Source of the DNA: Streptomyces sp. SolWspMP-5a-2
GTDB taxonomy: Bacteria > Actinomycetota > Actinomycetes > Streptomycetales > Streptomycetaceae
Length of the DNA: 64,000 nt
Reading direction: 5' to 3'
Assembly: GCF_900091845.1 (NCBI RefSeq)
Contig: NZ_FMCI01000251.1
Location: 1 to 64,000 of the forward strand
Part shown: piece after piece, positions 1 through 64,000 of the stretch
Numbering within the stretch: position 1 is the first letter of the stretch
How the letters are laid out: the number at the start of each line of letters is the position of its first letter
Program-made: the position numbers and the translations under genes
The notes under the pieces: generated by a model
What the model was told of the DNA's origin: nothing
The model's input: only the letters and a program-made list of their open reading frames with translations
The model's database searches: none

Positions 1-626
1 TCCGGGCCGGCGAGCGCGAGCGCCGCCGCGCCCAGCACCGCGACCGCGGCGACGGACGCCGCGGCGATCAGCGCGGTCCGCCGACGCGCCCGCGGAACGG
101 AAACCCCGGTCGCTCCGGTCGCTTCGGCCGCCCCGGCCGCCCTTCTCGACGTCCCGTCCCCGGACGACCCGTGGACGACGACCGGACAGTCGTCGTCATC
201 CCCGTCGGCACCCTCGCCGGCACCCCTGTCCCCGGGGTGCTCCCCGTCCCCGTCCCCGCCACCGGTCCCGTCCCCCGGCCGGGCGCGGGCCCCGCTTCCG
301 ACGGCACCCGTCTCCCCGGGGTCGGGCGGCCGCGGGGCGCTCCTGTCCGTCCGCTCCGTCCTGCGGACCCGTGCCGCGTCCGCGAGGACCCAGTGGCGGT
401 GCAGTTCCACCAGCTCCTCCGAGGTCGCCCGGCAGATCCTGGCCAGCCGTTCCACCGGCGCGTAGTCGGCCGGTACGGCCGCGCCCGTGCAGTAGCGGTG
501 CAGCGTCGAGGTGCTCAGGTGGAGCCGCCCGGCGAGCGTGCCGTAGCTGAGCCCCGAGCGCTCCTTCAGCCCCCGCAGCAGCCGCGCGAACGCCTCGGCC
601 TCGTCGCCCTCCGTCGCTCCCGACAC
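1..626 (-). CDS. HTH regulator with C-terminal membrane segment (partial)
   Basis: The reading frame is open from a GTG to the window edge, so the C-terminus is missing. The first ~70 residues form a lambda-repressor/XRE-like helix-turn-helix (GLSYGTLAGRLHLSTSTLHR). A Pro/Gly/Asp-rich linker follows, then a predicted membrane helix (TALIAAASVAAVAVLGAAAL) about 10 residues before the cut. This HTH-linker-TM layout is common in Streptomyces proteins with an outside sensory or binding domain, but that domain lies beyond the window. I chose the GTG at 626 because a GGAG lies 10 nt upstream; an in-frame GTG at 635 would have the same motif only about 1 nt away. The gene diverges from the lipoprotein at 811, with about 180 bp of shared promoter region. 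Confidence 0.75.
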   Translation of the reverse strand, partial: MSGATEGDEAEAFARLLRGLKERSGLSYGTLAGRLHLSTSTLHRYCTGAAVPADYAPVERLARICRATSEELVELHRHWVLADAARVRRTERTDRSAPRPPDPGETGAVGSGARARPGDGTGGGDGDGEHPGDRGAGEGADGDDDDCPVVVHGSSGDGTSRRAAGAAEATGATGVSVPRARRRTALIAAASVAAVAVLGAAALALAGP

Positions 627-810
627 CCGTTCCACTCTCCCCCGCGTCCCGTCCCGCGTCCCAGGGACAGTGTGTTCTGCCTGGTCAGACCCCGTCCCGG
701 CGTTCCGGCGTCCCTGATCGGGCGCTGACCGTGGCCTCGGGGACGGATCACCCCGCACGCTTCTTTCATCCAATCACCACCCCCACCCGACGCCGAAGGG
801 GCACTGCCAC

Positions 811-1569
811 ATGTCCAGCATCCGCACCTCCCGCACCCGTCTCCTCGCCGCCGCCGCGACCGTCGTCCTCGCGGGGCTCTCGCTGACCGCGTGCAGCGAC
901 GGGACGGGTGTGCACGACGAAGGCGCCTCTAAGGTCTCCGGCGGCCCGGCCGGGACCTCCCCGCGGCCCTCCGCCGACGCGAGCGGCGGCCCGGACGCGA
1001 CGGCCGGACAGGACCGGGCGCCGGACGGGAAGACGGACGGACAGACGGACGGGAAGCGGGGCGGGTCGGCGGGTTCGGGCTCCGGTTCCTCGGGCGCGGA
1101 GTCCGCGTCCCTCACCGAGCGGCCCGTCGCCGAGGCCCCCGCCAAGGTCACCTGCGAGGGTTCCACCACCAAGACGGTCGCCACCCCGCTGACCCGCCCG
1201 CTGAACCACCTGCTGCTCAAGGTCACCAACACCGGCGGCAAGCGCTGCTACCTCTACCACTACCCGGCCGTCCGGTTCGGGCAGGAGCAGGCCGTGCCGC
1301 CGGTCGTCGAGGAGTCGCGGCCGCAGGCGGTCGTCACCCTGGAGCCGGGCCAGTCCGGCTACGCCTCGGTGCTCCTGTCGGCCGCCGACGGCAGCGGCGG
1401 GCACGGCTACACCTCGCACTCCCTCGACGTCGCTTTCTTCGGCGCCGAGCTGGCGGGCAGCGTCGGCAAGGGCGCCCACCCCGCGCTGCCCGCCAAGGGC
1501 GTGTACGTCGACGAGTCCCTGAAGGTCACCTACTGGCAGCAGGACATGGACGACGCCGTCCAGTGGTGA
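811..1569 (+). CDS. DUF4232-type secreted lipoprotein
   Basis: This is a 252-residue predicted lipoprotein. A short basic N-terminus and hydrophobic stretch end in the lipobox LTAC, with Cys28 as the lipidation site. A Ser/Gly/Asp-rich spacer (residues ~30-105) leads to a C-terminal beta domain with the DUF4232 pattern: KRCYLYHYPAVRF, then a Gln/Glu-rich stretch and GYASVLLSAADG. Function is unknown; proteins of this kind sit on the outer membrane face. A GAAGGGG lies 8 nt before the ATG. It is divergent from the HTH/TM regulator and ends 12 nt before the convergent heme-protein gene. Confidence 0.8.
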   Translation: MSSIRTSRTRLLAAAATVVLAGLSLTACSDGTGVHDEGASKVSGGPAGTSPRPSADASGGPDATAGQDRAPDGKTDGQTDGKRGGSAGSGSGSSGAESASLTERPVAEAPAKVTCEGSTTKTVATPLTRPLNHLLLKVTNTGGKRCYLYHYPAVRFGQEQAVPPVVEESRPQAVVTLEPGQSGYASVLLSAADGSGGHGYTSHSLDVAFFGAELAGSVGKGAHPALPAKGVYVDESLKVTYWQQDMDDAVQW

Positions 1570-1581
1570 CGCCCGCCCCGC

Positions 1582-2508
1582 TCACGCGTCGGGCAGCGAC
1601 GCCGCGAGGTGCTCCCACGCGGTGTGCACCCGCTCCTCGACGATGCCGAACTGCGTGAGCACCGCCACGCACCGCCCGTCCTCGTCGTCCAGCTCGATCG
1701 CCGAGGTCGGGCCGTGCGCCGCCGCCGAGCGGACCAGGTGGCAGCCACGGACGCGGGTCAGGTCGATCTCCACCGAGCTGTCCGCGACCGCGGCGAACAC
1801 CCGCCCGCCGACGGTCCGTTCGGTGACGTGCACCCGGCCGCCGCAGACCTGAACGGCGGCCGGGGCGAACACCGCCACCCCGACCGGCAGCCCGACCGAG
1901 CAGACGTGGTCGAGCACCGCGGGCACCAACTCGGCGCCGATCGGCCGGTGTTCGCCCCGGTACCGGTGGATGGCCGCGCGCCGGGCCGCCCCGCCGTCCG
2001 CGAGGATCGCGTCGAGCTGCGCGAGCTGGTCGCCGTCCTCCCACCCGGGCACCCCGGGCGCGGGGCCGGGTTCGTCCCGGAGCGCGCCCGGTGCGACGGT
2101 CCCGGCGAGGCCGGACAGCAGCCGGTCGCCCTCGGACAGCAGCCGCCCCTGGTGCGCGGTCGCGCCGTCGGCGTCGAAGAGGCGCACGGCGACCGAGCCG
2201 GTCTCCTCGTCCCGCGCGACGGCGGCGGACGCGACGCCGTCGAGCCGCAGGGTGATGGCGCCCGGGGTGAGCGCGAACGCCTCGCCGCGCACGGTCGGCA
2301 CGGCGTAGCTGCCGGCCTGGTCGATGCGGGCGGCCGGCCCGCCGGTGACGGCCTGGACGTGCTGGAAGAGGGTGAGGCAGCGGGCCAGTTCGGGCATCCG
2401 CGCGTCGATCAGCCGCACGCTGCCGCGGCGCCTGCCGCAGCACCCCTCGAACGCGCAGCCACCGCCGTGCCCGCCGCCCGCTCCGGACGCTGCTTCCTGG
2501 TTCGTCAT
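1582..2508 (-). CDS. HmuS/ChuS-like hemin-degrading-factor family protein
   Basis: This 308-residue protein is the last gene of the minus-strand operon and starts 2 nt after the diflavin reductase stop. I recognise two repeated halves like HmuS/ChuS. The first has LFQHVQAVTGG, a GAITLRLDG strand and VAVRLFDADGATAHQGRLL, matching the family's QFFD..G.AVHK-type segment. The second has PVGVAVFAPAAVQVCGGRVH, then AIELDDEDGR and a W..L..SL ending. Family members bind heme and some degrade it. The N-terminus is unusual: Gly/His-rich with CAFEGCC near residue 20, which could bind metal. The assignment is by eye from spaced motifs, so the fold is more secure than the activity. Operon position and the iron-box-like site upstream fit a role in iron or heme metabolism. 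Confidence 0.55.
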   Translation of the reverse strand: MTNQEAASGAGGGHGGGCAFEGCCGRRRGSVRLIDARMPELARCLTLFQHVQAVTGGPAARIDQAGSYAVPTVRGEAFALTPGAITLRLDGVASAAVARDEETGSVAVRLFDADGATAHQGRLLSEGDRLLSGLAGTVAPGALRDEPGPAPGVPGWEDGDQLAQLDAILADGGAARRAAIHRYRGEHRPIGAELVPAVLDHVCSVGLPVGVAVFAPAAVQVCGGRVHVTERTVGGRVFAAVADSSVEIDLTRVRGCHLVRSAAAHGPTSAIELDDEDGRCVAVLTQFGIVEERVHTAWEHLAASLPDA

Positions 2509-2510
2509 CC

Positions 2511-4379
2511 TCAGTACACGTCCCGTACGTAGCGCTTCGCCCGCCGCAGCCCGGCGAGGTACTCGGCGGCGTCGTCGGCCCCCCGGCCGCGCTGCCCCGC
2601 GACGACGTCGAGCAGCGCCGCCTCGACGTCCCGCGCCATCCGGGAGGCGTCCCCGCAGACGTACACGTACGCCCCGTCCTGGAGCCACGCGTACAGCTCC
2701 CGCGCCCGCTCCCGCATCCGGGACTGCACATAGACCTTCGCGGCCTGGTCCCGGGAGAACGCCAGGTCCAGTTCGGTCAGCACGCCCCGCTCGCGCAGCG
2801 CGGTCAGCTCGTCCTCGTAGACGAAGTCGGTGGCGCGGTGCCGGTCGCCGAAGAACAGCCAGTTGCGGCCGGTGGCGCCGCGCGCGGCCCGCTCGTGCAG
2901 GAAGCCGCGGAACGGCGCGACCCCGGTGCCGGGGCCGATCATGACGATCGGGGCGTCGTCGTCCGCCGGGACGCCGAAGGACGCGTTCGGCTGGAGGTGG
3001 ACGCCGACGACCGCGTCCCCGCCCGCCCGGTCCGCGAGGTACGTCGACGCGACGCCCTCGTGGCGGCGCCGGTCCACGCCCTCGTAGCGGACCGACGCCA
3101 CGGTGAGGTGGACCCGGCCCGGGTGCGCGAGCGGGCTCGACGAGATCGAGTACTGCCGGGCCTGGAGCGGCCGCAGCAGCGGCAGCAGCTCCCCGGCGTC
3201 CGGCGCGGCCCGTCCGGCGTCCCGCAGCAGGTCGACGACGTCCCGGCCGGTGAGCCAGGCGTCGAGGTCGGAGCGGTCGCCGCGGCCGACGACCGCCGCG
3301 AGACCGCTCGCCGGTGCCCGCTCCACCAGGTCGGCGATCAGCTCCTTCGACGGCGTGCGGATCTCCCGCCCGGTGCGCAGCACCTCGGCGAGCGGCCCGT
3401 CCGCGGTCTCCTCGTCGCCGCGCGCGCCGAGCTGTCCGAGCAGCGCGCCGACCAGCCCGTCCCCGTTCACCGGGGAGACGGCCAGCGCGTCGCCCGCCGT
3501 GTACGCGATGCCGCTGTCGCCGAGGTCGAACTCGTAGTGCCTGATCTCCTTCGCGCTCCCCGGCGCCGACAGCAGCCGGTTCACCAGGAGCCGGGAGCGG
3601 TAGGGGTTGCGCCGGTTCCAGCGGGAGCGGCCCGGCGCCGCCGCCTGCCCGGACGTCCCCGTCCCGGACGCCGCCGCCTGCCCGGCCCCGGAACCCGCCC
3701 CGGAACCCGCCCCGGAACCGGCCCCGGGCGCCGGGACGCCGGTGTCCCGGGCCTGCTCCGCGCCGGTCTCGGCGGCCAGCCGGTCGAGCACCTCGGCCGT
3801 CCAGAGCGCCGCGGGTTCCTCGAAGTCGACGTCGCAGTCGGCCCGTTGGCGGACACGCTCCGCGCCGAGCTGCTCCAGGCGGGTGTCGAGGAGCTTCGCG
3901 GCCTGGCAGAAGTCGTCGTAGCCGCGGTCGCCGAGGCCGAGCACCGCGAACCGCACGCCGTCCAGGCGCGGCGCCGGCGCGGCCCGCAGCGCCTCCCAGA
4001 ACAGGCCCGCGTTGTCCGGGAGTTCGCCCTCGCCGTAGGTCGAGACGATGACCAGCACATGGGACATGGCGGCGAGCCGCTCCGGGGTGACGGTGTCCAG
4101 CGCGGCGACGCGCCCGCCGAGCCCGCGCGCCCGCGCCCCGGCGGCGACCTCGCCCGCGAGGAACTCGGCGTTGCCGGTCTGGCTGCCGTAGAGGACGTCG
4201 ATCGTCGCGGCGGGCGCGCCCGGACCGTCCGCGCCGGAACCGTGCGCGCCGGAACCGTCCGCGTCCCGGCGTCCGGCCGCCGCGATGCCCGCCATGAACC
4301 CGGCGAGCCACGCCTCCTGTTCGGCGGAGAACGGCGCGTCGGCCGGGATCAGGGAGCCGGTCGGGGGCAGGAGCGTCAT
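2511..4379 (-). CDS. Diflavin reductase (sulfite reductase flavoprotein alpha-like)
   Basis: A 622-residue diflavin NADPH reductase of the CysJ/P450-reductase type. The flavodoxin FMN domain (~residues 54-190) shows YGSQTGNAEFLAGE and STYGEGELPDNAGLFWEAL. A low-complexity Gly-Ser-Ala linker (GSGAG repeats, ~200-235) follows. The FAD domain carries RQYSISSSP, and the NADPH domain carries GPGTGVAPFRGFL, FFGDRHRATDFVYEDEL and YVCGDASRM, ending in an aromatic Tyr. The start ATG overlaps the stop of the upstream glutamate-synthase-like gene by 4 nt (ATGA), so the two are probably translationally coupled. No sulfite reductase hemoprotein gene is adjacent. The likely partner is therefore the upstream protein or the downstream heme protein, although the family name suggests sulfite reduction. 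The electron acceptor is inferred, not shown. Confidence 0.8.
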   Translation of the reverse strand: MTLLPPTGSLIPADAPFSAEQEAWLAGFMAGIAAAGRRDADGSGAHGSGADGPGAPAATIDVLYGSQTGNAEFLAGEVAAGARARGLGGRVAALDTVTPERLAAMSHVLVIVSTYGEGELPDNAGLFWEALRAAPAPRLDGVRFAVLGLGDRGYDDFCQAAKLLDTRLEQLGAERVRQRADCDVDFEEPAALWTAEVLDRLAAETGAEQARDTGVPAPGAGSGAGSGAGSGAGQAAASGTGTSGQAAAPGRSRWNRRNPYRSRLLVNRLLSAPGSAKEIRHYEFDLGDSGIAYTAGDALAVSPVNGDGLVGALLGQLGARGDEETADGPLAEVLRTGREIRTPSKELIADLVERAPASGLAAVVGRGDRSDLDAWLTGRDVVDLLRDAGRAAPDAGELLPLLRPLQARQYSISSSPLAHPGRVHLTVASVRYEGVDRRRHEGVASTYLADRAGGDAVVGVHLQPNASFGVPADDDAPIVMIGPGTGVAPFRGFLHERAARGATGRNWLFFGDRHRATDFVYEDELTALRERGVLTELDLAFSRDQAAKVYVQSRMRERARELYAWLQDGAYVYVCGDASRMARDVEAALLDVVAGQRGRGADDAAEYLAGLRRAKRYVRDVY

Positions 4380-7300
4380 GTCGTCACCGCGTCCGTCGGG
4401 GCCTGCGGGGCGCGGCGTCCGGCGATGTCGGCGAGCGCCGCGGTGGCGAGCAGCTCGTCGAACCGGGCGGCGCGCACGCGGCCTGCGTTCTTCGTGTTCT
4501 GGTGGATGATCCAGCCGTAGGTGCCGGGCGCGTCCACGCTGAGGTTGTTGCGGCGGCTCAGCGCCTGCTTGTAGTCGTCGAGGCGCTTGATCGCGACGAG
4601 GGTGGCCAACTCCCCGTCGTCGAACCGCTCCAGGGTGCCGCGCAGGTACCGCACGACGCGCTGCTTGACGAAGAAGTCCTCGGTGAGCACGAGGTTGCGG
4701 ACCGCCGCGGCGACCCTCGGGTCGTCGGGACCGGTCGCGCCCGGCACCCGTTCGAGCGCCAGGTCCTGGGCGGCGCCGAGCACCGTGTACGAGGACAGCA
4801 GCGAGAACATGTCGTCGTCGCCCCGGTCGCCGAGGGCCGGGGCCCGGCCGCCGAGCACGGTGCGGCGGTCGCGGTAGTCGACCTTGAACGCGCGCAGCTT
4901 CTCCGTCGCGATGGACGTGGCGAGTTCGTCGAGGAGTTCACCGCGGGTCGCCGCCGCGAGGATCTCCGTGGAGTCCTGGTAGAGCAGCAGCGCGCGGGGC
5001 ATCCCGCAGTACACGTGCCGCCGTTCGGCCGCCCAGTCCGCGAGCAGGCGCCGGGCCAGCGGCGATCCGGTGGCCTGCGCGTGCCAGGTCAGCAGCAGCC
5101 GGACGGCCTCCTCGTGGAAGGCGCCGTGGGCGGTGTCGGTCACCGGGAAGACCAGCAGCGAGTCGGCGCTGACCCGGTCGCGGACCTCCCCCGTGGGGTC
5201 GTACTGGTAGAGGAAGCCGCCGCTCATGCCGTTGCCGAGGCCCTTGCCGAAGCCGCCGAGGTTGAGCACGGCACCGCCGGTCATGTACTCGCAGCCGAAG
5301 TCGCCGAGGCCCTCGACGACGGCGGTGGCACCGGAGTTGCGCACCGCGAACCGGTCGCCCGCCTCGCCCTGCACGAACGTGCGGCCGCCGGTCGCGCCGA
5401 ACAGCGCGAAGTTCCCGACCAGGACGTTCCCGCCGCGCTCGGCGGAGCCGCCGCCGGGCGCGCGGACGACGATCCGGCCGCCGCTCTGGCTCTTGCCGAC
5501 GCCGTCGTTGGCGGTGCCTGTGTGTTCGAGGGTGATGCCGTCGTTGCAGAACACGCCGTAGGACTGGCCCGCCGACCCGGTGGTGCGGACCCGGACGGCG
5601 TCGTCGACGAGCCGCCTGCGGCCCCGGTCGTCGACGGTGACGGCGGGCAGCCCTGACAGGTCGTCGCCGCCGTGGTTGAGGAGCCGTTCGACGTCCACCG
5701 AGAGCTGTCCGCCCACCGACTTGTCGCTGTTGCGCAGCGGGACGCCCTCGACGAGCAGCGCGGCCTCCCGCCTGTCGACGAGCGCGGCGCGGACCCGGTC
5801 GAGGAGGGCGTCGTCGGTGGTGAAGTCGGCCTCCAGGTACCGCGGTTCGCGGACGGTGCGCTCCGGCACCCGGGCCAGCAGCGCGCGGACGTCGAGGCGT
5901 CCGACGCTCGCCGGGTGGTCGAGGAGCTGGAGCAGGTCGGTGCGCCCGCGCGCCTCCCGCAGCGATCTGAGGCCGAGCCGGGCCAGGATGTGCCGGACGT
6001 CGTGCGCGATGTTCAGCAGGTACTGCGCCAGCGCCCGCGGATCGCCCTCGAACGCCTCGGAGTTGGTGGTGAGCCCGGCCGGGCACTTCACGTTGCAGTT
6101 CTTCGCCATCACGCAGCCGAGCATCATCAGCGCGGTGGTGCCGAACTCGAAGCTGTCGCCGCCCAGCAGCGCCGACGTGACGACGTCGCCGCCGGTCTGG
6201 TGCGCGCCGGAGCAGCGCAGCGTGACCTTCTGCCTGAGCCCGTTGGCGACCAGCGCCTGGTGCACCTCGGCGACGCCGATCTCCGCCGAACGCCCCGCGT
6301 ACTTCAGGCTGGTGACGGCCGCGGCGCCGGTCCCGCCGGTGTTCCCGGCCACGTTGATCACGTCGGCGCCCGCCTTGGCGACACCGACCGCGATGGTGCC
6401 GATGCCCTCCGAGGAGACCAGCTTCACGATCACCCGCACCCGGGCGGCCTTGCAGTCGTGGATGAGCTGCGCGAGGTCCTCGATCGAGTACGTGTCGTGG
6501 TGCGGGGGCGGCGAGATCAGCTCGATGCCGGGGGTGCCGCCGCGGGCCGCCGCGATGTCGACGGTGACCTTCGGCGCGGGCAACTGGCCGCCCTCGCCCG
6601 GCTTCGCGCCCTGCCCGATCTTGATCTCCAGCTCCTGGAGCATCGGATCGGCGAGGTACCCGGCCCAGATGCCGAACCGGCCGGACGCGAACTGCTTGAT
6701 CCGGGAGCCGCGGAGGGTGCCGTACCGGGAGTGGTGCTCGCCGCCCTCGCCGCTGTTCGACATCCCGCCGACCATGTTCGTGCCGTGCGCGACGGCCTCG
6801 TGCGCGGTCGCCACCAGCGCGCCGTGGCTCATCGCGCCGGAGGCGAGGGCGCGGGTGATCTCGTGCGCGGGCTGCACCTCGGCCGGCGGTACGGCGGCGG
6901 GCGCCCGGCCGAGCAGCGCGAGCAGCCGCGCCGCGTCCGCGACGGCGGTGACGACGACGCCGTCGTCGCCCGCGTCCCGGTGCTCCACCTGCCCGGGGTA
7001 CGCGAGCGAGAGCCCCTCGGCCAGCGCCGCGTGCCGCCCGGCCCCGTCCCCCTCGCCCGCCCCGAGCCGCAACCGGACGGTGCGGCGGGCGCCGGAGGGG
7101 TCCCCGTCCCCGGCCGGGGTCACGGAGACGCCGCGCACCATGATGCTCGCGTTGCCGTCGGTCGAGAAGCGGCCCAGTTCGCGGGCGAACTCGCGCGGTT
7201 CGCGCAGCCCCGTGACGTCGGCGGGCAGCGCGAGGACGTCCCGCAGCGCGGACGGGCGGCGGGCGCGTTCCTCGTGGGTGGTGCGCAGGAAGTCCAGATA

Positions 7301-9904
7301 CCCGGGGGTGATGCGGAACGCGTCGATCTCGGCGTCGTCGAGCGCGTCGTACCCGGTCTCCCGGTACGCGGCGTCGGTGATGCCGAACGCGTCGTCGAGC
7401 TGGCCGAGGGTGAGCAGCCGCAGGGCCTCCGGGTCGTCGGGCCGTCCGAACCGCGGCCGCTCCTCGGTCATGCCGCCGAAGCCGCGCACGGCCGTGACGC
7501 CGAAGGAGTGCCCGGCGCCGTCGGAGCGCTCCTTGAACAGCCCGAGCAGCGGGATCTGCGTCTCGTCCGTCACCGCGCGGGCCCGCTCGTGCCAGTCGGT
7601 GGCGGCCTGCGCGATGCGGGCGAAGCCGACCCCGCCGACCGGGGCGTCCATGTGCGGGAAGGCCCGCGCGAAGACGTCGTCGCGGGTGTCGAGGTAGTTC
7701 GGTTCGAAGAACGCGCCGCCGATGTAGCTCTCGGCGGTGCACAGGCCGACCCGCCCCATGGTCTTGGCGAGGGACTTCTCGGCGGCCCTGCGGAACTTCG
7801 CGAGCGCCCGGTCGGTCGCGGTGATCTCGCCCGCGGGGGCGGGCGCGCTCGGGTACTTCTCCTCGGCGCGCAGCCGGGCGCTGAGGCTGTAGACGGCGGA
7901 GGCGCCGAAGCCGAGCGCGGTCGCCACGTGGTGCGAGGACAGGAGCTGGCCGCTCTCGGCGACGAGCGAGACGCGCGGCCTGAGCCCGGTCTCGATCAGC
8001 CGCTGGTCGACCGAGGCGACGGCGAGGACGACGGGCAGCGGCGCGCGGGCGGCGGAGATGGCCCGGTCGGTGAGGACGGCGATGCCGCCTCCCCCGGCGG
8101 CGAACCGCTCGACGTCGTCGCAGAGCCGCTCCAGCGCGTCCCGCAGCGAGTCGGCGTTGCCGCGCTCGTCGCCGGTCACCGGCGAGTAGAGCATGGCGAA
8201 CCGTTCCAGCGGCACGATCCGCTGGTCGCGCAGCCGCACCATGTCGAGGTGCCCGAGAACCGGCGAGGAGACGACGAGCTGGCGGCCGTCGGTGGTGCCG
8301 GTGCCGTCGGGCCGGGGGCCGAGCGCCACCCGCATGCTCATGCCGTCGGCCTCCCGGATGCTGTCCAGGGGCGGGTTGGTGACCTGCGCGAACCGCTGCG
8401 AGAAGTACTTCGCCATGCCGCCCTCGGTGTCGCTGAGCGCGTTGATGGCGTTGCCGTAGCCCATCGCGGAGATCCGCTCGGAGCCGGTGGCGAGCATCGG
8501 GTCGAGCATGAACCGGAAGCTCTCCTGGTTCAGCGAGTAGGCCACGTACCGGCCCGCGAGGGTGAGGTCGCCGTCGTAGCCGAGGGTGGTGGTGCCCCGG
8601 TAGTAGTCGGGGGCGGGCAGGTCGTCGAGGCGGACGCGGGCCGCGTCGAGCAGTTCGCTGTAGGGGCGGCGCGCGGCGAGGGCGTCGAGCACCTCGCGGG
8701 TGCGCAGCGTGCGGCCGGTGCGGTGGTCGACGACGAGCATCCCGCCCGCCTCGATCCGGCCCCGGCGCACGACGTCCTCGTCGGGGAAGGCGACCTGCCC
8801 GGCCTCGGAGGCGACCATCAGGTACTCGGACGTCTCGACGGTGCGCAGCGGGCGCAGCCCGAGCCGGTCGAGGCGGGCGCCGATGACGTCCCCGTCGCTG
8901 AAGATGACGGCGGCCGGACCGTCGTTCTTCTCCTCGTAGAGGGAGAAGTACTCCAGCATGTCCCGGACGGCGGCGGGCAGCGTGCGGTCGTTCTCCCAGG
9001 CGGGCGGCATCAGCGACACGACCGACTCGACGAGGTCGAGGCCGTCGTCGAAGACCCGGCTCTGCAGGGTCTGGTCGAGGCGGCTGGAGTCGGACTGCCC
9101 CGGCGGCCGCACGATGCTGCGGGTGCGGGCCCGCGCGAGGGCCTCGTCGCTCAGCCGGTTCTTGCGGTCGGTGTTCAGCTCCCCGTTGTGCGCCATCAGC
9201 CGGAACGGCTGGGCCATGGTGGGGTGCGGTTCGGTGTTGGTGGAGAACCGGGTGTGGAAGTAGAGCGAGCGCACCGAGTGCCGGGGGTCGAGCAGGTCGC
9301 GGAAGTACCCGATGACCTCACCGGAGTTGAGCCGCCCCTTGAGCACCTGGGTGCGGGCGCTGAGCGAGAGCGGGTACAGCCCCGAGCAGGACTCGTCGGC
9401 GTAGGCGACGGCCTCGACGGCGAGCAGCGCGCGGTGCGCGGCAACGTCCACGTCCGCCCGCGTCCACGTCTCCGGTGCCCGGAACACCCACTGCACGAGC
9501 GGCAGTTGGTACTGCTCGGCGGCGGGCGGCGCGACCGAGTGGTCGACCGGGACGTCCCGCACGAGCAGCACCTCGAAGCCCTCGTCGGCCAGGCACCGCC
9601 CGACCGGCTCCCGGCCCCGGACGGCGTCCGGCACGAAGCAGTTGGCGACCCCGAAGTGCCCGGCGCGCAGTTCCTCGCCGACGAGGGCGCCGAAGAACTC
9701 CACGGAGAGGTCGACGCTCACCCCGGCGCCGTCCCCGACCCCCTCGGCCGAGGCGCCGCCCCGGTGCGGGATGGCCCGGAGCGCCTCGTCGCCCCGGCGG
9801 ATGACGTCGTGGCCGGGCACGCCGTCCAGCCGGGTGATGAACCCGACGCCGCAGGCGCTGTGGTCGAGGGAGGGGTCGTGGAGACCGGAGGTGGAGTGCG
9901 TCAC
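4376..9904 (-). CDS. Glutamate synthase large-subunit-like protein with C-terminal extension
   Basis: This 1842-residue protein has the full GltB architecture. An N-terminal class II glutaminase domain has its expected catalytic Cys at residue 18 (SLDHSACGVGF) after a short propeptide. Central and FMN/TIM-barrel domains follow (SNSGEGGEHHSRYG, GQGAKPGEGGQLP, GTGAAAVTSLKYAG), then GXGXG repeats. The Fe-S motif is C1264-x5-C1270-x3-C1274, one residue shorter than the C-x5-C-x4-C I know from classical GltB. A normal GltB ends near residue ~1640; here about 200 mostly helical residues follow (FSLLSSYTVLGAAQDL, RRNNLSVDAPGTYGWIIHQN). No gltD is adjacent; a diflavin reductase overlaps instead. The GTG start has AGGA upstream. 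The expected activity is glutamine plus 2-oxoglutarate to glutamate, but the divergent motif leaves electron donor and substrate open. Confidence 0.85.
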   Translation of the reverse strand: MTHSTSGLHDPSLDHSACGVGFITRLDGVPGHDVIRRGDEALRAIPHRGGASAEGVGDGAGVSVDLSVEFFGALVGEELRAGHFGVANCFVPDAVRGREPVGRCLADEGFEVLLVRDVPVDHSVAPPAAEQYQLPLVQWVFRAPETWTRADVDVAAHRALLAVEAVAYADESCSGLYPLSLSARTQVLKGRLNSGEVIGYFRDLLDPRHSVRSLYFHTRFSTNTEPHPTMAQPFRLMAHNGELNTDRKNRLSDEALARARTRSIVRPPGQSDSSRLDQTLQSRVFDDGLDLVESVVSLMPPAWENDRTLPAAVRDMLEYFSLYEEKNDGPAAVIFSDGDVIGARLDRLGLRPLRTVETSEYLMVASEAGQVAFPDEDVVRRGRIEAGGMLVVDHRTGRTLRTREVLDALAARRPYSELLDAARVRLDDLPAPDYYRGTTTLGYDGDLTLAGRYVAYSLNQESFRFMLDPMLATGSERISAMGYGNAINALSDTEGGMAKYFSQRFAQVTNPPLDSIREADGMSMRVALGPRPDGTGTTDGRQLVVSSPVLGHLDMVRLRDQRIVPLERFAMLYSPVTGDERGNADSLRDALERLCDDVERFAAGGGGIAVLTDRAISAARAPLPVVLAVASVDQRLIETGLRPRVSLVAESGQLLSSHHVATALGFGASAVYSLSARLRAEEKYPSAPAPAGEITATDRALAKFRRAAEKSLAKTMGRVGLCTAESYIGGAFFEPNYLDTRDDVFARAFPHMDAPVGGVGFARIAQAATDWHERARAVTDETQIPLLGLFKERSDGAGHSFGVTAVRGFGGMTEERPRFGRPDDPEALRLLTLGQLDDAFGITDAAYRETGYDALDDAEIDAFRITPGYLDFLRTTHEERARRPSALRDVLALPADVTGLREPREFARELGRFSTDGNASIMVRGVSVTPAGDGDPSGARRTVRLRLGAGEGDGAGRHAALAEGLSLAYPGQVEHRDAGDDGVVVTAVADAARLLALLGRAPAAVPPAEVQPAHEITRALASGAMSHGALVATAHEAVAHGTNMVGGMSNSGEGGEHHSRYGTLRGSRIKQFASGRFGIWAGYLADPMLQELEIKIGQGAKPGEGGQLPAPKVTVDIAAARGGTPGIELISPPPHHDTYSIEDLAQLIHDCKAARVRVIVKLVSSEGIGTIAVGVAKAGADVINVAGNTGGTGAAAVTSLKYAGRSAEIGVAEVHQALVANGLRQKVTLRCSGAHQTGGDVVTSALLGGDSFEFGTTALMMLGCVMAKNCNVKCPAGLTTNSEAFEGDPRALAQYLLNIAHDVRHILARLGLRSLREARGRTDLLQLLDHPASVGRLDVRALLARVPERTVREPRYLEADFTTDDALLDRVRAALVDRREAALLVEGVPLRNSDKSVGGQLSVDVERLLNHGGDDLSGLPAVTVDDRGRRRLVDDAVRVRTTGSAGQSYGVFCNDGITLEHTGTANDGVGKSQSGGRIVVRAPGGGSAERGGNVLVGNFALFGATGGRTFVQGEAGDRFAVRNSGATAVVEGLGDFGCEYMTGGAVLNLGGFGKGLGNGMSGGFLYQYDPTGEVRDRVSADSLLVFPVTDTAHGAFHEEAVRLLLTWHAQATGSPLARRLLADWAAERRHVYCGMPRALLLYQDSTEILAAATRGELLDELATSIATEKLRAFKVDYRDRRTVLGGRAPALGDRGDDDMFSLLSSYTVLGAAQDLALERVPGATGPDDPRVAAAVRNLVLTEDFFVKQRVVRYLRGTLERFDDGELATLVAIKRLDDYKQALSRRNNLSVDAPGTYGWIIHQNTKNAGRVRAARFDELLATAALADIAGRRAPQAPTDAVTT

Positions 9905-10013
9905 GTGCCCGTCCTGTGAGCGAGTACCAGCAGCGGACGGCCAGGCTGCGACAGTGAAGCGCTCGCCGCGGGCGGACCTGGGGACGGTCGGACCCTGGGG
10001 TGGTGCGAATGAG

Positions 10014-10032
10014 TACGGTAAGCCTTACCTAA
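10014..10032 (-). promoter_or_regulatory. Putative iron box (IdeR/DmdR type)
   Basis: Read on the minus strand this 19-mer is TTAGGTAAGGCTTACCGTA. It matches 15 of 19 positions of the IdeR/DmdR consensus as I recall it (TTAGGTTAGGCTAACCTAA), with a near-perfect left half. It lies about 110 nt upstream of the glutamate-synthase-like GTG, immediately beyond the TetR stop codon, so it is placed to control the three-gene minus-strand operon. Repression by Fe(II)-bound DmdR/IdeR is inferred. Confidence 0.55.
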
Positions 10033-10033
10033 G

Positions 10034-10639
10034 TTATCCGGCAAGGGGCGGGCGGGTGTCCCGTGCCCGCAGCACGTCCTCGACGGCGTCCAGGAAGGTC
10101 CCGGCGACCAGCTCGGGGTCGAAGAGGCAGCCCGAGGCCATCGCGCCGTCCCTGAGCATGACGAACCGGCGTCCCGCGGCGTCCGCGTGCTCCGTGCCGG
10201 TCTGCGCGAGCAGGTCGGTGACGGTCTCCAGGAACCACTGCCGGTGCGCGAGCACCGCGCGGTGCACCGGGTGGCCGGGGTCGGGGTACTCGGCCGCCGC
10301 GTTCAGGAACGCGCAGCCGCGGAACCCGGGGGAGCGGATGCCGTCGACGACGGACCGCGCGACGTCCCTGACCCGGTCCTCGGCCGACCGCCCGGCCGCC
10401 CGCGCGAGGGCGTCGACCTGCCCCCTGATCGCCCGGTCGGCCCGGTCGAGGTAGGCGACGATCAGGTCTTCCTTGCCGGAGAAGTGCCGGTACAGCGTGG
10501 CCCGGGTGACCCGCGCCTCCGAGGTGATGCGGTCGATGCCGACCGAGTGGATCCCCTGCGTGTAGAAGATCGCGGTCGCTGTGTCCAGCAGCCGCGTCCG
10601 CGCTTCGGAGGTGCTGCCGCTCTCTGTGCTCCGGCTCAT
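10034..10639 (-). CDS. TetR family transcriptional regulator
   Basis: A 201-residue TetR-type repressor. The N-terminal HTH (~residues 13-60) reads ARTRLLDTATAIFYTQGIHS then ITSEARVTRATLYRHFSGKE. The C-terminal ligand domain contains RGCAFLNAAAEYPDPGHPV, a motif seen in a common actinobacterial TetR subgroup. I start at the ATG at 10639, since upstream sequence belongs to the operator region. It is divergent from the membrane gene at 10777; the shared 137 bp holds two copies of a GACCGAACGTTC-type operator, so autoregulation together with control of that gene is likely. Ligand unknown. Confidence 0.85.
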   Translation of the reverse strand: MSRSTESGSTSEARTRLLDTATAIFYTQGIHSVGIDRITSEARVTRATLYRHFSGKEDLIVAYLDRADRAIRGQVDALARAAGRSAEDRVRDVARSVVDGIRSPGFRGCAFLNAAAEYPDPGHPVHRAVLAHRQWFLETVTDLLAQTGTEHADAAGRRFVMLRDGAMASGCLFDPELVAGTFLDAVEDVLRARDTRPPLAG

Positions 10640-10661
10640 GGCGCCCAGGGTACCCGACCCA

Positions 10662-10736
10662 TGAGGGAGAACGTTCGGTCTTGACAGGGCGGCGCCCGTG
10701 CCCTTGAGTAAGCACAAGACCGAACGTTCTCCCTCA
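10662..10736. promoter_or_regulatory. Divergent promoter with perfect 22-bp inverted repeat
   Basis: The left arm is 10662-10683 and the right arm 10715-10736. They are exact reverse complements over 22 bp with a 31-bp spacer. Each arm contains the palindromic core GAACGTTC flanked by AAGACC, a typical TetR operator shape. A TTGACA -35 (10681-10686) starts inside the left arm, with a weak -10 (TTGAGT, 10704-10709) 17 bp downstream reading toward the membrane gene. Two TetR dimers bound here would cover both divergent promoters. Confidence 0.7.
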
Positions 10737-10776
10737 CTCGTTCCGGCGTACCCCGCCCCCACGAAAGGCACCCACC

Positions 10777-11361
10777 GTGACCGCCCTCCGCACCGCGCAC
10801 GACGCGCACACCGCAGCCGCCCCCCTGCCCGCCGCCTCCGCGGGACTGCGCAGGCTCTACCTGATCCGCTTCGGGTTCGCCGCCGTCTGGGCCGCCCTGC
10901 TCTTCGCCACCGCCTCCGCGCTGAACCCGCTCAACATGACGCTGCTCGTGCTCTACCCGCTGTTCGACCTGGGCGCCGCGCTCGTGGATCTGCGCGGCGC
11001 GCGGGAGGGGCGCGGCGCGGCCGTCGGCCTGTACGCGAACGTCGTGCTCAGCGCGGCGACGGCCGTCGGCCTCGCCTTCGCCGTCACCTCCGGCATCCCG
11101 GCCGTGCTGCGGGTGTGGGGCCTGTGGGCGGTCACGGCGGGCGCGGTGCAGCTCCTGGTGGGCGCCGCCCGGCGCCGGCTCGGCGGCCAGTGGCCGATGA
11201 TCGCGAGCGGCGCCATCTCGACGTTCGCGGGCACGTCGTTCGTCGTCCAGGCGGGCTCCGGGAACGCCTCGCTGAGCAACCTCGCGGGCTACGCCTTCCT
11301 GGGCGGCGTCTTCTTCCTCGGCTCGGCCCTGCGGCTGAAGCGCGCCCCCCAGCAGGCGTGA
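10777..11361 (+). CDS. Small multi-pass membrane protein (DUF308/HdeD-like)
   Basis: A 194-residue integral membrane protein with about six hydrophobic helices, for example LIRFGFAAVWAALLFATASA, LLVLYPLFDLGAALVDL, GLYANVVLSAATAVGLAFAV and YAFLGGVFFLGSAL. The spacing resembles HdeD/DUF308 proteins, whose biochemical role is not established in actinobacteria. The GTG start has GAAAGG 9 nt upstream. It is the divergent partner of the TetR gene and probably its main target, which suggests induction by an unknown small molecule. Confidence 0.7.
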   Translation: MTALRTAHDAHTAAAPLPAASAGLRRLYLIRFGFAAVWAALLFATASALNPLNMTLLVLYPLFDLGAALVDLRGAREGRGAAVGLYANVVLSAATAVGLAFAVTSGIPAVLRVWGLWAVTAGAVQLLVGAARRRLGGQWPMIASGAISTFAGTSFVVQAGSGNASLSNLAGYAFLGGVFFLGSALRLKRAPQQA

Positions 11362-11461
11362 CCGGCCTCCCCCTCCGTCGGCGGCGCCCGCCCCCGCGTG
11401 ATGAACTGTGGCCCGGCGCCGGGACGTTGACCCCGTCCCGGACAGGAGAGCGGGGGAGACC

Positions 11462-13201
11462 GTGGGCTGTGCCGGAAGGACGTGGCGGCGACTGACCGCC
11501 GTGGTGTTCGTCATGGCGGTGGCCGCCGGGTGCACGGGCCAGGGCGGAGCCGCGGGCCGCGCGGACGACGAGGACCTGCTGCGCGACCACGACTGGACCC
11601 ACATGCCGGGCACCACCGCGCGCGACGGCGTCCTGCGGGTCGGCGCGACGGACCGGCGCATCGTGGAGCAGGACGCCTCCGGCGGCCGGCCCAACCCCCC
11701 GCTGAACCTGGCCGGTCCGCACCTCGAGTCCGGCGGCGACTTCACCGTCACCGCGCGCATGTCCGGCGTGGGCGACGGCGGCGGCTCCTGGCTGCGGCTG
11801 TACGGACAGGTGCCGGTCGTCTACGACGAGTGGCGGCAGGAGCGGCCCTCGCTGCGCGTCGGCGTGACCGCCGACGGACGCGTCAAGGCCCAGACATGGG
11901 ACGGCGGGAGCGATGACCCGTCCACCACCAGGGTCTTCGACTGCGACTGCGCCGGGACGGTCACCCTCGCCGTGTCGAGCATCGGCGACACGTTCCGCGT
12001 CCAGGCCGACGGGCGGCGGCTGGGAACCGTGCCGGACCCGGGGGTGTTCGCCGAGGGCACCGTCTGGTTCGGCCTGGAGGCGGACGCGGCTGAGGACGCG
12101 CGCCGCGAGGGATGGCGGCTGACGCGGCTGCGCGCACGGGCCGAGAGCGGTGACCCGCTCCGCGTCGTCGAGGCACCGCGGCTGCGCCAGAAGCGGTCAG
12201 GCGACTCGCTGCGCGCGCGGGCCGCGGACGTGGGGCGTCCGTTCGACATCGGCACCGCCCTCGCGGAGAACCCGCTGCTCACCGACGCGCGCTACCGGGC
12301 GCTCGCGGGCAGCCAGTTCTCCATGCTCACCCCGGAGAACGCGTTCAAGCCGCAGTTCCTGCACCCGCGCCGGGGCGTCTACGACTTCCGCGACGCCGAC
12401 CTGCTGGTGCGCTTCGCCCGCGCGAACGGCATGAAGGTGCACGCGCACACCCTCGTCTGGCACGAGGCGCTGCCCGCCTGGATGCGCGAGGACGACGACC
12501 CCGGGGAGGTGCGCCGGACCATGCTCCGGCACATCGCCGCGGTCGCCGGGCACTTCAGGGGACAGGTCGCGGAGTGGGACGTGGTCAACGAGCCCATGTC
12601 CGACGACGAGGAGAGCTACACCGACGGGGACCGCGGCCTGCGCTCCGAGCAGAGCCCGTGGTTCGGGGCCATGGGCGAGCAGTACATCGACGAGGCGTTC
12701 AGGGCCGCCCACCGGGCCGACCCGACGGCACGGCTGTACCTCAACGAGTACGGGGTCGAGGAGGAGGGCGAGCGGTGGGACGCCCTCTACGACCTGGTCG
12801 CGCGGCTCAGGGAGCGCGGCGTGCCGATCGACGGCGTGGGCTTCCAGAACCACGAGTACGCGCCCGGCGACCGCGTCGACCCGGAGACCTTCCGCGGCCA
12901 TGTGCGGGATCTGGCGGAGCTGGGGGTCGGCTCACGCGTGTCGGAGATGGACGTCCCCATCGGCGAGGACGAGGAGCACGGGCGGCGGACCCAGGCCGAC
13001 GAGATGGCGGGCAAACTGCGGGTCTGCCTGGAGGAACCGACCTGCACCTCGTTCTCCACCTGGGGATTCACCGACCGGTACGGCTCCACCGCCGACACGC
13101 GGGTCTATCCCCCGCGCCCGGCCGATTCCCTGCCGTGGGACGTGGACCTGCGGCCGAAGCCCGCGTACGAGCGCCTGCTCGCGGCCTTCGACGAGGAGTG
13201 A
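11462..13201 (+). CDS. GH10 endo-1,4-beta-xylanase, predicted lipoprotein
   Basis: A 579-residue secreted xylanase-like enzyme. The signal ends in the lipobox AAGC with Cys24, implying attachment to the outer membrane face. Residues ~30-235 form a beta-rich, concanavalin-like domain; the GH10 barrel follows. Landmarks are MLTPENAFKPQFLHPRRGVY, HAHTLVWHEALPAWM, the acid/base Glu377 in VVNEPM and the nucleophile Glu495 in VSEMDVPI. The family cleaves internal beta-1,4 bonds of xylan. The start is the GTG preceded by GGGGGAGA; an in-frame GTG at 11408 lacks a signal-like N-terminus. It converges on a polysaccharide deacetylase, so the pair could act on acetylated xylan or another cell-surface glycan. 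Confidence 0.85.
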   Translation: MGCAGRTWRRLTAVVFVMAVAAGCTGQGGAAGRADDEDLLRDHDWTHMPGTTARDGVLRVGATDRRIVEQDASGGRPNPPLNLAGPHLESGGDFTVTARMSGVGDGGGSWLRLYGQVPVVYDEWRQERPSLRVGVTADGRVKAQTWDGGSDDPSTTRVFDCDCAGTVTLAVSSIGDTFRVQADGRRLGTVPDPGVFAEGTVWFGLEADAAEDARREGWRLTRLRARAESGDPLRVVEAPRLRQKRSGDSLRARAADVGRPFDIGTALAENPLLTDARYRALAGSQFSMLTPENAFKPQFLHPRRGVYDFRDADLLVRFARANGMKVHAHTLVWHEALPAWMREDDDPGEVRRTMLRHIAAVAGHFRGQVAEWDVVNEPMSDDEESYTDGDRGLRSEQSPWFGAMGEQYIDEAFRAAHRADPTARLYLNEYGVEEEGERWDALYDLVARLRERGVPIDGVGFQNHEYAPGDRVDPETFRGHVRDLAELGVGSRVSEMDVPIGEDEEHGRRTQADEMAGKLRVCLEEPTCTSFSTWGFTDRYGSTADTRVYPPRPADSLPWDVDLRPKPAYERLLAAFDEE

Positions 13202-13308
13202 GGCACAGCGGCACGCGCTCCCGGGCCGGTGGTCGTGGCAGCCGAAGGGCGCCCTGTTCCGCCGGGGTCCGCCGTTCCGCGGTGACGCGGCGGCCCGGGG
13301 CCCCGCCC

Positions 13309-14073
13309 TCAGCGCACCGGGAACCCGAACGCGTACCCCTGGTCCTTCAGCCACGGCAGGAGCCGGCGGAGCGCCTCGACGGTCTCGGAGCGGTCGCCGC
13401 CCGCGTCGTGGAAGAGCAGCGTCGGCCCGTTGGACAGCTCCCGCTCGACGGTGGCGACGATCGCGTCCGTGCCCGGCCGCTCGAAGTCCTTGGTGTCCAC
13501 GTTCCAGCCCAGCGGGCGCATCCCGTGCGAGGCGGCCAGCTTGCGGCTGTAGGGGGTGAACGCGCCGCCGGGCGCCCGGTAGTACATCGGCCGGACACCG
13601 CCGGACGCCTCGGTGATCATGCGCTCGGCGTCCAGGATCTCCCGCGACTGGTACGCCTCGGACTTCTTGTCCATCGCGGTGTCGTGCGACACCGAGTGGT
13701 CGCACAGCCGGTGCCCGGCCGCGACGACCTTCTTGACCAGGTCCGGGTAGGTCCGCGCCTGCGTGCCCGTCATGCAGAACGTGGCCTTGACGCCGAACTC
13801 CCGCAGCAGATCCAGCACTTGGGGGGTCCAGCGCGGGTCGGGGCCGTCGTCGACGGTGATGTTGACCCCCCGCGCGCCCTGGTCGGAGGCGTGCACGATG
13901 GTCTCCGCGACCGGCTTGACGGCGGGGGCGGCCGACGCGTCCGCGCGCGGCGCGCTGTGCACGGCGTCGGCCTGCGCCGTCCACAGGGAGGCGCCGGTGG
14001 CGAGCAGGGTCACCCCGACCGCCGCCCCGACGATCTTTCCGTACCAGCCACGTCCGCTGCCGTGCCGTGCCAT
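13309..14073 (-). CDS. NodB-type polysaccharide deacetylase (CE4), secreted
   Basis: A 254-residue secreted deacetylase. The N-terminus is a Sec signal (KIVGAAVGVTLLATGASLW, cleavage near AQADA). All NodB motifs are visible: TVDDGPDP (Asp75, Asp76), the metal-binding HSVSH (His126, His130), RAPGGAF, VDTKDF and LLFHDAGG. CE4 enzymes remove N- or O-acetyl groups from chitin, peptidoglycan or xylan. I use the ATG at 14073 because the signal peptide begins there; an in-frame upstream start would add 36 Gly-rich residues. The neighbouring convergent xylanase makes acetyl-xylan a plausible substrate, but peptidoglycan is equally possible. Confidence 0.85.
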   Translation of the reverse strand: MARHGSGRGWYGKIVGAAVGVTLLATGASLWTAQADAVHSAPRADASAAPAVKPVAETIVHASDQGARGVNITVDDGPDPRWTPQVLDLLREFGVKATFCMTGTQARTYPDLVKKVVAAGHRLCDHSVSHDTAMDKKSEAYQSREILDAERMITEASGGVRPMYYRAPGGAFTPYSRKLAASHGMRPLGWNVDTKDFERPGTDAIVATVERELSNGPTLLFHDAGGDRSETVEALRRLLPWLKDQGYAFGFPVR

Positions 14074-14235
14074 CTCCGCCCCGCTTCCCCGCCGTTGTCC
14101 GCCGCCGCCGGTCTCCGTGCGGCCACCTGACAGGACGACGGGGACCGCGTCCCGGCTGCCTCCGTTACCGATCACGGACAAACTGGCGGGAGTTCGCGGA
14201 CAACGGCACGCGGGACGGTGCCGCGGCGGGCTCCC

Positions 14236-14448
14236 CTACCCGAGGACTTCGCGGAGCCGGGTGACCGCGCGCCGCAGATCCTCGAAGGACCGCTCCTCCT
14301 CACCCGGTCCGGTCCTGGACGCGGAGAGGAGGCTGTCGCGGGCCCCGCGGACGCGCGCGTAGCTGTCGAAGCGGACGAGGACCTCCTGCACGGCGGCCTC
14401 GGGCGACAGCGGGGAACCCTGCGGGGGAGAACCGTTCTGGGGCGGCAT
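14236..14448 (-). CDS. Small hypothetical protein, 70 aa
   Basis: A 70-residue soluble protein. After a Pro/Gly/Ser-rich start, the rest is helical and charged (AAVQEVLVRFDSYARVRGAR, then EEERSFEDLRRAVTRLREVL). It resembles short Streptomyces proteins of unknown function. The ATG has a GAGAG about 8 nt upstream. It lies upstream of and in the same direction as the deacetylase, with a gap of about 160 nt. I see no motif that gives a role. Confidence 0.55.
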   Translation of the reverse strand: MPPQNGSPPQGSPLSPEAAVQEVLVRFDSYARVRGARDSLLSASRTGPGEEERSFEDLRRAVTRLREVLG

Positions 14449-15024
14449 CGGCGAACTCTCTCGTCTCGGCGACCGGCCACGGACGGACCGGGGGAGGGGA
14501 TGGGCGGGGAGGCGGGGCGGGCACCGGGGGGTACCGGGCCCCCGGGGCCCCAGGGCGCGCGGGGAGCGCGGGGGAACACGAGGGAACACGGGGGAAGGGG
14601 CGACGCCCGACGGCCGCCGCTGCCACGGCCGCGACAGGGGCCACGCAGCCCACGCAGGTCACGCGGCCCACAGAGGCCACGCAGGTCATGCGCGCCGGGG
14701 GCGTCGCGCCCGGCACCGGCGTAGCGTCCGGCACCGGCGCAGCGGGTGGCACGGGCGCAGCGGGTGGCACGGGCGTCGCGGGTGCGGCGAACGCCGAGGG
14801 GGCGTCGGACACCGATACCGCTGAATCCACGGGAAGCCTTCCGGGCACGACGGACACGTCGCCGACCAGGCTTCCCGGCACACCACCCGGCCTCGGAGCG
14901 AGGACGGGCTGCCCTCACTGTACGGGCGGACGCCCCCGACGGCTGCGGATACCCCGCACCGACCCCGCTCCGGTCAGCGCCCGCACCCTCGCCCCGTCAC
15001 CCGTGCCCCCACCCCGTCAGCCGG
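14449..15024. other. Gene-poor repetitive stretch
   Basis: I see no convincing gene here. The sequence is very G/C-rich and locally repetitive: gcgggtggcacgggc-type units near 14745-14780, cacgcag/ggtcacg variants near 14640-14690, and G-tracts near 14500-14560. Open frames across it are Pro/Ala/Gly low complexity with no start signal. It separates the kinase 3' end from the small gene at 14448. Confidence 0.5.
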
Positions 15025-15126
15025 GTCCGTCCGGGCTCTGCGAGAAGGCCGTGTCAGGGTCCGTCCGGGCTCTGCGAGAAGGCCGTGTCAGGGTCCATCC
15101 GGGCTCTGCGAGAAGGCCGTGTCGCC
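15025..15126. repeat. Three tandem 34-bp repeats
   Basis: Units are 15025-15058, 15059-15092 and 15093-15126. The first two are identical; the third differs at one internal base and in its last bases, where it merges into kinase coding sequence. The kinase stop codon lies at the unit 2/3 boundary, so the third unit encodes the last residues (DTAFSQSPDGP) and the other two are downstream copies. Confidence 0.9.
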
Positions 15127-17307
15127 CGCCGTCGCCACGACGGCGTCCCGCACGAGCAGCACGTGCGGCGGGTAGCTCTGCGCCTTGTCGCCGGGGCTGT
15201 CGAGGGCGGAGGTGCGCCAGACCTCCGCACCGGTGCGCAGGTCGAGGGCGAGCAGGCGGCCGAAGCGGTTGGCGAAGTAGACGCGCCGGTACGCCGCCGA
15301 CACCACGGGCGCGGAGAGACTCTCGACGTCGGTCACCTTCTGCCAGAGCTGACGGCCGCTGTCCGCGGAGACGGCGGTGACCGTCCCGTCGGAGCGCACC
15401 AGGAAGACGACGTCGCCGACCAGCGTGGCCGTGCCGGTCAGCGGGTACGCCAGCGGCACCCGCTCGACCCGGCCGGACTCCGGGTCCACCCGGAGCAGCG
15501 CGTCGTACGGCCGCTCGTACCCCTCCTGGTAGACGTCCTCGGCGGTCTGCGGGGCGAGGAAGAGGGGCCGCCCGTCGACCGCGCCGAGCGCCAGCGACTT
15601 CTCGGGCAGGGTGGCGACCGGGGTCGAGCGGTCGCGCGCGATCCGCGTCAGCTGCACCGGCACCCGGTCGGGCTCGTCGCCCGTCGCGCAGAGGGCGTAC
15701 GCGGCGCCTCCCAGCACCGTCGGTTCGCAGAACGCGCCGGTCAGCGCGGGCGCCCGCCACAGCTCCCGGCCGGAGGGCCCGTAGTCCACGAACGACCCGT
15801 CGCGCGGGGAGACGGTCAGCAGCCCCCCGTCGTGCAGGACGGCGCTCGCGGACTTGTCGATGTCGCGCTGCCACCGCCGCTTCCCGGTCCCGGCGTCCAG
15901 GGCGACGACGCGTCTGCTCGCGTCGTCGGGGTCCTCGTAGACGTAGACGACGCCGTCGCGCGCGCCGATCGGACGGGCGCCCTGCGGACGGGTGCCCGCC
16001 CGCCACGCTACGCGTCCGGAGGCCGCGTCGACCCGGGCGACCGTGAAGCCGGTGCCGCCGCAGAACAGGGCGGTCCCCTGGGCGAGGCATCCGGCCTCGT
16101 CGTAGTCGAGCGGCACGCCCTCGTGGTCGTGGCGCAGCCGGGTCTGCCACGGCCGCCACCCGGCGGGCAGCGACGCGGTCCGCTCGCCGGATGCGGATGC
16201 GGATGCGGATGCGGAGGCGGCGGCGCCGGGCGGGTCGGCGGCGTCCGCGCCGGAGACGAGGAGGACGGCCCCGGCCCCCAGACCGGTGACGGCGAGCAGC
16301 GCGGCGAGGCCGCCGAGCAGCAGCCGGTGCCCCCGCCGTCCGCCGCCGCGCCCGGTGCCCGTGCCGGTGGTGTCGGCGGAGCTGGTGCCGGTGCCGGTGC
16401 CGGTGGCGTCGCCGCCCGGGGCGCCGGCGGAGGCGGTGGTCGCGCCGCGGGCGCCGGGGACGCGCGGGGACCTGGCCGCGGGCGACCCGACGGCGTCGGA
16501 CTCCGGCAGTTCCTGGAACAGGCGGTGCACCTCGGCCGGTTCGGGCCGCGCGTCCGGCTCCTTCTCCAGACACCGCGCGACGACGGCGAGGAGCGCGTCG
16601 GGCACCCCGCCGAGGTCCGGGACGCCGAACACCACCTGGTAGCCGGTGATGTAGGGGCTCTCGGCGTCGAAGGGGCCGCTGCCGACGGCGGCGAAGACCA
16701 GCAGCGAGCCCAGCGAGAACACGTCCGAGGCGGGGGTGACGTCGCGGGGCGAGGCCAGTTGCTCGGGGGACATGAACGGCGGGGTGCCGATCATCCGCCC
16801 GGTGGTGGTGAGGCGCTGGCCGTCGGCGGCGCGGGAGATGCCGAAGTCGATGACGCGCGGCCCGTCCTCGGTCATCAGCACGTTGCCCGGTTTGAGGTCC
16901 CGGTGCACCAGGCCCACCCGGTGGATGTCGCGCAGCGCCTCGGAGAGGCCGAGCCCCAGCGCGCGCAACTCCCGCTGGCTCAGCGGGCCTTCCTGCTCGA
17001 CGACGTCGGCGAGACTGCGCCCCGGCACGTAGAGCGTCGCCATCCAGGGCCGTTCGGCGTCCGCGTCGGCGTCCAGGACCGGCGCGGTGAAGGCGCCGCT
17101 CACCCGGCGCGCCGCCGCGATCTCCTGCCGGAAGCGGGTCCTGAACTCGTCCTCCTGCGCGTACGGGGCGTGCACGACCTTGACCGCGACCTGCCGTCCC
17201 GAGGCGGAGACCCCCAGGTAGACGACGCCCATGCCGCCCGACCCGAGGCGTCCGAGGAGGGCGTACCCGCCTATGGACTCCGGGTCCCCGGTGCTCAGGG
17301 GCGTCAT
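15088..17307 (-). CDS. Ser/Thr protein kinase with extracellular PQQ-like propeller
   Basis: A 739-residue membrane kinase. The cytoplasmic kinase domain (~residues 12-270) has GRLGSGGMGVVY, Lys43 in VAVKV, HRDLKPGN and DFG. After a variable Gly/Thr-rich linker comes one membrane helix (LLLGGLAALLAVTGLGAGAV) and an Ala-Ser repeat. The C-terminal ~370 residues are PQQ-like beta-propeller repeats (ASGRVAWRAGT, GTGKRRWQRD, DSGRQLWQKV, RTGAEVWRTS), predicted outside. Such Hanks-type kinases sense an external cue through the propeller and phosphorylate cytoplasmic Ser/Thr targets. The 3' end is made of tandem 34-bp repeats, so the last ~11 residues may be a recent addition. No partner phosphatase is adjacent. 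Confidence 0.9.
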   Translation of the reverse strand: MTPLSTGDPESIGGYALLGRLGSGGMGVVYLGVSASGRQVAVKVVHAPYAQEDEFRTRFRQEIAAARRVSGAFTAPVLDADADAERPWMATLYVPGRSLADVVEQEGPLSQRELRALGLGLSEALRDIHRVGLVHRDLKPGNVLMTEDGPRVIDFGISRAADGQRLTTTGRMIGTPPFMSPEQLASPRDVTPASDVFSLGSLLVFAAVGSGPFDAESPYITGYQVVFGVPDLGGVPDALLAVVARCLEKEPDARPEPAEVHRLFQELPESDAVGSPAARSPRVPGARGATTASAGAPGGDATGTGTGTSSADTTGTGTGRGGGRRGHRLLLGGLAALLAVTGLGAGAVLLVSGADAADPPGAAASASASASASGERTASLPAGWRPWQTRLRHDHEGVPLDYDEAGCLAQGTALFCGGTGFTVARVDAASGRVAWRAGTRPQGARPIGARDGVVYVYEDPDDASRRVVALDAGTGKRRWQRDIDKSASAVLHDGGLLTVSPRDGSFVDYGPSGRELWRAPALTGAFCEPTVLGGAAYALCATGDEPDRVPVQLTRIARDRSTPVATLPEKSLALGAVDGRPLFLAPQTAEDVYQEGYERPYDALLRVDPESGRVERVPLAYPLTGTATLVGDVVFLVRSDGTVTAVSADSGRQLWQKVTDVESLSAPVVSAAYRRVYFANRFGRLLALDLRTGAEVWRTSALDSPGDKAQSYPPHVLLVRDAVVATAGDTAFSQSPDGP

Positions 17308-17478
17308 CGCCGGCCACCCTTCCCAACGCCTGCCTGCCTCACGGGCTTCAGACTAGGGCCTGCCGTCCCGGAGACGGAGCCGCCGCCGGACCCGGCCGCG
17401 TCGGCCACAACAGGACGCCTGCCGCCGGAGGTTGGCGAACTCCGCGCGCGGGCAAGTCTGTTGCCTCCCGGCGGCGGT

Positions 17479-18417
17479 TCAGACGGGGAGAACGGACGCG
17501 GCGGACGACGCGGACGGCACGACGGGGAACGTCACCCCGGTGAGGTCCTCGGAGACGGCCCACAGCCGCCGCTGGACGCTCGCGTCGTACGACTCGGGGC
17601 TGGAGACGACCGGCCGGGGGTGGCCCTTGATCTCGTTGCGTCCGCCGGGGCCGTAGTACTGGCCGCCGAGCGCGGCGGGGTCGGTGGCGGCGCGCAGGGT
17701 CGGCAGCGCGCCCATCGCCGGGGGCTGGGTGATCAGCGGCGTGAGCAGGGTGAGCGGGTACCGCAGGGCCGCGGGGGTGTTGCGGGCGAGTTCGGTGCTG
17801 GACATGCCGGGGTGCGCGGCCAGTGCGGCGGTGGTGCCGTGCGCGGCGAGACGGCGCTGCAACTCGTACGTGAACATCAGGTTGGCCAGCTTGGACTGGC
17901 CGTAGGCGGCGACCCGTCCGTACGAGCGCTCCCACTGGAGGTCGTCGAAGTGGATCGCGGCGCGGATGCGGTGGCCGGTGCTGCTGACCGTCACCACGCG
18001 CGAGCCGGGCACCGGCAGCATCAGGTCGAGGAGCAGCCCGGTGAGGGCGAAGTGGCCGAGGTGGTTGGTGCCGAACTGCAGCTCGAAGCCGTCCCGGGTG
18101 GTCTGCTTCGGGGTGTACATGACCCCGGCGTTGTTGATCAGCAGGTCGATCCTGCCGAGCCGGGAGCGCAGCGCGGCCGCGGCGGTCCTGACGGAGTCGA
18201 GCGAGGTGAGGTCCAGCTCCTGGACGCTCACGTCGCCCCCGATGCGGGCCGCGGCCCGCCGTCCCTTGTCGGCGTCGCGCACGGCGAGCACCACGGAAGC
18301 GCCGCGTCCGGCGAGCGCCCGCGCGGTCTCGTAGCCCAGTCCGGTGTTGGCCCCGGTCACCACGGCCACCCGCCCGCGCTGGTCCGGAATGTTGTCGTTC
18401 GTCCACTGCACGCCCAT
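17479..18417 (-). CDS. Short-chain dehydrogenase/reductase
   Basis: A 312-residue SDR enzyme, close in layout to retinol-dehydrogenase/protochlorophyllide-reductase-like SDRs. The Rossmann motif is VTGANTGLGYETARAL, the NNAGVM motif is present, VTVSSTGHR supplies the catalytic Ser, and YGQSK supplies the catalytic Tyr and Lys. It should be an NAD(P)-dependent oxidoreductase; the substrate is unknown. It is divergent from a TetR gene with palindromic operator-like sequence between them, so TetR-controlled expression is likely. Confidence 0.88.
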   Translation of the reverse strand: MGVQWTNDNIPDQRGRVAVVTGANTGLGYETARALAGRGASVVLAVRDADKGRRAAARIGGDVSVQELDLTSLDSVRTAAAALRSRLGRIDLLINNAGVMYTPKQTTRDGFELQFGTNHLGHFALTGLLLDLMLPVPGSRVVTVSSTGHRIRAAIHFDDLQWERSYGRVAAYGQSKLANLMFTYELQRRLAAHGTTAALAAHPGMSSTELARNTPAALRYPLTLLTPLITQPPAMGALPTLRAATDPAALGGQYYGPGGRNEIKGHPRPVVSSPESYDASVQRRLWAVSEDLTGVTFPVVPSASSAASVLPV

Positions 18418-18479
18418 GTCGAGCGCCTCCCTCGAATTAAGTACCGGAGGTATCTTCTAACCGGGACATTAAAGTACTC

Positions 18480-18502
18480 GCGGTACGTTGTCAACGTACC
18501 GC
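18480..18502. promoter_or_regulatory. 23-bp palindromic operator candidate
   Basis: Two 11-bp arms (GCGGTACGTTG and its reverse complement) flank a single central T. It lies between the divergent SDR and TetR genes. A second, weaker site (GTACC gga GGTAT, about 18441-18453) sits nearer the SDR start. Both fit a TetR dimer covering the divergent promoters. Confidence 0.65.
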
Positions 18503-18527
18503 TGGTACCTAAGTTAGGGTGGCGAGC

Positions 18528-19192
18528 GTGACTTTCCAGCGGGCGCGGACCGAGGAGCAGCGGGAGATCCGCCGGCGGGCGATCCTCGACATGGCGTCGA
18601 CGATGCTCGACGAGATGCCCGTGGCCGAGGTCACCCTGAACGAGCTGAGCCGCCGGGTGGGGCTCGCGAAGCCGAACGTGTTGCGCTACTTCGAGTCCCG
18701 CGAGGCGGTGCTCCTGGAACTGCTCGACCGCTTCCTGCGGGAGTGGCTGACCGACCTGGCCCGCGAACTGGCCGACGGTGTCGACGCGGACCTGCCCATG
18801 GCCGACCGCGCGACGGCGGTGGCCGGGATCCTCAGCGGCTCGCTCTCCGACCGCGCGGTGCTGTGCGACCTCTTCGGCGCGCAGGGCAGCGTCCTGGAGC
18901 GGAACGTCTCGGTCGAGGTGGTGTCCCGCTACAAGCGCGCGTCCCTGGAACGCCTGGCCACCATGACCACGCTGGTCGGGACGTACCTCCCCGAACTGGG
19001 CGAGGACGCGACGCGGTTCAGCCTCCAGACGATGGTCCTGGCGGGAGCCCTGTCGGCGTACAGCACCCCGCCCCCAGCCTCCAGGCGGCCTACCGCGCCA
19101 CCCCCGACCTGGCCCGCCTCCACCTGAACCTGAAGGACGCCCTGAACCTGTCTCTGACGGCGACGCTGCTGGGGGTGCTGCCGAGGGGGTGA
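18528..19192 (+). pseudogene. TetR family regulator, C-terminal frameshift
   Basis: The HTH (LNELSRRVGLAKPNVLRYFE) and most of the ligand domain are intact up to LSAYSTPP. The frame then slips at a C-rich run (19066-19075). As sequenced, translation runs into RRPTAPPPTWPAST and stops at 19127. Adding one C would restore a normal ending (LQAAYRATPDLARLHLNLKD and on to the stop at 19192), giving about 221 residues. Either the base was lost in sequencing or the last helices are truly altered. I use the GTG at 18528, which has AGGG 8 nt upstream; a GTG at 18519 lacks spacing. It presumably regulates itself and the divergent SDR gene. Confidence 0.75.
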
Positions 19193-19252
19193 CGGGGGCC
19201 GGGCGCGACAGCTCCCCGGCCTCCTCCCTCCCCCGACGGGATCCCGCACAAC

Positions 19253-19313
19253 AACAAACCCCAGGCCGTTTGACCTGGGGTTCTCTGGAGCGGGTGACGA
19301 GAATCGAACTCGC
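19253..19313. repeat. attL-like direct repeat (61 bp)
   Basis: Identical over 61 bp to 21217-21277. It contains the copied hairpin terminator (19257-19282) and the last 28 nt of tRNA-Gly (19286-19313). After 19313 similarity to the tRNA fades, so this is not a functional tRNA. Confidence 0.85.
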
Positions 19314-19364
19314 TCTCGCAGCTTGCACCAGCAGAGAAGGTTGTAACTCACCCAGGCGGGTGGG

Positions 19365-19775
19365 GTGATGGAGCAGGCCGTCTCGACAACCGGTCAGCGC
19401 CGAGGTCTTGTCGCATGGCAGAACGGAGTTGTGTCAGTGCATCCTCAGACCCGGAGCGGCCATCAACGTAGGCCTCATCGCTCGGCCTTCGGCGATTCCG
19501 GCCTTGCGCTCCAGGCAGCCCGCCCCCTCATGCGCCGGCACATCCCTGTCCCCGAACGCCGAGCCGCCCTGTGGGTGGAGACCGCCCGCGCCTACAGCCA
19601 ACAGAGCCGCCTCGCCGACGGCTACCAGGCCCTGCGCATCGCCGAGACCTGCGCGGCTCAGGACGTACGCCGACCCGCCGTCCGCGACCTCGTCGCGGAC
19701 ATGGCAGCCCGCGACCACCGCCGTACTCTTCCCGAACTGCATCACTTCAGCCGCCGACTGGGAGTCCCCGCGTGA
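19365..19775 (+). pseudogene. Truncated regulator (C-terminal part of HTH regulator family)
   Basis: An open frame of 136 residues from an ATG at 19365. From about residue 45 it looks like the C-terminal helical repeat region of Streptomyces XRE-type regulators that precede flavoprotein genes: RRAALWVETARAYSQQSRLA, YQALRIAETCAAQDVRRPAV, then RDLVADMAA. No helix-turn-helix remains, and the first ~45 residues look unrelated. Its stop overlaps the flavoprotein GTG by 4 nt, the spacing expected of the original operon. I read it as the tail of a longer gene cut by element decay. Confidence 0.55.
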
Positions 19776-20326
19776 GTGACCCAAACGCCCCGGAGAAGAA
19801 GCCCTTCCTGTACGTCGTCGTCTGCGCGTGCGGCATCGCCGGAGACGTCGGCAAACTGATCACCGCAGCTCAGGACCGGCACTGGGACGTCGGCGTCGTC
19901 GCCACACCTCAGGGACTCGGCCTCCTCGACGCCGAGGCGATCAAGGCCCAGACCGGCTACCCGATCCGCTCGGCCTGGCGCACACCCGGCGAGGCCCGCC
20001 CCCTCCCGCTGGCGGACGCCATCGCCGTCGCGCCGGCGACCTTCAACACGATCAACAAATGGGCCAACGGCATCTCCGACACCCTGGCCCTGGGCATTCT
20101 CTGCGAGGCGTACGGCATGGGTATCCCCGCAGCCGTCCTGCCGTACGTGAACTCGGCTCAGGCCGCCCACCCCGCGTACGGCCGCAGCCTGGACGGACTG
20201 CGTGAGATGGGCGTGCTGATCGGTTCGTACGAGCCGCACCGGCCGAAGGCCGGGGGCGGGGCGGACCGCTTCCGCTGGGAGGAGGCGCTGGATCTGCTCG
20301 CTCCGAAGCTGTCCGCTCCCGCTTGA
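19772..20326 (+). CDS. Flavoprotein (phosphopantothenoylcysteine decarboxylase-like fold)
   Basis: A 184-residue protein of the flavoprotein (CoaC/UbiX-like) family. The N-terminal strand YVVVCACGIAGDVGKLITAA is the FMN-binding start, and APATFNTINKWANGISDTLA matches the conserved APAT-N-...-NGI-D signature. The C-terminus has LPYVNSAQAAHPAYGRSLDG. It is too short for a bifunctional CoaBC, and its substrate is unknown. GTG start, overlapping the stop of the truncated regulator by 4 nt. It is the only intact gene in the relic; such regulator-flavoprotein pairs recur in Streptomyces and may serve the host. Confidence 0.75.
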   Translation: MSDPNAPEKKPFLYVVVCACGIAGDVGKLITAAQDRHWDVGVVATPQGLGLLDAEAIKAQTGYPIRSAWRTPGEARPLPLADAIAVAPATFNTINKWANGISDTLALGILCEAYGMGIPAAVLPYVNSAQAAHPAYGRSLDGLREMGVLIGSYEPHRPKAGGGADRFRWEEALDLLAPKLSAPA

Positions 20327-20622
20327 TCAGCGCCGCCGTGTCGGCTGCGGCGAAGGCGGGACGGGAGGGGTGGGAAGAGCGGGGCGTTGCGTGCCGGTCC
20401 GCGCCTTGGCTGCTTCGGCTCGTGGACCGGGCGCGTGGCGCTCGACGAGTCGGCGGACGCGCCAGGTCAGTGCGTGTGCCGGGCTGCGTGTGTCGTCGAG
20501 GATGCGCTCGGCGTGTTCCGGTATGGCCTCCCGGAGGTGGTGCGCACAGCGACGCTTGGTCTGCAGCCCGGGCGAGCGCCGTGCGAGGCCCGTCAGGACC
20601 GGCTCGGCGACCAGCGCATACG

Positions 20623-20937
20623 CGCCCCGGAGATGAAGAAGGGCCTGCTCCGCCGCTCGACCTTCGGCCGCAAGTGGCGCAAGGCAGGTCCAAGGTCGGG
20701 ATGCCGGAAAACCTTCGCTTCTACGACCTCCGCCAAACCGGCAACACCCTGGCCGCCGACACCGGCGCCAAACTGGAAGACCTCATGGTCCGCGTCGGCC
20801 AGTCCTCGGAGCGCGCCCAGCTGATCTACCAGCACTCGACGGCGAAGCACCAGCGGAAGCCGGCGGAGGGTATCGACGCCGAGGTGCGAGCTCGCCAGCA
20901 GGAAGCAGCTCAGGCGAAGCGGGCCAAGGAGGTGTGA
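20623..20937 (+). pseudogene. Tyrosine integrase remnant (C-terminal catalytic part)
   Basis: From about 20692 one frame reads SKVGMPENLRFYDLRQTGNT and on through LEDLMVRVGQSSERAQLIYQ, clearly the last part of an actinobacterial tyrosine recombinase (family pattern LRFHDLRHTGNTLAA, then G-H-S and the Tyr in LIYQH). Just upstream, KGLLRRSTFGRKWRKA continues the homology in another frame, so at least one frameshift has occurred. Catalytic His positions are altered (HDLRH to YDLRQ, GHSS to GQSS), which argues against activity. The N-terminal two thirds are missing. Confidence 0.75.
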
Positions 20938-21216
20938 CGGCGCATAGCGACAGAAACGTTCTTGCGCCCCATGCGTCTCCGTACCCCAGAGGCCACACAA
21001 CGGGCAAAGTTGCAGGCCGCAACCCGACTCCCGACCTGCCCGAGCCCGATCAGCGGAGCGCATCCGCCTTTTCCCGGATCACCGAAAACACGTCTCGCAT
21101 TCGAGGCACCCTGGGGTCACTGTTGCCAACCGAGCCTTCTGGGGTCCCTGCGATGACTCCGGAGCGCCGAGTTGGGGCACACAGAGTACGAAGCTCCCGA
21201 ATTGGACTAGACAACA

Positions 21217-21277
21217 AACAAACCCCAGGCCGTTTGACCTGGGGTTCTCTGGAGCGGGTGACGAGAATCGAACTCGC
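21217..21277. repeat. attR-like direct repeat (61 bp)
   Basis: Perfect copy of 19253-19313. It spans the terminator hairpin and the 3' 28 nt of the intact tRNA-Gly, marking the chromosomal attachment site. Confidence 0.85.
21221..21246 (-). terminator. Rho-independent terminator of tRNA-Gly
   Basis: A 9-bp stem (AACCCCAGG with CCTGGGGTT) and 8-nt loop, followed on the minus strand by a T-rich tail (GTTTGTTGT). It begins 3 nt past the tRNA CCA end. The same hairpin is duplicated at 19257-19282. Confidence 0.8.
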
Positions 21278-21323
21278 ACTCTCAGCTTGGGAAGCTGATG
21301 TTCTACCACTAAACTACACCCGC
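21250..21323 (-). tRNA. tRNA-Gly (anticodon CCC)
   Basis: Read on the minus strand, a 74-nt cloverleaf begins GCGGGTGTAG and ends CACCCGCTCCA, with CCA encoded. The acceptor stem is fully paired, the anticodon stem TCAGC/GCTGA encloses TTCCCAA, giving anticodon CCC, and the T-loop reads TTCGATTC. It reads GGG codons. Its 3' end is the integration site of the relic to its left. Confidence 0.95.
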
Positions 21324-21595
21324 GCGCGACGCCCACCTGGTGGTGTCGGGACGCGTCGTCACTCTACCCCATCCCCGGTCCCCGGCGCTGAAGCGGCGGG
21401 GACCGGGGTGTTTCCGCGGAGTGGATCCTGGTGCGGGTGGCCGGAGTTGAGGCGTAGCGTGAGGGTGGGAAGAGGGGGCCGGGCGTGGCCGGAGTGCCGC
21501 CTGGAGAGTCGTTCCTTTGATCCCGTAATGTGGCATTTTCCGTCGGGTGACCGGCAGCCCGACGCGGCTCTTTGGGGAAGGGACTCTTGGACTTG

Positions 21596-21766
21596 ATGGA
21601 TCGCACCGTCGTCCGCTGTGCCGATGGGCACGTCTTCAACACCGCTTCGTTCCCGCTTCAGCAGGCCGAGCGGCTCGGTCCCGGGCGGCTCGTCCGCTGC
21701 CCACGCTGCGCTCGGCTGCGCAGCGTGGTTCCGGTCCCGGTCGGTCTGGAGCGGCAGCAGAGGTGA
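21596..21766 (+). CDS. Small conserved protein with CPRC motif
   Basis: A 56-residue protein: VVRCADGHVFNTASF, then LGPGRLVRCPRCARLRSVVP. The first Cys and the CPRC pair look like a small zinc-ribbon-type site; similar short proteins recur in Streptomyces with no known role. The ATG at 21596 is 12 nt from GGGA; an in-frame TTG at 21587 sits closer to a strong GGGGAAGGGA and could be the true start, adding three residues. It lies just after the tRNA, in the opposite direction. Confidence 0.6.
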   Translation: MDRTVVRCADGHVFNTASFPLQQAERLGPGRLVRCPRCARLRSVVPVPVGLERQQR

Positions 21767-21869
21767 GCTGCCGCAGGCGGCGGACGGACGGGTAGTCGTC
21801 ACCGTCGGTGTGCCCGGTGCGCGGGTGGGGCCTGCGGGTCTCCCGCGCACCGTGCGTATTCTGAGGCCC

Positions 21870-22373
21870 GTGAGTGAGACACCTGTTCGGGAGAATCTGT
21901 CCTACGAGCGCTTCGGGGACGCCGTGCGCGACCTCGCGCAGGTCATCGCCGACGACGGCTACGAGCCCGACGTCGTGCTGAGCATCGCCCGCGGCGGGGT
22001 CTTCGTCGCCGGCGGCCTGGCCTACGCCCTCGACTGCAAGAACATCCACCTCGTGAACGTCGAGTTCTACACGGGCGTCGGGACGACGCTGGAGATGCCC
22101 GTCATGCTCGCCCCCGTGCCGAACGTGATCGACTTCTCCGACAAGAAGGTCCTGATCACCGACGACGTCGCCGACACCGGCAAGACCCTCAAGCTGGTCC
22201 GCGACTTCTGCCTCGACGCCGTCGCCGAGGTCCGCTCCGCCGTCATCTACGAGAAGTCCCACTCGCTGGTGAAGTGCGAGTACGTCTGGAAGCGCACCGA
22301 GGACTGGATCAACTTCCCGTGGTCCGTCCAGCCGCCCGTCGTGCGGCGGGGAGGCCAGGTCCTCGACGCCTGA
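21870..22373 (+). CDS. Phosphoribosyltransferase family protein
   Basis: A 167-residue type I phosphoribosyltransferase. The PRPP-binding loop is VLITDDVADTGKTL, preceded by SIARGGVFVAGGLAYAL (the PPi loop). The short hood and C-terminal WKRTEDWINFPWS resemble xanthine/hypoxanthine-type enzymes, so purine salvage is the best guess; the base used cannot be read from sequence. The GTG start has GAGG just upstream. Confidence 0.8.
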   Translation: MSETPVRENLSYERFGDAVRDLAQVIADDGYEPDVVLSIARGGVFVAGGLAYALDCKNIHLVNVEFYTGVGTTLEMPVMLAPVPNVIDFSDKKVLITDDVADTGKTLKLVRDFCLDAVAEVRSAVIYEKSHSLVKCEYVWKRTEDWINFPWSVQPPVVRRGGQVLDA

Positions 22374-22456
22374 GCGGACCGGGGGCGAAGAAGCGGCCGG
22401 GGCCCGGGTCGGAGCCGGGGTCGGAGCCCGGACCGGGCTGTTTCGCCCCGCCCGCC

Positions 22457-22571
22457 CCGGATGTCCCGGAAGACGCCCCCGGACAGTCCCGGAGGACGTC
22501 CCCGCGCGTCACGGAGACCCCCCCGCACGCCCCGGAGGACGCCCCCGGATGTCCCGGAGGACGCCCCCGCA
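22457..22571. repeat. Degenerate GC-rich tandem repeat
   Basis: About five imperfect units built on cccggaggacgcccccg, variable in length (~20-25 bp). It lies between the convergent phosphoribosyltransferase and Yip1 genes, outside any supported coding frame. No clear terminator hairpin is visible. Confidence 0.6.
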
Positions 22572-22585
22572 CCCCCCAGGAACCC

Positions 22586-23506
22586 CTAGAACGTCCCCAG
22601 CTTCACGATCGACAGCAGTGCGATCAGCTGGATCGCCGACGCGCCGAGCGCCTTCGGCCAGGGCAGGTCGTGGGAGCGGTTGACCATCATGGTCAGCAGC
22701 GCCCCCGCCGCCACCCAGGTCGCCCAGCCGAGGGCCTGGACGAACGTCGCGTCGCCGCCGAAGAACATGGCGAAGACCAGGCGCGGCGCGTCCGTGAGGG
22801 ACGCGATCAGCATGGAGAGGCCGACCGTGGGCTGCCACGCGCCGTCGCCGCCGAGCTGGCGGGCGAGGGTGTGGGTGACCACGCCGAGCACGAAGAACGA
22901 CAGCACCATCGCCACCGCCGTCGTCAGCACGATCGGCACCGCGTTGGCGAGCGTCGCGTTGATGGCGTCGGCGCGGGCGCCGTCGAAGCCGAAGACGGCG
23001 AGCAGGCCGTAGAGGAACGTCACGATCAGGGCCGGGCCCCACATCGTGTAGTCCCGCATGCGCACGAAGGTCGGCGCGGGGGAGAGGACGATCCCGCGCA
23101 GCAGTTCCTTCCAGCGCAGCCGCGGACCGGTGGGGCCCGCGGGGGCGGCGGCGCCCGCCTGGTAGGTCCCGCCCTGGGTGTAGTCCTGCTGGTAGCCGCC
23201 GGGGCCGCCCTGGTGGTAGCCCTCCTCGTCCACCGAGAAGGACTGGGTGTGGCCCGGGTTGTTCGCGGCGTACGGGTCGGGGCCCGCCTGCTGCGGGTAG
23301 CCGCCGTCGCCGAAGTACTCCGGCTCCCCCTGCCCGGCGTAGCCGCCGCCGTGTCCGTACTGCTGCTGCCCCGGGTACGGCTGGGGTGCCGGGGGATAGC
23401 CGTACGACTGTCCCTGCGGTGCCTGCTGCCCGTACGCGGGGTTGTGCGGTCGCGTCTGCGGGGTGCCGTTGTTCCGCTCGCCCCGTCCCATCCTGAATCC
23501 AGCCAC
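22586..23506 (-). CDS. Yip1-family membrane protein
   Basis: A 306-residue protein. The first ~120 residues are a cytoplasmic low-complexity tail rich in Gln, Gly, Tyr and Pro (YGQQAPQGQSYGYPPAPQPY). The rest has about five membrane helices (ALIVTFLYGLLAVFGF, AVAMVLSFFVLGVVTH, WATWVAAGALLTMMV, LIALLSIVKLG) with the Yip1 pattern, including PTFVRMRDYTMWGPAL. Function in bacteria is unknown. I prefer the GTG at 23506 (VAGFRMGRGE), matching the usual Streptomyces N-terminus as I recall it; the ATG at 23491 is the alternative. Confidence 0.75.
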   Translation of the reverse strand: MAGFRMGRGERNNGTPQTRPHNPAYGQQAPQGQSYGYPPAPQPYPGQQQYGHGGGYAGQGEPEYFGDGGYPQQAGPDPYAANNPGHTQSFSVDEEGYHQGGPGGYQQDYTQGGTYQAGAAAPAGPTGPRLRWKELLRGIVLSPAPTFVRMRDYTMWGPALIVTFLYGLLAVFGFDGARADAINATLANAVPIVLTTAVAMVLSFFVLGVVTHTLARQLGGDGAWQPTVGLSMLIASLTDAPRLVFAMFFGGDATFVQALGWATWVAAGALLTMMVNRSHDLPWPKALGASAIQLIALLSIVKLGTF

Positions 23507-23758
23507 CCGTCGAACGTACCTGGTCCCGCTCCGTCCCGCCCCGGACCCGGCCTCCCGCGCCCGCCTTTGCTGCCGAGCTGTGACATCCCCTAGGGGGCGC
23601 GGCACCCGACCCCGCAGGGGACTGGCCCGCGGCCCGACAGGCCCTGGGGCAGGGGGTGTTGGGGAGGGGCGGGGGTGCCGGAAGAGGCGGGGGGCGGCGG
23701 CACGCGCGCGGGCTGGTCTGCGGGTCCTCGCGCGGCGGGGCACAGTGGAGGGATGGAC

Positions 23759-24178
23759 ATGGACGGTGTGAGTCTTCTGGCAAGGGGACGGGTGACGACG
23801 CGGCTGCCCGCCCAGGACCTCGACCGGGCCCGGCGCTTCTACGCCGAGGTCCTGGGGCTCGACCCGGTCGACGAGCGGCCCGGCGGGCTGCTGTACCGGT
23901 GCGGGGTGACGGACTTCGTGGTCTTCGCCTCGACCGGCGCCTCCCCCGGCACCTTCACGCAGATGGCCTGGGAGGTCGAGGACCTCGACCGGGTGGTCGG
24001 CGAACTCCGGTCCAGGGGGGTGGAGTTCGAGGAGGTCGAGACCCCCGCCATCCGCACCGCGGACGGCATCGCCGAGATCGAGGGCAACTACCCGAGCAAG
24101 GGCGCGCACGGTGAGCGGGGCGCCTGGTTCCGCGACAGCGAGGGCAACCTCATCGGCCTCGGGGAGCCCCTGCGCTGA
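23759..24178 (+). CDS. VOC/glyoxalase-like protein
   Basis: A 139-residue protein with the vicinal-oxygen-chelate fold: LPAQDLDRARRFYAEVLGLD at the start and AWFRDSEGNLIGLGEPL at the end, the paired beta-alpha-beta modules typical of glyoxalase/bleomycin-resistance proteins. Metal ligands and substrate are not certain by eye. The ATG at 23759 has GGAGGG 6 nt upstream; an ATG at 23753 sits directly on that site and is less likely. Confidence 0.8.
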   Translation: MDGVSLLARGRVTTRLPAQDLDRARRFYAEVLGLDPVDERPGGLLYRCGVTDFVVFASTGASPGTFTQMAWEVEDLDRVVGELRSRGVEFEEVETPAIRTADGIAEIEGNYPSKGAHGERGAWFRDSEGNLIGLGEPLR

Positions 24179-24270
24179 GCCGCCCCGGCCGGGAGACGGC
24201 CGTGCCCCCGCCGGGGTGACCGGCGGGGGCACGGGACGTGCTCGGGACGTGCCCGGGATGTCGCGGAGGG

Positions 24271-26562
24271 CTACTTCGCCGGTTCCGGCTCCGGCGCGTC
24301 CTCGGGGGCGGACTCGCCCGCCGGGGGCGGGGTGTCGGAGGGCGTCTTCACGGACTCGAGGAGGAGCTGGGAGACGTCCACGACCTGGACGGACTCCTTG
24401 GCCTTGCCGTCGTTCTTCTTGCCGTTGACCGAGTCGGTCAGCATGACGAGGCAGAACGGGCAGGCGGTGGAGACGATGTCCGGGTCGAGGGAGAGGGCCT
24501 CGTCGACGCGCTCGTTGTTGATGCGCTTGCCGATCCGCTCCTCCATCCACATCCGCGCGCCGCCCGCGCCGCAGCAGAAGCCGCGCTCCTTGTGGCGGTG
24601 CATCTCCTCGTTGCGCAGACCCGGGACGCTCGCGATGATCTCGCGCGGCGGGGTGTAGATCTTGTTGTGCCGCCCCAGGTAGCAGGGGTCGTGGTAGGTG
24701 ATGAGTCCCTCGACCGGGGTGACCGGGACCAGCTTGCCCTCGTCGACGAGGTGCTGGAGGAGCTGGGTGTGGTGGACGACCTCGTAGTCGCCGCCGAGCT
24801 GCGGGTACTCGTTGCCGAGGGTGTTGAGGCAGTGCGGGCAGGTCGCGACGATCTTCTTCGCGGAGCGCGGTTTCGCCGACTCCGGCAGCACCGTGCCCTC
24901 GTCGTCGGTCTCCTCGCCGAAGGCCATGTTGAGCGCGGCCACGTTCTCCGCGCCCAGCTCCTGGAAGAGGGGCTCGTTGCCGAGGCGGCGGGCGGAGTCG
25001 CCGGTGCACTTCTCGTCGCCGCCCATGATCGCGAACTTGACGCCCGCGATGTGCAGGAGTTCGGCGAAGGCCTTGGTGGTCTTCTTCGCGCGGTCCTCCA
25101 GGGCGCCCGCGCAGCCGACCCAGTAGAGGTACTCGACGTCGGTGAGGTCCTCGATGTCGCGGCCCACGACCGGGATCTCGAAGTCGACCTCCTTGGTCCA
25201 CTCCAGGCGCTGCTTCTTGGCGAGCCCCCAGGGGTTGCCCTTCTTCTCCAGGTTCTTGAGCATCGTGCCCGCCTCGGACGGGAACGCGGACTCGATCATG
25301 ACCTGGTAGCGGCGCATGTCGACGATGTGGTCGACGTGCTCGATGTCCACCGGGCACTGCTCGACGCAGGCGCCGCAGGTGGTGCAGGACCACAGGACGT
25401 CCGGGTCGATGACGCCGTTCTCCTCGGCGGTGCCGATGAGCGGGCGCTCCGCCTCGGCGAGGGCCGCCGCGGGGACGTCCGCGAGCTGCTCCTCGGTGGC
25501 CTTCTCCTCGCCCTCCATGGACTTGCCGCCGCCCGCGAGCAGGTAGGGCGCCTTGGCGTGGGCGTGGTCGCGCAGCGACATGATCAGGAGCTTCGGGGAG
25601 AGCGGCTTGCCGGTGTTCCAGGCCGGGCACTGCGACTGGCAGCGGCCGCACTCGGTGCAGGTGGAGAAGTCGAGCAGGCCCTTCCAGGAGAACTGCTCGA
25701 CCTGGGAGACGCCGAAGACGTCGTCGTCGCCCGGGTCGGTGAAGTCGATCGGCTTCCCGCCGGAGGTCATCGGCAGCAGCGCGCCCAGCGCCGTGCCGCC
25801 CGCCGCGTCCCGCTTGAACCAGATGTTCGGGAAGGCGAGGAAGCGGTGCCAGGCGACGCCCATGTTGATGTTCAGCGACACCACGATCATCCACACGAAG
25901 GACGTGCCGATCTTGATCATCGCGGTGAGGTAGATCAGGTTCTGGAGCGCGCCGGTGCCCAGTCCCTTGAAGGCGAGGACCAGCGGGTACGAGGCGAAGT
26001 ACGACGCCTCGTAGCCGTCGACGTGGTGGATCGCGCCCTCCAGGCCGCGCAGCACGTAGATGGCGAGGCCGATGGTGAGGATGACGTACTCGACGAAGTA
26101 CGCCTGGCCGGACTTGGAGCCCGCGAAGCGGGACTTGCGGCCGGGGCGCGAGGGCAGGCTCAGCAGCCGGATCGTGATGAGCACGAGGATGCCGAGGACC
26201 GTCATCACGCCGATGAACTCGGTGTACATCTCGAACGGCGGGAAGTCGCCGATGACCGGCAGCACCCAGTCGGCCTTGAAGAGCTGGCCGAACGCCTGGG
26301 CGAGGGTCGGCGGCAGCGTGAGGAAGCCGACCGCGACGAACCAGTGGGCGAATCCGACGATGCCCCAGCGGTTCATCCGGGTGTGGCCGAGGAACTCCCG
26401 CACCAGGGTCACGCTGCGCTGGTAGGGGTTGTCGGTCCTGCTGCCCGCGGGCAGCGGCTGGCCGAGCTTGAAGTACCGGACGAACTGGCCGATCGCGCGT
26501 GCGATGAGCGCGACACCGACCACGGTCAGAACCAGCGACACGATGATCGCGGCGAGTTGCAT
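24271..26562 (-). CDS. Membrane Fe-S reductase (HdrD/IspQ-like)
   Basis: A 763-residue membrane-bound iron-sulfur oxidoreductase. The N-terminal ~290 residues carry about five membrane helices. Two 4Fe-4S motifs follow (CTECGRCQSQCPAW and CTTCGACVEQCPVD), then two cysteine-rich CCG domains (WVGCAGALEDRA with TCPHC; DPCYLGRHN with FCCGAGGARMWMEE and ACPFC). The layout matches heterodisulfide-reductase-related proteins and M. tuberculosis Rv0338c, which as I recall also lies close to dnaK. It should transfer electrons between a membrane carrier and a thiol or other soluble partner. GAGGAG lies 6 nt before the ATG. The C-terminal tail is acidic and Pro-rich. Confidence 0.88.
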   Translation of the reverse strand: MQLAAIIVSLVLTVVGVALIARAIGQFVRYFKLGQPLPAGSRTDNPYQRSVTLVREFLGHTRMNRWGIVGFAHWFVAVGFLTLPPTLAQAFGQLFKADWVLPVIGDFPPFEMYTEFIGVMTVLGILVLITIRLLSLPSRPGRKSRFAGSKSGQAYFVEYVILTIGLAIYVLRGLEGAIHHVDGYEASYFASYPLVLAFKGLGTGALQNLIYLTAMIKIGTSFVWMIVVSLNINMGVAWHRFLAFPNIWFKRDAAGGTALGALLPMTSGGKPIDFTDPGDDDVFGVSQVEQFSWKGLLDFSTCTECGRCQSQCPAWNTGKPLSPKLLIMSLRDHAHAKAPYLLAGGGKSMEGEEKATEEQLADVPAAALAEAERPLIGTAEENGVIDPDVLWSCTTCGACVEQCPVDIEHVDHIVDMRRYQVMIESAFPSEAGTMLKNLEKKGNPWGLAKKQRLEWTKEVDFEIPVVGRDIEDLTDVEYLYWVGCAGALEDRAKKTTKAFAELLHIAGVKFAIMGGDEKCTGDSARRLGNEPLFQELGAENVAALNMAFGEETDDEGTVLPESAKPRSAKKIVATCPHCLNTLGNEYPQLGGDYEVVHHTQLLQHLVDEGKLVPVTPVEGLITYHDPCYLGRHNKIYTPPREIIASVPGLRNEEMHRHKERGFCCGAGGARMWMEERIGKRINNERVDEALSLDPDIVSTACPFCLVMLTDSVNGKKNDGKAKESVQVVDVSQLLLESVKTPSDTPPPAGESAPEDAPEPEPAK

Positions 26563-26774
26563 GGGGGCTCCTCGGGCCTGCGAGGGGAGATCCGTCGTTC
26601 GGTGACGTCTCTCAACGTCATTACTAAGCGGTAACTTATGGGTTCGGTCCGAGACTACCCCCATCCCCGCTTCGCACTGTAGCGGGGCGCGGGGTGATCT
26701 CGGTCGCTGAGGGTTGCCTTAAGATCCGAAAAGATCTGAACGTGTTATTCGTACCGAATTGCGGCATTCACGCC

Positions 26775-26780
26775 TAATTT
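26775..26780 (+). promoter_or_regulatory. -10 element of a probable leaderless mRNA
   Basis: TAATTT ends 6 nt before the GTG of the membrane transferase, and no ribosome-binding site is visible. Transcription would start at or next to the start codon. Confidence 0.45.
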
Positions 26781-26786
26781 AGTTCC

Positions 26787-27815
26787 GTGCTCTACGGGAT
26801 CGCCGCCGCCACCGCCGCCCTGTTCCTCGCCGCCGTCCTCACCGCCCTGCTCCGGCTGCCCGCCCGCCGCCTCGGCATGCTCGACCGCCGCAGGCAGCGC
26901 CCGGTGCCGCTGGCCGGCGGCCCCGCCGTCGCGCTCGCCTGCTGTCTGGTGGCGGGCGCCGGTGCCTGGACGGGCCTCGCGCCCCTCGGGCCCGGGATCG
27001 GCCGTCTGCTGGCGGCGGGCGCCGCCGTCGCCGCGCTCGGCCTGGTCGCCGACGTCCGCCGGATCAAGGCGCGGCTGCTGGTCGGCGGGACGGCGGTGGC
27101 GGCGGCCTGTGTGGTGCCGTACCGGGAGACCGGCCTGGCGGGCGGGCTGCTCGCCACCGGCTGGATCGTCTTCGTGGCCGTCTCCTTCAAGGCCCTCGAC
27201 CACGCCGACGCGCTGGCCGGGACCACCGGGGTGGTGACCGCCTTCGCCGTCGGCGCCTGCGCGGCGGCCGACCTGATGGACGGGCTCGCGGTGCTGCTGA
27301 GCGTGCTGGCCGCCGCCCTGACCGGGTTCCTGATGCACAACTGGCACCCCGCGCGGGCGGCGCTCGGCGCCAGCGGCTCGCTGTTCGCCGGGTTCGTGCT
27401 GGCCGCCGCCGCCGTGCACGCCCGCGCCGGGCAGGGGATCGCGGGCAGCGCGGGCGTGCTCTTCGCGCTCACCGCCCTGTCCACCGCCGACGTCCTGCTC
27501 GTGGTGCTCTCCCGGCGGCTGGCGGGACGCCCGCTGCTGCGCAGCGGCCCCGACCACCTCGCGCACCGGCTGCGGCGGCTCGGGCTGACCCCGCAGGGGG
27601 TGACCGTGCTGCTCGGGCTCGGCGGCTTCGCGGGCGTCCTCGTCGGGGTGCTCGCGCACCTCGGGTGGATCGCCGGGTCCGGCGGACTCTGGGCGGTCGC
27701 GGGCGCCGTCACCCTCGGCGTGGTCGTCTTCGCGCTGCTGCGCATCCCCGTGTACGGGCCGCGACGCTCGGTGTCGACGCAGGTCAGAGGCCAGTTGCGT
27801 GTAAGGAACGGATAA
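26787..27815 (+). CDS. MraY/WecA-family phospho-sugar transferase-like membrane protein
   Basis: A 342-residue protein with about ten membrane helices. LLRLPARRLGMLDRRRQRPV resembles the start of WecA/MraY enzymes, FKALDHADALAGTTGVVTAF takes the place of the DN..DGLDGLA catalytic loop, and SGPDHLAHRLRRLGL matches the DHL-H-R-L loop. Family members transfer a sugar phosphate from UDP-sugar to a polyprenyl phosphate in cell-wall polymer synthesis. The catalytic loop is altered relative to the classical motif, so activity is less certain than the fold. It lies upstream of dnaK but ends before the HAIR elements, so it is a separate unit. Confidence 0.75.
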   Translation: MLYGIAAATAALFLAAVLTALLRLPARRLGMLDRRRQRPVPLAGGPAVALACCLVAGAGAWTGLAPLGPGIGRLLAAGAAVAALGLVADVRRIKARLLVGGTAVAAACVVPYRETGLAGGLLATGWIVFVAVSFKALDHADALAGTTGVVTAFAVGACAAADLMDGLAVLLSVLAAALTGFLMHNWHPARAALGASGSLFAGFVLAAAAVHARAGQGIAGSAGVLFALTALSTADVLLVVLSRRLAGRPLLRSGPDHLAHRLRRLGLTPQGVTVLLGLGGFAGVLVGVLAHLGWIAGSGGLWAVAGAVTLGVVVFALLRIPVYGPRRSVSTQVRGQLRVRNG

Positions 27816-27817
27816 GA

Positions 27818-30407
<2,590 letters not shown>

Positions 30408-30440
30408 CGCGGACACCGAGCGGAAGGAGGGACGTCGGGG

Positions 30441-31631
30441 ATGAGCACCAAGGACTTCATCGAGAAGGACTACTACAAGGTCCTCGGCGTCCCCAAGGAC
30501 GCCACCGAGGCGGAGATCAAGAAGGCGTACCGGAAGCTCGCCCGCGAGTTCCACCCGGACGCCAACAAGGGAAACGCACGGGCCGAGGAGCGCTTCAAGG
30601 AGATCTCCGAGGCGAACGACGTCCTCGGAGACGCGAAGAAGCGCAAGGAGTACGACGAGGCACGCGCCCTCTTCGGCAACGGCGGATACCGCGCCGGGCC
30701 GGGCGGGGCCAACGGCGGCAGCTACAACTTCGACTTCGGCGACCTCTTCGGAGGCGGACCCCAGGGCGGCGGCCAGGGTTCGGGGGCGGGCGGCTTCGGC
30801 GGCGGGCTCGGCGACGTCTTCGGAGGGCTGTTCAACCGGGGTGGCGGCGGCGGTCCGCGCACCCAGCCGCGGCGCGGCCAGGACATCGAGTCCGAGGTGA
30901 CCCTCAGCTTCACCGAGGCGATCGAGGGCGCGACGGTCCCGCTGCGGATGTCCTCCCAGGCCGCCTGCAAGGCGTGTTCGGGCACCGGCGACAAGAACGG
31001 CAACCCGCGGGTCTGCCCGACCTGCGTCGGCACCGGCCAGGTGGCGCGCGGTTCGGGCGGCGGCTTCTCGCTCACCGACCCGTGCCCCGACTGCAAGGGC
31101 CGCGGCCTGATCGCCGAGGAACCCTGCGACGTCTGCCACGGCAGCGGCCGGGCCAAGTCCTCGCGCACCATGCAGGTCCGCATCCCCGCCGGGGTGTCGG
31201 ACGGGCAGCGCATCCGGCTGCGCGGCAAGGGCGCCCCGGGCGAGCGCGGCGGACCGGGCGGCGACCTGTACGTCACCGTGCACGTCGGCGCGCACCCGGT
31301 CTTCGGCCGCAAGGACGACAACCTGACGGTGACGGTCCCGGTGACGTTCGCCGAGGCCGCGCTCGGCGGCGAGATCAGGGTGCCCACCCTGGGCGGTCCG
31401 CCGGTCACCCTGAAGCTGCCGCCCGGCACGCCCAACGGCCGCACCATGCGGGCCCGCGGGAAGGGCGCCTTCCGCAAGGACGGCACCCGGGGCGATCTGC
31501 TGGTCACCGTCGAGGTGAGTGTTCCGACCGACGTGACGGGGAAGGCTCGTGACGCGCTGGAGGCGTATCGCGAGGCGACCGCGGGCGAGGATCCGCGGGC
31601 TGATCTGTTCCAGGCCGCGAAGGGAGCTTGA
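30441..31631 (+). CDS. dnaJ: Chaperone DnaJ
   Basis: A 396-residue type I DnaJ. The J domain ([20 protein letters not shown]) carries HPD in [12 protein letters not shown] Gly/Phe region (~residues 80-150) and four zinc-finger repeats follow ([37 protein letters not shown]), then the substrate-binding domain ([20 protein letters not shown]). It stimulates DnaK ATPase and delivers substrates. GGAAGGAGG precedes the ATG; the end is 5 nt before hspR. Confidence 0.98.
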
Positions 31632-31636
31632 TCGAG

Positions 31637-32089
31637 ATGGACGGCCGTCGACGCAATCCGTATGAACTGACGGAGGAGACCCCGGTCTACGTCATCTCGG
31701 TGGCGGCCCAGCTCTCCGGACTGCACCCGCAGACCTTGCGCCAGTACGACCGCCTGGGGCTGGTCTCCCCCGACCGCACCCCCGGGCGGGGCCGTCGCTA
31801 CTCGGCCCGTGACATCGAACTGCTCCGCCAGGTGCAGCAGTTGTCGCAGGACGAGGGCGTCAACCTGGCCGGCATCAAGCGGATCATCGAACTGGAGAAC
31901 CAGGTGATCGCGCTTCAGCAGCGCGTCGCCGAACTCCAGTCCGCGGTGGACGGCGCCGCGGCGACCATGCGCCAGCGCGAGGCCGCGGTGCACGCCTCCT
32001 ACCGGCGGGACCTGGTCCCGTACCAGGAGGTGCACCAGTCGAGCGCGCTGGTGGTGTGGCGGCCCAAGCGCCAGCAGTCCACGGACTGA
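31637..32089 (+). CDS. hspR: Heat-shock repressor HspR (MerR family)
   Basis: A 150-residue MerR-type repressor: VYVISVAAQLSGLHPQTLRQ, YDRLGLVSPDR and the wing GRRYSARDIELL, then a coiled coil (NQVIALQQRVAELQ). It binds HAIR sites upstream of dnaK and clpB together with DnaK. I use the ATG at 31637, which has GGGAG 10 nt upstream; a TTG at 31628 overlaps the dnaJ end but has no spacing. It is the last gene of the operon and is followed by a strong hairpin. Confidence 0.96.
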   Translation: MDGRRRNPYELTEETPVYVISVAAQLSGLHPQTLRQYDRLGLVSPDRTPGRGRRYSARDIELLRQVQQLSQDEGVNLAGIKRIIELENQVIALQQRVAELQSAVDGAAATMRQREAAVHASYRRDLVPYQEVHQSSALVVWRPKRQQSTD

Positions 32090-32101
32090 CCCGATGTGCG
32101 A

Positions 32102-32139
32102 GAAGGGCCCGGAGGTTCACCCGAACCTCCGGGCCCTTC
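32102..32139 (+). terminator. Hairpin terminator of the dnaK operon
   Basis: Perfect 17-bp stem (arms 32102-32118 and 32123-32139) with a 4-nt ACCC loop, 12 nt after the hspR stop. There is no T-run, as is common in actinobacterial terminators. Confidence 0.85.
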
Positions 32140-32179
32140 GCCGTTCCGCCGCGCGGCCCGGACACCCCGCGCGGCCGCC

Positions 32180-32231
32180 GGGGAGCCCGGTGCGGTGCGG
32201 ACGTCGGGGAGCCCGGTGCGGTGCGGACGTC
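32180..32231. repeat. 26-bp tandem duplication in intergenic DNA
   Basis: Two exact 26-bp copies (32180-32205, 32206-32231). They lie in the ~390-bp gene-free stretch between hspR and the lipoprotein. The rest of that stretch is unusually A/T-rich for this genome (about 32250-32390). It has a candidate -35 TTGACG at 32396-32401 for the lipoprotein gene, but I see no gene. Confidence 0.8.
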
Positions 32232-32476
32232 GAGGTCGGGCGGGGTGTGGCTGATTTCTTTCGGCCTTCCGCTCGACCACCGCAACGGCGGCCCACTGTT
32301 GTATGGAGAGTCAGTAAAGGCCCTGCGGAGATGGTTACTTGACTGCTCCACATCCCTACGGAACGTGCCGTTGCCCACTCGTTAAGTGATTCCGCTTGAC
32401 GCCCGGGGGCGAATCCGCGTTGGCTTTTCAGTCATCTGGGCCGCACAGCTGCGCCCGCGTCCGGAAGGCACCAGAA

Positions 32477-33595
32477 GTGATCACCCCCATGCGCCGTACC
32501 GCCATAGCCGTGGCCGCGTCCACGCTGACCTTCTCGCTGACCGCCTGCGGAGCGCTGAACGTCTCGGGGGACAGCAGCTCGGCGAGCCCGACCAAGGGCG
32601 ACGACGTCACCATCGGCCTGCTCCTGCCGGAGAAGGCCAACACCCGGTACGAGGACTTCGACTACCCGATCATCAAGGAGAAGGTGGCCTCCCTCACCGA
32701 CGACCGGGGCAAGGTCGACTACGCCAACGCCGACCAGGACGCCGACAAGCAGGCGACCCAGATGCAGCGGATGATCGACGACAAGGTCGACATCATCCTG
32801 CTGGACGCCGTGGACTCGCACGCCATCGCCGCCCAGGTCACCAAGGCCAAGGAGGCCGGCATCCCGGTCATCGCCTACGACCGGCTCGCCGAGGGCCCCA
32901 TCGACGCGTACATCTCGTTCGACAACGAACTCGTCGGCGAGGTGCAGGGCCGCACCCTGATGGACGCGCTCGGCCAGGGCTCGGACACCTCCGCCAAGAT
33001 CGTCATGATGAACGGCTCGCCGACCGACCCCAACGCCAAGCAGTTCAAGGCGGGCGCGATGTCCGAGCTGAACGGCAAGGTGACGATCGCCCGGTCCTAC
33101 GACACCAAGGACTGGAAGCCGGAGAACGCCGAGGCCAACATGACGGCCGCGATCAGCGCCCTCGGCAAGGACAACATCGCCGGGGTCTACTCCGCCAACG
33201 ACGGCATGGCCGGAGGCATCCTCAAGGCCCTCCAGAGCGCCGGGGTGACCGACCTGCCGCCGATCACCGGCCAGGACGCCGAACTGGCCGCGGTGCAGCG
33301 GATCGTCGCCGGTGAGCAGTACATGAGCGTCTACAAGTCGTACCCGCAGGAGGCCGAGGCCGCCGCGCAGATGGCCGTCGCCAAGGTCCGCGGCCACGAC
33401 ATCCAGTTCGACGCGCTCACCCAGGACACGGTCGACAGCCCCACCGCCAAGGAGATCCCGGCGCAGCTCGTCACCGTGACCGCGCTGACGAAGAAGAACA
33501 TCAAGTCGACGGTCGTCTCGGACGGCATCTACAAGATCGCCGACATCTGCGCCGGGAAGTACAAGGCGTCCTGCGCCGCCATCGGCCTCAACTGA
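32477..33595 (+). CDS. Sugar ABC transporter substrate-binding lipoprotein (xylose-binding-like)
   Basis: A 372-residue periplasmic-binding-type lipoprotein. The signal ends in the lipobox LTAC. The type I PBP fold is plain: VTIGLLLPEKANTRYEDFDY, DVDIILLDAVDSHAIAAQV-like core strands, GIPVIAYDRLAEGPIDAYIS, GVYSANDGMAGGILKALQSA and LPPITGQDAELAAVQRIVAG, most like XylF/ChvE. It should capture a sugar outside the membrane. No permease or ATPase gene is near, so it either borrows another transporter or works as a sensor. The GTG has GGAAGG 8 nt upstream; an ATG at 32489 is the alternative. Confidence 0.85.
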   Translation: MITPMRRTAIAVAASTLTFSLTACGALNVSGDSSSASPTKGDDVTIGLLLPEKANTRYEDFDYPIIKEKVASLTDDRGKVDYANADQDADKQATQMQRMIDDKVDIILLDAVDSHAIAAQVTKAKEAGIPVIAYDRLAEGPIDAYISFDNELVGEVQGRTLMDALGQGSDTSAKIVMMNGSPTDPNAKQFKAGAMSELNGKVTIARSYDTKDWKPENAEANMTAAISALGKDNIAGVYSANDGMAGGILKALQSAGVTDLPPITGQDAELAAVQRIVAGEQYMSVYKSYPQEAEAAAQMAVAKVRGHDIQFDALTQDTVDSPTAKEIPAQLVTVTALTKKNIKSTVVSDGIYKIADICAGKYKASCAAIGLN

Positions 33596-33924
33596 CCGCC
33601 CCCGCAGCCGGGTTCGCGCCACCGTGCGCGCGCCCGCCGTGCGCGGTACGTCCCGTTCCGAGGGCCTGGATCCAGCCAACCGGACGGCCCTCCTCCGTAG
33701 TTCGCGCCCGCTCGCACGCCGGGGCGCGCGGCATCGACCGACGCGCCCCGAAACGGGCAGCCACCCCCGTCAGGTTGTTGCAAGTCGGCCGACGGAGGCC
33801 CGTACATACCCGTACACACCAGTGGATTGCGCTGCCCGACCCGGCCCGACCCGTGTTGCGGAGCCGGGTGTGTCCGCGCATAGTTGCGCTGCGGAAGACG
33901 CGGGAACCGGGGGTGAAATGGGCG
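33596..33924. other. Intergenic region upstream of LuxR-type gene 1
   Basis: No gene seen. It has a 10-bp tandem direct repeat (CCCGTACATA/CCCGTACACA, 33799-33818) that could be a regulator site for the downstream gene, and a small hairpin near 33880. Confidence 0.4.
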
Positions 33925-34956
33925 ATGGCCGGGCACGGGACGGAGGAGCATCCGCACGGTGCCGACCGGCTCTGCGACGCCGGGGACCGCGTGTACTCCC
34001 GGGCCGTACGGCGGGGCAGGCTGCCGCGCCGCGACGCCGAGCCGGTGCCGTGCCTGCTCGAACTGGCGCTGCTGCACCCCGATCCCGACGACATGGACTG
34101 GCTGGTGCCGACCTCCCCGCAGGAGGTCATGACCCGGCTGCTGCGCGGGGTGCACGACGAGGTCTCCGCCAGCCAGCGCCGGGTGGGCTCGGCGGTCGCC
34201 GCCTTCGAGTGGTACGCCGCGCTCGGCCCGACCGAACGCCCGGGGGCCGGTGAGGGCGCCGCCATCCGCGTCCTCGACGGACTCGCGCGCATCCAGGCCG
34301 CGATGGACGAGGCGACCGAGGCGTGCACCCGCGAGGTGCTCACCGTGCAGCCGGGCGGCATCCGCCCCGAGCACGAACTGACCGAGGGACTGCACCGGGC
34401 CCTGGCCCTGCGCGCCCGGGGCGTGCGCATGAAGGACCTCTACACGCACGTCGCCCGGCACGGGCACGGCCTGCTCAACTACCTGGAGCTGATGGGCGAC
34501 GCGGTGGAGGCCAGGAGCCTCGACGAGGTCATCGACCGGCTCATCCTGTTCGACCGCACGGTGGCGTTCATCCCCGCCAACGCCGACCGCACCCTCGCCC
34601 TCGAACTGCGCCACCCGGCCCTGGTCGGCTACCTCGCCACCACCTTCGACCGGCTGTGGCGGCTGGCGATCCCGCTGACCGCGCCGCTGCCCGACACCGG
34701 CATCGAGGGCATCTCACACCGCGAGCAGTCCATCGCCGCGCTGCTCGCCGAGGGCCACCAGGACGCGGTGATCGCCGAGCGGCTGGGGATCAGCGTGCGC
34801 ACCTGCCGGGCCCACATCGCCCGGCTCTCGGAGACCCTCGGCGCGGCCAGCCGCACCCAACTCGGCGTCCGGATAGCCCAGGTGGGCCTGGAGGGGCCGC
34901 GCGACCCGGCGGAGCGGGTCAGTCTTCCTGATCAAGGATCCCCGACCGTCCGATGA
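33925..34956 (+). CDS. LuxR-type regulator 1 (paralogue set)
   Basis: A 343-residue regulator. The C-terminal HTH is GISHREQSIAALLAEGHQDA then IAERLGISVRTCRAHIARL. The upstream sensor-like part resembles TrmB/phospholipase-D-like effector domains: EVLTVQPGG, MKDLYTHVARHG, RSLDEVIDRLILFDRTVAFI and LALELRHPALVGYL. It is paralogous to the next two genes on the other strand. The ATG at 33925 has GGTGA 8 nt upstream; a GTG at 33913 is possible. Its 3' end overlaps that of LuxR-type gene 2 by 38 nt, tail to tail. The effector is unknown; the neighbouring exported repeat protein is a candidate signal source. Confidence 0.78.
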   Translation: MAGHGTEEHPHGADRLCDAGDRVYSRAVRRGRLPRRDAEPVPCLLELALLHPDPDDMDWLVPTSPQEVMTRLLRGVHDEVSASQRRVGSAVAAFEWYAALGPTERPGAGEGAAIRVLDGLARIQAAMDEATEACTREVLTVQPGGIRPEHELTEGLHRALALRARGVRMKDLYTHVARHGHGLLNYLELMGDAVEARSLDEVIDRLILFDRTVAFIPANADRTLALELRHPALVGYLATTFDRLWRLAIPLTAPLPDTGIEGISHREQSIAALLAEGHQDAVIAERLGISVRTCRAHIARLSETLGAASRTQLGVRIAQVGLEGPRDPAERVSLPDQGSPTVR

Positions 34957-35893
34957 GGTAGCCGAGCTGGGCCCGGCTCTCGCTGCCCAGGGTCGCCGCG
35001 AGTTTGGCGATGTGCACCCGGGCGGTCCTGACGTTCATCCCGAGCCGGTCCGCGATGACGGCGTCGGTGTGGCCCTCCACCAGCAGCACCGCTATCGCCC
35101 GCTGCCGGGCCGTCACCGGGCCGCGGGCGGGCGGCGCGGCGGCCCGCGGGTGCATCGGGACGGCCAGCGGCCAGAGCCGTTCGAAGGTGGTCGTCAGGTA
35201 GTCGACCAGCGGGCGGTGGCGCAGTTCGAGGGCGAGGGTGCGCTCCGGGTTGGCGGGGATGAACGCGACCGTGCGGTCGACGACGATGAGCCGGTCGGGC
35301 ACCTCGTCCAGGGTGCGGACCTCGACGTCCCCCTCCAGGAGTTCGTAGTGGGCGAGGACGGCCGGGTCGTGGCGGGTGGTGTGCTGGTAGAGCGTCCGCA
35401 TCCGGCCGCCCCGGTCGAGCAGCTCCTGCTCCTTCGGCAGCACGAGCGCCAGCATCGACGCGGGCCGCTTGCCGCCCGGCTGGACGGTGAGGACCTCCTC
35501 GTCGGCGCGCAGGACGGCGTGCCCGATCGCGTCGTTGATCCGGTCGGCTCCGCTGAGCAGGGTGATGCCGGGGGCGTCGGCCGCGTCCGAGGTGCCCGCG
35601 CCCAGCTCCAGGAGGGGCTCGAACGCCTCCGCGAGCCGGGTCTCGGCCCGGCGTCTGCGGGCGACGTCCTCGGCGGCGGTGCGCAGCAGCCTGGGCAGCG
35701 CCAGGGCGGGCGGCACCGGGCGCAGCCAGTGCGGGGCGTCCAGGTCGGGGCGGAGCAGCCCGGTGTGCAGCACGCACGGCACCGGGGCGGCCTCGGGTTC
35801 GGGGACCCGGCCCTCCCGCAGGGCGCGGGCGTACAGGGCGAGGCCCGCCGCGCACGGCTCGCCGGTGCTGTGCGGGTGCGCCGGTGGCGTCAC
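34919..35893 (-). CDS. LuxR-type regulator 2 (paralogue set)
   Basis: A 324-residue paralogue with the same landmarks: VPCVLHTGLLRPDLDAPHWL, EVLTVQPGGKRPASML, RMRTLYQHTTRH, LIVVDRTVAFIPANPERTLA, and the HTH VTARQRAIAVLLVEGHTDAV with LGMNVRTARVHIAKL. It lies 25 nt downstream of LuxR-type gene 3 on the same strand, so the two are probably cotranscribed. GTG start; the ribosome-binding site is weak. The TVAFIPANxxRTLALELRH segment, shared almost exactly with regulator 1, may form the ligand pocket. Confidence 0.78.
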   Translation of the reverse strand: MTPPAHPHSTGEPCAAGLALYARALREGRVPEPEAAPVPCVLHTGLLRPDLDAPHWLRPVPPALALPRLLRTAAEDVARRRRAETRLAEAFEPLLELGAGTSDAADAPGITLLSGADRINDAIGHAVLRADEEVLTVQPGGKRPASMLALVLPKEQELLDRGGRMRTLYQHTTRHDPAVLAHYELLEGDVEVRTLDEVPDRLIVVDRTVAFIPANPERTLALELRHRPLVDYLTTTFERLWPLAVPMHPRAAAPPARGPVTARQRAIAVLLVEGHTDAVIADRLGMNVRTARVHIAKLAATLGSESRAQLGYLIGRSGILDQED

Positions 35894-35918
35894 GGCTGTC
35901 TCACTTCGTCTCCCGGGG

Positions 35919-36902
35919 TCAGGGTTCCTGCCTCAGAATCCCCGACTGGGCTATGAGGTAGCCGAGCTGGGCGCGGCTGCCGCTGCCCAGGGCGCTGGCG
36001 AGCTTGGCGATGTGGGCGCGGCAGGTGCGCACGTTCATGCCGAGGCGCCGGGCGATGGCCTCGTCGACGTGGCCCTCGATGAGGAGCTTGGCGATGGAGT
36101 GCTGGATCTCGGTGATGCCGTCGGGGGCGGTCTCGTAGGGGGCGCCCGCGCTGAGCGGGACGGCGCGGTCCCACATGAACTCGAAGAACTTGACGAGGTA
36201 GCGGACCAGGCCGGGGTGGCGCAGTTCGAGGGCGACCTGGCCGTCGTCGCTGATCGGGATGAAGGCGACCGTCTCGTCGCAGATGATGAGCCGCCCGACG
36301 AGTTCGTCGATGGTGCGGTACTCGACCTTGCCGCTGGCGAACTGGGCGACGTAGGCGAGCGTCTCCGGGCTGTGCCGGGCGGTGTGCTGGTAGAGGGTGC
36401 GGATGCGGCAGCCGCGTTCGATCAGCGGCCGGTCCCGCTCCAGACCCTGTACGAGCGTGTGTTCGAGACGACGGCGGCTCGGCTGGACGGTGAGCATCTC
36501 GGACTGGCACTGGGCGGTGGCCAGATCGAGCGCCGCGTTGATCCGGTCGATGCCCTCCAGGACGGTGATCGAGTGGGTGGTGGAGGAGACCTGGGCGCTC
36601 AGTGCCATGAATGGCTCGAAAGCCTCGGCCAGCTCCATCGACAGCCGGCGGTGCTGCGTGATCTCGTGCTCGATCGGGTTGACGCGTTGCGCCAGCGCGA
36701 TCGACGGCGGCACCGGGCGGAGCCATTTGTCGTCGTCAGGGTCGGGGTGCAGGAGCGCGAACTCCATCAGGCAGGGCGCCGATTCCACGTCATCCCGGGC
36801 AATGCGCCCGGTGCGGAGGGCGTTGCCGTAGAGACGCGCGCCCTCGTCACACATGGCGGTCAGCGCATGAGGATGTGTCCGCTTAGTCTCGCTTGTGGCC
36901 AA
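35919..36902 (-). CDS. LuxR-type regulator 3, divergent from the DSTW peptide gene
   Basis: A 327-residue paralogue. It keeps CLMEFALLHPDPDDDKWLRP, RIRTLYQHTARHSPE and HTH LGMNVRTCRAHIAKLASALG. It departs from the other two at sensor positions: LTVQPSR rather than LTVQPGG, and ICDETVAFIPISDDGQVALE rather than DRTVAFIPAN..RTLALE. Start is probably the TTG at 36902, with GGAG close upstream and N-terminal length matching regulator 1; the ATG at 36854 is the alternative. It shares a 112-bp promoter region with the repeat-peptide gene, making it the likeliest direct regulator of that operon. Confidence 0.75.
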   Translation of the reverse strand: MATSETKRTHPHALTAMCDEGARLYGNALRTGRIARDDVESAPCLMEFALLHPDPDDDKWLRPVPPSIALAQRVNPIEHEITQHRRLSMELAEAFEPFMALSAQVSSTTHSITVLEGIDRINAALDLATAQCQSEMLTVQPSRRRLEHTLVQGLERDRPLIERGCRIRTLYQHTARHSPETLAYVAQFASGKVEYRTIDELVGRLIICDETVAFIPISDDGQVALELRHPGLVRYLVKFFEFMWDRAVPLSAGAPYETAPDGITEIQHSIAKLLIEGHVDEAIARRLGMNVRTCRAHIAKLASALGSGSRAQLGYLIAQSGILRQEP

Positions 36903-36919
36903 ATCTCCACCCCCCAGGG

Positions 36920-36947
36920 TCCTGAACGTGCAGGAACATGATGCATC
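36920..36947. promoter_or_regulatory. Operator candidates between LuxR-type gene 3 and the DSTW operon
   Basis: An inverted repeat TCCTG-N6-CAGGA (36920-36935) and the 8-bp palindrome GATGCATC (36940-36947) lie side by side in the 112-bp divergent intergenic region. LuxR-type HTH dimers commonly bind such dyads. No strong -35/-10 pair is obvious for either gene. Confidence 0.4.
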
Positions 36948-37014
36948 GATTGTGTGGCCATGACGTGCCGGAATGGGCCATCGTCGTAGTCGACGGGGGA
37001 GAGGTGACCTTCAA

Positions 37015-37350
37015 ATGAGGACGAAGCCGACTATGCATAAGAGAATGCTTCGCTCGGCGCTTGTCGCCGCCTTCTCCGTGGCTGTGGCCCTCGGCACGCT
37101 GACCGGCCTGGCGGGAACGAAGAGCGACACCCGCGCGGACAGTACCTGGCGCGCCACCGTGGCCGCGGCGGTGCCGGGAGACAGCACCTGGTTCGCGTCG
37201 GCCGCCGCCGTGCCCGGGGACAGCACCTGGGTGGTGCGGGCGTCCGACAGCCCCCAGGACGACAGCACCTGGGTGGTGACGGCGTCCGACCGGACGCAGG
37301 ACGACAGCACCTGGAGCGTGGACGACAGCACCTGGGCCGTCGAGTCATGA
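37015..37350 (+). CDS. Exported small protein with six DSTW repeats
   Basis: A 111-residue protein with a Sec-type signal (LRSALVAAFSVAVALGTLTG after a basic MRTKPTMHKRM start). The mature part is six DSTW motifs at residues 42, 56, 69, 83, 97 and 104, spaced 14, 13, 14, 14 and 7 residues; repeats 3 and 4 extend to DSTWVV. It has no Cys and few charged residues other than Asp. Five copies use the same codons (gacagcacctgg). I do not recognise a family. Layout suggests a multi-copy pro-peptide cut into DSTW-type peptides, or a repetitive surface protein. GAGGTGA lies 7 nt before the ATG. The stop overlaps the Rieske-like gene by 4 nt, and LuxR-type regulator 3 is divergent. Confidence 0.8.
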   Translation: MRTKPTMHKRMLRSALVAAFSVAVALGTLTGLAGTKSDTRADSTWRATVAAAVPGDSTWFASAAAVPGDSTWVVRASDSPQDDSTWVVTASDRTQDDSTWSVDDSTWAVES

Positions 37351-37682
37351 CCACGCCTCCCGACGACCGGTCCTTCCGTCGCGAGATGGCCACGGCCTAC
37401 CGCTCCGGCTGGCACTTCATCGACCTGGTCACCGCGATCCCCCATCCGGGTGACTCGCTGATGGTGACGGTGTTCGGCGAGCCGGTGGTCGTGACGCGTG
37501 ACGAGGATGAGGACGTACGGGCGTACCGGTGTCTGCGGCGGCCTCGGGGGGCGCCGCAGCCGGTGAGGTGTGCCATCCGGTACGGAATGATCTTTGTGAA
37601 CCTTGATCAACGAGACCACAGGCTGGTGGAGCCGGAGGCCCCCACCCCGCGAACCATCTCAGCCACCCCCCGCAGTGCCTGA
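37347..37682 (+). CDS. Small degenerate Rieske-like protein
   Basis: A 111-residue protein whose ATG overlaps the DSTW peptide stop (ATGA). The core SGWHFIDLVTAIPHPGDSLM, then FGEPVVVTRDEDEDVRAYRC matches the start of the Rieske domain of ring-hydroxylating oxygenases, and IRYGMIFVNLDQ matches the strand that follows that domain. The cluster-binding part is shortened and the expected C-x-H and C-x2-H are CLR and CAIR, so both His ligands are missing. It is unlikely to hold a 2Fe-2S cluster and may be a binding or scaffold protein for the co-translated peptide. No signal peptide. The fold is assigned by eye. Confidence 0.6.
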   Translation: MTTPPDDRSFRREMATAYRSGWHFIDLVTAIPHPGDSLMVTVFGEPVVVTRDEDEDVRAYRCLRRPRGAPQPVRCAIRYGMIFVNLDQRDHRLVEPEAPTPRTISATPRSA

Positions 37683-37725
37683 CGCGATTCCCCCGTCGTA
37701 ACAGATCGCTCAGGCGCTTCCCCCC

Positions 37726-37766
37726 GCAGCGGCGTCACCGTGACCTGAACACGGTGACGCCGCTGC
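37726..37766. terminator. Bidirectional hairpin terminator
   Basis: Perfect 17-bp stem (37726-37742 with 37750-37766) and 7-nt loop, followed on the plus strand by AGTTTT. It ends the DSTW operon and probably also the convergent oxidase-like gene at 37831. Confidence 0.85.
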
Positions 37767-37830
37767 AGTTTTGGGCCCTTCCGCACGGTCCCGACCGAGA
37801 CGTCCCGCGCCCATGAGTGGCTGAAAACAA

Positions 37831-38244
37831 TCAGCCGTGGCCCATGATCCGCGTCAGCCGGATCTCGATGACCACGCGGGCCGGGTTCGGCGACGGGACC
37901 CGGTGGTAGCGCTCCGTGTACCGGCGCTCCGCCTCCGCGACCGCGTCCGGCCCGGTCCGCACCTCGGCCACCCCCTCCAGCGTCGCCCAGCGCCGCCCGT
38001 CGACCTGGCACACCGCGACCCGCGCGCCGCCGGGCCCGGCCGCCAGGATGTTGCGCACCTTCCGGCTCGCCGATCCGGCGATGACCCGCGCGAGCCCCGC
38101 CTCCGGGTCGTAGGTGACCCCCACCGGCACCACGTGCGGGCTGCCGTCCGGGCGCGGGGTGGTCAGCGTGCACAGATGCCGTTCACGCCAGAAGTCGAGG
38201 TACGCGGGGTCGGGAGCGCCGGGGTGCTGCGCGGGGGTCGCCAT
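37831..38244 (-). CDS. Pyridoxamine 5'-phosphate oxidase/F420-type split-barrel protein
   Basis: A 137-residue split beta-barrel protein: RHLCTLTTPRPDGSPHVVPV at the start, SASRKVRNILAAG and RWATLEGVAEVRTGPDAVAE in the middle, ending with VVIEIRLTRIMGHG. This family binds FMN or F420; in actinobacteria many members use F420. A PPOX-type metabolic role cannot be assigned. It is divergent from clpB, with the clpB HAIR in between. Confidence 0.78.
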   Translation of the reverse strand: MATPAQHPGAPDPAYLDFWRERHLCTLTTPRPDGSPHVVPVGVTYDPEAGLARVIAGSASRKVRNILAAGPGGARVAVCQVDGRRWATLEGVAEVRTGPDAVAEAERRYTERYHRVPSPNPARVVIEIRLTRIMGHG

Positions 38245-38322
38245 GGCCGGAACCTAGCCGACGCGGGGGCCCGCCGGTCGGGGCACGGCGCGGAAAATCA
38301 CCGGAACGGGGTCCGACCCTGC

Positions 38323-38367
38323 CTTGAGCGGAATAGACTCAACTTTGTGTACGCTGACTGAGTCAGC
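38323..38367 (+). promoter_or_regulatory. HspR HAIR and palindrome upstream of clpB
   Basis: The HAIR CTTGAGC-N7-ACTCAAC is at 38323-38343, one mismatch per arm from consensus. TAGACT (38334-38339) inside it fits a Streptomyces -10 element, so bound HspR would block the promoter. A separate 15-bp palindrome GCTGACTGAGTCAGC (38353-38367) lies in the predicted 5' leader. Confidence 0.8.
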
Positions 38368-38407
38368 AAGGGACCAGCAGGAGCGGCAGCAGGAGGAGAG
38401 AACGAAC

Positions 38408-41005
<2,598 letters not shown>

Positions 41006-41247
41006 TTCCGGTCGGGGCACCAGGACGCGTGGGGCCGTGCGGAACCGGGTACTCGGGCGCACGGCCGCCCGGGGCCCGGCACCGGTGGGCGGCCGCGCGC
41101 CGGACCCCGGGACGCGGGGGAGGGCGGCCGTACGGCCCAGCCGCCGCCCGGATCGTGTCTGCCCACGGCTGACAGGGTCGGCGGGGCTTGCCACGCCCCT
41201 CCCCGCATGGGGGAGGATGACGGAATCCGTATGAAGGGAAGAACACG

Positions 41248-41781
41248 GTGACCATCGACCCGTCCTCGATTCCGAATTTCGGGGGCCAGCCCGAGCCGCA
41301 GCCCCAAGGGCCGGCGGGCCCCGTAGTCCCGGATCAGGACCTCGTGAAGCAGCTCCTCGACCAGATGGAGCTCAAGTACGTCGTCGACGACGAGGGTGAC
41401 CTCGCGGCGCCGTGGGAGCAGTTCCGCACGTACTTCATGTTCCGCGGCGAGGGCGACCAGCAGGTCTTCTCGGTGCGGACGTTCTACGACCGGCCCCACC
41501 AGATCGACGAGAAGCCCACGCTCCTGGAGTCGATCGACGACTGGAACCGGCGCACGCTGTGGCCCAAGCTCTACACGCACACCCACGACGACGGCACCGT
41601 CCGGCTGATCGGTGAGGCGCAGATGCTCATCGGCACCGGCGTCAGCCTGGAGCACTTCGTGTCCTCCACGGTCAGCTGGGTGCGCGCCGCCATCGAGTTC
41701 GACAAGTGGCTCGTCGAGCAGCTCGGCCTGGAGGACGACGTCAACGACGCCGACGGGACGCCCGGCGACGACGAGGCGTAG
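41248..41781 (+). CDS. YbjN domain-containing protein
   Basis: A 177-residue acidic protein with the YbjN fold: LVKQLLDQMELKYVVDDEGD, FRTYFMFRGEGDQQVFSVRT, DDWNRRTLWPKLYTHTHDDG and VSLEHFVSSTVSWVRAAIEF. YbjN-family proteins resemble type III secretion chaperones in fold, and their role in actinobacteria is unknown. GTG start with GAAGGGAAG upstream. The 240 bp between clpB and this gene hold no recognisable feature. It converges on the next gene with a 6-nt gap. Confidence 0.8.
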   Translation: MTIDPSSIPNFGGQPEPQPQGPAGPVVPDQDLVKQLLDQMELKYVVDDEGDLAAPWEQFRTYFMFRGEGDQQVFSVRTFYDRPHQIDEKPTLLESIDDWNRRTLWPKLYTHTHDDGTVRLIGEAQMLIGTGVSLEHFVSSTVSWVRAAIEFDKWLVEQLGLEDDVNDADGTPGDDEA

Positions 41782-41787
41782 CCCTCC

Positions 41788-42987
41788 CTACAGGGGTGTG
41801 CGGGCGACGACCACCAGGTAGGCCCCGTAGCAGAACGAGAGCCCGGCCAGGGCGCAGACCACCACGGTGGCGTGCCAGGGCCGGGCTCTCGCCGTGCGGG
41901 TCAGCGCCCGCGCCAGCGGCAGCAGCAGCGGGAACGCCGGGAGCAGGAACCGCGGCTTGCACTCGAAGAACCCCGAGCCGCCCACCGCGACCAGCAGCAG
42001 CACCCCGCTGTAGACGACCAGCGGCAGCGGGGCCCGGTCGGCGACGAGCAGCGCGAACAGCACCAGGGCCGCCGCCACGATCACCATCGTCATCGGGAAG
42101 ACGAGCTGTTCGTCGCCGAGCAGCAGGTGGCGGACGAAGCGCAGCGAGCCGCGGCCCAGGTCGAAGCGGGAGCCCCACAGGCGCTGCACCTCGAAGTAGC
42201 CGCCCGGCAGATCGCCCTCCCTGTGGCCCACCCAGAGCACGTACGCGGCCCAGCCGACCGGCGCGAGCGCCGCGCCCGTCCACAGCCTGTGGGTAACTTT
42301 CCCGCCCGCCCGCCGCACCGTCCAGCACTCCCACGCCGCCGCGGCGAGGACCGCCGCCGCCACCGCGAACCCGTTCGGCCGGGAGAGCCCCGCCAGCGCG
42401 GCCAGCGCCCCTGCCCACAGCCAGCGCCCGGCCAGCACGGCGTACAGCGACCAGACCGCGAACGCGGTGAGCACCGGCTCGGTGTACGCCATGGAGAGCA
42501 CGATCGAGTGCGGCAGCAGCCCCCACAGCAGCACCAGCGCCGTCGCCACCGCCCGCCCGTAGAGGCGCGCGCCCAGCGCGAAGAGGCCGCACGCGGCGAG
42601 GTAGGCGGCCAGCCACGACACCAGCAGGCCCGCCGCGCCCCCGCTCAGCGGGCCCGCCTCCGTCACCAGCCGCACCAGCGCCGGGTACAGCGGGAAGAAC
42701 GCCAGGTCGCTGTGGACGACGTCGGGCCCGAAGACCTCGCTGACGCCGTACCCGTGCGCGGCGATGCCCAGGTACCACAGGGAGTCCCAGGACCGGCCGA
42801 GCAGCGTGAGCGGGCGCTGGTCGGTCGCCCAGGCGGCGGCCGCCAGGACGAGGACGCCCAGCAGCCGGGCGACGGTGAAGAGGCCGAGCGCCCGCGCCGC
42901 GTCACCGGCGACGGACAGCCGCGCCCGCCCGGCGGCGCCCGGCCGCTGGCTGCGGGACGGGGGGAGGAGGATGCTCGCGTGGGTCAC
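41788..42987 (-). CDS. PIG-V-like mannosyltransferase membrane protein
   Basis: A 399-residue protein with about ten membrane helices. The first luminal-type loop has RSWDSLWYLGIAAHGYG, then FFPLYPALVRLV, AYTEPVLTAF and LSRPNGFAVAA, the pattern of the PIG-V/GT-C mannosyltransferase family that uses polyprenyl-phosphate sugars. In actinobacteria such enzymes build lipoglycans or glycoproteins on the outer membrane face; acceptor unknown. GTG start. Confidence 0.78.
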   Translation of the reverse strand: MTHASILLPPSRSQRPGAAGRARLSVAGDAARALGLFTVARLLGVLVLAAAAWATDQRPLTLLGRSWDSLWYLGIAAHGYGVSEVFGPDVVHSDLAFFPLYPALVRLVTEAGPLSGGAAGLLVSWLAAYLAACGLFALGARLYGRAVATALVLLWGLLPHSIVLSMAYTEPVLTAFAVWSLYAVLAGRWLWAGALAALAGLSRPNGFAVAAAVLAAAAWECWTVRRAGGKVTHRLWTGAALAPVGWAAYVLWVGHREGDLPGGYFEVQRLWGSRFDLGRGSLRFVRHLLLGDEQLVFPMTMVIVAAALVLFALLVADRAPLPLVVYSGVLLLVAVGGSGFFECKPRFLLPAFPLLLPLARALTRTARARPWHATVVVCALAGLSFCYGAYLVVVARTPL

Positions 42988-43133
42988 ACCGGCACATTGC
43001 CGGTCGAAGGGGGCGAATACGAGCGTTGCGCGCCCGTGGACGGCGGATTCGACCCGTCCGGGGACACCGCGCGGACGGTCGCCCCGCCCGGAAGCGACGG
43101 CGGCCGGGCCGCCCGCGGCGGGTCAGCCGCCGG

Positions 43134-44312
43134 TCAGCGGACCGCCTTCAGCCGCTCGACCGCCTCCTGGAGCACCGACGTCCGCTTGCAGAAGGCGAAC
43201 CGCACGAACGGCGCCCCCTCCTCCCGGTGGTCGTAGAAGACGGCGTTGGGGACGGCCACCACGCCCGCGCGCTCCGGGAGCGCCCGGCAGAAGGCGAAGC
43301 CGTCGCTCTCGCCGAGCGGCCGGATGTCGGTGGTGACGAAGTAGGTCCCGGCCGGCCGGAAGACCGCGAACCCGGCGTCCGCCAGCCCCGCCGCGAGCAG
43401 GTCGCGCTTGGCGAGCATGTCCGCGCGGAAGCCGGCGAAGAAGCTGTCGGGCAGCGCGAGCGCCTCGGCGACCGCGTACTGGAAGGGGCCGGACGCCACG
43501 TACGTGAGGAACTGCTTCGCGGAGCGCACCGCGGACACCAGCGCGGGCGCGGCCGTCACCCAGCCCACCTTCCACCCGGTGAACGAGAACGTCTTGCCCG
43601 CCGAGCCGATCGTCACCGTGCGCTCCCGCATCCCGGGGAAGCCCGCCAGCGGCAGGTGCTCGGCGTCGTCGAAGACCAGGTGCTCGTACACCTCGTCCGT
43701 CACCACCAGCAGGTCCCGCTCGACGGCCAGTTCGGCGATCGCCGTCAGCTCCGCGCGGCCGAGGACCGTGCCGGTCGGGTTGTGCGGGGTGTTGATCAGC
43801 AGCAGCCGGGTGCGGTCGGTGACGGCGGCCCGCAGCTCGTCCAGGTCGAGCCGGAACGCCCCCTCGTGCGGGCGCAGGGTGACCGGCACCCGGGTGCCGC
43901 CCGCCATCGCGACGCAGGCCGCGTAGGAGTCGTAGTACGGCTCCAGGGCGATCACCTCGTCGCCCGGCTCCACCAGCGCCAGCAGCGTCGCCGCGATGGC
44001 CTCGGTGGCGCCCGCGGTGACCAGGACACCGGTGTCGGGGTCGTGGTCGAGGCCGTACCGGCGCTGCTGGTGCGCGGCGATCGCGGTGCGCAGCTCGGGG
44101 ACGCCGGGGCCCGGCGGGTACTGGTTGCCGCGCCCGTCGCGCAGCGCCCGCACCGCGGCCTCCCGGATCTCCTCGGGGCCGTCCGTGTCGGGGAAGCCCT
44201 GGCCGAGGTTGATCGCGCCGGTGCGGGTGGCCAGCGCGGACATCTCCGCGAAGATCGTCGTCCCGAACTCGGCGAGGCGGCGGTTGAGCAGGGGGCGGGT
44301 GCTGGAGGTCAT
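43134..44312 (-). CDS. PLP-dependent aminotransferase (class I/II)
   Basis: A 392-residue fold-type I aminotransferase. INLGQGFPDTDGPEEI, NQYPPGPGVPELRTAIA, INTPHNPTGTVLGRAEL and Lys240 in GSAGKTFSFTGWKVGW (PLP Schiff base) are plain. The sequence resembles the kynurenine-aminotransferase/methionine aminotransferase branch. The exact amino donor is not readable; a link to the kynurenine genes at 53-56 kb is possible but they are 9 kb away. I start at the ATG at 44312, where AGGA has 8-nt spacing, rather than the ATG at 44321. Confidence 0.88.
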   Translation of the reverse strand: MTSSTRPLLNRRLAEFGTTIFAEMSALATRTGAINLGQGFPDTDGPEEIREAAVRALRDGRGNQYPPGPGVPELRTAIAAHQQRRYGLDHDPDTGVLVTAGATEAIAATLLALVEPGDEVIALEPYYDSYAACVAMAGGTRVPVTLRPHEGAFRLDLDELRAAVTDRTRLLLINTPHNPTGTVLGRAELTAIAELAVERDLLVVTDEVYEHLVFDDAEHLPLAGFPGMRERTVTIGSAGKTFSFTGWKVGWVTAAPALVSAVRSAKQFLTYVASGPFQYAVAEALALPDSFFAGFRADMLAKRDLLAAGLADAGFAVFRPAGTYFVTTDIRPLGESDGFAFCRALPERAGVVAVPNAVFYDHREEGAPFVRFAFCKRTSVLQEAVERLKAVR

Positions 44313-44450
44313 ACCGGTCATCCTGCGCCGAAGCTCTGGAGTTCCTCAACTCTGCTTTGGCCCGGGGAGTGACCGGGAATCCCCGGGGCACGCACGAAGC
44401 GAGGCGCCCACGGGGGGTTGCTTCGGGGGACTCGGAAGGAGGGTGGCGCC

Positions 44451-44756
44451 ATGGGTGTCATTCTGATCTTCACGGCGATAGTGGTGGTCATCGTGGTGGC
44501 CGCGGTGTCCAGGCGGCGCGGCAAGGGACGCGCCGCTTCCTACCGGCGCGGGGGCGCCGCGAGCGGGGGCGGCGGCGGGGCCAGTTGGTGGGCGGGCGAC
44601 AGCGGTTCGTCGTCCGGCGGTCACCACTCCGGCGGCCACCACTCCGGTGGTCACTCCTGCGGTGGCGGCGGCCACTCGTCGTGCGGGGGCGGCTCCTCGT
44701 GCGGCGGCGGTTCGTCCTGCGGCGGCGGGGGCGGCTGCGGCGGCGGGGGCAACTGA
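44451..44756 (+). CDS. Gly/His/Ser/Cys-rich membrane-anchored protein
   Basis: A 101-residue protein. One N-terminal membrane helix (GVILIFTAIVVVIVVAAVSR) is followed by a basic stretch and then a low-complexity tail made of GGHHSGGHHSGGHS-type and SSCGGG units ending in Gly/Cys. The tail has about five His and six Cys. It could bind metal or be disulfide-linked; no known family is recognised. If the N-terminus is inside, the tail is outside. GGAGG lies 8 nt before the ATG. No operon partner. Confidence 0.75.
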   Translation: MGVILIFTAIVVVIVVAAVSRRRGKGRAASYRRGGAASGGGGGASWWAGDSGSSSGGHHSGGHHSGGHSCGGGGHSSCGGGSSCGGGSSCGGGGGCGGGGN

Positions 44757-44783
44757 GCACGCTCCGCTGGCCCGTACGCCCCG

Positions 44784-44813
44784 GCGTGCGCCACGACCCG
44801 GTGGCGCACGCCT
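44784..44813. terminator. Hairpin in intergenic region
   Basis: Perfect 12-bp stem (GGCGTGCGCCAC with its complement) and 6-nt loop, 28 nt after the Gly/His/Cys-rich gene. The rest of the gap to 45050 is comparatively A/T-rich and has a second short dyad near 44880 (GTGGCGACGCCAC), but I see no gene. Confidence 0.6.
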
Positions 44814-45050
44814 GGTTGAACAGTTGAGCAGTGGAGCCCTCTGAGGGATGGAAACCCCACGAAGTTGGGTAAAAAGACTGTGGCGACGCCACAGTTCATG
44901 ATTCCCTCTAAACCACCAAAGCGGCCGGAACGGATGTCCAGCGCACTCCCCCACGACGGGCCGACCGAAGTCGTCCGGACCGTCAGGTGCCGACCCTGGT
45001 GTCGCCGGATCCACTCCCCCTCATTCTTTGCGTGCTAGCGGAGCCCACCC

Positions 45051-45590
45051 ATGCTCACGACCCTGAACACCGTCTACACCGACACACGTGCCGCCGACCT
45101 CGCCTGGGCGCTGGGCGGCGACCCGCTCCCCGCGCTCGCCACGCTGGACATCGAACTGTCCCGGGCCAAGCTCCAGTTGCGACTTCTCGGCGCCTCCCAT
45201 CAAGTCATCCTGGAGGAGGAGCAGGGAAGTTGTTCGGAGACGGTGGCGTGCATCCCCGGCAGCAGCACCCCGTTGCCGCTGGGGGTCGCCAAGCGCGTCG
45301 GCGACTGGGAGTACGAGTTCGCGGCCCGCGTCGAGGTGCTGTCCCCGGGCTCGTTCGCGGGGCGCGCGCAGGAGCTGCTCGCCCTCGTCTCCGACCATCC
45401 GAACGGACTCGCGGGCGTCTTCCCCGGCAGTCCGCACGCCTTCACCGCCCTGCTGGCCCAGCGGCACGAGGGCCAGGTGCACTGGCGGACCTGGCACGCC
45501 TATCCGCAGGACGGACAGCTCGTCGCCACCCGCACCCGGGTGGGCGTCCGGGTCCCGGCGGCGGAGTCGCTCAGCCCCTCGGCCGTCTGA
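45051..45590 (+). CDS. DUF2617 family protein
   Basis: A 179-residue soluble protein matching DUF2617: TLDIELSRAKLQLRLLGASH, then LPLGVAKRVGDWEYEFAARV and HAFTALLAQRHEGQVHWRTW. In Streptomyces it often sits beside the membrane spermidine-synthase-like gene that follows here. No activity is known. The ATG has AGCGGAG upstream. Confidence 0.78.
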   Translation: MLTTLNTVYTDTRAADLAWALGGDPLPALATLDIELSRAKLQLRLLGASHQVILEEEQGSCSETVACIPGSSTPLPLGVAKRVGDWEYEFAARVEVLSPGSFAGRAQELLALVSDHPNGLAGVFPGSPHAFTALLAQRHEGQVHWRTWHAYPQDGQLVATRTRVGVRVPAAESLSPSAV

Positions 45591-45694
45591 CCCCGGCCGT
45601 CCCGCGGAGATCAAACGTCCAGCCGCCGACTGGCCGACATTTCCACACGTGTGGGTGACGAAGCGTGACGTTCACGTGACGTAACGTCGCAGTC

Positions 45695-47336
45695 GTGATC
45701 GATCCGCACGCGCCGGCCCCGCCCGGCTCCCCGCCTCCCTGGCCCGGACCGGCGCGGCTGCCGGTGCGGCCGGGCACGGGCCGGTTCCTGGTCCTGGCGT
45801 GCGTGTTCGTCTGCGCGGCCTGCGGGCTCGTCTACGAACTGGAGCTGGTCGCGCTCGCCTCCTACCTCATCGGCGACTCCGTCACCCAGGCCAGCGTCGT
45901 GCTCTCCGTGATGGTCTTCGCCATGGGCATCGGCTCCCTCGCCGCGAAACGGCTGCGCTGGCGGGCCGCCGCCGGGTTCGGCGCGATCGAGGCGGCGCTC
46001 GCCCTGGTCGGCGGGTGCAGCGCGATGGCCCTCTACGCGGTCTTCGCCTGGACCGGCGGCTGGGGCGGCCTGTGGGCGAGCGGGTCGCGCTGGCTCCTGG
46101 TCGCCTTCTCGCTCGCCATCGGCCTGCTCATCGGCGCCGAGGTGCCGCTGCTGATGGAGCTGATCCAGCGCATCCGCCGCCAGGACGCGGGCGGCGCCGT
46201 CGCCGACCTCTTCGCCGCCGACTACGTGGGCGCCCTGGTCGGCGGTCTCGCCTTCCCCTTCTTGCTGCTGCCGCTCCTCGGCCAGCTCACCGGCGCCCTC
46301 ATCACCGGCACCGTCAACGCGGTGGCCGGCGGCGCCCTCGTCCTCGGCCTCTTCCGCCGCGACCTCAGCCGCCGCGCCCGCTGGCTGCTGCTGGTCGCCA
46401 ACCTCCTGGTCCTCGGCGTCCTCGCCTCCGCCGCCGTCCTCGTCGACGACTTCGAACGGGCCGCCCGGCACGCCGTCTACGGCACGGACGTGCGGGTCGC
46501 GCTGCAGACCGGGGTCCAGGAGATCATCCTCACCGGGGGCACCCGCGGCAGGCCCCTCGACCTCTTCCTCGACGGCCGCCTGCGGGTCAGCGGCCGGGAC
46601 GAACTGCCGTACCACGAGGCGCTGGTGCACCCCGCGATGAACGGCCCGCACGCGCGCGTGCTCGTCCTCGGCGGCGGGGACGGACTCGCCGTCCGCGAGG
46701 TGCTGCGCCATCCGGGCGTGCGCCGGGTCGACGTCGTCGAGCTGGACGCGGGCCTGCTCCGGCTGGCCCGCAGCGACCCCGGGCTCGCCCGGCTCAACGG
46801 CCACGCCTACGCCGACCCGCGCGTCCACGTCACCGCCGAGGACGCCTTCGGCTGGCTGCGCGGGGCACCGCCGTCCTCGTACGACGTCGTGGTCTGCGAT
46901 CTGCCCGACCCCGGCATCACCGCCAGCACCAAGCTGTACTCCCAGGAGTTCTACGGCCTCGCCCGCCGCGCGCTGGCCCCCGGCGGGCGCCTCGTGGTGC
47001 ACGCGGGCCCGCTCGCCAGCAGGCCGCGCGTCTTCTGGACGGTCGACGCCACGCTCCGCGCGGCCGGGCTGCACACCGTCCCGTACCGGATCTCGGGCCG
47101 CGCCTCCGGCTTCGCGGGCGGCCCCGACCGCACGACGGAGGCGTCCCGCGCCGCCCGCGACTGGGGGGTTCGTCCTCGCCGCCACCGCGCCGCCGCGCCT
47201 GAGCCTCGCCCCCGGGGCGCCGCGCCCGCGCACGCTCACCCCGGCGGCCCTGGCGGCGGACGCCGGTGAGGCGCTGCGGACCAGGGTCCCGGGGCTGCCG
47301 CCGTCCACCCTGGTGCACCCCCGCTACACCGACTGA
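45695..47336 (+). pseudogene. Membrane spermidine-synthase-like protein, C-terminal frameshift
   Basis: The N-terminal ~240 residues carry about seven membrane helices ([40 protein letters not shown]). A SpeE-type methyltransferase-fold domain follows ([31 protein letters not shown]). At 47163-47168 a run of six G shifts the frame; with five G the protein would read [20 protein letters not shown] on to HPRYTD and stop at 47336 (about 546 residues), while as sequenced it ends at 47269 in an Arg/Pro/Ala-rich tail. A sequencing error is the simplest explanation. No ribosome-binding site is seen; TAACGT 7 nt before the GTG suggests a leaderless mRNA. A palindrome CCACACGTGTGG is at 45643-45654. 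Polyamine synthesis is possible but unproven for membrane forms. Confidence 0.75.
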
Positions 47337-47409
47337 CCCCGTGGAAACCGGCCGCCACTTTCCGGCAACGGAGGTGCGGGAGCCGGTGTCCTGGGTAGGC
47401 TCGCCCGAC

Positions 47410-48465
47410 ATGGAGCATGAGGTGTTCGTTCCGGTTCTGGCCGCCCGGCTGCGGGACGCGCTCGCCGACCCCGCGCGGGTGGCCCGCGCGGTTCCCGGGC
47501 TCCACCAGGAGGCGGGCGCGGAGCCCGGCTCCGGTCGGCTGAAGGTGCGCGTCGGCGGCCACTCCGTCACCTGCCGGGGCACCGTCCGGGTCAGCGCCCG
47601 CGCCGACGGCGCGTACGTCCTGACCGGCGACGCCACCGAGGCCCGCGGCTCCGGCACCGTGCGCCTGGCGCTGACGGTGCGGGTCGAGGACGCGGAGGGC
47701 GGCGCCGCGGTCACCTTCACCGGCACCGCCACCGCGGACGGCCGCCTGGCCGAACTCCCGCCGGACGCCGTGGCCTCGGCGGCGACCCGCCTGCTGGACC
47801 GCTTCGCCCGGAACCTGGGCACCCCGCCGCAGGAGACACCGCGTGGGGCGGGCGCACCCGACGTCCCCGGGGGCGCGGACGACGCCGACACCGCGAGCGC
47901 CTCCGAGGGCGCGGACGACTCCGCCGACGCCCACACCGAAGGCGTCACCCCCGAGGCCGAAGCCGCGGACGCCGACACCGGGGGCGCGGACGGCACCGAC
48001 GGCGCGGACGATTCCGCTGACGCTGACGCTGACGCTGACGCTGACGCCCCCGACGCCCCTCATGACGCCTCCGCCACTTCCGCCACCCCCGGCGACGCCC
48101 CCGTCCCCGGCGACCACGAGGGCACCGACCTCGAAGGGGCCGACCCCGAGCGCACCGATCCCGAAGGCGCCGACGTCGAAGGCGCCACCCCCGACGCCGA
48201 CGCCCCCGACGCCGTCGTGCCCCTCGTGCCCGTGGAGCCCATCGCTCCCGGGGAGCCTCCCGCCGAGGCCGCGCACGCTCGGCGGACGATGATCGGGCGC
48301 AGTGCCGAGGAGGTCGACCACGCGCCGCCGCGCGGCCGGTACGCGCCCGTGCCCGCGCCGCAGACCATCGCCCCCGGCTCACCGCTGCGCTGGGCCGCGC
48401 CCGCCGCCGCCGTCGCGCTGGCGTCGGCGATCGTCGTCACCCGCGCGCTGCGCAGACGCCGTTGA
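47410..48465 (+). CDS. CoxG/SRPBCC-like protein with acidic linker and C-terminal membrane anchor
   Basis: A 351-residue protein. The first ~135 residues look like a CoxG/SRPBCC lipid-binding domain (EVFVPVLAARLRDALADPAR, VAGAVPGL-type start, ending ATRLLDRFARNLG). Residues ~140-280 are an Asp/Ala/Gly/Glu/Pro linker with microsatellite coding (gctgac x5 near 48016-48046), and a C-terminal helix AAVALASAIVVTRALRRRR anchors it. CoxG proteins accompany CO dehydrogenases, but none is adjacent here, so the role is open. Start ATG at 47410. Confidence 0.7.
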   Translation: MEHEVFVPVLAARLRDALADPARVARAVPGLHQEAGAEPGSGRLKVRVGGHSVTCRGTVRVSARADGAYVLTGDATEARGSGTVRLALTVRVEDAEGGAAVTFTGTATADGRLAELPPDAVASAATRLLDRFARNLGTPPQETPRGAGAPDVPGGADDADTASASEGADDSADAHTEGVTPEAEAADADTGGADGTDGADDSADADADADADAPDAPHDASATSATPGDAPVPGDHEGTDLEGADPERTDPEGADVEGATPDADAPDAVVPLVPVEPIAPGEPPAEAAHARRTMIGRSAEEVDHAPPRGRYAPVPAPQTIAPGSPLRWAAPAAAVALASAIVVTRALRRRR

Positions 48466-48503
48466 CCGCGTCCGCCGTCCGCGCACCCCAGTAGGGTCGT
48501 CCC

Positions 48504-49292
48504 GTGAGCGACGACGAGATCACGCTGACCGCGGGCGACGCGGAGGTGACCGTCCAGCCGGGCAACGGCGGGCGGATCGGTGGACTGCGCATCGGGGGCA
48601 CCGAGTTGCTGCGGCAGGGGGAGCGGTTCGGCTGCTTCCCGATGGTGCCGTGGTGCGGCAGGACCAGGGACGGCCGGTTCCGGGACGGCGCGACGGTGCG
48701 GCAACTGCCGCTCAACTCACCGCCGCACGCCATCCACGGCACCGCGCGGGACGGCGCCTGGAGCACCGCGCGGGTCGGCGACACCGAGGCGGTCATCACC
48801 TACGACCTGGTCGAGCCGTGGCCCTGGTCCGGCCGCGTCACCCAGCAGATCGCGCTCACCCCGGACACCCTCACGCTGACGATGGCGGTGGAGACCCTCG
48901 ACTCGTCGTTCCCGGCGCAGATCGGCTGGCACCCCTGGTTCCACCGCAACCTCGGCGGCGAGGACGTCCGGGTGGACTTCACCCCCGCCTGGCAGGAGGA
49001 GCGCGGAGCCGACCACCTGCCGACCGGCGAGCGCGTCGCCCCGCGCCCGGGTCCCTGGGACGACTGCTTCGGGATGCCCGGCGGGGTCGACGTCACCCTC
49101 ACCTGGCCGGGCAGCCTGGAGCTGAAGGTGGCCAGCCGCGAGGAGTGGGTGGTCGTCTACGACGAGCAGGAGGCCGCCGTCTGCGTGGAGCCGCAGACCG
49201 GACCGCCCGACGGCCTCAACACGGCGCCCCGGCAGGTCACCCTCCTCGAACCCCTCGAAGCCGCCACCACCTGGACCTGGCGCCGCCTCTAA
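48504..49292 (+). CDS. Aldose 1-epimerase-like protein
   Basis: A 262-residue galactose-mutarotase-fold protein: VTVQPGNGGRIGGLRIGG, MVPWCGRTRDGRF, the His motif in PPHAIHGTARDGAW and GWHPWFHRNLGG, with a C-terminal Glu region (AAVCVEPQTGPPDGLN). These motifs fit aldose epimerases acting on hexoses or hexose phosphates. It precedes pyrE by 9 nt and may be cotranscribed. GTG start. Confidence 0.85.
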   Translation: MSDDEITLTAGDAEVTVQPGNGGRIGGLRIGGTELLRQGERFGCFPMVPWCGRTRDGRFRDGATVRQLPLNSPPHAIHGTARDGAWSTARVGDTEAVITYDLVEPWPWSGRVTQQIALTPDTLTLTMAVETLDSSFPAQIGWHPWFHRNLGGEDVRVDFTPAWQEERGADHLPTGERVAPRPGPWDDCFGMPGGVDVTLTWPGSLELKVASREEWVVVYDEQEAAVCVEPQTGPPDGLNTAPRQVTLLEPLEAATTWTWRRL

Positions 49293-49301
49293 GCTGGCCG
49301 C

Positions 49302-49850
49302 ATGAGTGACGTGCGCGCAGCGCTGCTTCAGCAGATCAAGGACAAGGCCGTGGTCCACGGCAAGGTGACCCTCTCCTCGGGCCTGGAGGCCGACTACTAC
49401 GTCGACCTGCGCCGCGTCACCCTGGACGGCGAGGCCGCCCCGCTGGTGGGCGAGGTGCTGCTCGACCTGGTCGCCGACCTGGAGTTCGACGCGGCCGGCG
49501 GCCTGACCATGGGCGCCGACCCGGTCGCGGGCGCGATCCTGCACGCCGCCGCCGCGCGGGGCCGCCGGGTCGACGCGTTCGTCGTCCGCAAGGCGGCCAA
49601 GGCACACGGCATGCAGCGCCGGGTCGAGGGCCCCGACATCGCGGGCCGCCGGGTGCTGGTCGTCGAGGACACCTCCACCACCGGCGGTTCCCCGCTGGCC
49701 GCCGTCGAGGCGGTCCGCGAGGCGGGCGCCGAGGTCGTCGCCGTCGTCACCATCGTGGACCGCGCGACCGGCGCGGCGGAGAAGATCCGGGAGGGCGCCG
49801 CGGTGCCCTACCTGTACGCCTACTCCAAGGACGACCTGGGCCTCGACTGA
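49302..49850 (+). CDS. pyrE: Orotate phosphoribosyltransferase
   Basis: A 182-residue PyrE: KVTLSSGLEADYYVDLRRVT, GADPVAGAILHAAAARGR and the PRPP loop VLVVEDTSTTGGSPLAAVEA. It converts orotate and PRPP to OMP in pyrimidine synthesis. The other pyr genes are not in the window. ATG start 9 nt after the epimerase stop. Confidence 0.93.
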   Translation: MSDVRAALLQQIKDKAVVHGKVTLSSGLEADYYVDLRRVTLDGEAAPLVGEVLLDLVADLEFDAAGGLTMGADPVAGAILHAAAARGRRVDAFVVRKAAKAHGMQRRVEGPDIAGRRVLVVEDTSTTGGSPLAAVEAVREAGAEVVAVVTIVDRATGAAEKIREGAAVPYLYAYSKDDLGLD

Positions 49851-50023
49851 GACCCCCCGCCGCCGCGCCGGCCGTCCCACGGTGCGGACGGCGGGAGACG
49901 GACGGCGGGGCGGGTCTGGAAAGATGGGGGCGCCGGTGACGACGTCGTCGCCCCAAGGTCTAGGTCAGGGCCGCAGGACGCAGCAACACAGAACGCCCAC
50001 CCGCACATACAAGGAGCGGACAG

Positions 50024-51046
50024 ATGCCCATCGCAACCCCCGAGGTCTACAACGAGATGCTCGACCGGGCGAAGGCAGGCAAGTTCGCCTACCCGGCCAT
50101 CAACGTCACCTCGACGCAGACCCTGCACGCGGCGCTGCGCGGCTTCGCGGAGGCGGAGAGCGACGGCATCATCCAGATCTCCACCGGCGGCGCCGAGTTC
50201 CTGGGCGGCCAGTACCAGAAGGAGATGGTGACCGGCGCCGTCGCGCTCGCCGAGTTCGCGCACATCGTCGCCGAGAAGTACCCGGTCACCGTCGCGCTGC
50301 ACACGGACCACTGTCCCAAGGACAAGCTCGACGGGTACGTGCGCCCGCTGCTCGCGGTCTCCGAGGAGCGCGTCAGGGCCGGTGGCAACCCGCTGTTCCA
50401 GTCGCACATGTGGGACGGCTCGGCGGAGACCCTCGCCGACAACCTCGCCATCGGCCAGGAGCTGCTGGAGCGCGCCCGCGCCGCCAAGATCATCCTTGAG
50501 GTCGAGATCACCCCGACCGGCGGCGAGGAGGACGGCGTCTCGCACGAGATCAACGACTCGCTGTACACCACCGTCGACGACGCGATCCGCACCGCCGAGG
50601 CGCTCGGCCTGGGCGAGAAGGGCCGCTACCTGCTGGCCGCCTCCTTCGGCAACGTGCACGGCGTGTACAAGCCGGGCAACGTCGTGCTCCGCCCCGACCT
50701 GCTGAAGGAGCTGAGCGACGGCGTCGCCGCGAAGTTCGGCAAGGCGTCGCCGTTCGACTTCGTCTTCCACGGCGGCTCCGGCTCCACCGCCGAGGAGATC
50801 GCCACCGCGCTGGAGAACGGCGTCGTGAAGATGAACCTCGACACCGACACCCAGTACGCGTTCACCCGCCCGGTCGCGGACCACATGTTCCGCAACTACG
50901 ACGGTGTCCTGAAGGTCGACGGCGAGGTCGGCTCCAAGAAGACCTACGACCCGCGCACCTGGGGCAAGCTGGCCGAGGCCGGCATGGCCCGGCGCGTGAC
51001 CGAGGCCTGCGGGAACCTGCGCTCCACCGGTACGCGCATCAAGTGA
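50024..51046 (+). CDS. fba: Class II fructose-bisphosphate aldolase
   Basis: A 340-residue class II aldolase: PAINVTSTQTLHAALRGFAE, the Zn motif TVALHTDHCPKDKLDGYVRP, SHMWDGSAETLADN, ASFGNVHGVYKPGNVVLRPD and VFHGGSGSTAEEIATALENG. It cleaves fructose-1,6-bisphosphate in glycolysis and works in reverse in gluconeogenesis. AAGGAGCGG precedes the ATG. Its upstream 170 bp include a long G/C dyad (about 49927-49957) that could be a leader structure. Confidence 0.96.
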   Translation: MPIATPEVYNEMLDRAKAGKFAYPAINVTSTQTLHAALRGFAEAESDGIIQISTGGAEFLGGQYQKEMVTGAVALAEFAHIVAEKYPVTVALHTDHCPKDKLDGYVRPLLAVSEERVRAGGNPLFQSHMWDGSAETLADNLAIGQELLERARAAKIILEVEITPTGGEEDGVSHEINDSLYTTVDDAIRTAEALGLGEKGRYLLAASFGNVHGVYKPGNVVLRPDLLKELSDGVAAKFGKASPFDFVFHGGSGSTAEEIATALENGVVKMNLDTDTQYAFTRPVADHMFRNYDGVLKVDGEVGSKKTYDPRTWGKLAEAGMARRVTEACGNLRSTGTRIK

Positions 51047-51058
51047 CCCGCCCGCGGT

Positions 51059-51089
51059 GAGCCCGGCGCCTGTCCCAGGTGCCGGGCTC
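51059..51089 (+). terminator. Terminator after the aldolase gene
   Basis: 14-bp stem with one G-T pair (GAGCCCGGCGCCTG with CAGGTGCCGGGCTC) and a 3-nt TCC loop, 12 nt after the aldolase stop. The following TATATC also looks like the -10 of the next gene. Confidence 0.75.
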
Positions 51090-51105
51090 GCTGTATATCT
51101 GGGGC

Positions 51106-52587
51106 ATGCCCGATGTCCGGCTCGCCTCGCCCCGGGGCAGGTGGATCGTCCTGACCACCGTGCTCGGCTCCAGCATGGCCATGCTGGACTCCACCGTCGT
51201 CAACGTCGCCCTCCCCCGCATCGGCCGTGACCTGGACGCGGGCCTGGCCGCGCTCCAGTGGACGGTCAACGCCTACATGCTGACGCTGGCCGGGCTGATC
51301 CTGCTCGGCGGCTCGCTCGGCGACCGCTACGGGCGCCGCCGGGTCTTCGTCGTCGGCGTCGTCTGGTTCGCGTCCGCGTCCCTGCTCTGCGGGGTCGCCC
51401 CGAACGTGGGGGTGCTGATCGCCTCCCGCGCCCTCCAGGGCATCGGCGGCGCCCTGCTGACCCCCGGCTCCCTCGCCCTCATCCAGGCCTCCTTCCACCC
51501 CGACGACCGGGCCAGGGCGGTCGGCCTGTGGTCCGGGTTCGGCGGGGTGGGCGCGGCCGTCGGGCCGTTCCTCGGCGGCTGGCTGGTGGACGGCCCCGGC
51601 TGGCGCTGGGTCTTCCTGCTGAACGTCCCGCTGGCGCTGCTGTGCGTGCCCATCGCGCTGCGCCACGTCCCCGAGTCGTCCGGCGGGGCCCGCGCGCACG
51701 GCCGGTTCGACGTCACCGGCGCCGCCCTCGGCGCCCTCGCGCTCGCCCTGGTCACCTACGCGCTGATCGAGGGCCGGGCGGGCTCCCTCGCCGTGGTCCT
51801 GACGGCGGCCGCGGCCGGGGTGGCGGCGGGGTGCGCCTTCGTGCGGGTGGAGCGGCGCGGCGCCGACCCGATGATGCCGCTGGACATCTTCTCCTCGCGC
51901 CAGTTCACCGCCGTCAACCTGGTCACGCTCTGTGTCTACGCGGCCTTCGGCGGGTTCTTCTTCCTGGCCGCGCTCCAGCTCCAGGTCGCCGTCGGCTGGT
52001 CCGCGCTCGCCGCCGGGACGGCGCTGCTGCCCACGACGGTGCTGATGCTGCTGTTCTCCGCCCGCTCGGGCGCGCTGGCCGGGCGGATCGGGCCGCGCAT
52101 CCCGCTCACCGTGGGCCCGCTGCTGTGCGCGGCGGGGATGCTGCTGATGCTGCGGGTCGGGCCCGGCGCCTCCTACGCCGCCGACGTGCTGCCCGCGCTG
52201 CTGGTGCTGGGCTGCGGCATGGTCACCCTGGTCGCGCCGCTGACGGCGACGGTGCTGGCCTCCGTCGACACCGCGCGGGCGGGCCTGGCCAGCGGCGTGA
52301 ACAACGCGGCGGCCCGTGCGGCCGGTCTGATCGCGGTGGCGGCGCTGCCGCTGCTCGCCGGGATGGGCCCGGAGGCGTACCGGACGCCGGACGCCTTCGA
52401 CAGCGCCTTCCACCGGGCGATGCTGTGGTGCGCGGGGGTGCTGGTGGTCGGCGCGGGGGTGGCCTTCGCGACGGTGCGCACCCTCGCCCCGGACTGCGCG
52501 CACCCGGAGTGCCTGACCCACGGCTCGGTGACGGCGCCGCCGCTCGAAGGGCGGCGCGCGGCGGGCCGCATCGAGTCCGGGGAGTGA
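51106..52587 (+). CDS. MFS transporter, DHA2-like drug/H+ antiporter
   Basis: A 493-residue MFS protein with 14 helices. Motif A is LGDRYGRRRVFVVG, motif C is GGVGAAVGPFLGGWLVD, and the N-terminus STVVNVALPRIGRDLDAGLA is typical of the DHA2 (EmrB/QacA) group. It should export hydrophobic compounds using the proton gradient. The ATG lies 6 nt after TATATC with no clear ribosome-binding site, suggesting a leaderless mRNA. No regulator gene is adjacent. Confidence 0.88.
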   Translation: MPDVRLASPRGRWIVLTTVLGSSMAMLDSTVVNVALPRIGRDLDAGLAALQWTVNAYMLTLAGLILLGGSLGDRYGRRRVFVVGVVWFASASLLCGVAPNVGVLIASRALQGIGGALLTPGSLALIQASFHPDDRARAVGLWSGFGGVGAAVGPFLGGWLVDGPGWRWVFLLNVPLALLCVPIALRHVPESSGGARAHGRFDVTGAALGALALALVTYALIEGRAGSLAVVLTAAAAGVAAGCAFVRVERRGADPMMPLDIFSSRQFTAVNLVTLCVYAAFGGFFFLAALQLQVAVGWSALAAGTALLPTTVLMLLFSARSGALAGRIGPRIPLTVGPLLCAAGMLLMLRVGPGASYAADVLPALLVLGCGMVTLVAPLTATVLASVDTARAGLASGVNNAAARAAGLIAVAALPLLAGMGPEAYRTPDAFDSAFHRAMLWCAGVLVVGAGVAFATVRTLAPDCAHPECLTHGSVTAPPLEGRRAAGRIESGE

Positions 52588-52667
52588 GGGGGCGGGGGAG
52601 CGCCGCCCGGACCGGGGCGGGCCGAGGCGGGGCGCGGGACGCGGTGGCCAGGAGGCAGACTTGGTCC

Positions 52668-53081
52668 ATGACGATTCACGAGAACCTCCTCGGGGGGCCG
52701 CCCCCGACCCACCTGCCCGACGACCCGGAGCCCCGCGAGCTGCTGGCCGCGGGCACGGCGCCCGCCGACGTCGCCGCGAAGTACCCGAAGTCCTCGCTCG
52801 CCTGGGCCCGTCTCGCCGACGAGGCGTTCGAGCGGGGCGGCGTCGTCGAGTCGTACGCCTACGCCCGCACCGGCTACCACCGGGGTCTCGACGCGCTGCG
52901 CCGGGCCGGGTGGAAGGGGCACGGCCCGGTGCCCTGGGAGCACGAGCCGAACCGCGGCTTCCTGCGCGCCCTGCACGCGCTGGCCCGCGCCGCGCAGGCG
53001 ATCGACGAGCAGGACGAGTACCAGCGCTGCGCGCAGTTCCTGAAGGACTCCTCGCCCGCCGCCGCCCAGACCCTGGGCTGA
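52668..53081 (+). CDS. DUF3151 family protein
   Basis: A 137-residue protein matching DUF3151: LLGGPPPTHLPDDPEPRELL, KYPKSSLAWARLADEAFERG, SYAYARTGYHRGLDALRRAG and an end with QRCAQFLKDSSPAA. The family resembles TPR proteins, and its function is unknown. GGAGG lies 12 nt before the ATG. Confidence 0.8.
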   Translation: MTIHENLLGGPPPTHLPDDPEPRELLAAGTAPADVAAKYPKSSLAWARLADEAFERGGVVESYAYARTGYHRGLDALRRAGWKGHGPVPWEHEPNRGFLRALHALARAAQAIDEQDEYQRCAQFLKDSSPAAAQTLG

Positions 53082-53244
53082 CCGGGCGGTCCGGGTACCG
53101 CGGGGGCTCCGGTGCGGCCCGTCTGGCGGCAGGCGGGCCTTGCCGGAAGCGGGGGGATATTGAAGGATGCGAGTGGGGACCGGGGCCCCCGTGCCGGGCT
53201 CGGCAGGGGCGGACCGCTACCCTCAGCAACAACAGGAGACAGCG

Positions 53245-54093
53245 ATGTCCCACCAGGCTCGCTCCGTCGGGGACGCCGCGGAGCCCCCGGCCCCGCATCT
53301 CGACTTCGCCGGTACCACCCCGTACGAGGACTACGTCCGTGCGGACGTGCTCACCCACCTCCAGCACACCCTCTCCGACGATCCCGGAGAGATGGTCTTC
53401 CTGGTCACCACCCAGGTCATGGAGCTGTGGTTCACGGTGATCACGCACGAGTGGGAGACCGCCGCGCACGCCCTGCGCGAGGACCGGGTGCCGGTCGCGG
53501 TCGACGCCCTGAAGCGCTCGGTGCGCGAGCTGGACGCGCTGAACGCCTCCTGGCGGCCGCTCGGCCAGCTCACCCCGGCCCAGTTCAACTCCTACCGCTC
53601 CGCCCTCGGCGAGGGGTCCGGCTTCCAGTCGGCGATGTACCGGCGGATGGAGTTCCTGCTCGGCGAGAAGTCCGCGTCGATGCTCGTCCCGCACCGGGGC
53701 GCGCCGCGCGTCCACGCCGAGCTGGAGAAGGCGCTCCAGGAGCCCAGCCTCTACGACGAGGTGGTGCGGCTGCTGGCCCGCCGCGGTCACGCGATCCCCG
53801 AGTCGGTGCTGCGCCGTGACGTCTCGACGCGGTACGAGCCGTCGGAGGCCGTCGAGGCGGCCTGGACGGCCGTCTACGCGGGCGACGAGCACGCCGAACT
53901 CGCCCGTCTCGGCGAGGCGTTGACGGACGTCGCGGAACTGGTGTGGCGCTGGCGCAACGACCATCTGGTCGCCACCCGCCGGGCGATGGGCGCGAAGACC
54001 GGCACCGGCGGCTCCGCCGGGGTGGCCTGGCTGGAGAAACGGGCCGGGAAGAACGTGTTCCCCGAGCTGTGGACGGCGCGCTCCCATGTCTGA
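53245..54093 (+). CDS. kynA: Tryptophan 2,3-dioxygenase
   Basis: A 282-residue heme enzyme that opens the indole ring of tryptophan to N-formylkynurenine. Characteristic segments are DDPGEMVFLVTTQVMELWFT, RVPVAVDALKRSVRELDALN, SYRSALGEGSGFQSAMYRRM, the heme-ligand His240 in VWRWRNDHLVATRRA and GAKTGTGGSAGVAWLEKR. AGGAGA lies just upstream of the ATG. Its stop overlaps the kynureninase ATG by 8 nt, so the two are cotranslated. Confidence 0.93.
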   Translation: MSHQARSVGDAAEPPAPHLDFAGTTPYEDYVRADVLTHLQHTLSDDPGEMVFLVTTQVMELWFTVITHEWETAAHALREDRVPVAVDALKRSVRELDALNASWRPLGQLTPAQFNSYRSALGEGSGFQSAMYRRMEFLLGEKSASMLVPHRGAPRVHAELEKALQEPSLYDEVVRLLARRGHAIPESVLRRDVSTRYEPSEAVEAAWTAVYAGDEHAELARLGEALTDVAELVWRWRNDHLVATRRAMGAKTGTGGSAGVAWLEKRAGKNVFPELWTARSHV

Positions 54094-55330
54094 GGCCGCC
54101 GTCCCCGACCGACTCGCCTCCCGCGCGCGGGAGTTGGACGCGGGTGACGAACTCGCCGCGCTGCGCGCCCGGTTCGTCCTCGATGACGACGACGTCGTCT
54201 ACCTCGACGGCAACTCGCTCGGCGCGCTGCCGGCCACCGTCCCGGACCGGGTCGACGACGTGGTCCGGCGCCAGTGGGGCCGGCTGCGCATCCGCTCCTG
54301 GGAGGAGAGCGGCTGGTGGACCGCGCCCGAGCGGATCGGCGACCGGATCGCCCCGCTGGTCGGCGCGGCGGCGGGCCAGATCGTCGTCGGCGACTCGACA
54401 AGTGTCAACGTCTTCAAGGCACTCGTGGCGGCCGTGCGGATGGCGCGGGAGACCGGCGGCGAGGGCCGGGACGAGATCGTCGTCGACGCCACCACCTTCC
54501 CCACCGACGGGTACATCGCCGGGTCGGCGGCCCGGATGACCGGGTGCGCGCTGCGGCCGGTCGAGCCCGCCGGGGTCCCCGGTGCGCTCGGCGACCGCAC
54601 GGCGGCCGTGCTCCTCAACCACGTCGACTACCGCACCGGACGCCTGCACGACCTGCCGGGGCTGACCGCGGCGGTGCACGCGGCGGGCGCGGTCGTGGTC
54701 TGGGACCTGTGCCACAGCGCGGGCGCGCTGCCCGTCGGACTGGACGCGCACGGGGTGGACCTCGCGGTCGGCTGCACCTACAAGTACCTGAACGGCGGCC
54801 CGGGTTCGCCCGCGTACCTGTACGTGCGCCGGGACCTCCAGGGCCGTTTCGACTCGCCGCTGCCCGGCTGGAACTCGCACGCCGAACCGTTCGGGATGCG
54901 CTCCGCGTACGAGGCGGCGCCGGGCGCGGTGCGCGGCCGGGTCGGCACCCCGGACATCCTGTCGATGCTCGCCCTCGAAGCGTCCCTCGACGTCTGGGAG
55001 GGCGTCGGGATCGACGCCGTGCGCGCCAAGTCCCTTGCGCTGACGGACTTCTTCCTGGAGTGCGTCGAGGCGTACGCGGGACCGGGGCGCACGGAGTGCG
55101 TGACACCGCGGCGGCACGGGGAGCGCGGCAGCCAGGTCGCGCTGCGCTGCCCGGACGCCGGGGACGTGATGAAGCACCTGATCGGACGAGGCGTGGTCGG
55201 TGACTTCCGGCATCCCGACGTACTCCGGTTCGGTTTCACGCCGTTGTACGTGGGGTTCGCGGACGCGGAGCGGGCGGCGCGGGTGCTGGGCGAGGTGCTC
55301 GACGAGGTGGCGGGCGGGGCTACGGCCTAG
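54086..55330 (+). CDS. kynU: Kynureninase
   Basis: A 414-residue PLP enzyme that cleaves kynurenine to anthranilate and alanine. It shows VVYLDGNSLGALPATVPDRV, WWTAPERIGDRIAPLVGAAA, LNHVDYRTGRLHDL, WDLCHSAGALPVGLDAHGVD and Lys233 in GCTYKYLNGGPGSPAYLY. Overlaps the dioxygenase stop by 8 nt. With the dioxygenase and the next hydrolase it makes a short route from tryptophan to anthranilate; no kynurenine monooxygenase is adjacent. Confidence 0.93.
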   Translation: MSEAAVPDRLASRARELDAGDELAALRARFVLDDDDVVYLDGNSLGALPATVPDRVDDVVRRQWGRLRIRSWEESGWWTAPERIGDRIAPLVGAAAGQIVVGDSTSVNVFKALVAAVRMARETGGEGRDEIVVDATTFPTDGYIAGSAARMTGCALRPVEPAGVPGALGDRTAAVLLNHVDYRTGRLHDLPGLTAAVHAAGAVVVWDLCHSAGALPVGLDAHGVDLAVGCTYKYLNGGPGSPAYLYVRRDLQGRFDSPLPGWNSHAEPFGMRSAYEAAPGAVRGRVGTPDILSMLALEASLDVWEGVGIDAVRAKSLALTDFFLECVEAYAGPGRTECVTPRRHGERGSQVALRCPDAGDVMKHLIGRGVVGDFRHPDVLRFGFTPLYVGFADAERAARVLGEVLDEVAGGATA

Positions 55331-55671
55331 CGGGCGGCGGGAGTTGGGGCCGCGGGCCGGGCCGTACGGCGCACCGGGCGGGCGGCCCGGCGAGGCCGGC
55401 GGCGGACGCGGCGGGCCGGGTGCGGGCCGCTGCCGCGGGGGTGAACGGTGAGGGTTTTGCGCTGCTTTCACCACTTCTTGGCGCCGAACTGACGGAGCCG
55501 GGCCCGGTAGAGAACCGTTTATCCCTCACCGTGCGTCACTTCCGCGTGTCGAGGCGCCGCACGGGCCTGATACGGTCCCCGCCAACGGCCGATTCCCCAC
55601 CTGGTCCGCCACACCTCCCGTCGTGCGCGAAAGCCCGGGAGGTGCCCCCATCGCCGCTGAGAGGTTGGAGC
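55331..55671. other. Intergenic, no gene seen
   Basis: 341 bp between kynureninase and the hydrolase. It has a comparatively A/T-rich patch (about 55447-55530) that could hold a promoter. I see no clear terminator, so read-through from kynU is possible. Confidence 0.4.
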
Positions 55672-56562
55672 ATGCCGGACGACGCCGCCGCATCCCGCGC
55701 CGCCGCCGAGGAGGCGTCGGCCCTGTCGCACCCCGCGGTCGCCGCCGATGTCACCGTCGCGTACGGCGACCACCCCGACCAGGTGATCGACCTCTACGCC
55801 CCGCACGGCGACGACCGTCCCGGTGTGCTCGCGCCGCTGGTCGTGGCCCTGCACGGGGGCGCCTGGCGGACCCGCTTCGACCGCCGTCACCTCTCCCCGT
55901 TCGCGTCCTTCCTGGCCCGCCGGGGGTTCGCGGTGGCGAGCGTCGAGTACCGGTGCGGGGCGACGGGTCCCGGGGCGGACGACGCCGACGGCGTGACCGT
56001 CGCCGGGCGCTGGCCGGAGACCTTCGACGACGTCGCCGCGGCCCTGGACGCGCTGCCCGCGCTGGTGCGCGGGGCGCTGCCGCGGGCCGACTCCCGGCGC
56101 CTGGTGCTCACCGGGCACTCGGCCGGGGGCCATCTCGCGCTGTGGGCGGCGGCCCGCCATCTGCTGCCCGCCGACGCGCCCTGGCGCACCGCGGGTCCGC
56201 CGCCGCTGCGGGGCGTGGTCGCGCTGGCGCCGATCGCCGACTTCGAGGTGGCCGAGAAGCTCGCCGTCTGCGCCGGGGCCGCCCGTCAACTCCTGGGCGG
56301 GGAGGCGGTGTTCGAGGAGCGCCGCCCGTACGCCGACCCGGCGCTGCTGCTGCCGACCGGGATCGCGACGACGCTGGTGCAGGGCCGCGCGGACGGCATC
56401 GTCCCGTACCCGGTCGCCGAGGCGTACGCGGACGCGGCGGCGAAGGCGGGCGAGGTGGTGGGGCTGACCCTGCTGGAGGACGTCGGCCACTTCCCGCTGA
56501 TCGACCCGGCGGCGGACGCCTGCGCGGTGGTCGCGGAGGAGATCGCCCAACTCGCCTTCTGA
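55672..56562 (+). CDS. Alpha/beta hydrolase, candidate kynurenine formamidase
   Basis: A 296-residue alpha/beta hydrolase with an N-terminal oxyanion motif LHGGAW (His61), a nucleophile elbow GHSAGGHL (Ser150), an acid in GRADGIVPYP and the catalytic His273 in EDVGHFPLID. The HGG-W plus GHSAG-HL layout is that of arylformamidase/esterase-lipase relatives. It lies just downstream of kynA and kynU, so hydrolysis of N-formylkynurenine is a good guess, completing that route. The 341-bp gap to kynU means it may have its own promoter. The ATG has GGAG and GAGAGG upstream. Confidence 0.7.
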   Translation: MPDDAAASRAAAEEASALSHPAVAADVTVAYGDHPDQVIDLYAPHGDDRPGVLAPLVVALHGGAWRTRFDRRHLSPFASFLARRGFAVASVEYRCGATGPGADDADGVTVAGRWPETFDDVAAALDALPALVRGALPRADSRRLVLTGHSAGGHLALWAAARHLLPADAPWRTAGPPPLRGVVALAPIADFEVAEKLAVCAGAARQLLGGEAVFEERRPYADPALLLPTGIATTLVQGRADGIVPYPVAEAYADAAAKAGEVVGLTLLEDVGHFPLIDPAADACAVVAEEIAQLAF

Positions 56563-56737
56563 GCCCGGCGCGAGGGACGGCCCCGGGGGGATGCGGCGGA
56601 GACGCGGGCAGACGGCCACGCGGCCACGCGGGCAGACGGGCAGACGGTCACGCGGGCAGACCGGCACCGGGGCAGACCGGCACGCGGACAGACCGGCCGG
56701 GCTGCGGCCGGACGCACCCGGCCGGGGCGCCGCCCCC

Positions 56738-56819
56738 ACCGCCGCCCCAGTCTCCCGTGCCGCCGCCCCAGTCTCCCGTGCCGCCGCCCCAGTCTCCCGT
56801 GCCGCCGCCCCGTCTCCCC
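56738..56819. repeat. 21-bp tandem repeat, ~4 units
   Basis: Units built on gccgccgccccagtctcccgt, three nearly exact and a shortened fourth. They lie in the gap before the histidine kinase, which also carries cacgcgggcagac-type repeats (about 56600-56700). No gene is supported in this 339-bp gap. Confidence 0.75.
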
Positions 56820-56901
56820 TCCGTAGTACCTGAGACGGACCTCCCGGGACCCCCCTCACTGGTGACGACGGGGTCACCCGTTCGCACCTACCGTCTCTCC
56901 T

Positions 56902-58218
56902 GTGAACGACACGAGCCAGACGCAGCACTACAAGCCGCGCAGTCCGGAGGGCCGGGCCGCCGCAGACGCCCTGCGCGGGCTGCGGCAGGACCTGTTCCAC
57001 GAGGCCTTCGCCTACCGTCCGCTGCCACCGATGGGCACCGAGGGCCCGCTGGTGCGCCGCCTGCCCGGCGGACTGCGCGAGCGGGCGGGCTGGCTGCCGC
57101 ACGCCGTGGTGGTCGCCGCAGCCCTCTTCGCGCTGCTGCTCGCCGGTACGACCGGCACCGGCGGCCTCGACTCGCTGGCCATGGGCGCGCTCGCGGCGGG
57201 ACCGATCCTGCTGACCCTGGTGCGGCCGGTCGGCGCGTTCTGGCTGTCGATGGCGGCCACCCCGGTCTGCGCGGTCCTGGCCGGTGAGTGGTACGACTGG
57301 CCGTGGCTGCCCGCCAACTTCTTCGCCCACCTCGTCGTCCTCACGGTCGTCGCGGCGCGCACCCGCCCCCGCACCGCGGCCTGGATGTGGCTGGTGACGG
57401 CGGCCTACGGCACCGCGCTCGGCGGCGCCCGCGGCTTCGGCTCCAACACCCCGCCGCTGCTGTTCGTCTCGGCGCTCGCCCTCCTCGTCGTCACCGTCCG
57501 GCACACCCGCAGGCAGGCGCAGCAGGAGGTGACCGCGCAGCAGACGGTGACCGCGCAGGAGCGGTCCCGGCGCACCCTGCTGGAGGAGCGCACCACCATC
57601 GCCCGCGAGCTGCACGACGTCGTCGCCCACCACATGTCGGTCGTCGCGATCCAGGCCGAGGCAGCCCCGTACCGGGTGGAGAACCCGCCGCCCGAGCTGG
57701 AGGCGGCGTTCGCCACCATCCGGGAGAACGCGGTGGCCGCGCTCACCGAGCTGCGCCGTGTCCTGGGGGTCGTGCGCGCGGCGGACTACGAGGTGCCGGA
57801 GGCGCCGCAGCCCACCCTCGCCGACCTGGACGGCCTGCTCGCCAACGTGCGCGACGCCGGTCTCGACGTCGGCAAGACGGTCACCGGTGCGGTGCGCGAA
57901 CTCCCGCAGGGCGTCGAGCTGTCGGCGTACCGGATCGTGCAGGAGGCGCTGAGCAACACCCTGCGGCACGCGCCGGGGGCACGGGCTTCGGTCGAGGTCG
58001 GGTACGTCCTGGGCGGGCTGGGCCTGCGGATCGTCAACGGGCCGCCGCCGCAGCCGTCGCTGGTCAAGCCGTCGCCGGGGGCGGGGCACGGGATCACCGG
58101 GATGCGGGAGCGGGTCGGCATGCTCGACGGCGAGATGACCGCGGGCGCCACCGCGGAGGGCGGCTACGAGGTGACGGTGTTCCTGCCGGTCGCGCGCGCC
58201 GCCGAGGACGCGTCGTGA
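56902..58218 (+). CDS. Sensor histidine kinase (NarL-type system)
   Basis: A 438-residue HisKA_3-type kinase. An N-terminal cytoplasmic stretch and about five to six membrane helices (AVVVAAALFALLLAGT, LMAATPVC-region, FFAHLVVLTVVAARTR) are followed by the phosphoacceptor His238 in ARELHDVVAHHMSVVAIQAE and an ATPase domain (LSAYRIVQEALSNTLRHAP; GHGITGMRERVGML). It should sense a membrane or envelope signal. GTG start; the stop overlaps the response-regulator GTG by 4 nt. Confidence 0.92.
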   Translation: MNDTSQTQHYKPRSPEGRAAADALRGLRQDLFHEAFAYRPLPPMGTEGPLVRRLPGGLRERAGWLPHAVVVAAALFALLLAGTTGTGGLDSLAMGALAAGPILLTLVRPVGAFWLSMAATPVCAVLAGEWYDWPWLPANFFAHLVVLTVVAARTRPRTAAWMWLVTAAYGTALGGARGFGSNTPPLLFVSALALLVVTVRHTRRQAQQEVTAQQTVTAQERSRRTLLEERTTIARELHDVVAHHMSVVAIQAEAAPYRVENPPPELEAAFATIRENAVAALTELRRVLGVVRAADYEVPEAPQPTLADLDGLLANVRDAGLDVGKTVTGAVRELPQGVELSAYRIVQEALSNTLRHAPGARASVEVGYVLGGLGLRIVNGPPPQPSLVKPSPGAGHGITGMRERVGMLDGEMTAGATAEGGYEVTVFLPVARAAEDAS

Positions 58219-58913
58219 CGGGCGCGGCGGCCCCCGTGACGGCCGCGGACGGCACGGGCACCATCCGGGTGCTGATCGCGGACGACCAGATGATGGTCCG
58301 CGAGGGCTTCTCGGTGCTGCTGAACGCGATGCCGGACATCGAGGTGGTCGGCGAGGCGGTCGACGGCCGGGAGGCGGTGCGGCGGGTGCGGGAGCTGACG
58401 CCCGACGTGGTGCTGATGGACATCCGGATGCCCGAGCAGAACGGCATCGAGGCGACCCGGGAGATCGTGGCCGCCGGGGGCGCCTCGAAGGTGCTGGTGC
58501 TGACCACGTTCGACCTGGACGAGTACGTGTACCAGGCGCTGCGCGCGGGGGCCTCCGGGTTCCTGCTGAAGGACGCCTCGGCCCGCCAGCTCGCCGACGG
58601 GGTGCGGGTGGTGGCGTCCGGCGAGGCGCTGCTGGCGCCCTCCGTGACCAGGCGGCTGATCACCGAGTTCTCCAAGCTGGCGCCCGCGCCCCGGCCGACC
58701 GCGCAGGCGTACGGGGACCTCACCGACCGGGAGACGGAGGTGCTGGTGCTGATCGCGCAGGGCCTGTCGAACGCGGAGATCGCCGGGCGGCTGGTGGTCG
58801 CGGAGTCCACGATCAAGACGCATGTGAGCCGCGTCCTGGTGAAGCTGGGGCTCAGGGACCGCACCCAGGCGGCGGTCTTCGCCTACGAGGCACGGCTCGT
58901 CACACCGGGGTGA
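58215..58913 (+). CDS. Response regulator, NarL/LuxR type
   Basis: A 232-residue regulator. The receiver domain has DDQMMVREGFSVLLN and Asp69 in VVLMDIRMP; the C-terminal LuxR HTH reads LTDRETEVLVLIAQGLSNAE and VAESTIKTHVSRVLVKLGLR. It is the partner of the kinase, with GTG overlapping its stop. Targets are unknown; the downstream P450 and ABC-2 exporter are possible but unproven targets. Confidence 0.93.
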   Translation: MTGAAAPVTAADGTGTIRVLIADDQMMVREGFSVLLNAMPDIEVVGEAVDGREAVRRVRELTPDVVLMDIRMPEQNGIEATREIVAAGGASKVLVLTTFDLDEYVYQALRAGASGFLLKDASARQLADGVRVVASGEALLAPSVTRRLITEFSKLAPAPRPTAQAYGDLTDRETEVLVLIAQGLSNAEIAGRLVVAESTIKTHVSRVLVKLGLRDRTQAAVFAYEARLVTPG

Positions 58914-58963
58914 GGGGCGGGTGAGAAGGACGACACCCCTGGTCAGACCGGGGGGTGCCGGGC

Positions 58964-58969
58964 TAGCGT
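58964..58969 (+). promoter_or_regulatory. -10 element of a probable leaderless P450 mRNA
   Basis: TAGCGT ends 6 nt before the P450 ATG, with a weak -35 (GGTCAG, 58941-58946) 17 nt upstream and no ribosome-binding site. Confidence 0.45.
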
Positions 58970-58975
58970 CCGGGC

Positions 58976-60181
58976 ATGGGAGCCTTCGATCCGTGGGACC
59001 CGGCGTTCGTCGCCGACCCGTACCCCGCCTATGCCGAGCTGCGCGCCCGAGGGCGGGTGGAGTACTTCGAGCCGAGCGACCAGTGGCTGGTCGCGCACCA
59101 CGCGGACGTCTCGGCGCTGCTGCGGGACCGGCGGCTGGGGCGGACGTATCTGCACCGGTTCACGCACGAGGAGTTCGGGCGGACGGCGCCGCCCGCTGAG
59201 CACGAGCCGTTCCACGTGCTCAACGACCACGGGATGCTCGACCTGGAGGCGCCGGACCACACCCGGATCAGGCGCCTGGTGTCGAAGGCGTTCACGCCCC
59301 GCACGGTGGAGCGGCTCCAGCCGTACGTGCGGGAGCTGGCCGGGCGGCTGGTCGGTGACCTGGTCGAGGCGGGCGGCGGCGATCTGCTGAAGGACGTGGC
59401 CGAGCCGCTGCCGGTCGCGGTGATCGCCGAGATGCTGGGGGTCCCGGAGGCGGACCGGGCGCCGCTGCGGCCCTGGTCGGCCGACATCTGCGGGATGTAC
59501 GAGCTGAACCCGTCGCGGGAGACGGCCGAGCGGGCGGTGCGCGCGTCGGTGGAGTTCTCGGAGTACCTGCGGGAGCTGATCGCGCAGCGGCGGGCGCGGC
59601 CGGGCGACGATCTGATCTCGGGTCTGATCGCGGCGCACGACGAGGGCGACCGGCTCTCCGAGCAGGAGATGATCTCGACCTGCGTGCTGCTGCTGAACGC
59701 GGGCCACGAGGCGACGGTGAACGCGACGGTCAACGGCTGGTGGGCGCTGTTCCGCAACCCGGACCAGCTCGCGGCGCTGCGCGCGGACCCCACGCTGGTG
59801 CCGACGGCGGTGGAGGAGCTGATGCGCTACGACACCCCGTTGCAGATGTTCGAGCGCTGGGTGCTGGACGACATCGAGATCGACGGCACGACGATCCCCA
59901 GGGGCGCGGAGATCGCCCTGCTGTTCGGGTCCGCCAACCACGACCCGGAGGTCTTCGACCGCCCCGGCACGCTGGACCTCGGCCGGACGGAGAACCCGCA
60001 CATCAGCTTCTCCGCCGGGATCCACTACTGCATCGGCGCCCCGCTGGCCAGGATCGAGCTGGCCGCGTCCATGCGGGCCCTGCTCGAACAGGCGCCGGAT
60101 CTGGCGCCTGTGGCGGACCCGCAGCGCAACCCGAACTTCGTCATCCGGGGCCTGAAGGGGCTCGACGTGCGGGTGGGGTGA
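58976..60181 (+). CDS. Cytochrome P450
   Basis: A 401-residue class I bacterial P450. The oxygen-binding I helix is LLLNAGHEATVNATVNGWWA, the ExxR motif is ELMRYD, FGSANHDPEVFDRP leads to the heme loop, and Cys352 lies in FSAGIHYCIGAPLARIE. The AGHEAT sequence replaces the usual AG-ET, which I note as a mild deviation. Substrate unknown. No ferredoxin or ferredoxin reductase gene is adjacent, so electrons must come from elsewhere. Confidence 0.92.
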   Translation: MGAFDPWDPAFVADPYPAYAELRARGRVEYFEPSDQWLVAHHADVSALLRDRRLGRTYLHRFTHEEFGRTAPPAEHEPFHVLNDHGMLDLEAPDHTRIRRLVSKAFTPRTVERLQPYVRELAGRLVGDLVEAGGGDLLKDVAEPLPVAVIAEMLGVPEADRAPLRPWSADICGMYELNPSRETAERAVRASVEFSEYLRELIAQRRARPGDDLISGLIAAHDEGDRLSEQEMISTCVLLLNAGHEATVNATVNGWWALFRNPDQLAALRADPTLVPTAVEELMRYDTPLQMFERWVLDDIEIDGTTIPRGAEIALLFGSANHDPEVFDRPGTLDLGRTENPHISFSAGIHYCIGAPLARIELAASMRALLEQAPDLAPVADPQRNPNFVIRGLKGLDVRVG

Positions 60182-60211
60182 GGCGCGGGCGGTCCCGGTG
60201 CCGGGCGGGGT

Positions 60212-61825
60212 TCAGCCGGTCAGGTCCCGGCGGCGCAGGCCCACGAGTCCCGCCCCGGTCAGCAGCGCGGCGAGGGCCGTCAGGGCGAGGACCGGCGGCC
60301 ACTGCACCGGGGCGCCGGGCAGCGGGGGCAGGTGGGTGAAGGGGGAGAGGTCGAGGACCGCGCGGGGGGCGTCGAGGGCGGGGCCCACCCAGCCGGTCAG
60401 CAGGGCCGCCAGCGCCACCGCCCAGGCCACCCGGGCGTACCGCGGCGCCCACCCGTACAGCAGCACGGCGAGGCCGCCGACCGCCCAGACCGCGGGGAGG
60501 CGGACCAGGCAGGCGCCGAGCAGCGCGGCGGGCCGCGCGCCGTATCCCGCGGTCAGGCCCAGGCCCGCGACCACCATCAGCAGGGCGGAACCGGCGAAGG
60601 CGACCGTCAGGTGCCCGGCCGCCCAGCGCAGCCGTCCGAGCGGGGCCGCCAGCAGCGGTTCCGCCCGCCCCGACGTCTCCTCGGTGTGGGCGCGCAGCAC
60701 CGACGCGACGGCGAACAGCGCGGCGAGCATGGCGAGCATCCCGGTCATGGAGGCGAGGAACGCGTCGGCCGGTGCCGCGGGTCCGCCCGTGCGCCGGAAG
60801 ATCGCGCGGGCGCCCGCGCTGTCCTGGACGATGCCCGCCACGCTGTCGGTGAGGCTCCCGTAGACGATCCCGGCGGCCAGGAAGGCGGCCGACCAGCCGA
60901 GCAGCGAGCCGCGGTGCAGCCGCCCGGCGAGCGCGCCCGCCGTGCCCAGGCGTCCGGCGGCGGGCCCCGGCCGGGTCGGCAGGAAGCTCGCGCCGAGGTC
61001 GCGGCGTCCGGCCAGCGCGTAGGCGGCGGCCGTCTGGACGGCGACGGCGGCGGCGAACAGGCCGAGCACCCACCAGCGTTCGCGGGCGTAGGGGCGCAGG
61101 TTCTCCAGCCAGCCCAGCGGGGAGAGCCAGGTCGCCGCCGAGGAGCCGTCGGGGGTCGTGGCGTCGCCCGCGGCGCGCAGCGCGAACGCGGCGCCGAGGA
61201 GGGCCGCCGTCAGACCGCGGGCGGCCCGCGCGCTCTCGGTGAGCTGGGCGACGACGGCCGCCGCCGACCCGAAGACCAGCCCGGTCGCGCCGAGTCCGAG
61301 CCCGAGGGCGAGCGCGCCCGCCACTCCCCGGGCGGCCAGGCCCGCGGTGACCAGCAGGGCCAGCGCCGCGTCCGCGACCAGCGCGGTGAGCAGGGCGGAG
61401 GTGAGGGCGGCCCGGCGGCCCACGGCCCCGGACGAGATCAGCTCCTGACGGCCGCTCTCCTCCTCGTCCCTGGTGTGCCGGACGACGACGAGCAGGCCGG
61501 CCGCGGCGGCGAGCGCGGCGGCGTAGACACCGACCCGCCAGGCGGTCAGCGCGCCGGTGGAGGTGCCGTGCAGCGGGCCGATCAGGGCGCGGAAGGAGGG
61601 GTTCGCGGCGACCTGGTGGAAGAGGGAGGCGCGGGCGGACGCGGTGCCGTAGAGCCCGTCGAGGGCGCCGGGCGTGGCGAGGACGATCAGCGCGGGCACC
61701 GCGACCCAGGCCGGCAGGAACAGCCGGTCCCGGCGCAGCGCGAACCGCAACAGGGTGCCGGTGCCGACGAGTTGACGGGGGACGCGGATCGCGCGGGGGG
61801 CGGCCGGGACGGCGGGCGCGGTCAT
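60212..61825 (-). CDS. ABC-2 exporter permease (two-domain)
   Basis: A 537-residue permease with about 12 hydrophobic helices arranged as two ABC-2-like halves ([40 protein letters not shown] and, in the second half, [20 protein letters not shown]). The ATG overlaps the ATPase stop by 4 nt. It should export a substrate such as an antibiotic or lipid. It converges on the P450 with a 30-nt gap. Confidence 0.85.
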
Positions 61826-62763
61826 CGCGCGGCCGCCGTGCGGTCGTCGCCGGTGCCGGTGCCGGTGCCGGTGTCGGTGCCGTCCTGCCGGTAGTGGCGC
61901 AGGAAGAGTTCCTCCAGGGTCGGCGGGGTCGAGGTCAGGGAGCGGACCCCGGTCGCGGTCAGCGCGCGCAGGGCGGCGCCGAGTCCGGCGGCGTCGACCT
62001 GGAACCTGACCCGGTCGCCGCGCACGTCGAGGTCGTGGATGCCGGGCAGCAGGTCCAACCCCTGCGGCGGGCCCGCGAGTTCGGCGGTGACGCTGGTGCG
62101 GGTGAGGTGGCGCAGCTCGGTCAGCGTCCCGCTCTCGACGGTGCGCCCGGCCCGCACGATGCTGACCCGGTCGCAGAGTTCCTCGACCTCGCTGAGCAGG
62201 TGGGAGGAGAGCAGCACCGTCCGTCCCCGGTCGCGCTCCTCGCGCACGCAGTGCCGGAAGACCTCCTCCATCAGGGGGTCGAGGCCCGACGTCGGTTCGT
62301 CCAGGAGGAGCAGGTCGACGTCCGAGGCGAACGCGGCGACCAGGGCGACCTTCTGCCGGTTGCCCTTGGAGTAGGTGTGGCCCCTGCGGGTCGGGTCGAG
62401 GGCGAACCGCTCGATCAGGTCGGCCCGGCGGCGGGTGTCGAGGCCGCCGCGCAGCCGCCCGTAGAGGTCGATGACCTCGCCGCCGGACAGGTCGCGCCAG
62501 AGGGCGACGTCGCCGGGGACGTAGCCGATGCGGCGGTGCGCCCGCACCGCGTCCCGCCACGGGTCGAGGTCCAGCACCCGGGCGCTGCCGGAGTCGGCGC
62601 GCAGCAGGCCGAGCAGGACGCGCAGGGTGGTGGACTTGCCCGCGCCGTTGGGGCCGAGGAAGCCGTGCACCTCGCCGGTGCGGACGGTCAGGTCGAGGCC
62701 GTCGAGGGCGCGCGTGCGGCCGAAGGACTTGCGCAGTCCGGTGACCGTGATGGCCGTCGTCAT
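61822..62763 (-). CDS. ABC transporter ATP-binding protein
   Basis: A 313-residue ABC-2-type ATPase: Walker [13 protein letters not shown], signature [20 protein letters not shown], Walker [15 protein letters not shown] and a C-terminal domain of the drug-export type with a Gly/Thr/Asp-rich repeat tail. It powers the adjacent permease. ATG start; the first gene of the operon, divergent from the MarR/GbsR-type gene. Confidence 0.93.
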
Positions 62764-62782
62764 GCTCCCGAACGTACGCTTG

Positions 62783-62800
62783 CTTCAGAAATTTGTGAAG
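62783..62800. promoter_or_regulatory. MarR-type operator candidate
   Basis: The dyad CTTCA-N8-TGAAG lies between the divergent ATPase and MarR/GbsR-type genes. It overlaps a TTCACA-17-TACGTT promoter for the ATPase gene, whose -10 ends 7 nt before its ATG. Confidence 0.55.
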
Positions 62801-62824
62801 TTAAGGAACCGTATGAAGTCTGGC

Positions 62825-62830
62825 TAGGAT
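62825..62830 (+). promoter_or_regulatory. -10 element of a probable leaderless regulator mRNA
   Basis: TAGGAT ends 6 nt before the MarR/GbsR-type ATG with only G-tracts between; TTAAGG at 62801-62806 could be the -35 (18-nt spacing). Confidence 0.5.
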
Positions 62831-62836
62831 GGGGGC

Positions 62837-63334
62837 ATGAGCGCATCAGACGGGACCGAGCGGGACCCGGAGGCCGTCTCGCGGTTCGTGGAGTCGTTCG
62901 CGGCCCAGCTCGTCGAGGCCGGGATGCCGCGGATGCCGGCCCGGGTCTTCGCCGCGCTGCTCTCCGCCGACGCGGGCTCGCTCACCTCGGCGGAGCTGGG
63001 GGAGCTGCTGCGGATCAGCCCGGCCGCCGTCTCCGGGGCGGTGCGCTACCTGGCCCAGGCGCACATGGTGGCGCGGGAGCGCGAGCCCGGTTCCCGCCGC
63101 GAGCGCTACCGGGTGCGCGGCGACCAGTGGTACGAGGCGCTGACCAACCGCGAGTCGATCATGAAGCGGTGGGAGATCGCCCTGCGCGAGGGCGTCGCCA
63201 GCCTCGGCCCCGAGACCCCGGCGGGGCGCCGGATGGCCGAGACCCTGGCCTTCTTCGAGTTCGTCGAGGGCGAGATCGCGGAGATGATGTCCCGCTGGCG
63301 CGACCACCGGGACCGCACCTTCGGCCCCTCCTAG
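62837..63334 (+). CDS. MarR/GbsR-type transcriptional regulator
   Basis: A 165-residue winged-helix regulator: LTSAELGELLRISPAAVSGA then VRYLAQAHMVAREREPGSRR, followed by a helical dimerisation end with GETPAGRRMAETLAF-like sequence (AGRRMAETLAFFEFVEGEIA). Family members control drug exporters. Divergence from the ABC-2 operon with a shared dyad makes that operon the likely target. Confidence 0.88.
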   Translation: MSASDGTERDPEAVSRFVESFAAQLVEAGMPRMPARVFAALLSADAGSLTSAELGELLRISPAAVSGAVRYLAQAHMVAREREPGSRRERYRVRGDQWYEALTNRESIMKRWEIALREGVASLGPETPAGRRMAETLAFFEFVEGEIAEMMSRWRDHRDRTFGPS

Positions 63335-63410
63335 ACCCCCGGGAGACCCCGGGCCCCGGGACACGCAGGGCCGCCGGGCACAAAGGCCCCCGGGCCGGCG
63401 GCGGGGCGTG

Positions 63411-64000
63411 TCACGCCCGGTGCGGCACCGTCAGGCCCCACGCCCCCTCCCAGACCGTCCAGGTCCGTCTGCGGACCGGGCCCGACACCGCGGCGTCCGC
63501 CCGGTAGTGGAAGTCGGCGCCCGAGACGGAGACCGTGCGGCCGGTCGCCAGCAGCGGGGTCGCCTCGGCGCCCACCGACGCCGGATGCACCTCCACGGTC
63601 GCCAGGCCCGACCGGCCGGGGGCCACCCGCACCGTCTCCACCGGCTGGTCGAGGTCGACCACGGTGACGCCGTCCACCTCCACCCGCAGCCGGGCCGGGC
63701 CGCCGGTGAGCTGCGCCCGCGCGGGCCGGGACGGCGCCAGCGTGCGCACCAGCGTCTGGCAGGTGCGCAGCCACGGGTGGGCGACCGGGTCGAGGCCGCG
63801 CTCCGGCGGCGCGTCCGGCGCCGGGGGCGGTATCCGCAGGGTGCCGAGGACGACCCCGTCGCTGTCGTCCACGAGGAGGTCGAGCCGCCGCTCCACCCCG
63901 TCCAGCACCGCCCGCGCCGCCGCCACCGTCCCCGTCGGCACCCCGAGCGACCCGGCCACCGACAGCAGACCCCCCACCGGCACCACCGACAGCACACATT
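63411..64000 (-). CDS. Diacylglycerol-kinase-like lipid kinase (partial)
   Basis: The frame is open to the window edge, so the N-terminus is missing. VLSVVPVGGLLSVAGSLGVP then TGTVAAARAVLDGVERRLDL fits the catalytic-domain end of DAGK/YegS-type kinases (VVPAGTGN..ARSLG.P...), but the canonical GTGN is altered to GGLL. The rest is the beta-rich C-terminal domain (RLRVEVDGVTVVDLDQ). Loss of GTGN could mean an inactive or divergent enzyme. Confidence 0.7.
   Translation of the reverse strand, partial: CVLSVVPVGGLLSVAGSLGVPTGTVAAARAVLDGVERRLDLLVDDSDGVVLGTLRIPPPAPDAPPERGLDPVAHPWLRTCQTLVRTLAPSRPARAQLTGGPARLRVEVDGVTVVDLDQPVETVRVAPGRSGLATVEVHPASVGAEATPLLATGRTVSVSGADFHYRADAAVSGPVRRRTWTVWEGAWGLTVPHRA

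Follow-up and report, generated by a model that had tools for sequence, protein, structure and literature searches.

The window, i.e., the whole stretch of 64,000 nucleotides of Streptomyces DNA analyzed here, harbors a gene for a small exported protein in which the tetrad DSTW occurs six times, and the question raised by this locus is what the repeats are for and which of the neighboring gene products responds to them. The precursor ORF (37015..37350, plus strand; 111 aa) has an ATG start and encodes a basic n-region and a hydrophobic core, the signal peptide comprising about residues 1–35 as judged from sequence. The DSTW copies follow at exactly the residues claimed in the earlier note, i.e., 42 (37138..37149, with TRA just before), 56 (37180..37191), 69 (37219..37230), 83 (37261..37272), 97 (37303..37314), and 104 (37324..37335), all on the plus strand. 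Orthologous precursors start with GTG or ATG, immediately 5′ of a conserved RTKPTM. No Pfam or NCBIfam family matched the precursor. The ORF coordinates also bear out the described surroundings: the next gene (37347..37682, plus strand), encoding a Rieske-like partner of 111 aa, overlaps the precursor by 4 nt and is translationally coupled to it in the window, and the divergent regulator reg1 (35919..36902, minus strand; 327 aa), proposed here as receptor and transcription factor, starts at 36902, 112 bp off.

To describe the repeat unit, 193 distinct precursors were collected with the pattern [DN]xxW. Copy number ranged from 1 to 10, with 28 tetrads and 69 pentamers represented, and an outlier (L126) contained at least 18 copies of DTGWT. 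The motif can be written as [DNE]-x-x-W-x, is uniform inside one precursor, occurs in 1 to about 18 copies, and varies between species (DSTW, DSSW, DTVWD, DSHWP, DPIWQ, DITWG, and others). A single motif was present in 127 of the 138 multi-copy orthologues and mixed motifs in 11, so the repeats are not due to chance. Identity at motif position 3 was 0.962 within and 0.172 between these 138 precursors. The two copies matched in 77 of the 81 two-copy precursors, as compared to a maximum of 19 in 20,000 permutations, with an agreement of 1.00, 1.00, 0.95, 1.00, and 1.00 over the five positions, while the flanks of the copies agreed at 0.02–0.26 only. Identical copies shared a codon 149 times, 147.9 being expected from independent synonymous draws. 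Codons that behave as random synonyms, together with unlike flanks, indicate that selection keeps a pentapeptide unit, and they speak against gene conversion or recent duplication as the source of the homogeneity. Loss of the DSTW repeats from orthologues had been named earlier as an outcome that would speak against a dedicated system; the opposite was found, the motif being kept and its letters changed.

Both ends of the peptide unit are marked. The C-terminus coincided with the end of the last copy in 97/193 precursors, and Ala directly preceded the first copy in 79/138, often as VxA or AxA. The fifth residue differed between copies in the clades with DSTW and DSSW, which include the window precursor (identity of 0.29 and 0.43, respectively, in precursors with three or more copies). 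Owing to this free fifth residue, these clades may have a tetrapeptide, or a mixture, as the mature and active form. The suggestion that the protein is a pro-peptide giving Trp-containing signal peptides is thus strongly supported. Selection acts on a stretch of 4–5 residues, the motif differs between species but is nearly constant inside any one precursor, and its individual residues covary with those of the reg1 sensor domain, as described below.

The AlphaFold2 model of reg1 (mean pLDDT 80, pTM 0.47) showed a winged-helix-like N-terminal part, a long helix, a domain at residues ∼109–250 (36153..36578, minus strand), and a C-terminal HTH, probably of LuxR type (residues 260–327; 35922..36125, minus strand). 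The closest PDB entries were archaeal TrmBL2 (E 1.9e-13). The sensor (residues 109–252) could be superimposed on NucT (Z 17.8, rmsd 2.1 over 135 residues) and on the TrmB sugar-binding domain (Z 16.0, rmsd 2.5 over 129), in line with a PLD-like sensor placed after the winged-helix part; the whole-chain rmsd was high, the relative placement of the domains being uncertain. The Pfam GerE scores of reg1 and of its paralogues reg2 and reg3 were 16.2, 23.1, and 38.5 bits, respectively, against a cut-off of 23.5, and the HTH helices were visible in the reg1 model although its score fell below that cut-off. The acyl-homoserine-lactone binding domain of classical LuxR proteins gave no Pfam match in the regulator, the sensor of which resembles PLD folds, and no TPR domain was matched in Pfam or NCBIfam, the model consisting of PLD/TrmB-like and HTH parts. 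The protein is predicted to be soluble and cytoplasmic.

Joint change of regulator and peptide was evaluated on a tree that combined the Rieske-like gene with reg1 outside the sensor domain and is independent of the sensor. By parsimony on such trees from short genes, the sensor domain showed an excess of changes on peptide-changing branches, with z values of 2.4, 3.9, and 7.0 for peptide positions 2, 3, and 5, a covariation that is a sequence statistic and by itself no proof of direct contact. On the same tree, no significant excess for these positions was found in the conserved HTH of reg1 (z 1.7, −0.2, and 0.5) or in the Rieske-like protein (z 0.9, −0.2, and −0.3), and the N-terminal part and coil of reg1 showed a weaker excess (z 2.1–3.4).

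The clearest correspondence was observed for reg1 residue 136, which is Met in the window (36495..36497, minus strand). Met occupied this site wherever peptide residue 2 was Ser (123/123) and never otherwise (non-Met in 68/68), the rule thus holding in 191/191 sequences; Val136 was accompanied by Thr, Val, or Leu in 65/65 and Ala or Ile136 by Val or Leu in 3/3. On the tree without the sensor domain, site 136 and peptide position 2 changed on the same branch 26 times as compared to 4.8 expected (z 11.5), and on the reg1 tree all 21 inferred switches between Ser and non-Ser coincided with switches between Met and non-Met. No reg1 site other than 136 explained more than 25% of the Ser/non-Ser variation at peptide position 2. 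This fits a size exchange, with the long Met facing the small Ser and shorter side chains facing Thr, Val, Ile, and Leu. Peptide positions 3 and 5 were tracked by sites 143, 145, 146, 149, 152, 181, 188, and 221; within residues 142–153, a loop and helix start (36444..36479, minus strand), covariation was strongest at 149, 152, 146, 143, and 145. For example, Arg149 and Glu152 were found together with Ser, Asp, or Asn at peptide position 5. In the PLD fold, the covarying sites probably correspond to a strand and the loops following it, bordering what was once the catalytic pocket.

The rule for site 136 was fixed in writing before 40 more divergent loci were examined. It was kept in 35/35 loci that could be scored automatically, six of them unused in the first analysis, and new motifs appeared among these held-out loci (DPIWQ, DPVWD, DITWG, DIGWV, and DPGWT), in which Leu136 goes with Pro at peptide position 2. 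Eleven further loci with Glu at position 1 (EPSWE, EPTWE, and EISWS) also followed the rule, with non-Met and non-Ser. The comparison supports the peptide unit, its selection, and a receptor specificity conferred through the sensor domain, and reg1 is very probably the receptor of the peptide from the DSTW precursor. Three paralogous PLD-LuxR regulators are located side by side in the window (33775–36902): reg2 (34919..35893, minus strand; 49% identity to reg1) lies directly downstream of reg1, and reg3 (33775..34956, plus strand; 47% identity) lies beyond it. The peptide is followed by reg1 alone, and reg2 and reg3 were rejected as receptors as their residue 136 does not follow the peptide. 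With a simple filter, no peptide genes were seen beside other paralogues in this genome (C87, C359, and C369).

The product of the coupled gene had been described as Rieske-like. The likeness holds as a weak sequence match (Pfam Rieske E 0.01, below the cut-off; NCBIfam glycine betaine monooxygenase E 7e-7) and as a fold, with Rieske oxygenases as the best PDB matches (E 6e-4, prob 1.00, TMq about 0.5; model pLDDT 73); it does not extend to the ligand histidines, both of which are replaced by Arg (CLR, CAIR). Cys62 and Cys75 were kept in 223 and 228 of 229 sequences, and R64 and R78 were invariant in alignment A3. The protein (37347–37682) hence displays Cys2Arg2 in place of Cys2His2; a variable linker leads to an invariant C-terminal PRSA, which may serve in binding or as a degradation tag. 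The proposal that the repeats are a substrate modified by or bound to this partner found no support, since the ligand histidines are lost, covariation with the peptide is absent, and a search next to the regulators of the other families gave no homologue; the lost ligands and missing covariation also speak against a modifying enzyme or peptide-binding protein. Our best guess is that the partner is a constant, peptide-independent accessory in this genus.

The divergent promoter region (36903..37014) is strongly conserved across Streptomyces. The dyad TCCTG-N6-CAGGA reported between the divergent genes is present at 36920..36935; ∼60 bp around it are strongly conserved, and the dyad itself was exact in 173/188 orthologous intergenic regions. 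It is probably the operator of the regulator. The second element claimed for this region, the palindrome GATGCATC, does occur at 36940–36947 and is not a constant feature: its presence in only 88/188 orthologous regions excludes GATGCATC as a conserved operator. The extended dyad site occurs exactly only once in this genome, other matches being two with three mismatches. A wider regulon through this operator was discarded on that count, and the single exact site suggests that the main direct role is autoregulation, or else that recognition elsewhere is looser. The ∼60-bp conservation exceeds what an operator and two promoters take up and may mean overlapping sites or an RNA element.

Relatives of the regulator, paralogues included, were found in 295 of 296 Streptomyces genomes, and at nearly every Streptomyces locus inspected, the precursor was divergent from the same regulator. 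Among 130 loci of close orthologues (L006–L135), a small exported ORF was present in nearly all and a Rieske-like match in all; in five of them (L035, L078, L090, L121, and L126), the small ORF was missed initially and recovered with a wider filter. The Rieske-like gene was identified in 183/246 genomes of the order, all within one genus, and a further 80 loci were all from Streptomyces by title save one filed as Kitasatospora aureofaciens; S. coelicolor was not among them.

A class-level search retrieved regulators of about 26–40% identity in several other families. In family f28 (two genera, g59 and g120), where the gene order differs from that of Streptomyces, a small exported ORF was convergent with the regulator in 12/13 loci. 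In several of these loci, the motif directly follows a signal-peptidase-like site (AHA/DTSWG, AEA/DSSWG, AEA/DTGWP, and AQA/DTAWE). One precursor (L335) reads AQA-DTAWE...Q-DTAWE and ends there; the cleavage-like site and the C-terminal end show both ends of the pentapeptide fixed by other signals. The correspondence at site 136 was also retained in this family, Met136 occurring with Ser and Leu, Ala, or Ile136 with Thr in 12/12. No clear precursor was found at L337 (f28) or at the f21 and f19 loci. At many f28 loci (L325, L329–L333, and L335–L337), a conserved gene for a small membrane protein (∼140–150 aa, YRLAP...ARLLG) adjoins the mini-precursor on the same strand. At L334, in family f30, an exported small ORF ending in STIWG, perhaps another peptide type, lies on the opposite strand about 1570 bp before the end of the regulator.

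These findings are, with high confidence, attributed to a secreted pentapeptide pheromone that the divergent regulator detects within the cell. We infer secretion, proteolysis, re-import, the operator, the direction in which regulation acts, and what the Rieske-like protein does. The precursor would be exported through its signal peptide, and signal peptidase and extracellular proteases would release a peptide of four or five residues, [D/E/N]-[S/T/P/V/L/I]-x-W-x; in the window strain, this would have the fixed core DSTW, in six copies, with a free fifth residue. The peptide would re-enter cells, presumably through an oligopeptide permease, and bind to the PLD/TrmB-like sensor domain of reg1, where Met136 may read peptide residue 2 and residues around 142–153, 181–188, and 217–221 may read residues 3 and 5. 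Binding would alter the action of the LuxR-type HTH on the intergenic dyad and perhaps elsewhere too. Joint changes of peptide and receptor could give rise to species-specific signals (pherotypes), with the Rieske-like protein as a constant partner independent of the peptide.

Among the alternative explanations, it is conceivable, if rather unlikely, that the peptide signals but that reg1 senses it inside the producer or via a further protein, so that the state of export and proteolysis is monitored (self-sensing) and not density. The predicted cytoplasmic location of reg1 requires an importer, and none is encoded in the locus; however, AxA before the motif and the C-terminal placement fit maturation outside the cell, and generic oligopeptide permeases are known to serve Phr systems. 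It is highly improbable that the peptide, once secreted, acts as an effector (toxin-like or directed at competitors), with reg1 or the Rieske-like protein as sensor or immunity protein of the producer. Translational coupling of the partner gene would suit such an arrangement, and bacteriocin-immunity pairs also diversify rapidly with a matched partner, but the covarying protein here is a DNA-binding regulator and not the product of the coupled gene, the module is single, strongly conserved, and tied to a conserved locus in most Streptomyces, which is not what bacteriocins usually show, and in the other family nothing Rieske-like was found next to the regulator. A structural or cell-surface protein with polymer-binding Trp repeats, homogenized by duplication or conversion and covarying with reg1 through phylogenetic linkage, would agree with an exported, repetitive precursor of variable copy number but is hardly credible, as codons of identical copies differ like random synonyms between unlike flanks, many precursors have just one or two copies, and the covariation is strongest in the sensor, not significant in the HTH and the Rieske-like protein on the same trees, and kept in unseen loci and in another family.

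A pentapeptide pheromone read by reg1 would resemble the RRNPPA systems (Rap-Phr, PlcR-PapR, NprR-NprX, and AimR) in having a small exported propeptide beside a cytoplasmic regulator, a short linear peptide, and covariation of receptor and peptide; some RRNPPA propeptides also hold several copies of the pheromone (PMC11343458). The RRNPPA receptors of Bacillota are TPR proteins, whereas in these actinomycetes a PLD/TrmB-like sensor is combined with a LuxR-type HTH, and the motif contains a Trp that never varies and starts with an acidic residue or Asn. Archaeal TrmB/TrmBL proteins share the PLD-like sensor after an N-terminal winged-helix part but not the additional C-terminal LuxR-type HTH, and the proposed ligand of reg1 is a peptide and not a sugar. 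Signaling in Streptomyces has been described almost entirely through gamma-butyrolactones (A-factor/ArpA and ScbR type), likewise diffusible signals of this genus that are thought to control antibiotics and development. Gamma-butyrolactones are small molecules made by enzymes and read by TetR-type receptors, in contrast to a gene-encoded peptide with a receptor of another family. No description of such a peptide-regulator system was found in the search, which covered openly licensed journal papers.

The findings point to a gene-encoded peptide language in most Streptomyces, the words of which differ by species; the key contacts of the receptor would be readable from sequence, and five-residue synthetic peptides follow directly. 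Such a language would also provide a case in which a PLD-like domain has been co-opted to receive peptides. We lean, with some reserve, towards a wider reading taken as a whole, in which gene-encoded linear pheromones of the form [DEN]xxWx are read by transcription factors of PLD/TrmB fold instead of TPR proteins in most Streptomyces and at least one other family, forming dozens of pherotypes with a readable code, controlling antibiotic production via SCO3664 in S. coelicolor, and possibly including the peptide imported by BldK. The 655-Da factor of S. coelicolor is comparable: this small peptide occurs outside the cells, enters them through the oligopeptide permease BldK, and has a presumed signaling role in development. 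The DxxWx peptides offer a concrete candidate class for it; no identity is claimed. The candidate pentapeptides listed span 520–691 Da.

The link to S. coelicolor rests on gene order. The clpB gene, which is SCO3661 in S. coelicolor, adjoins the module in the window and in genome G355, where the other flank is the dnaJ-hspR end of the dnaK operon. SCO3665 and SCO3666 have 327 and 394 aa in a published list of LuxR proteins (PMC3282765), lengths close to those of reg2 and reg3, and SCO3664 is hence most likely reg1; the syntenic reg1 of S. coelicolor is thus probably SCO3664, a gene identity that is deduced. When SCO3664 was disrupted by insertions, actinorhodin rose more than 50-fold (PMC6585502). 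A peptide signal acting through reg1 would be a possible explanation for this overproducing mutant. The agarase DagA and the peptide RamS were searched as markers of S. coelicolor. The only DagA-positive genome, G355, is improbable as S. coelicolor, with RamS at 93% and a different layout of the locus. Its agarase (C1:786026–786862, L136) was identical to the S. coelicolor DagA sequence used as query, and a recent transfer is possible.
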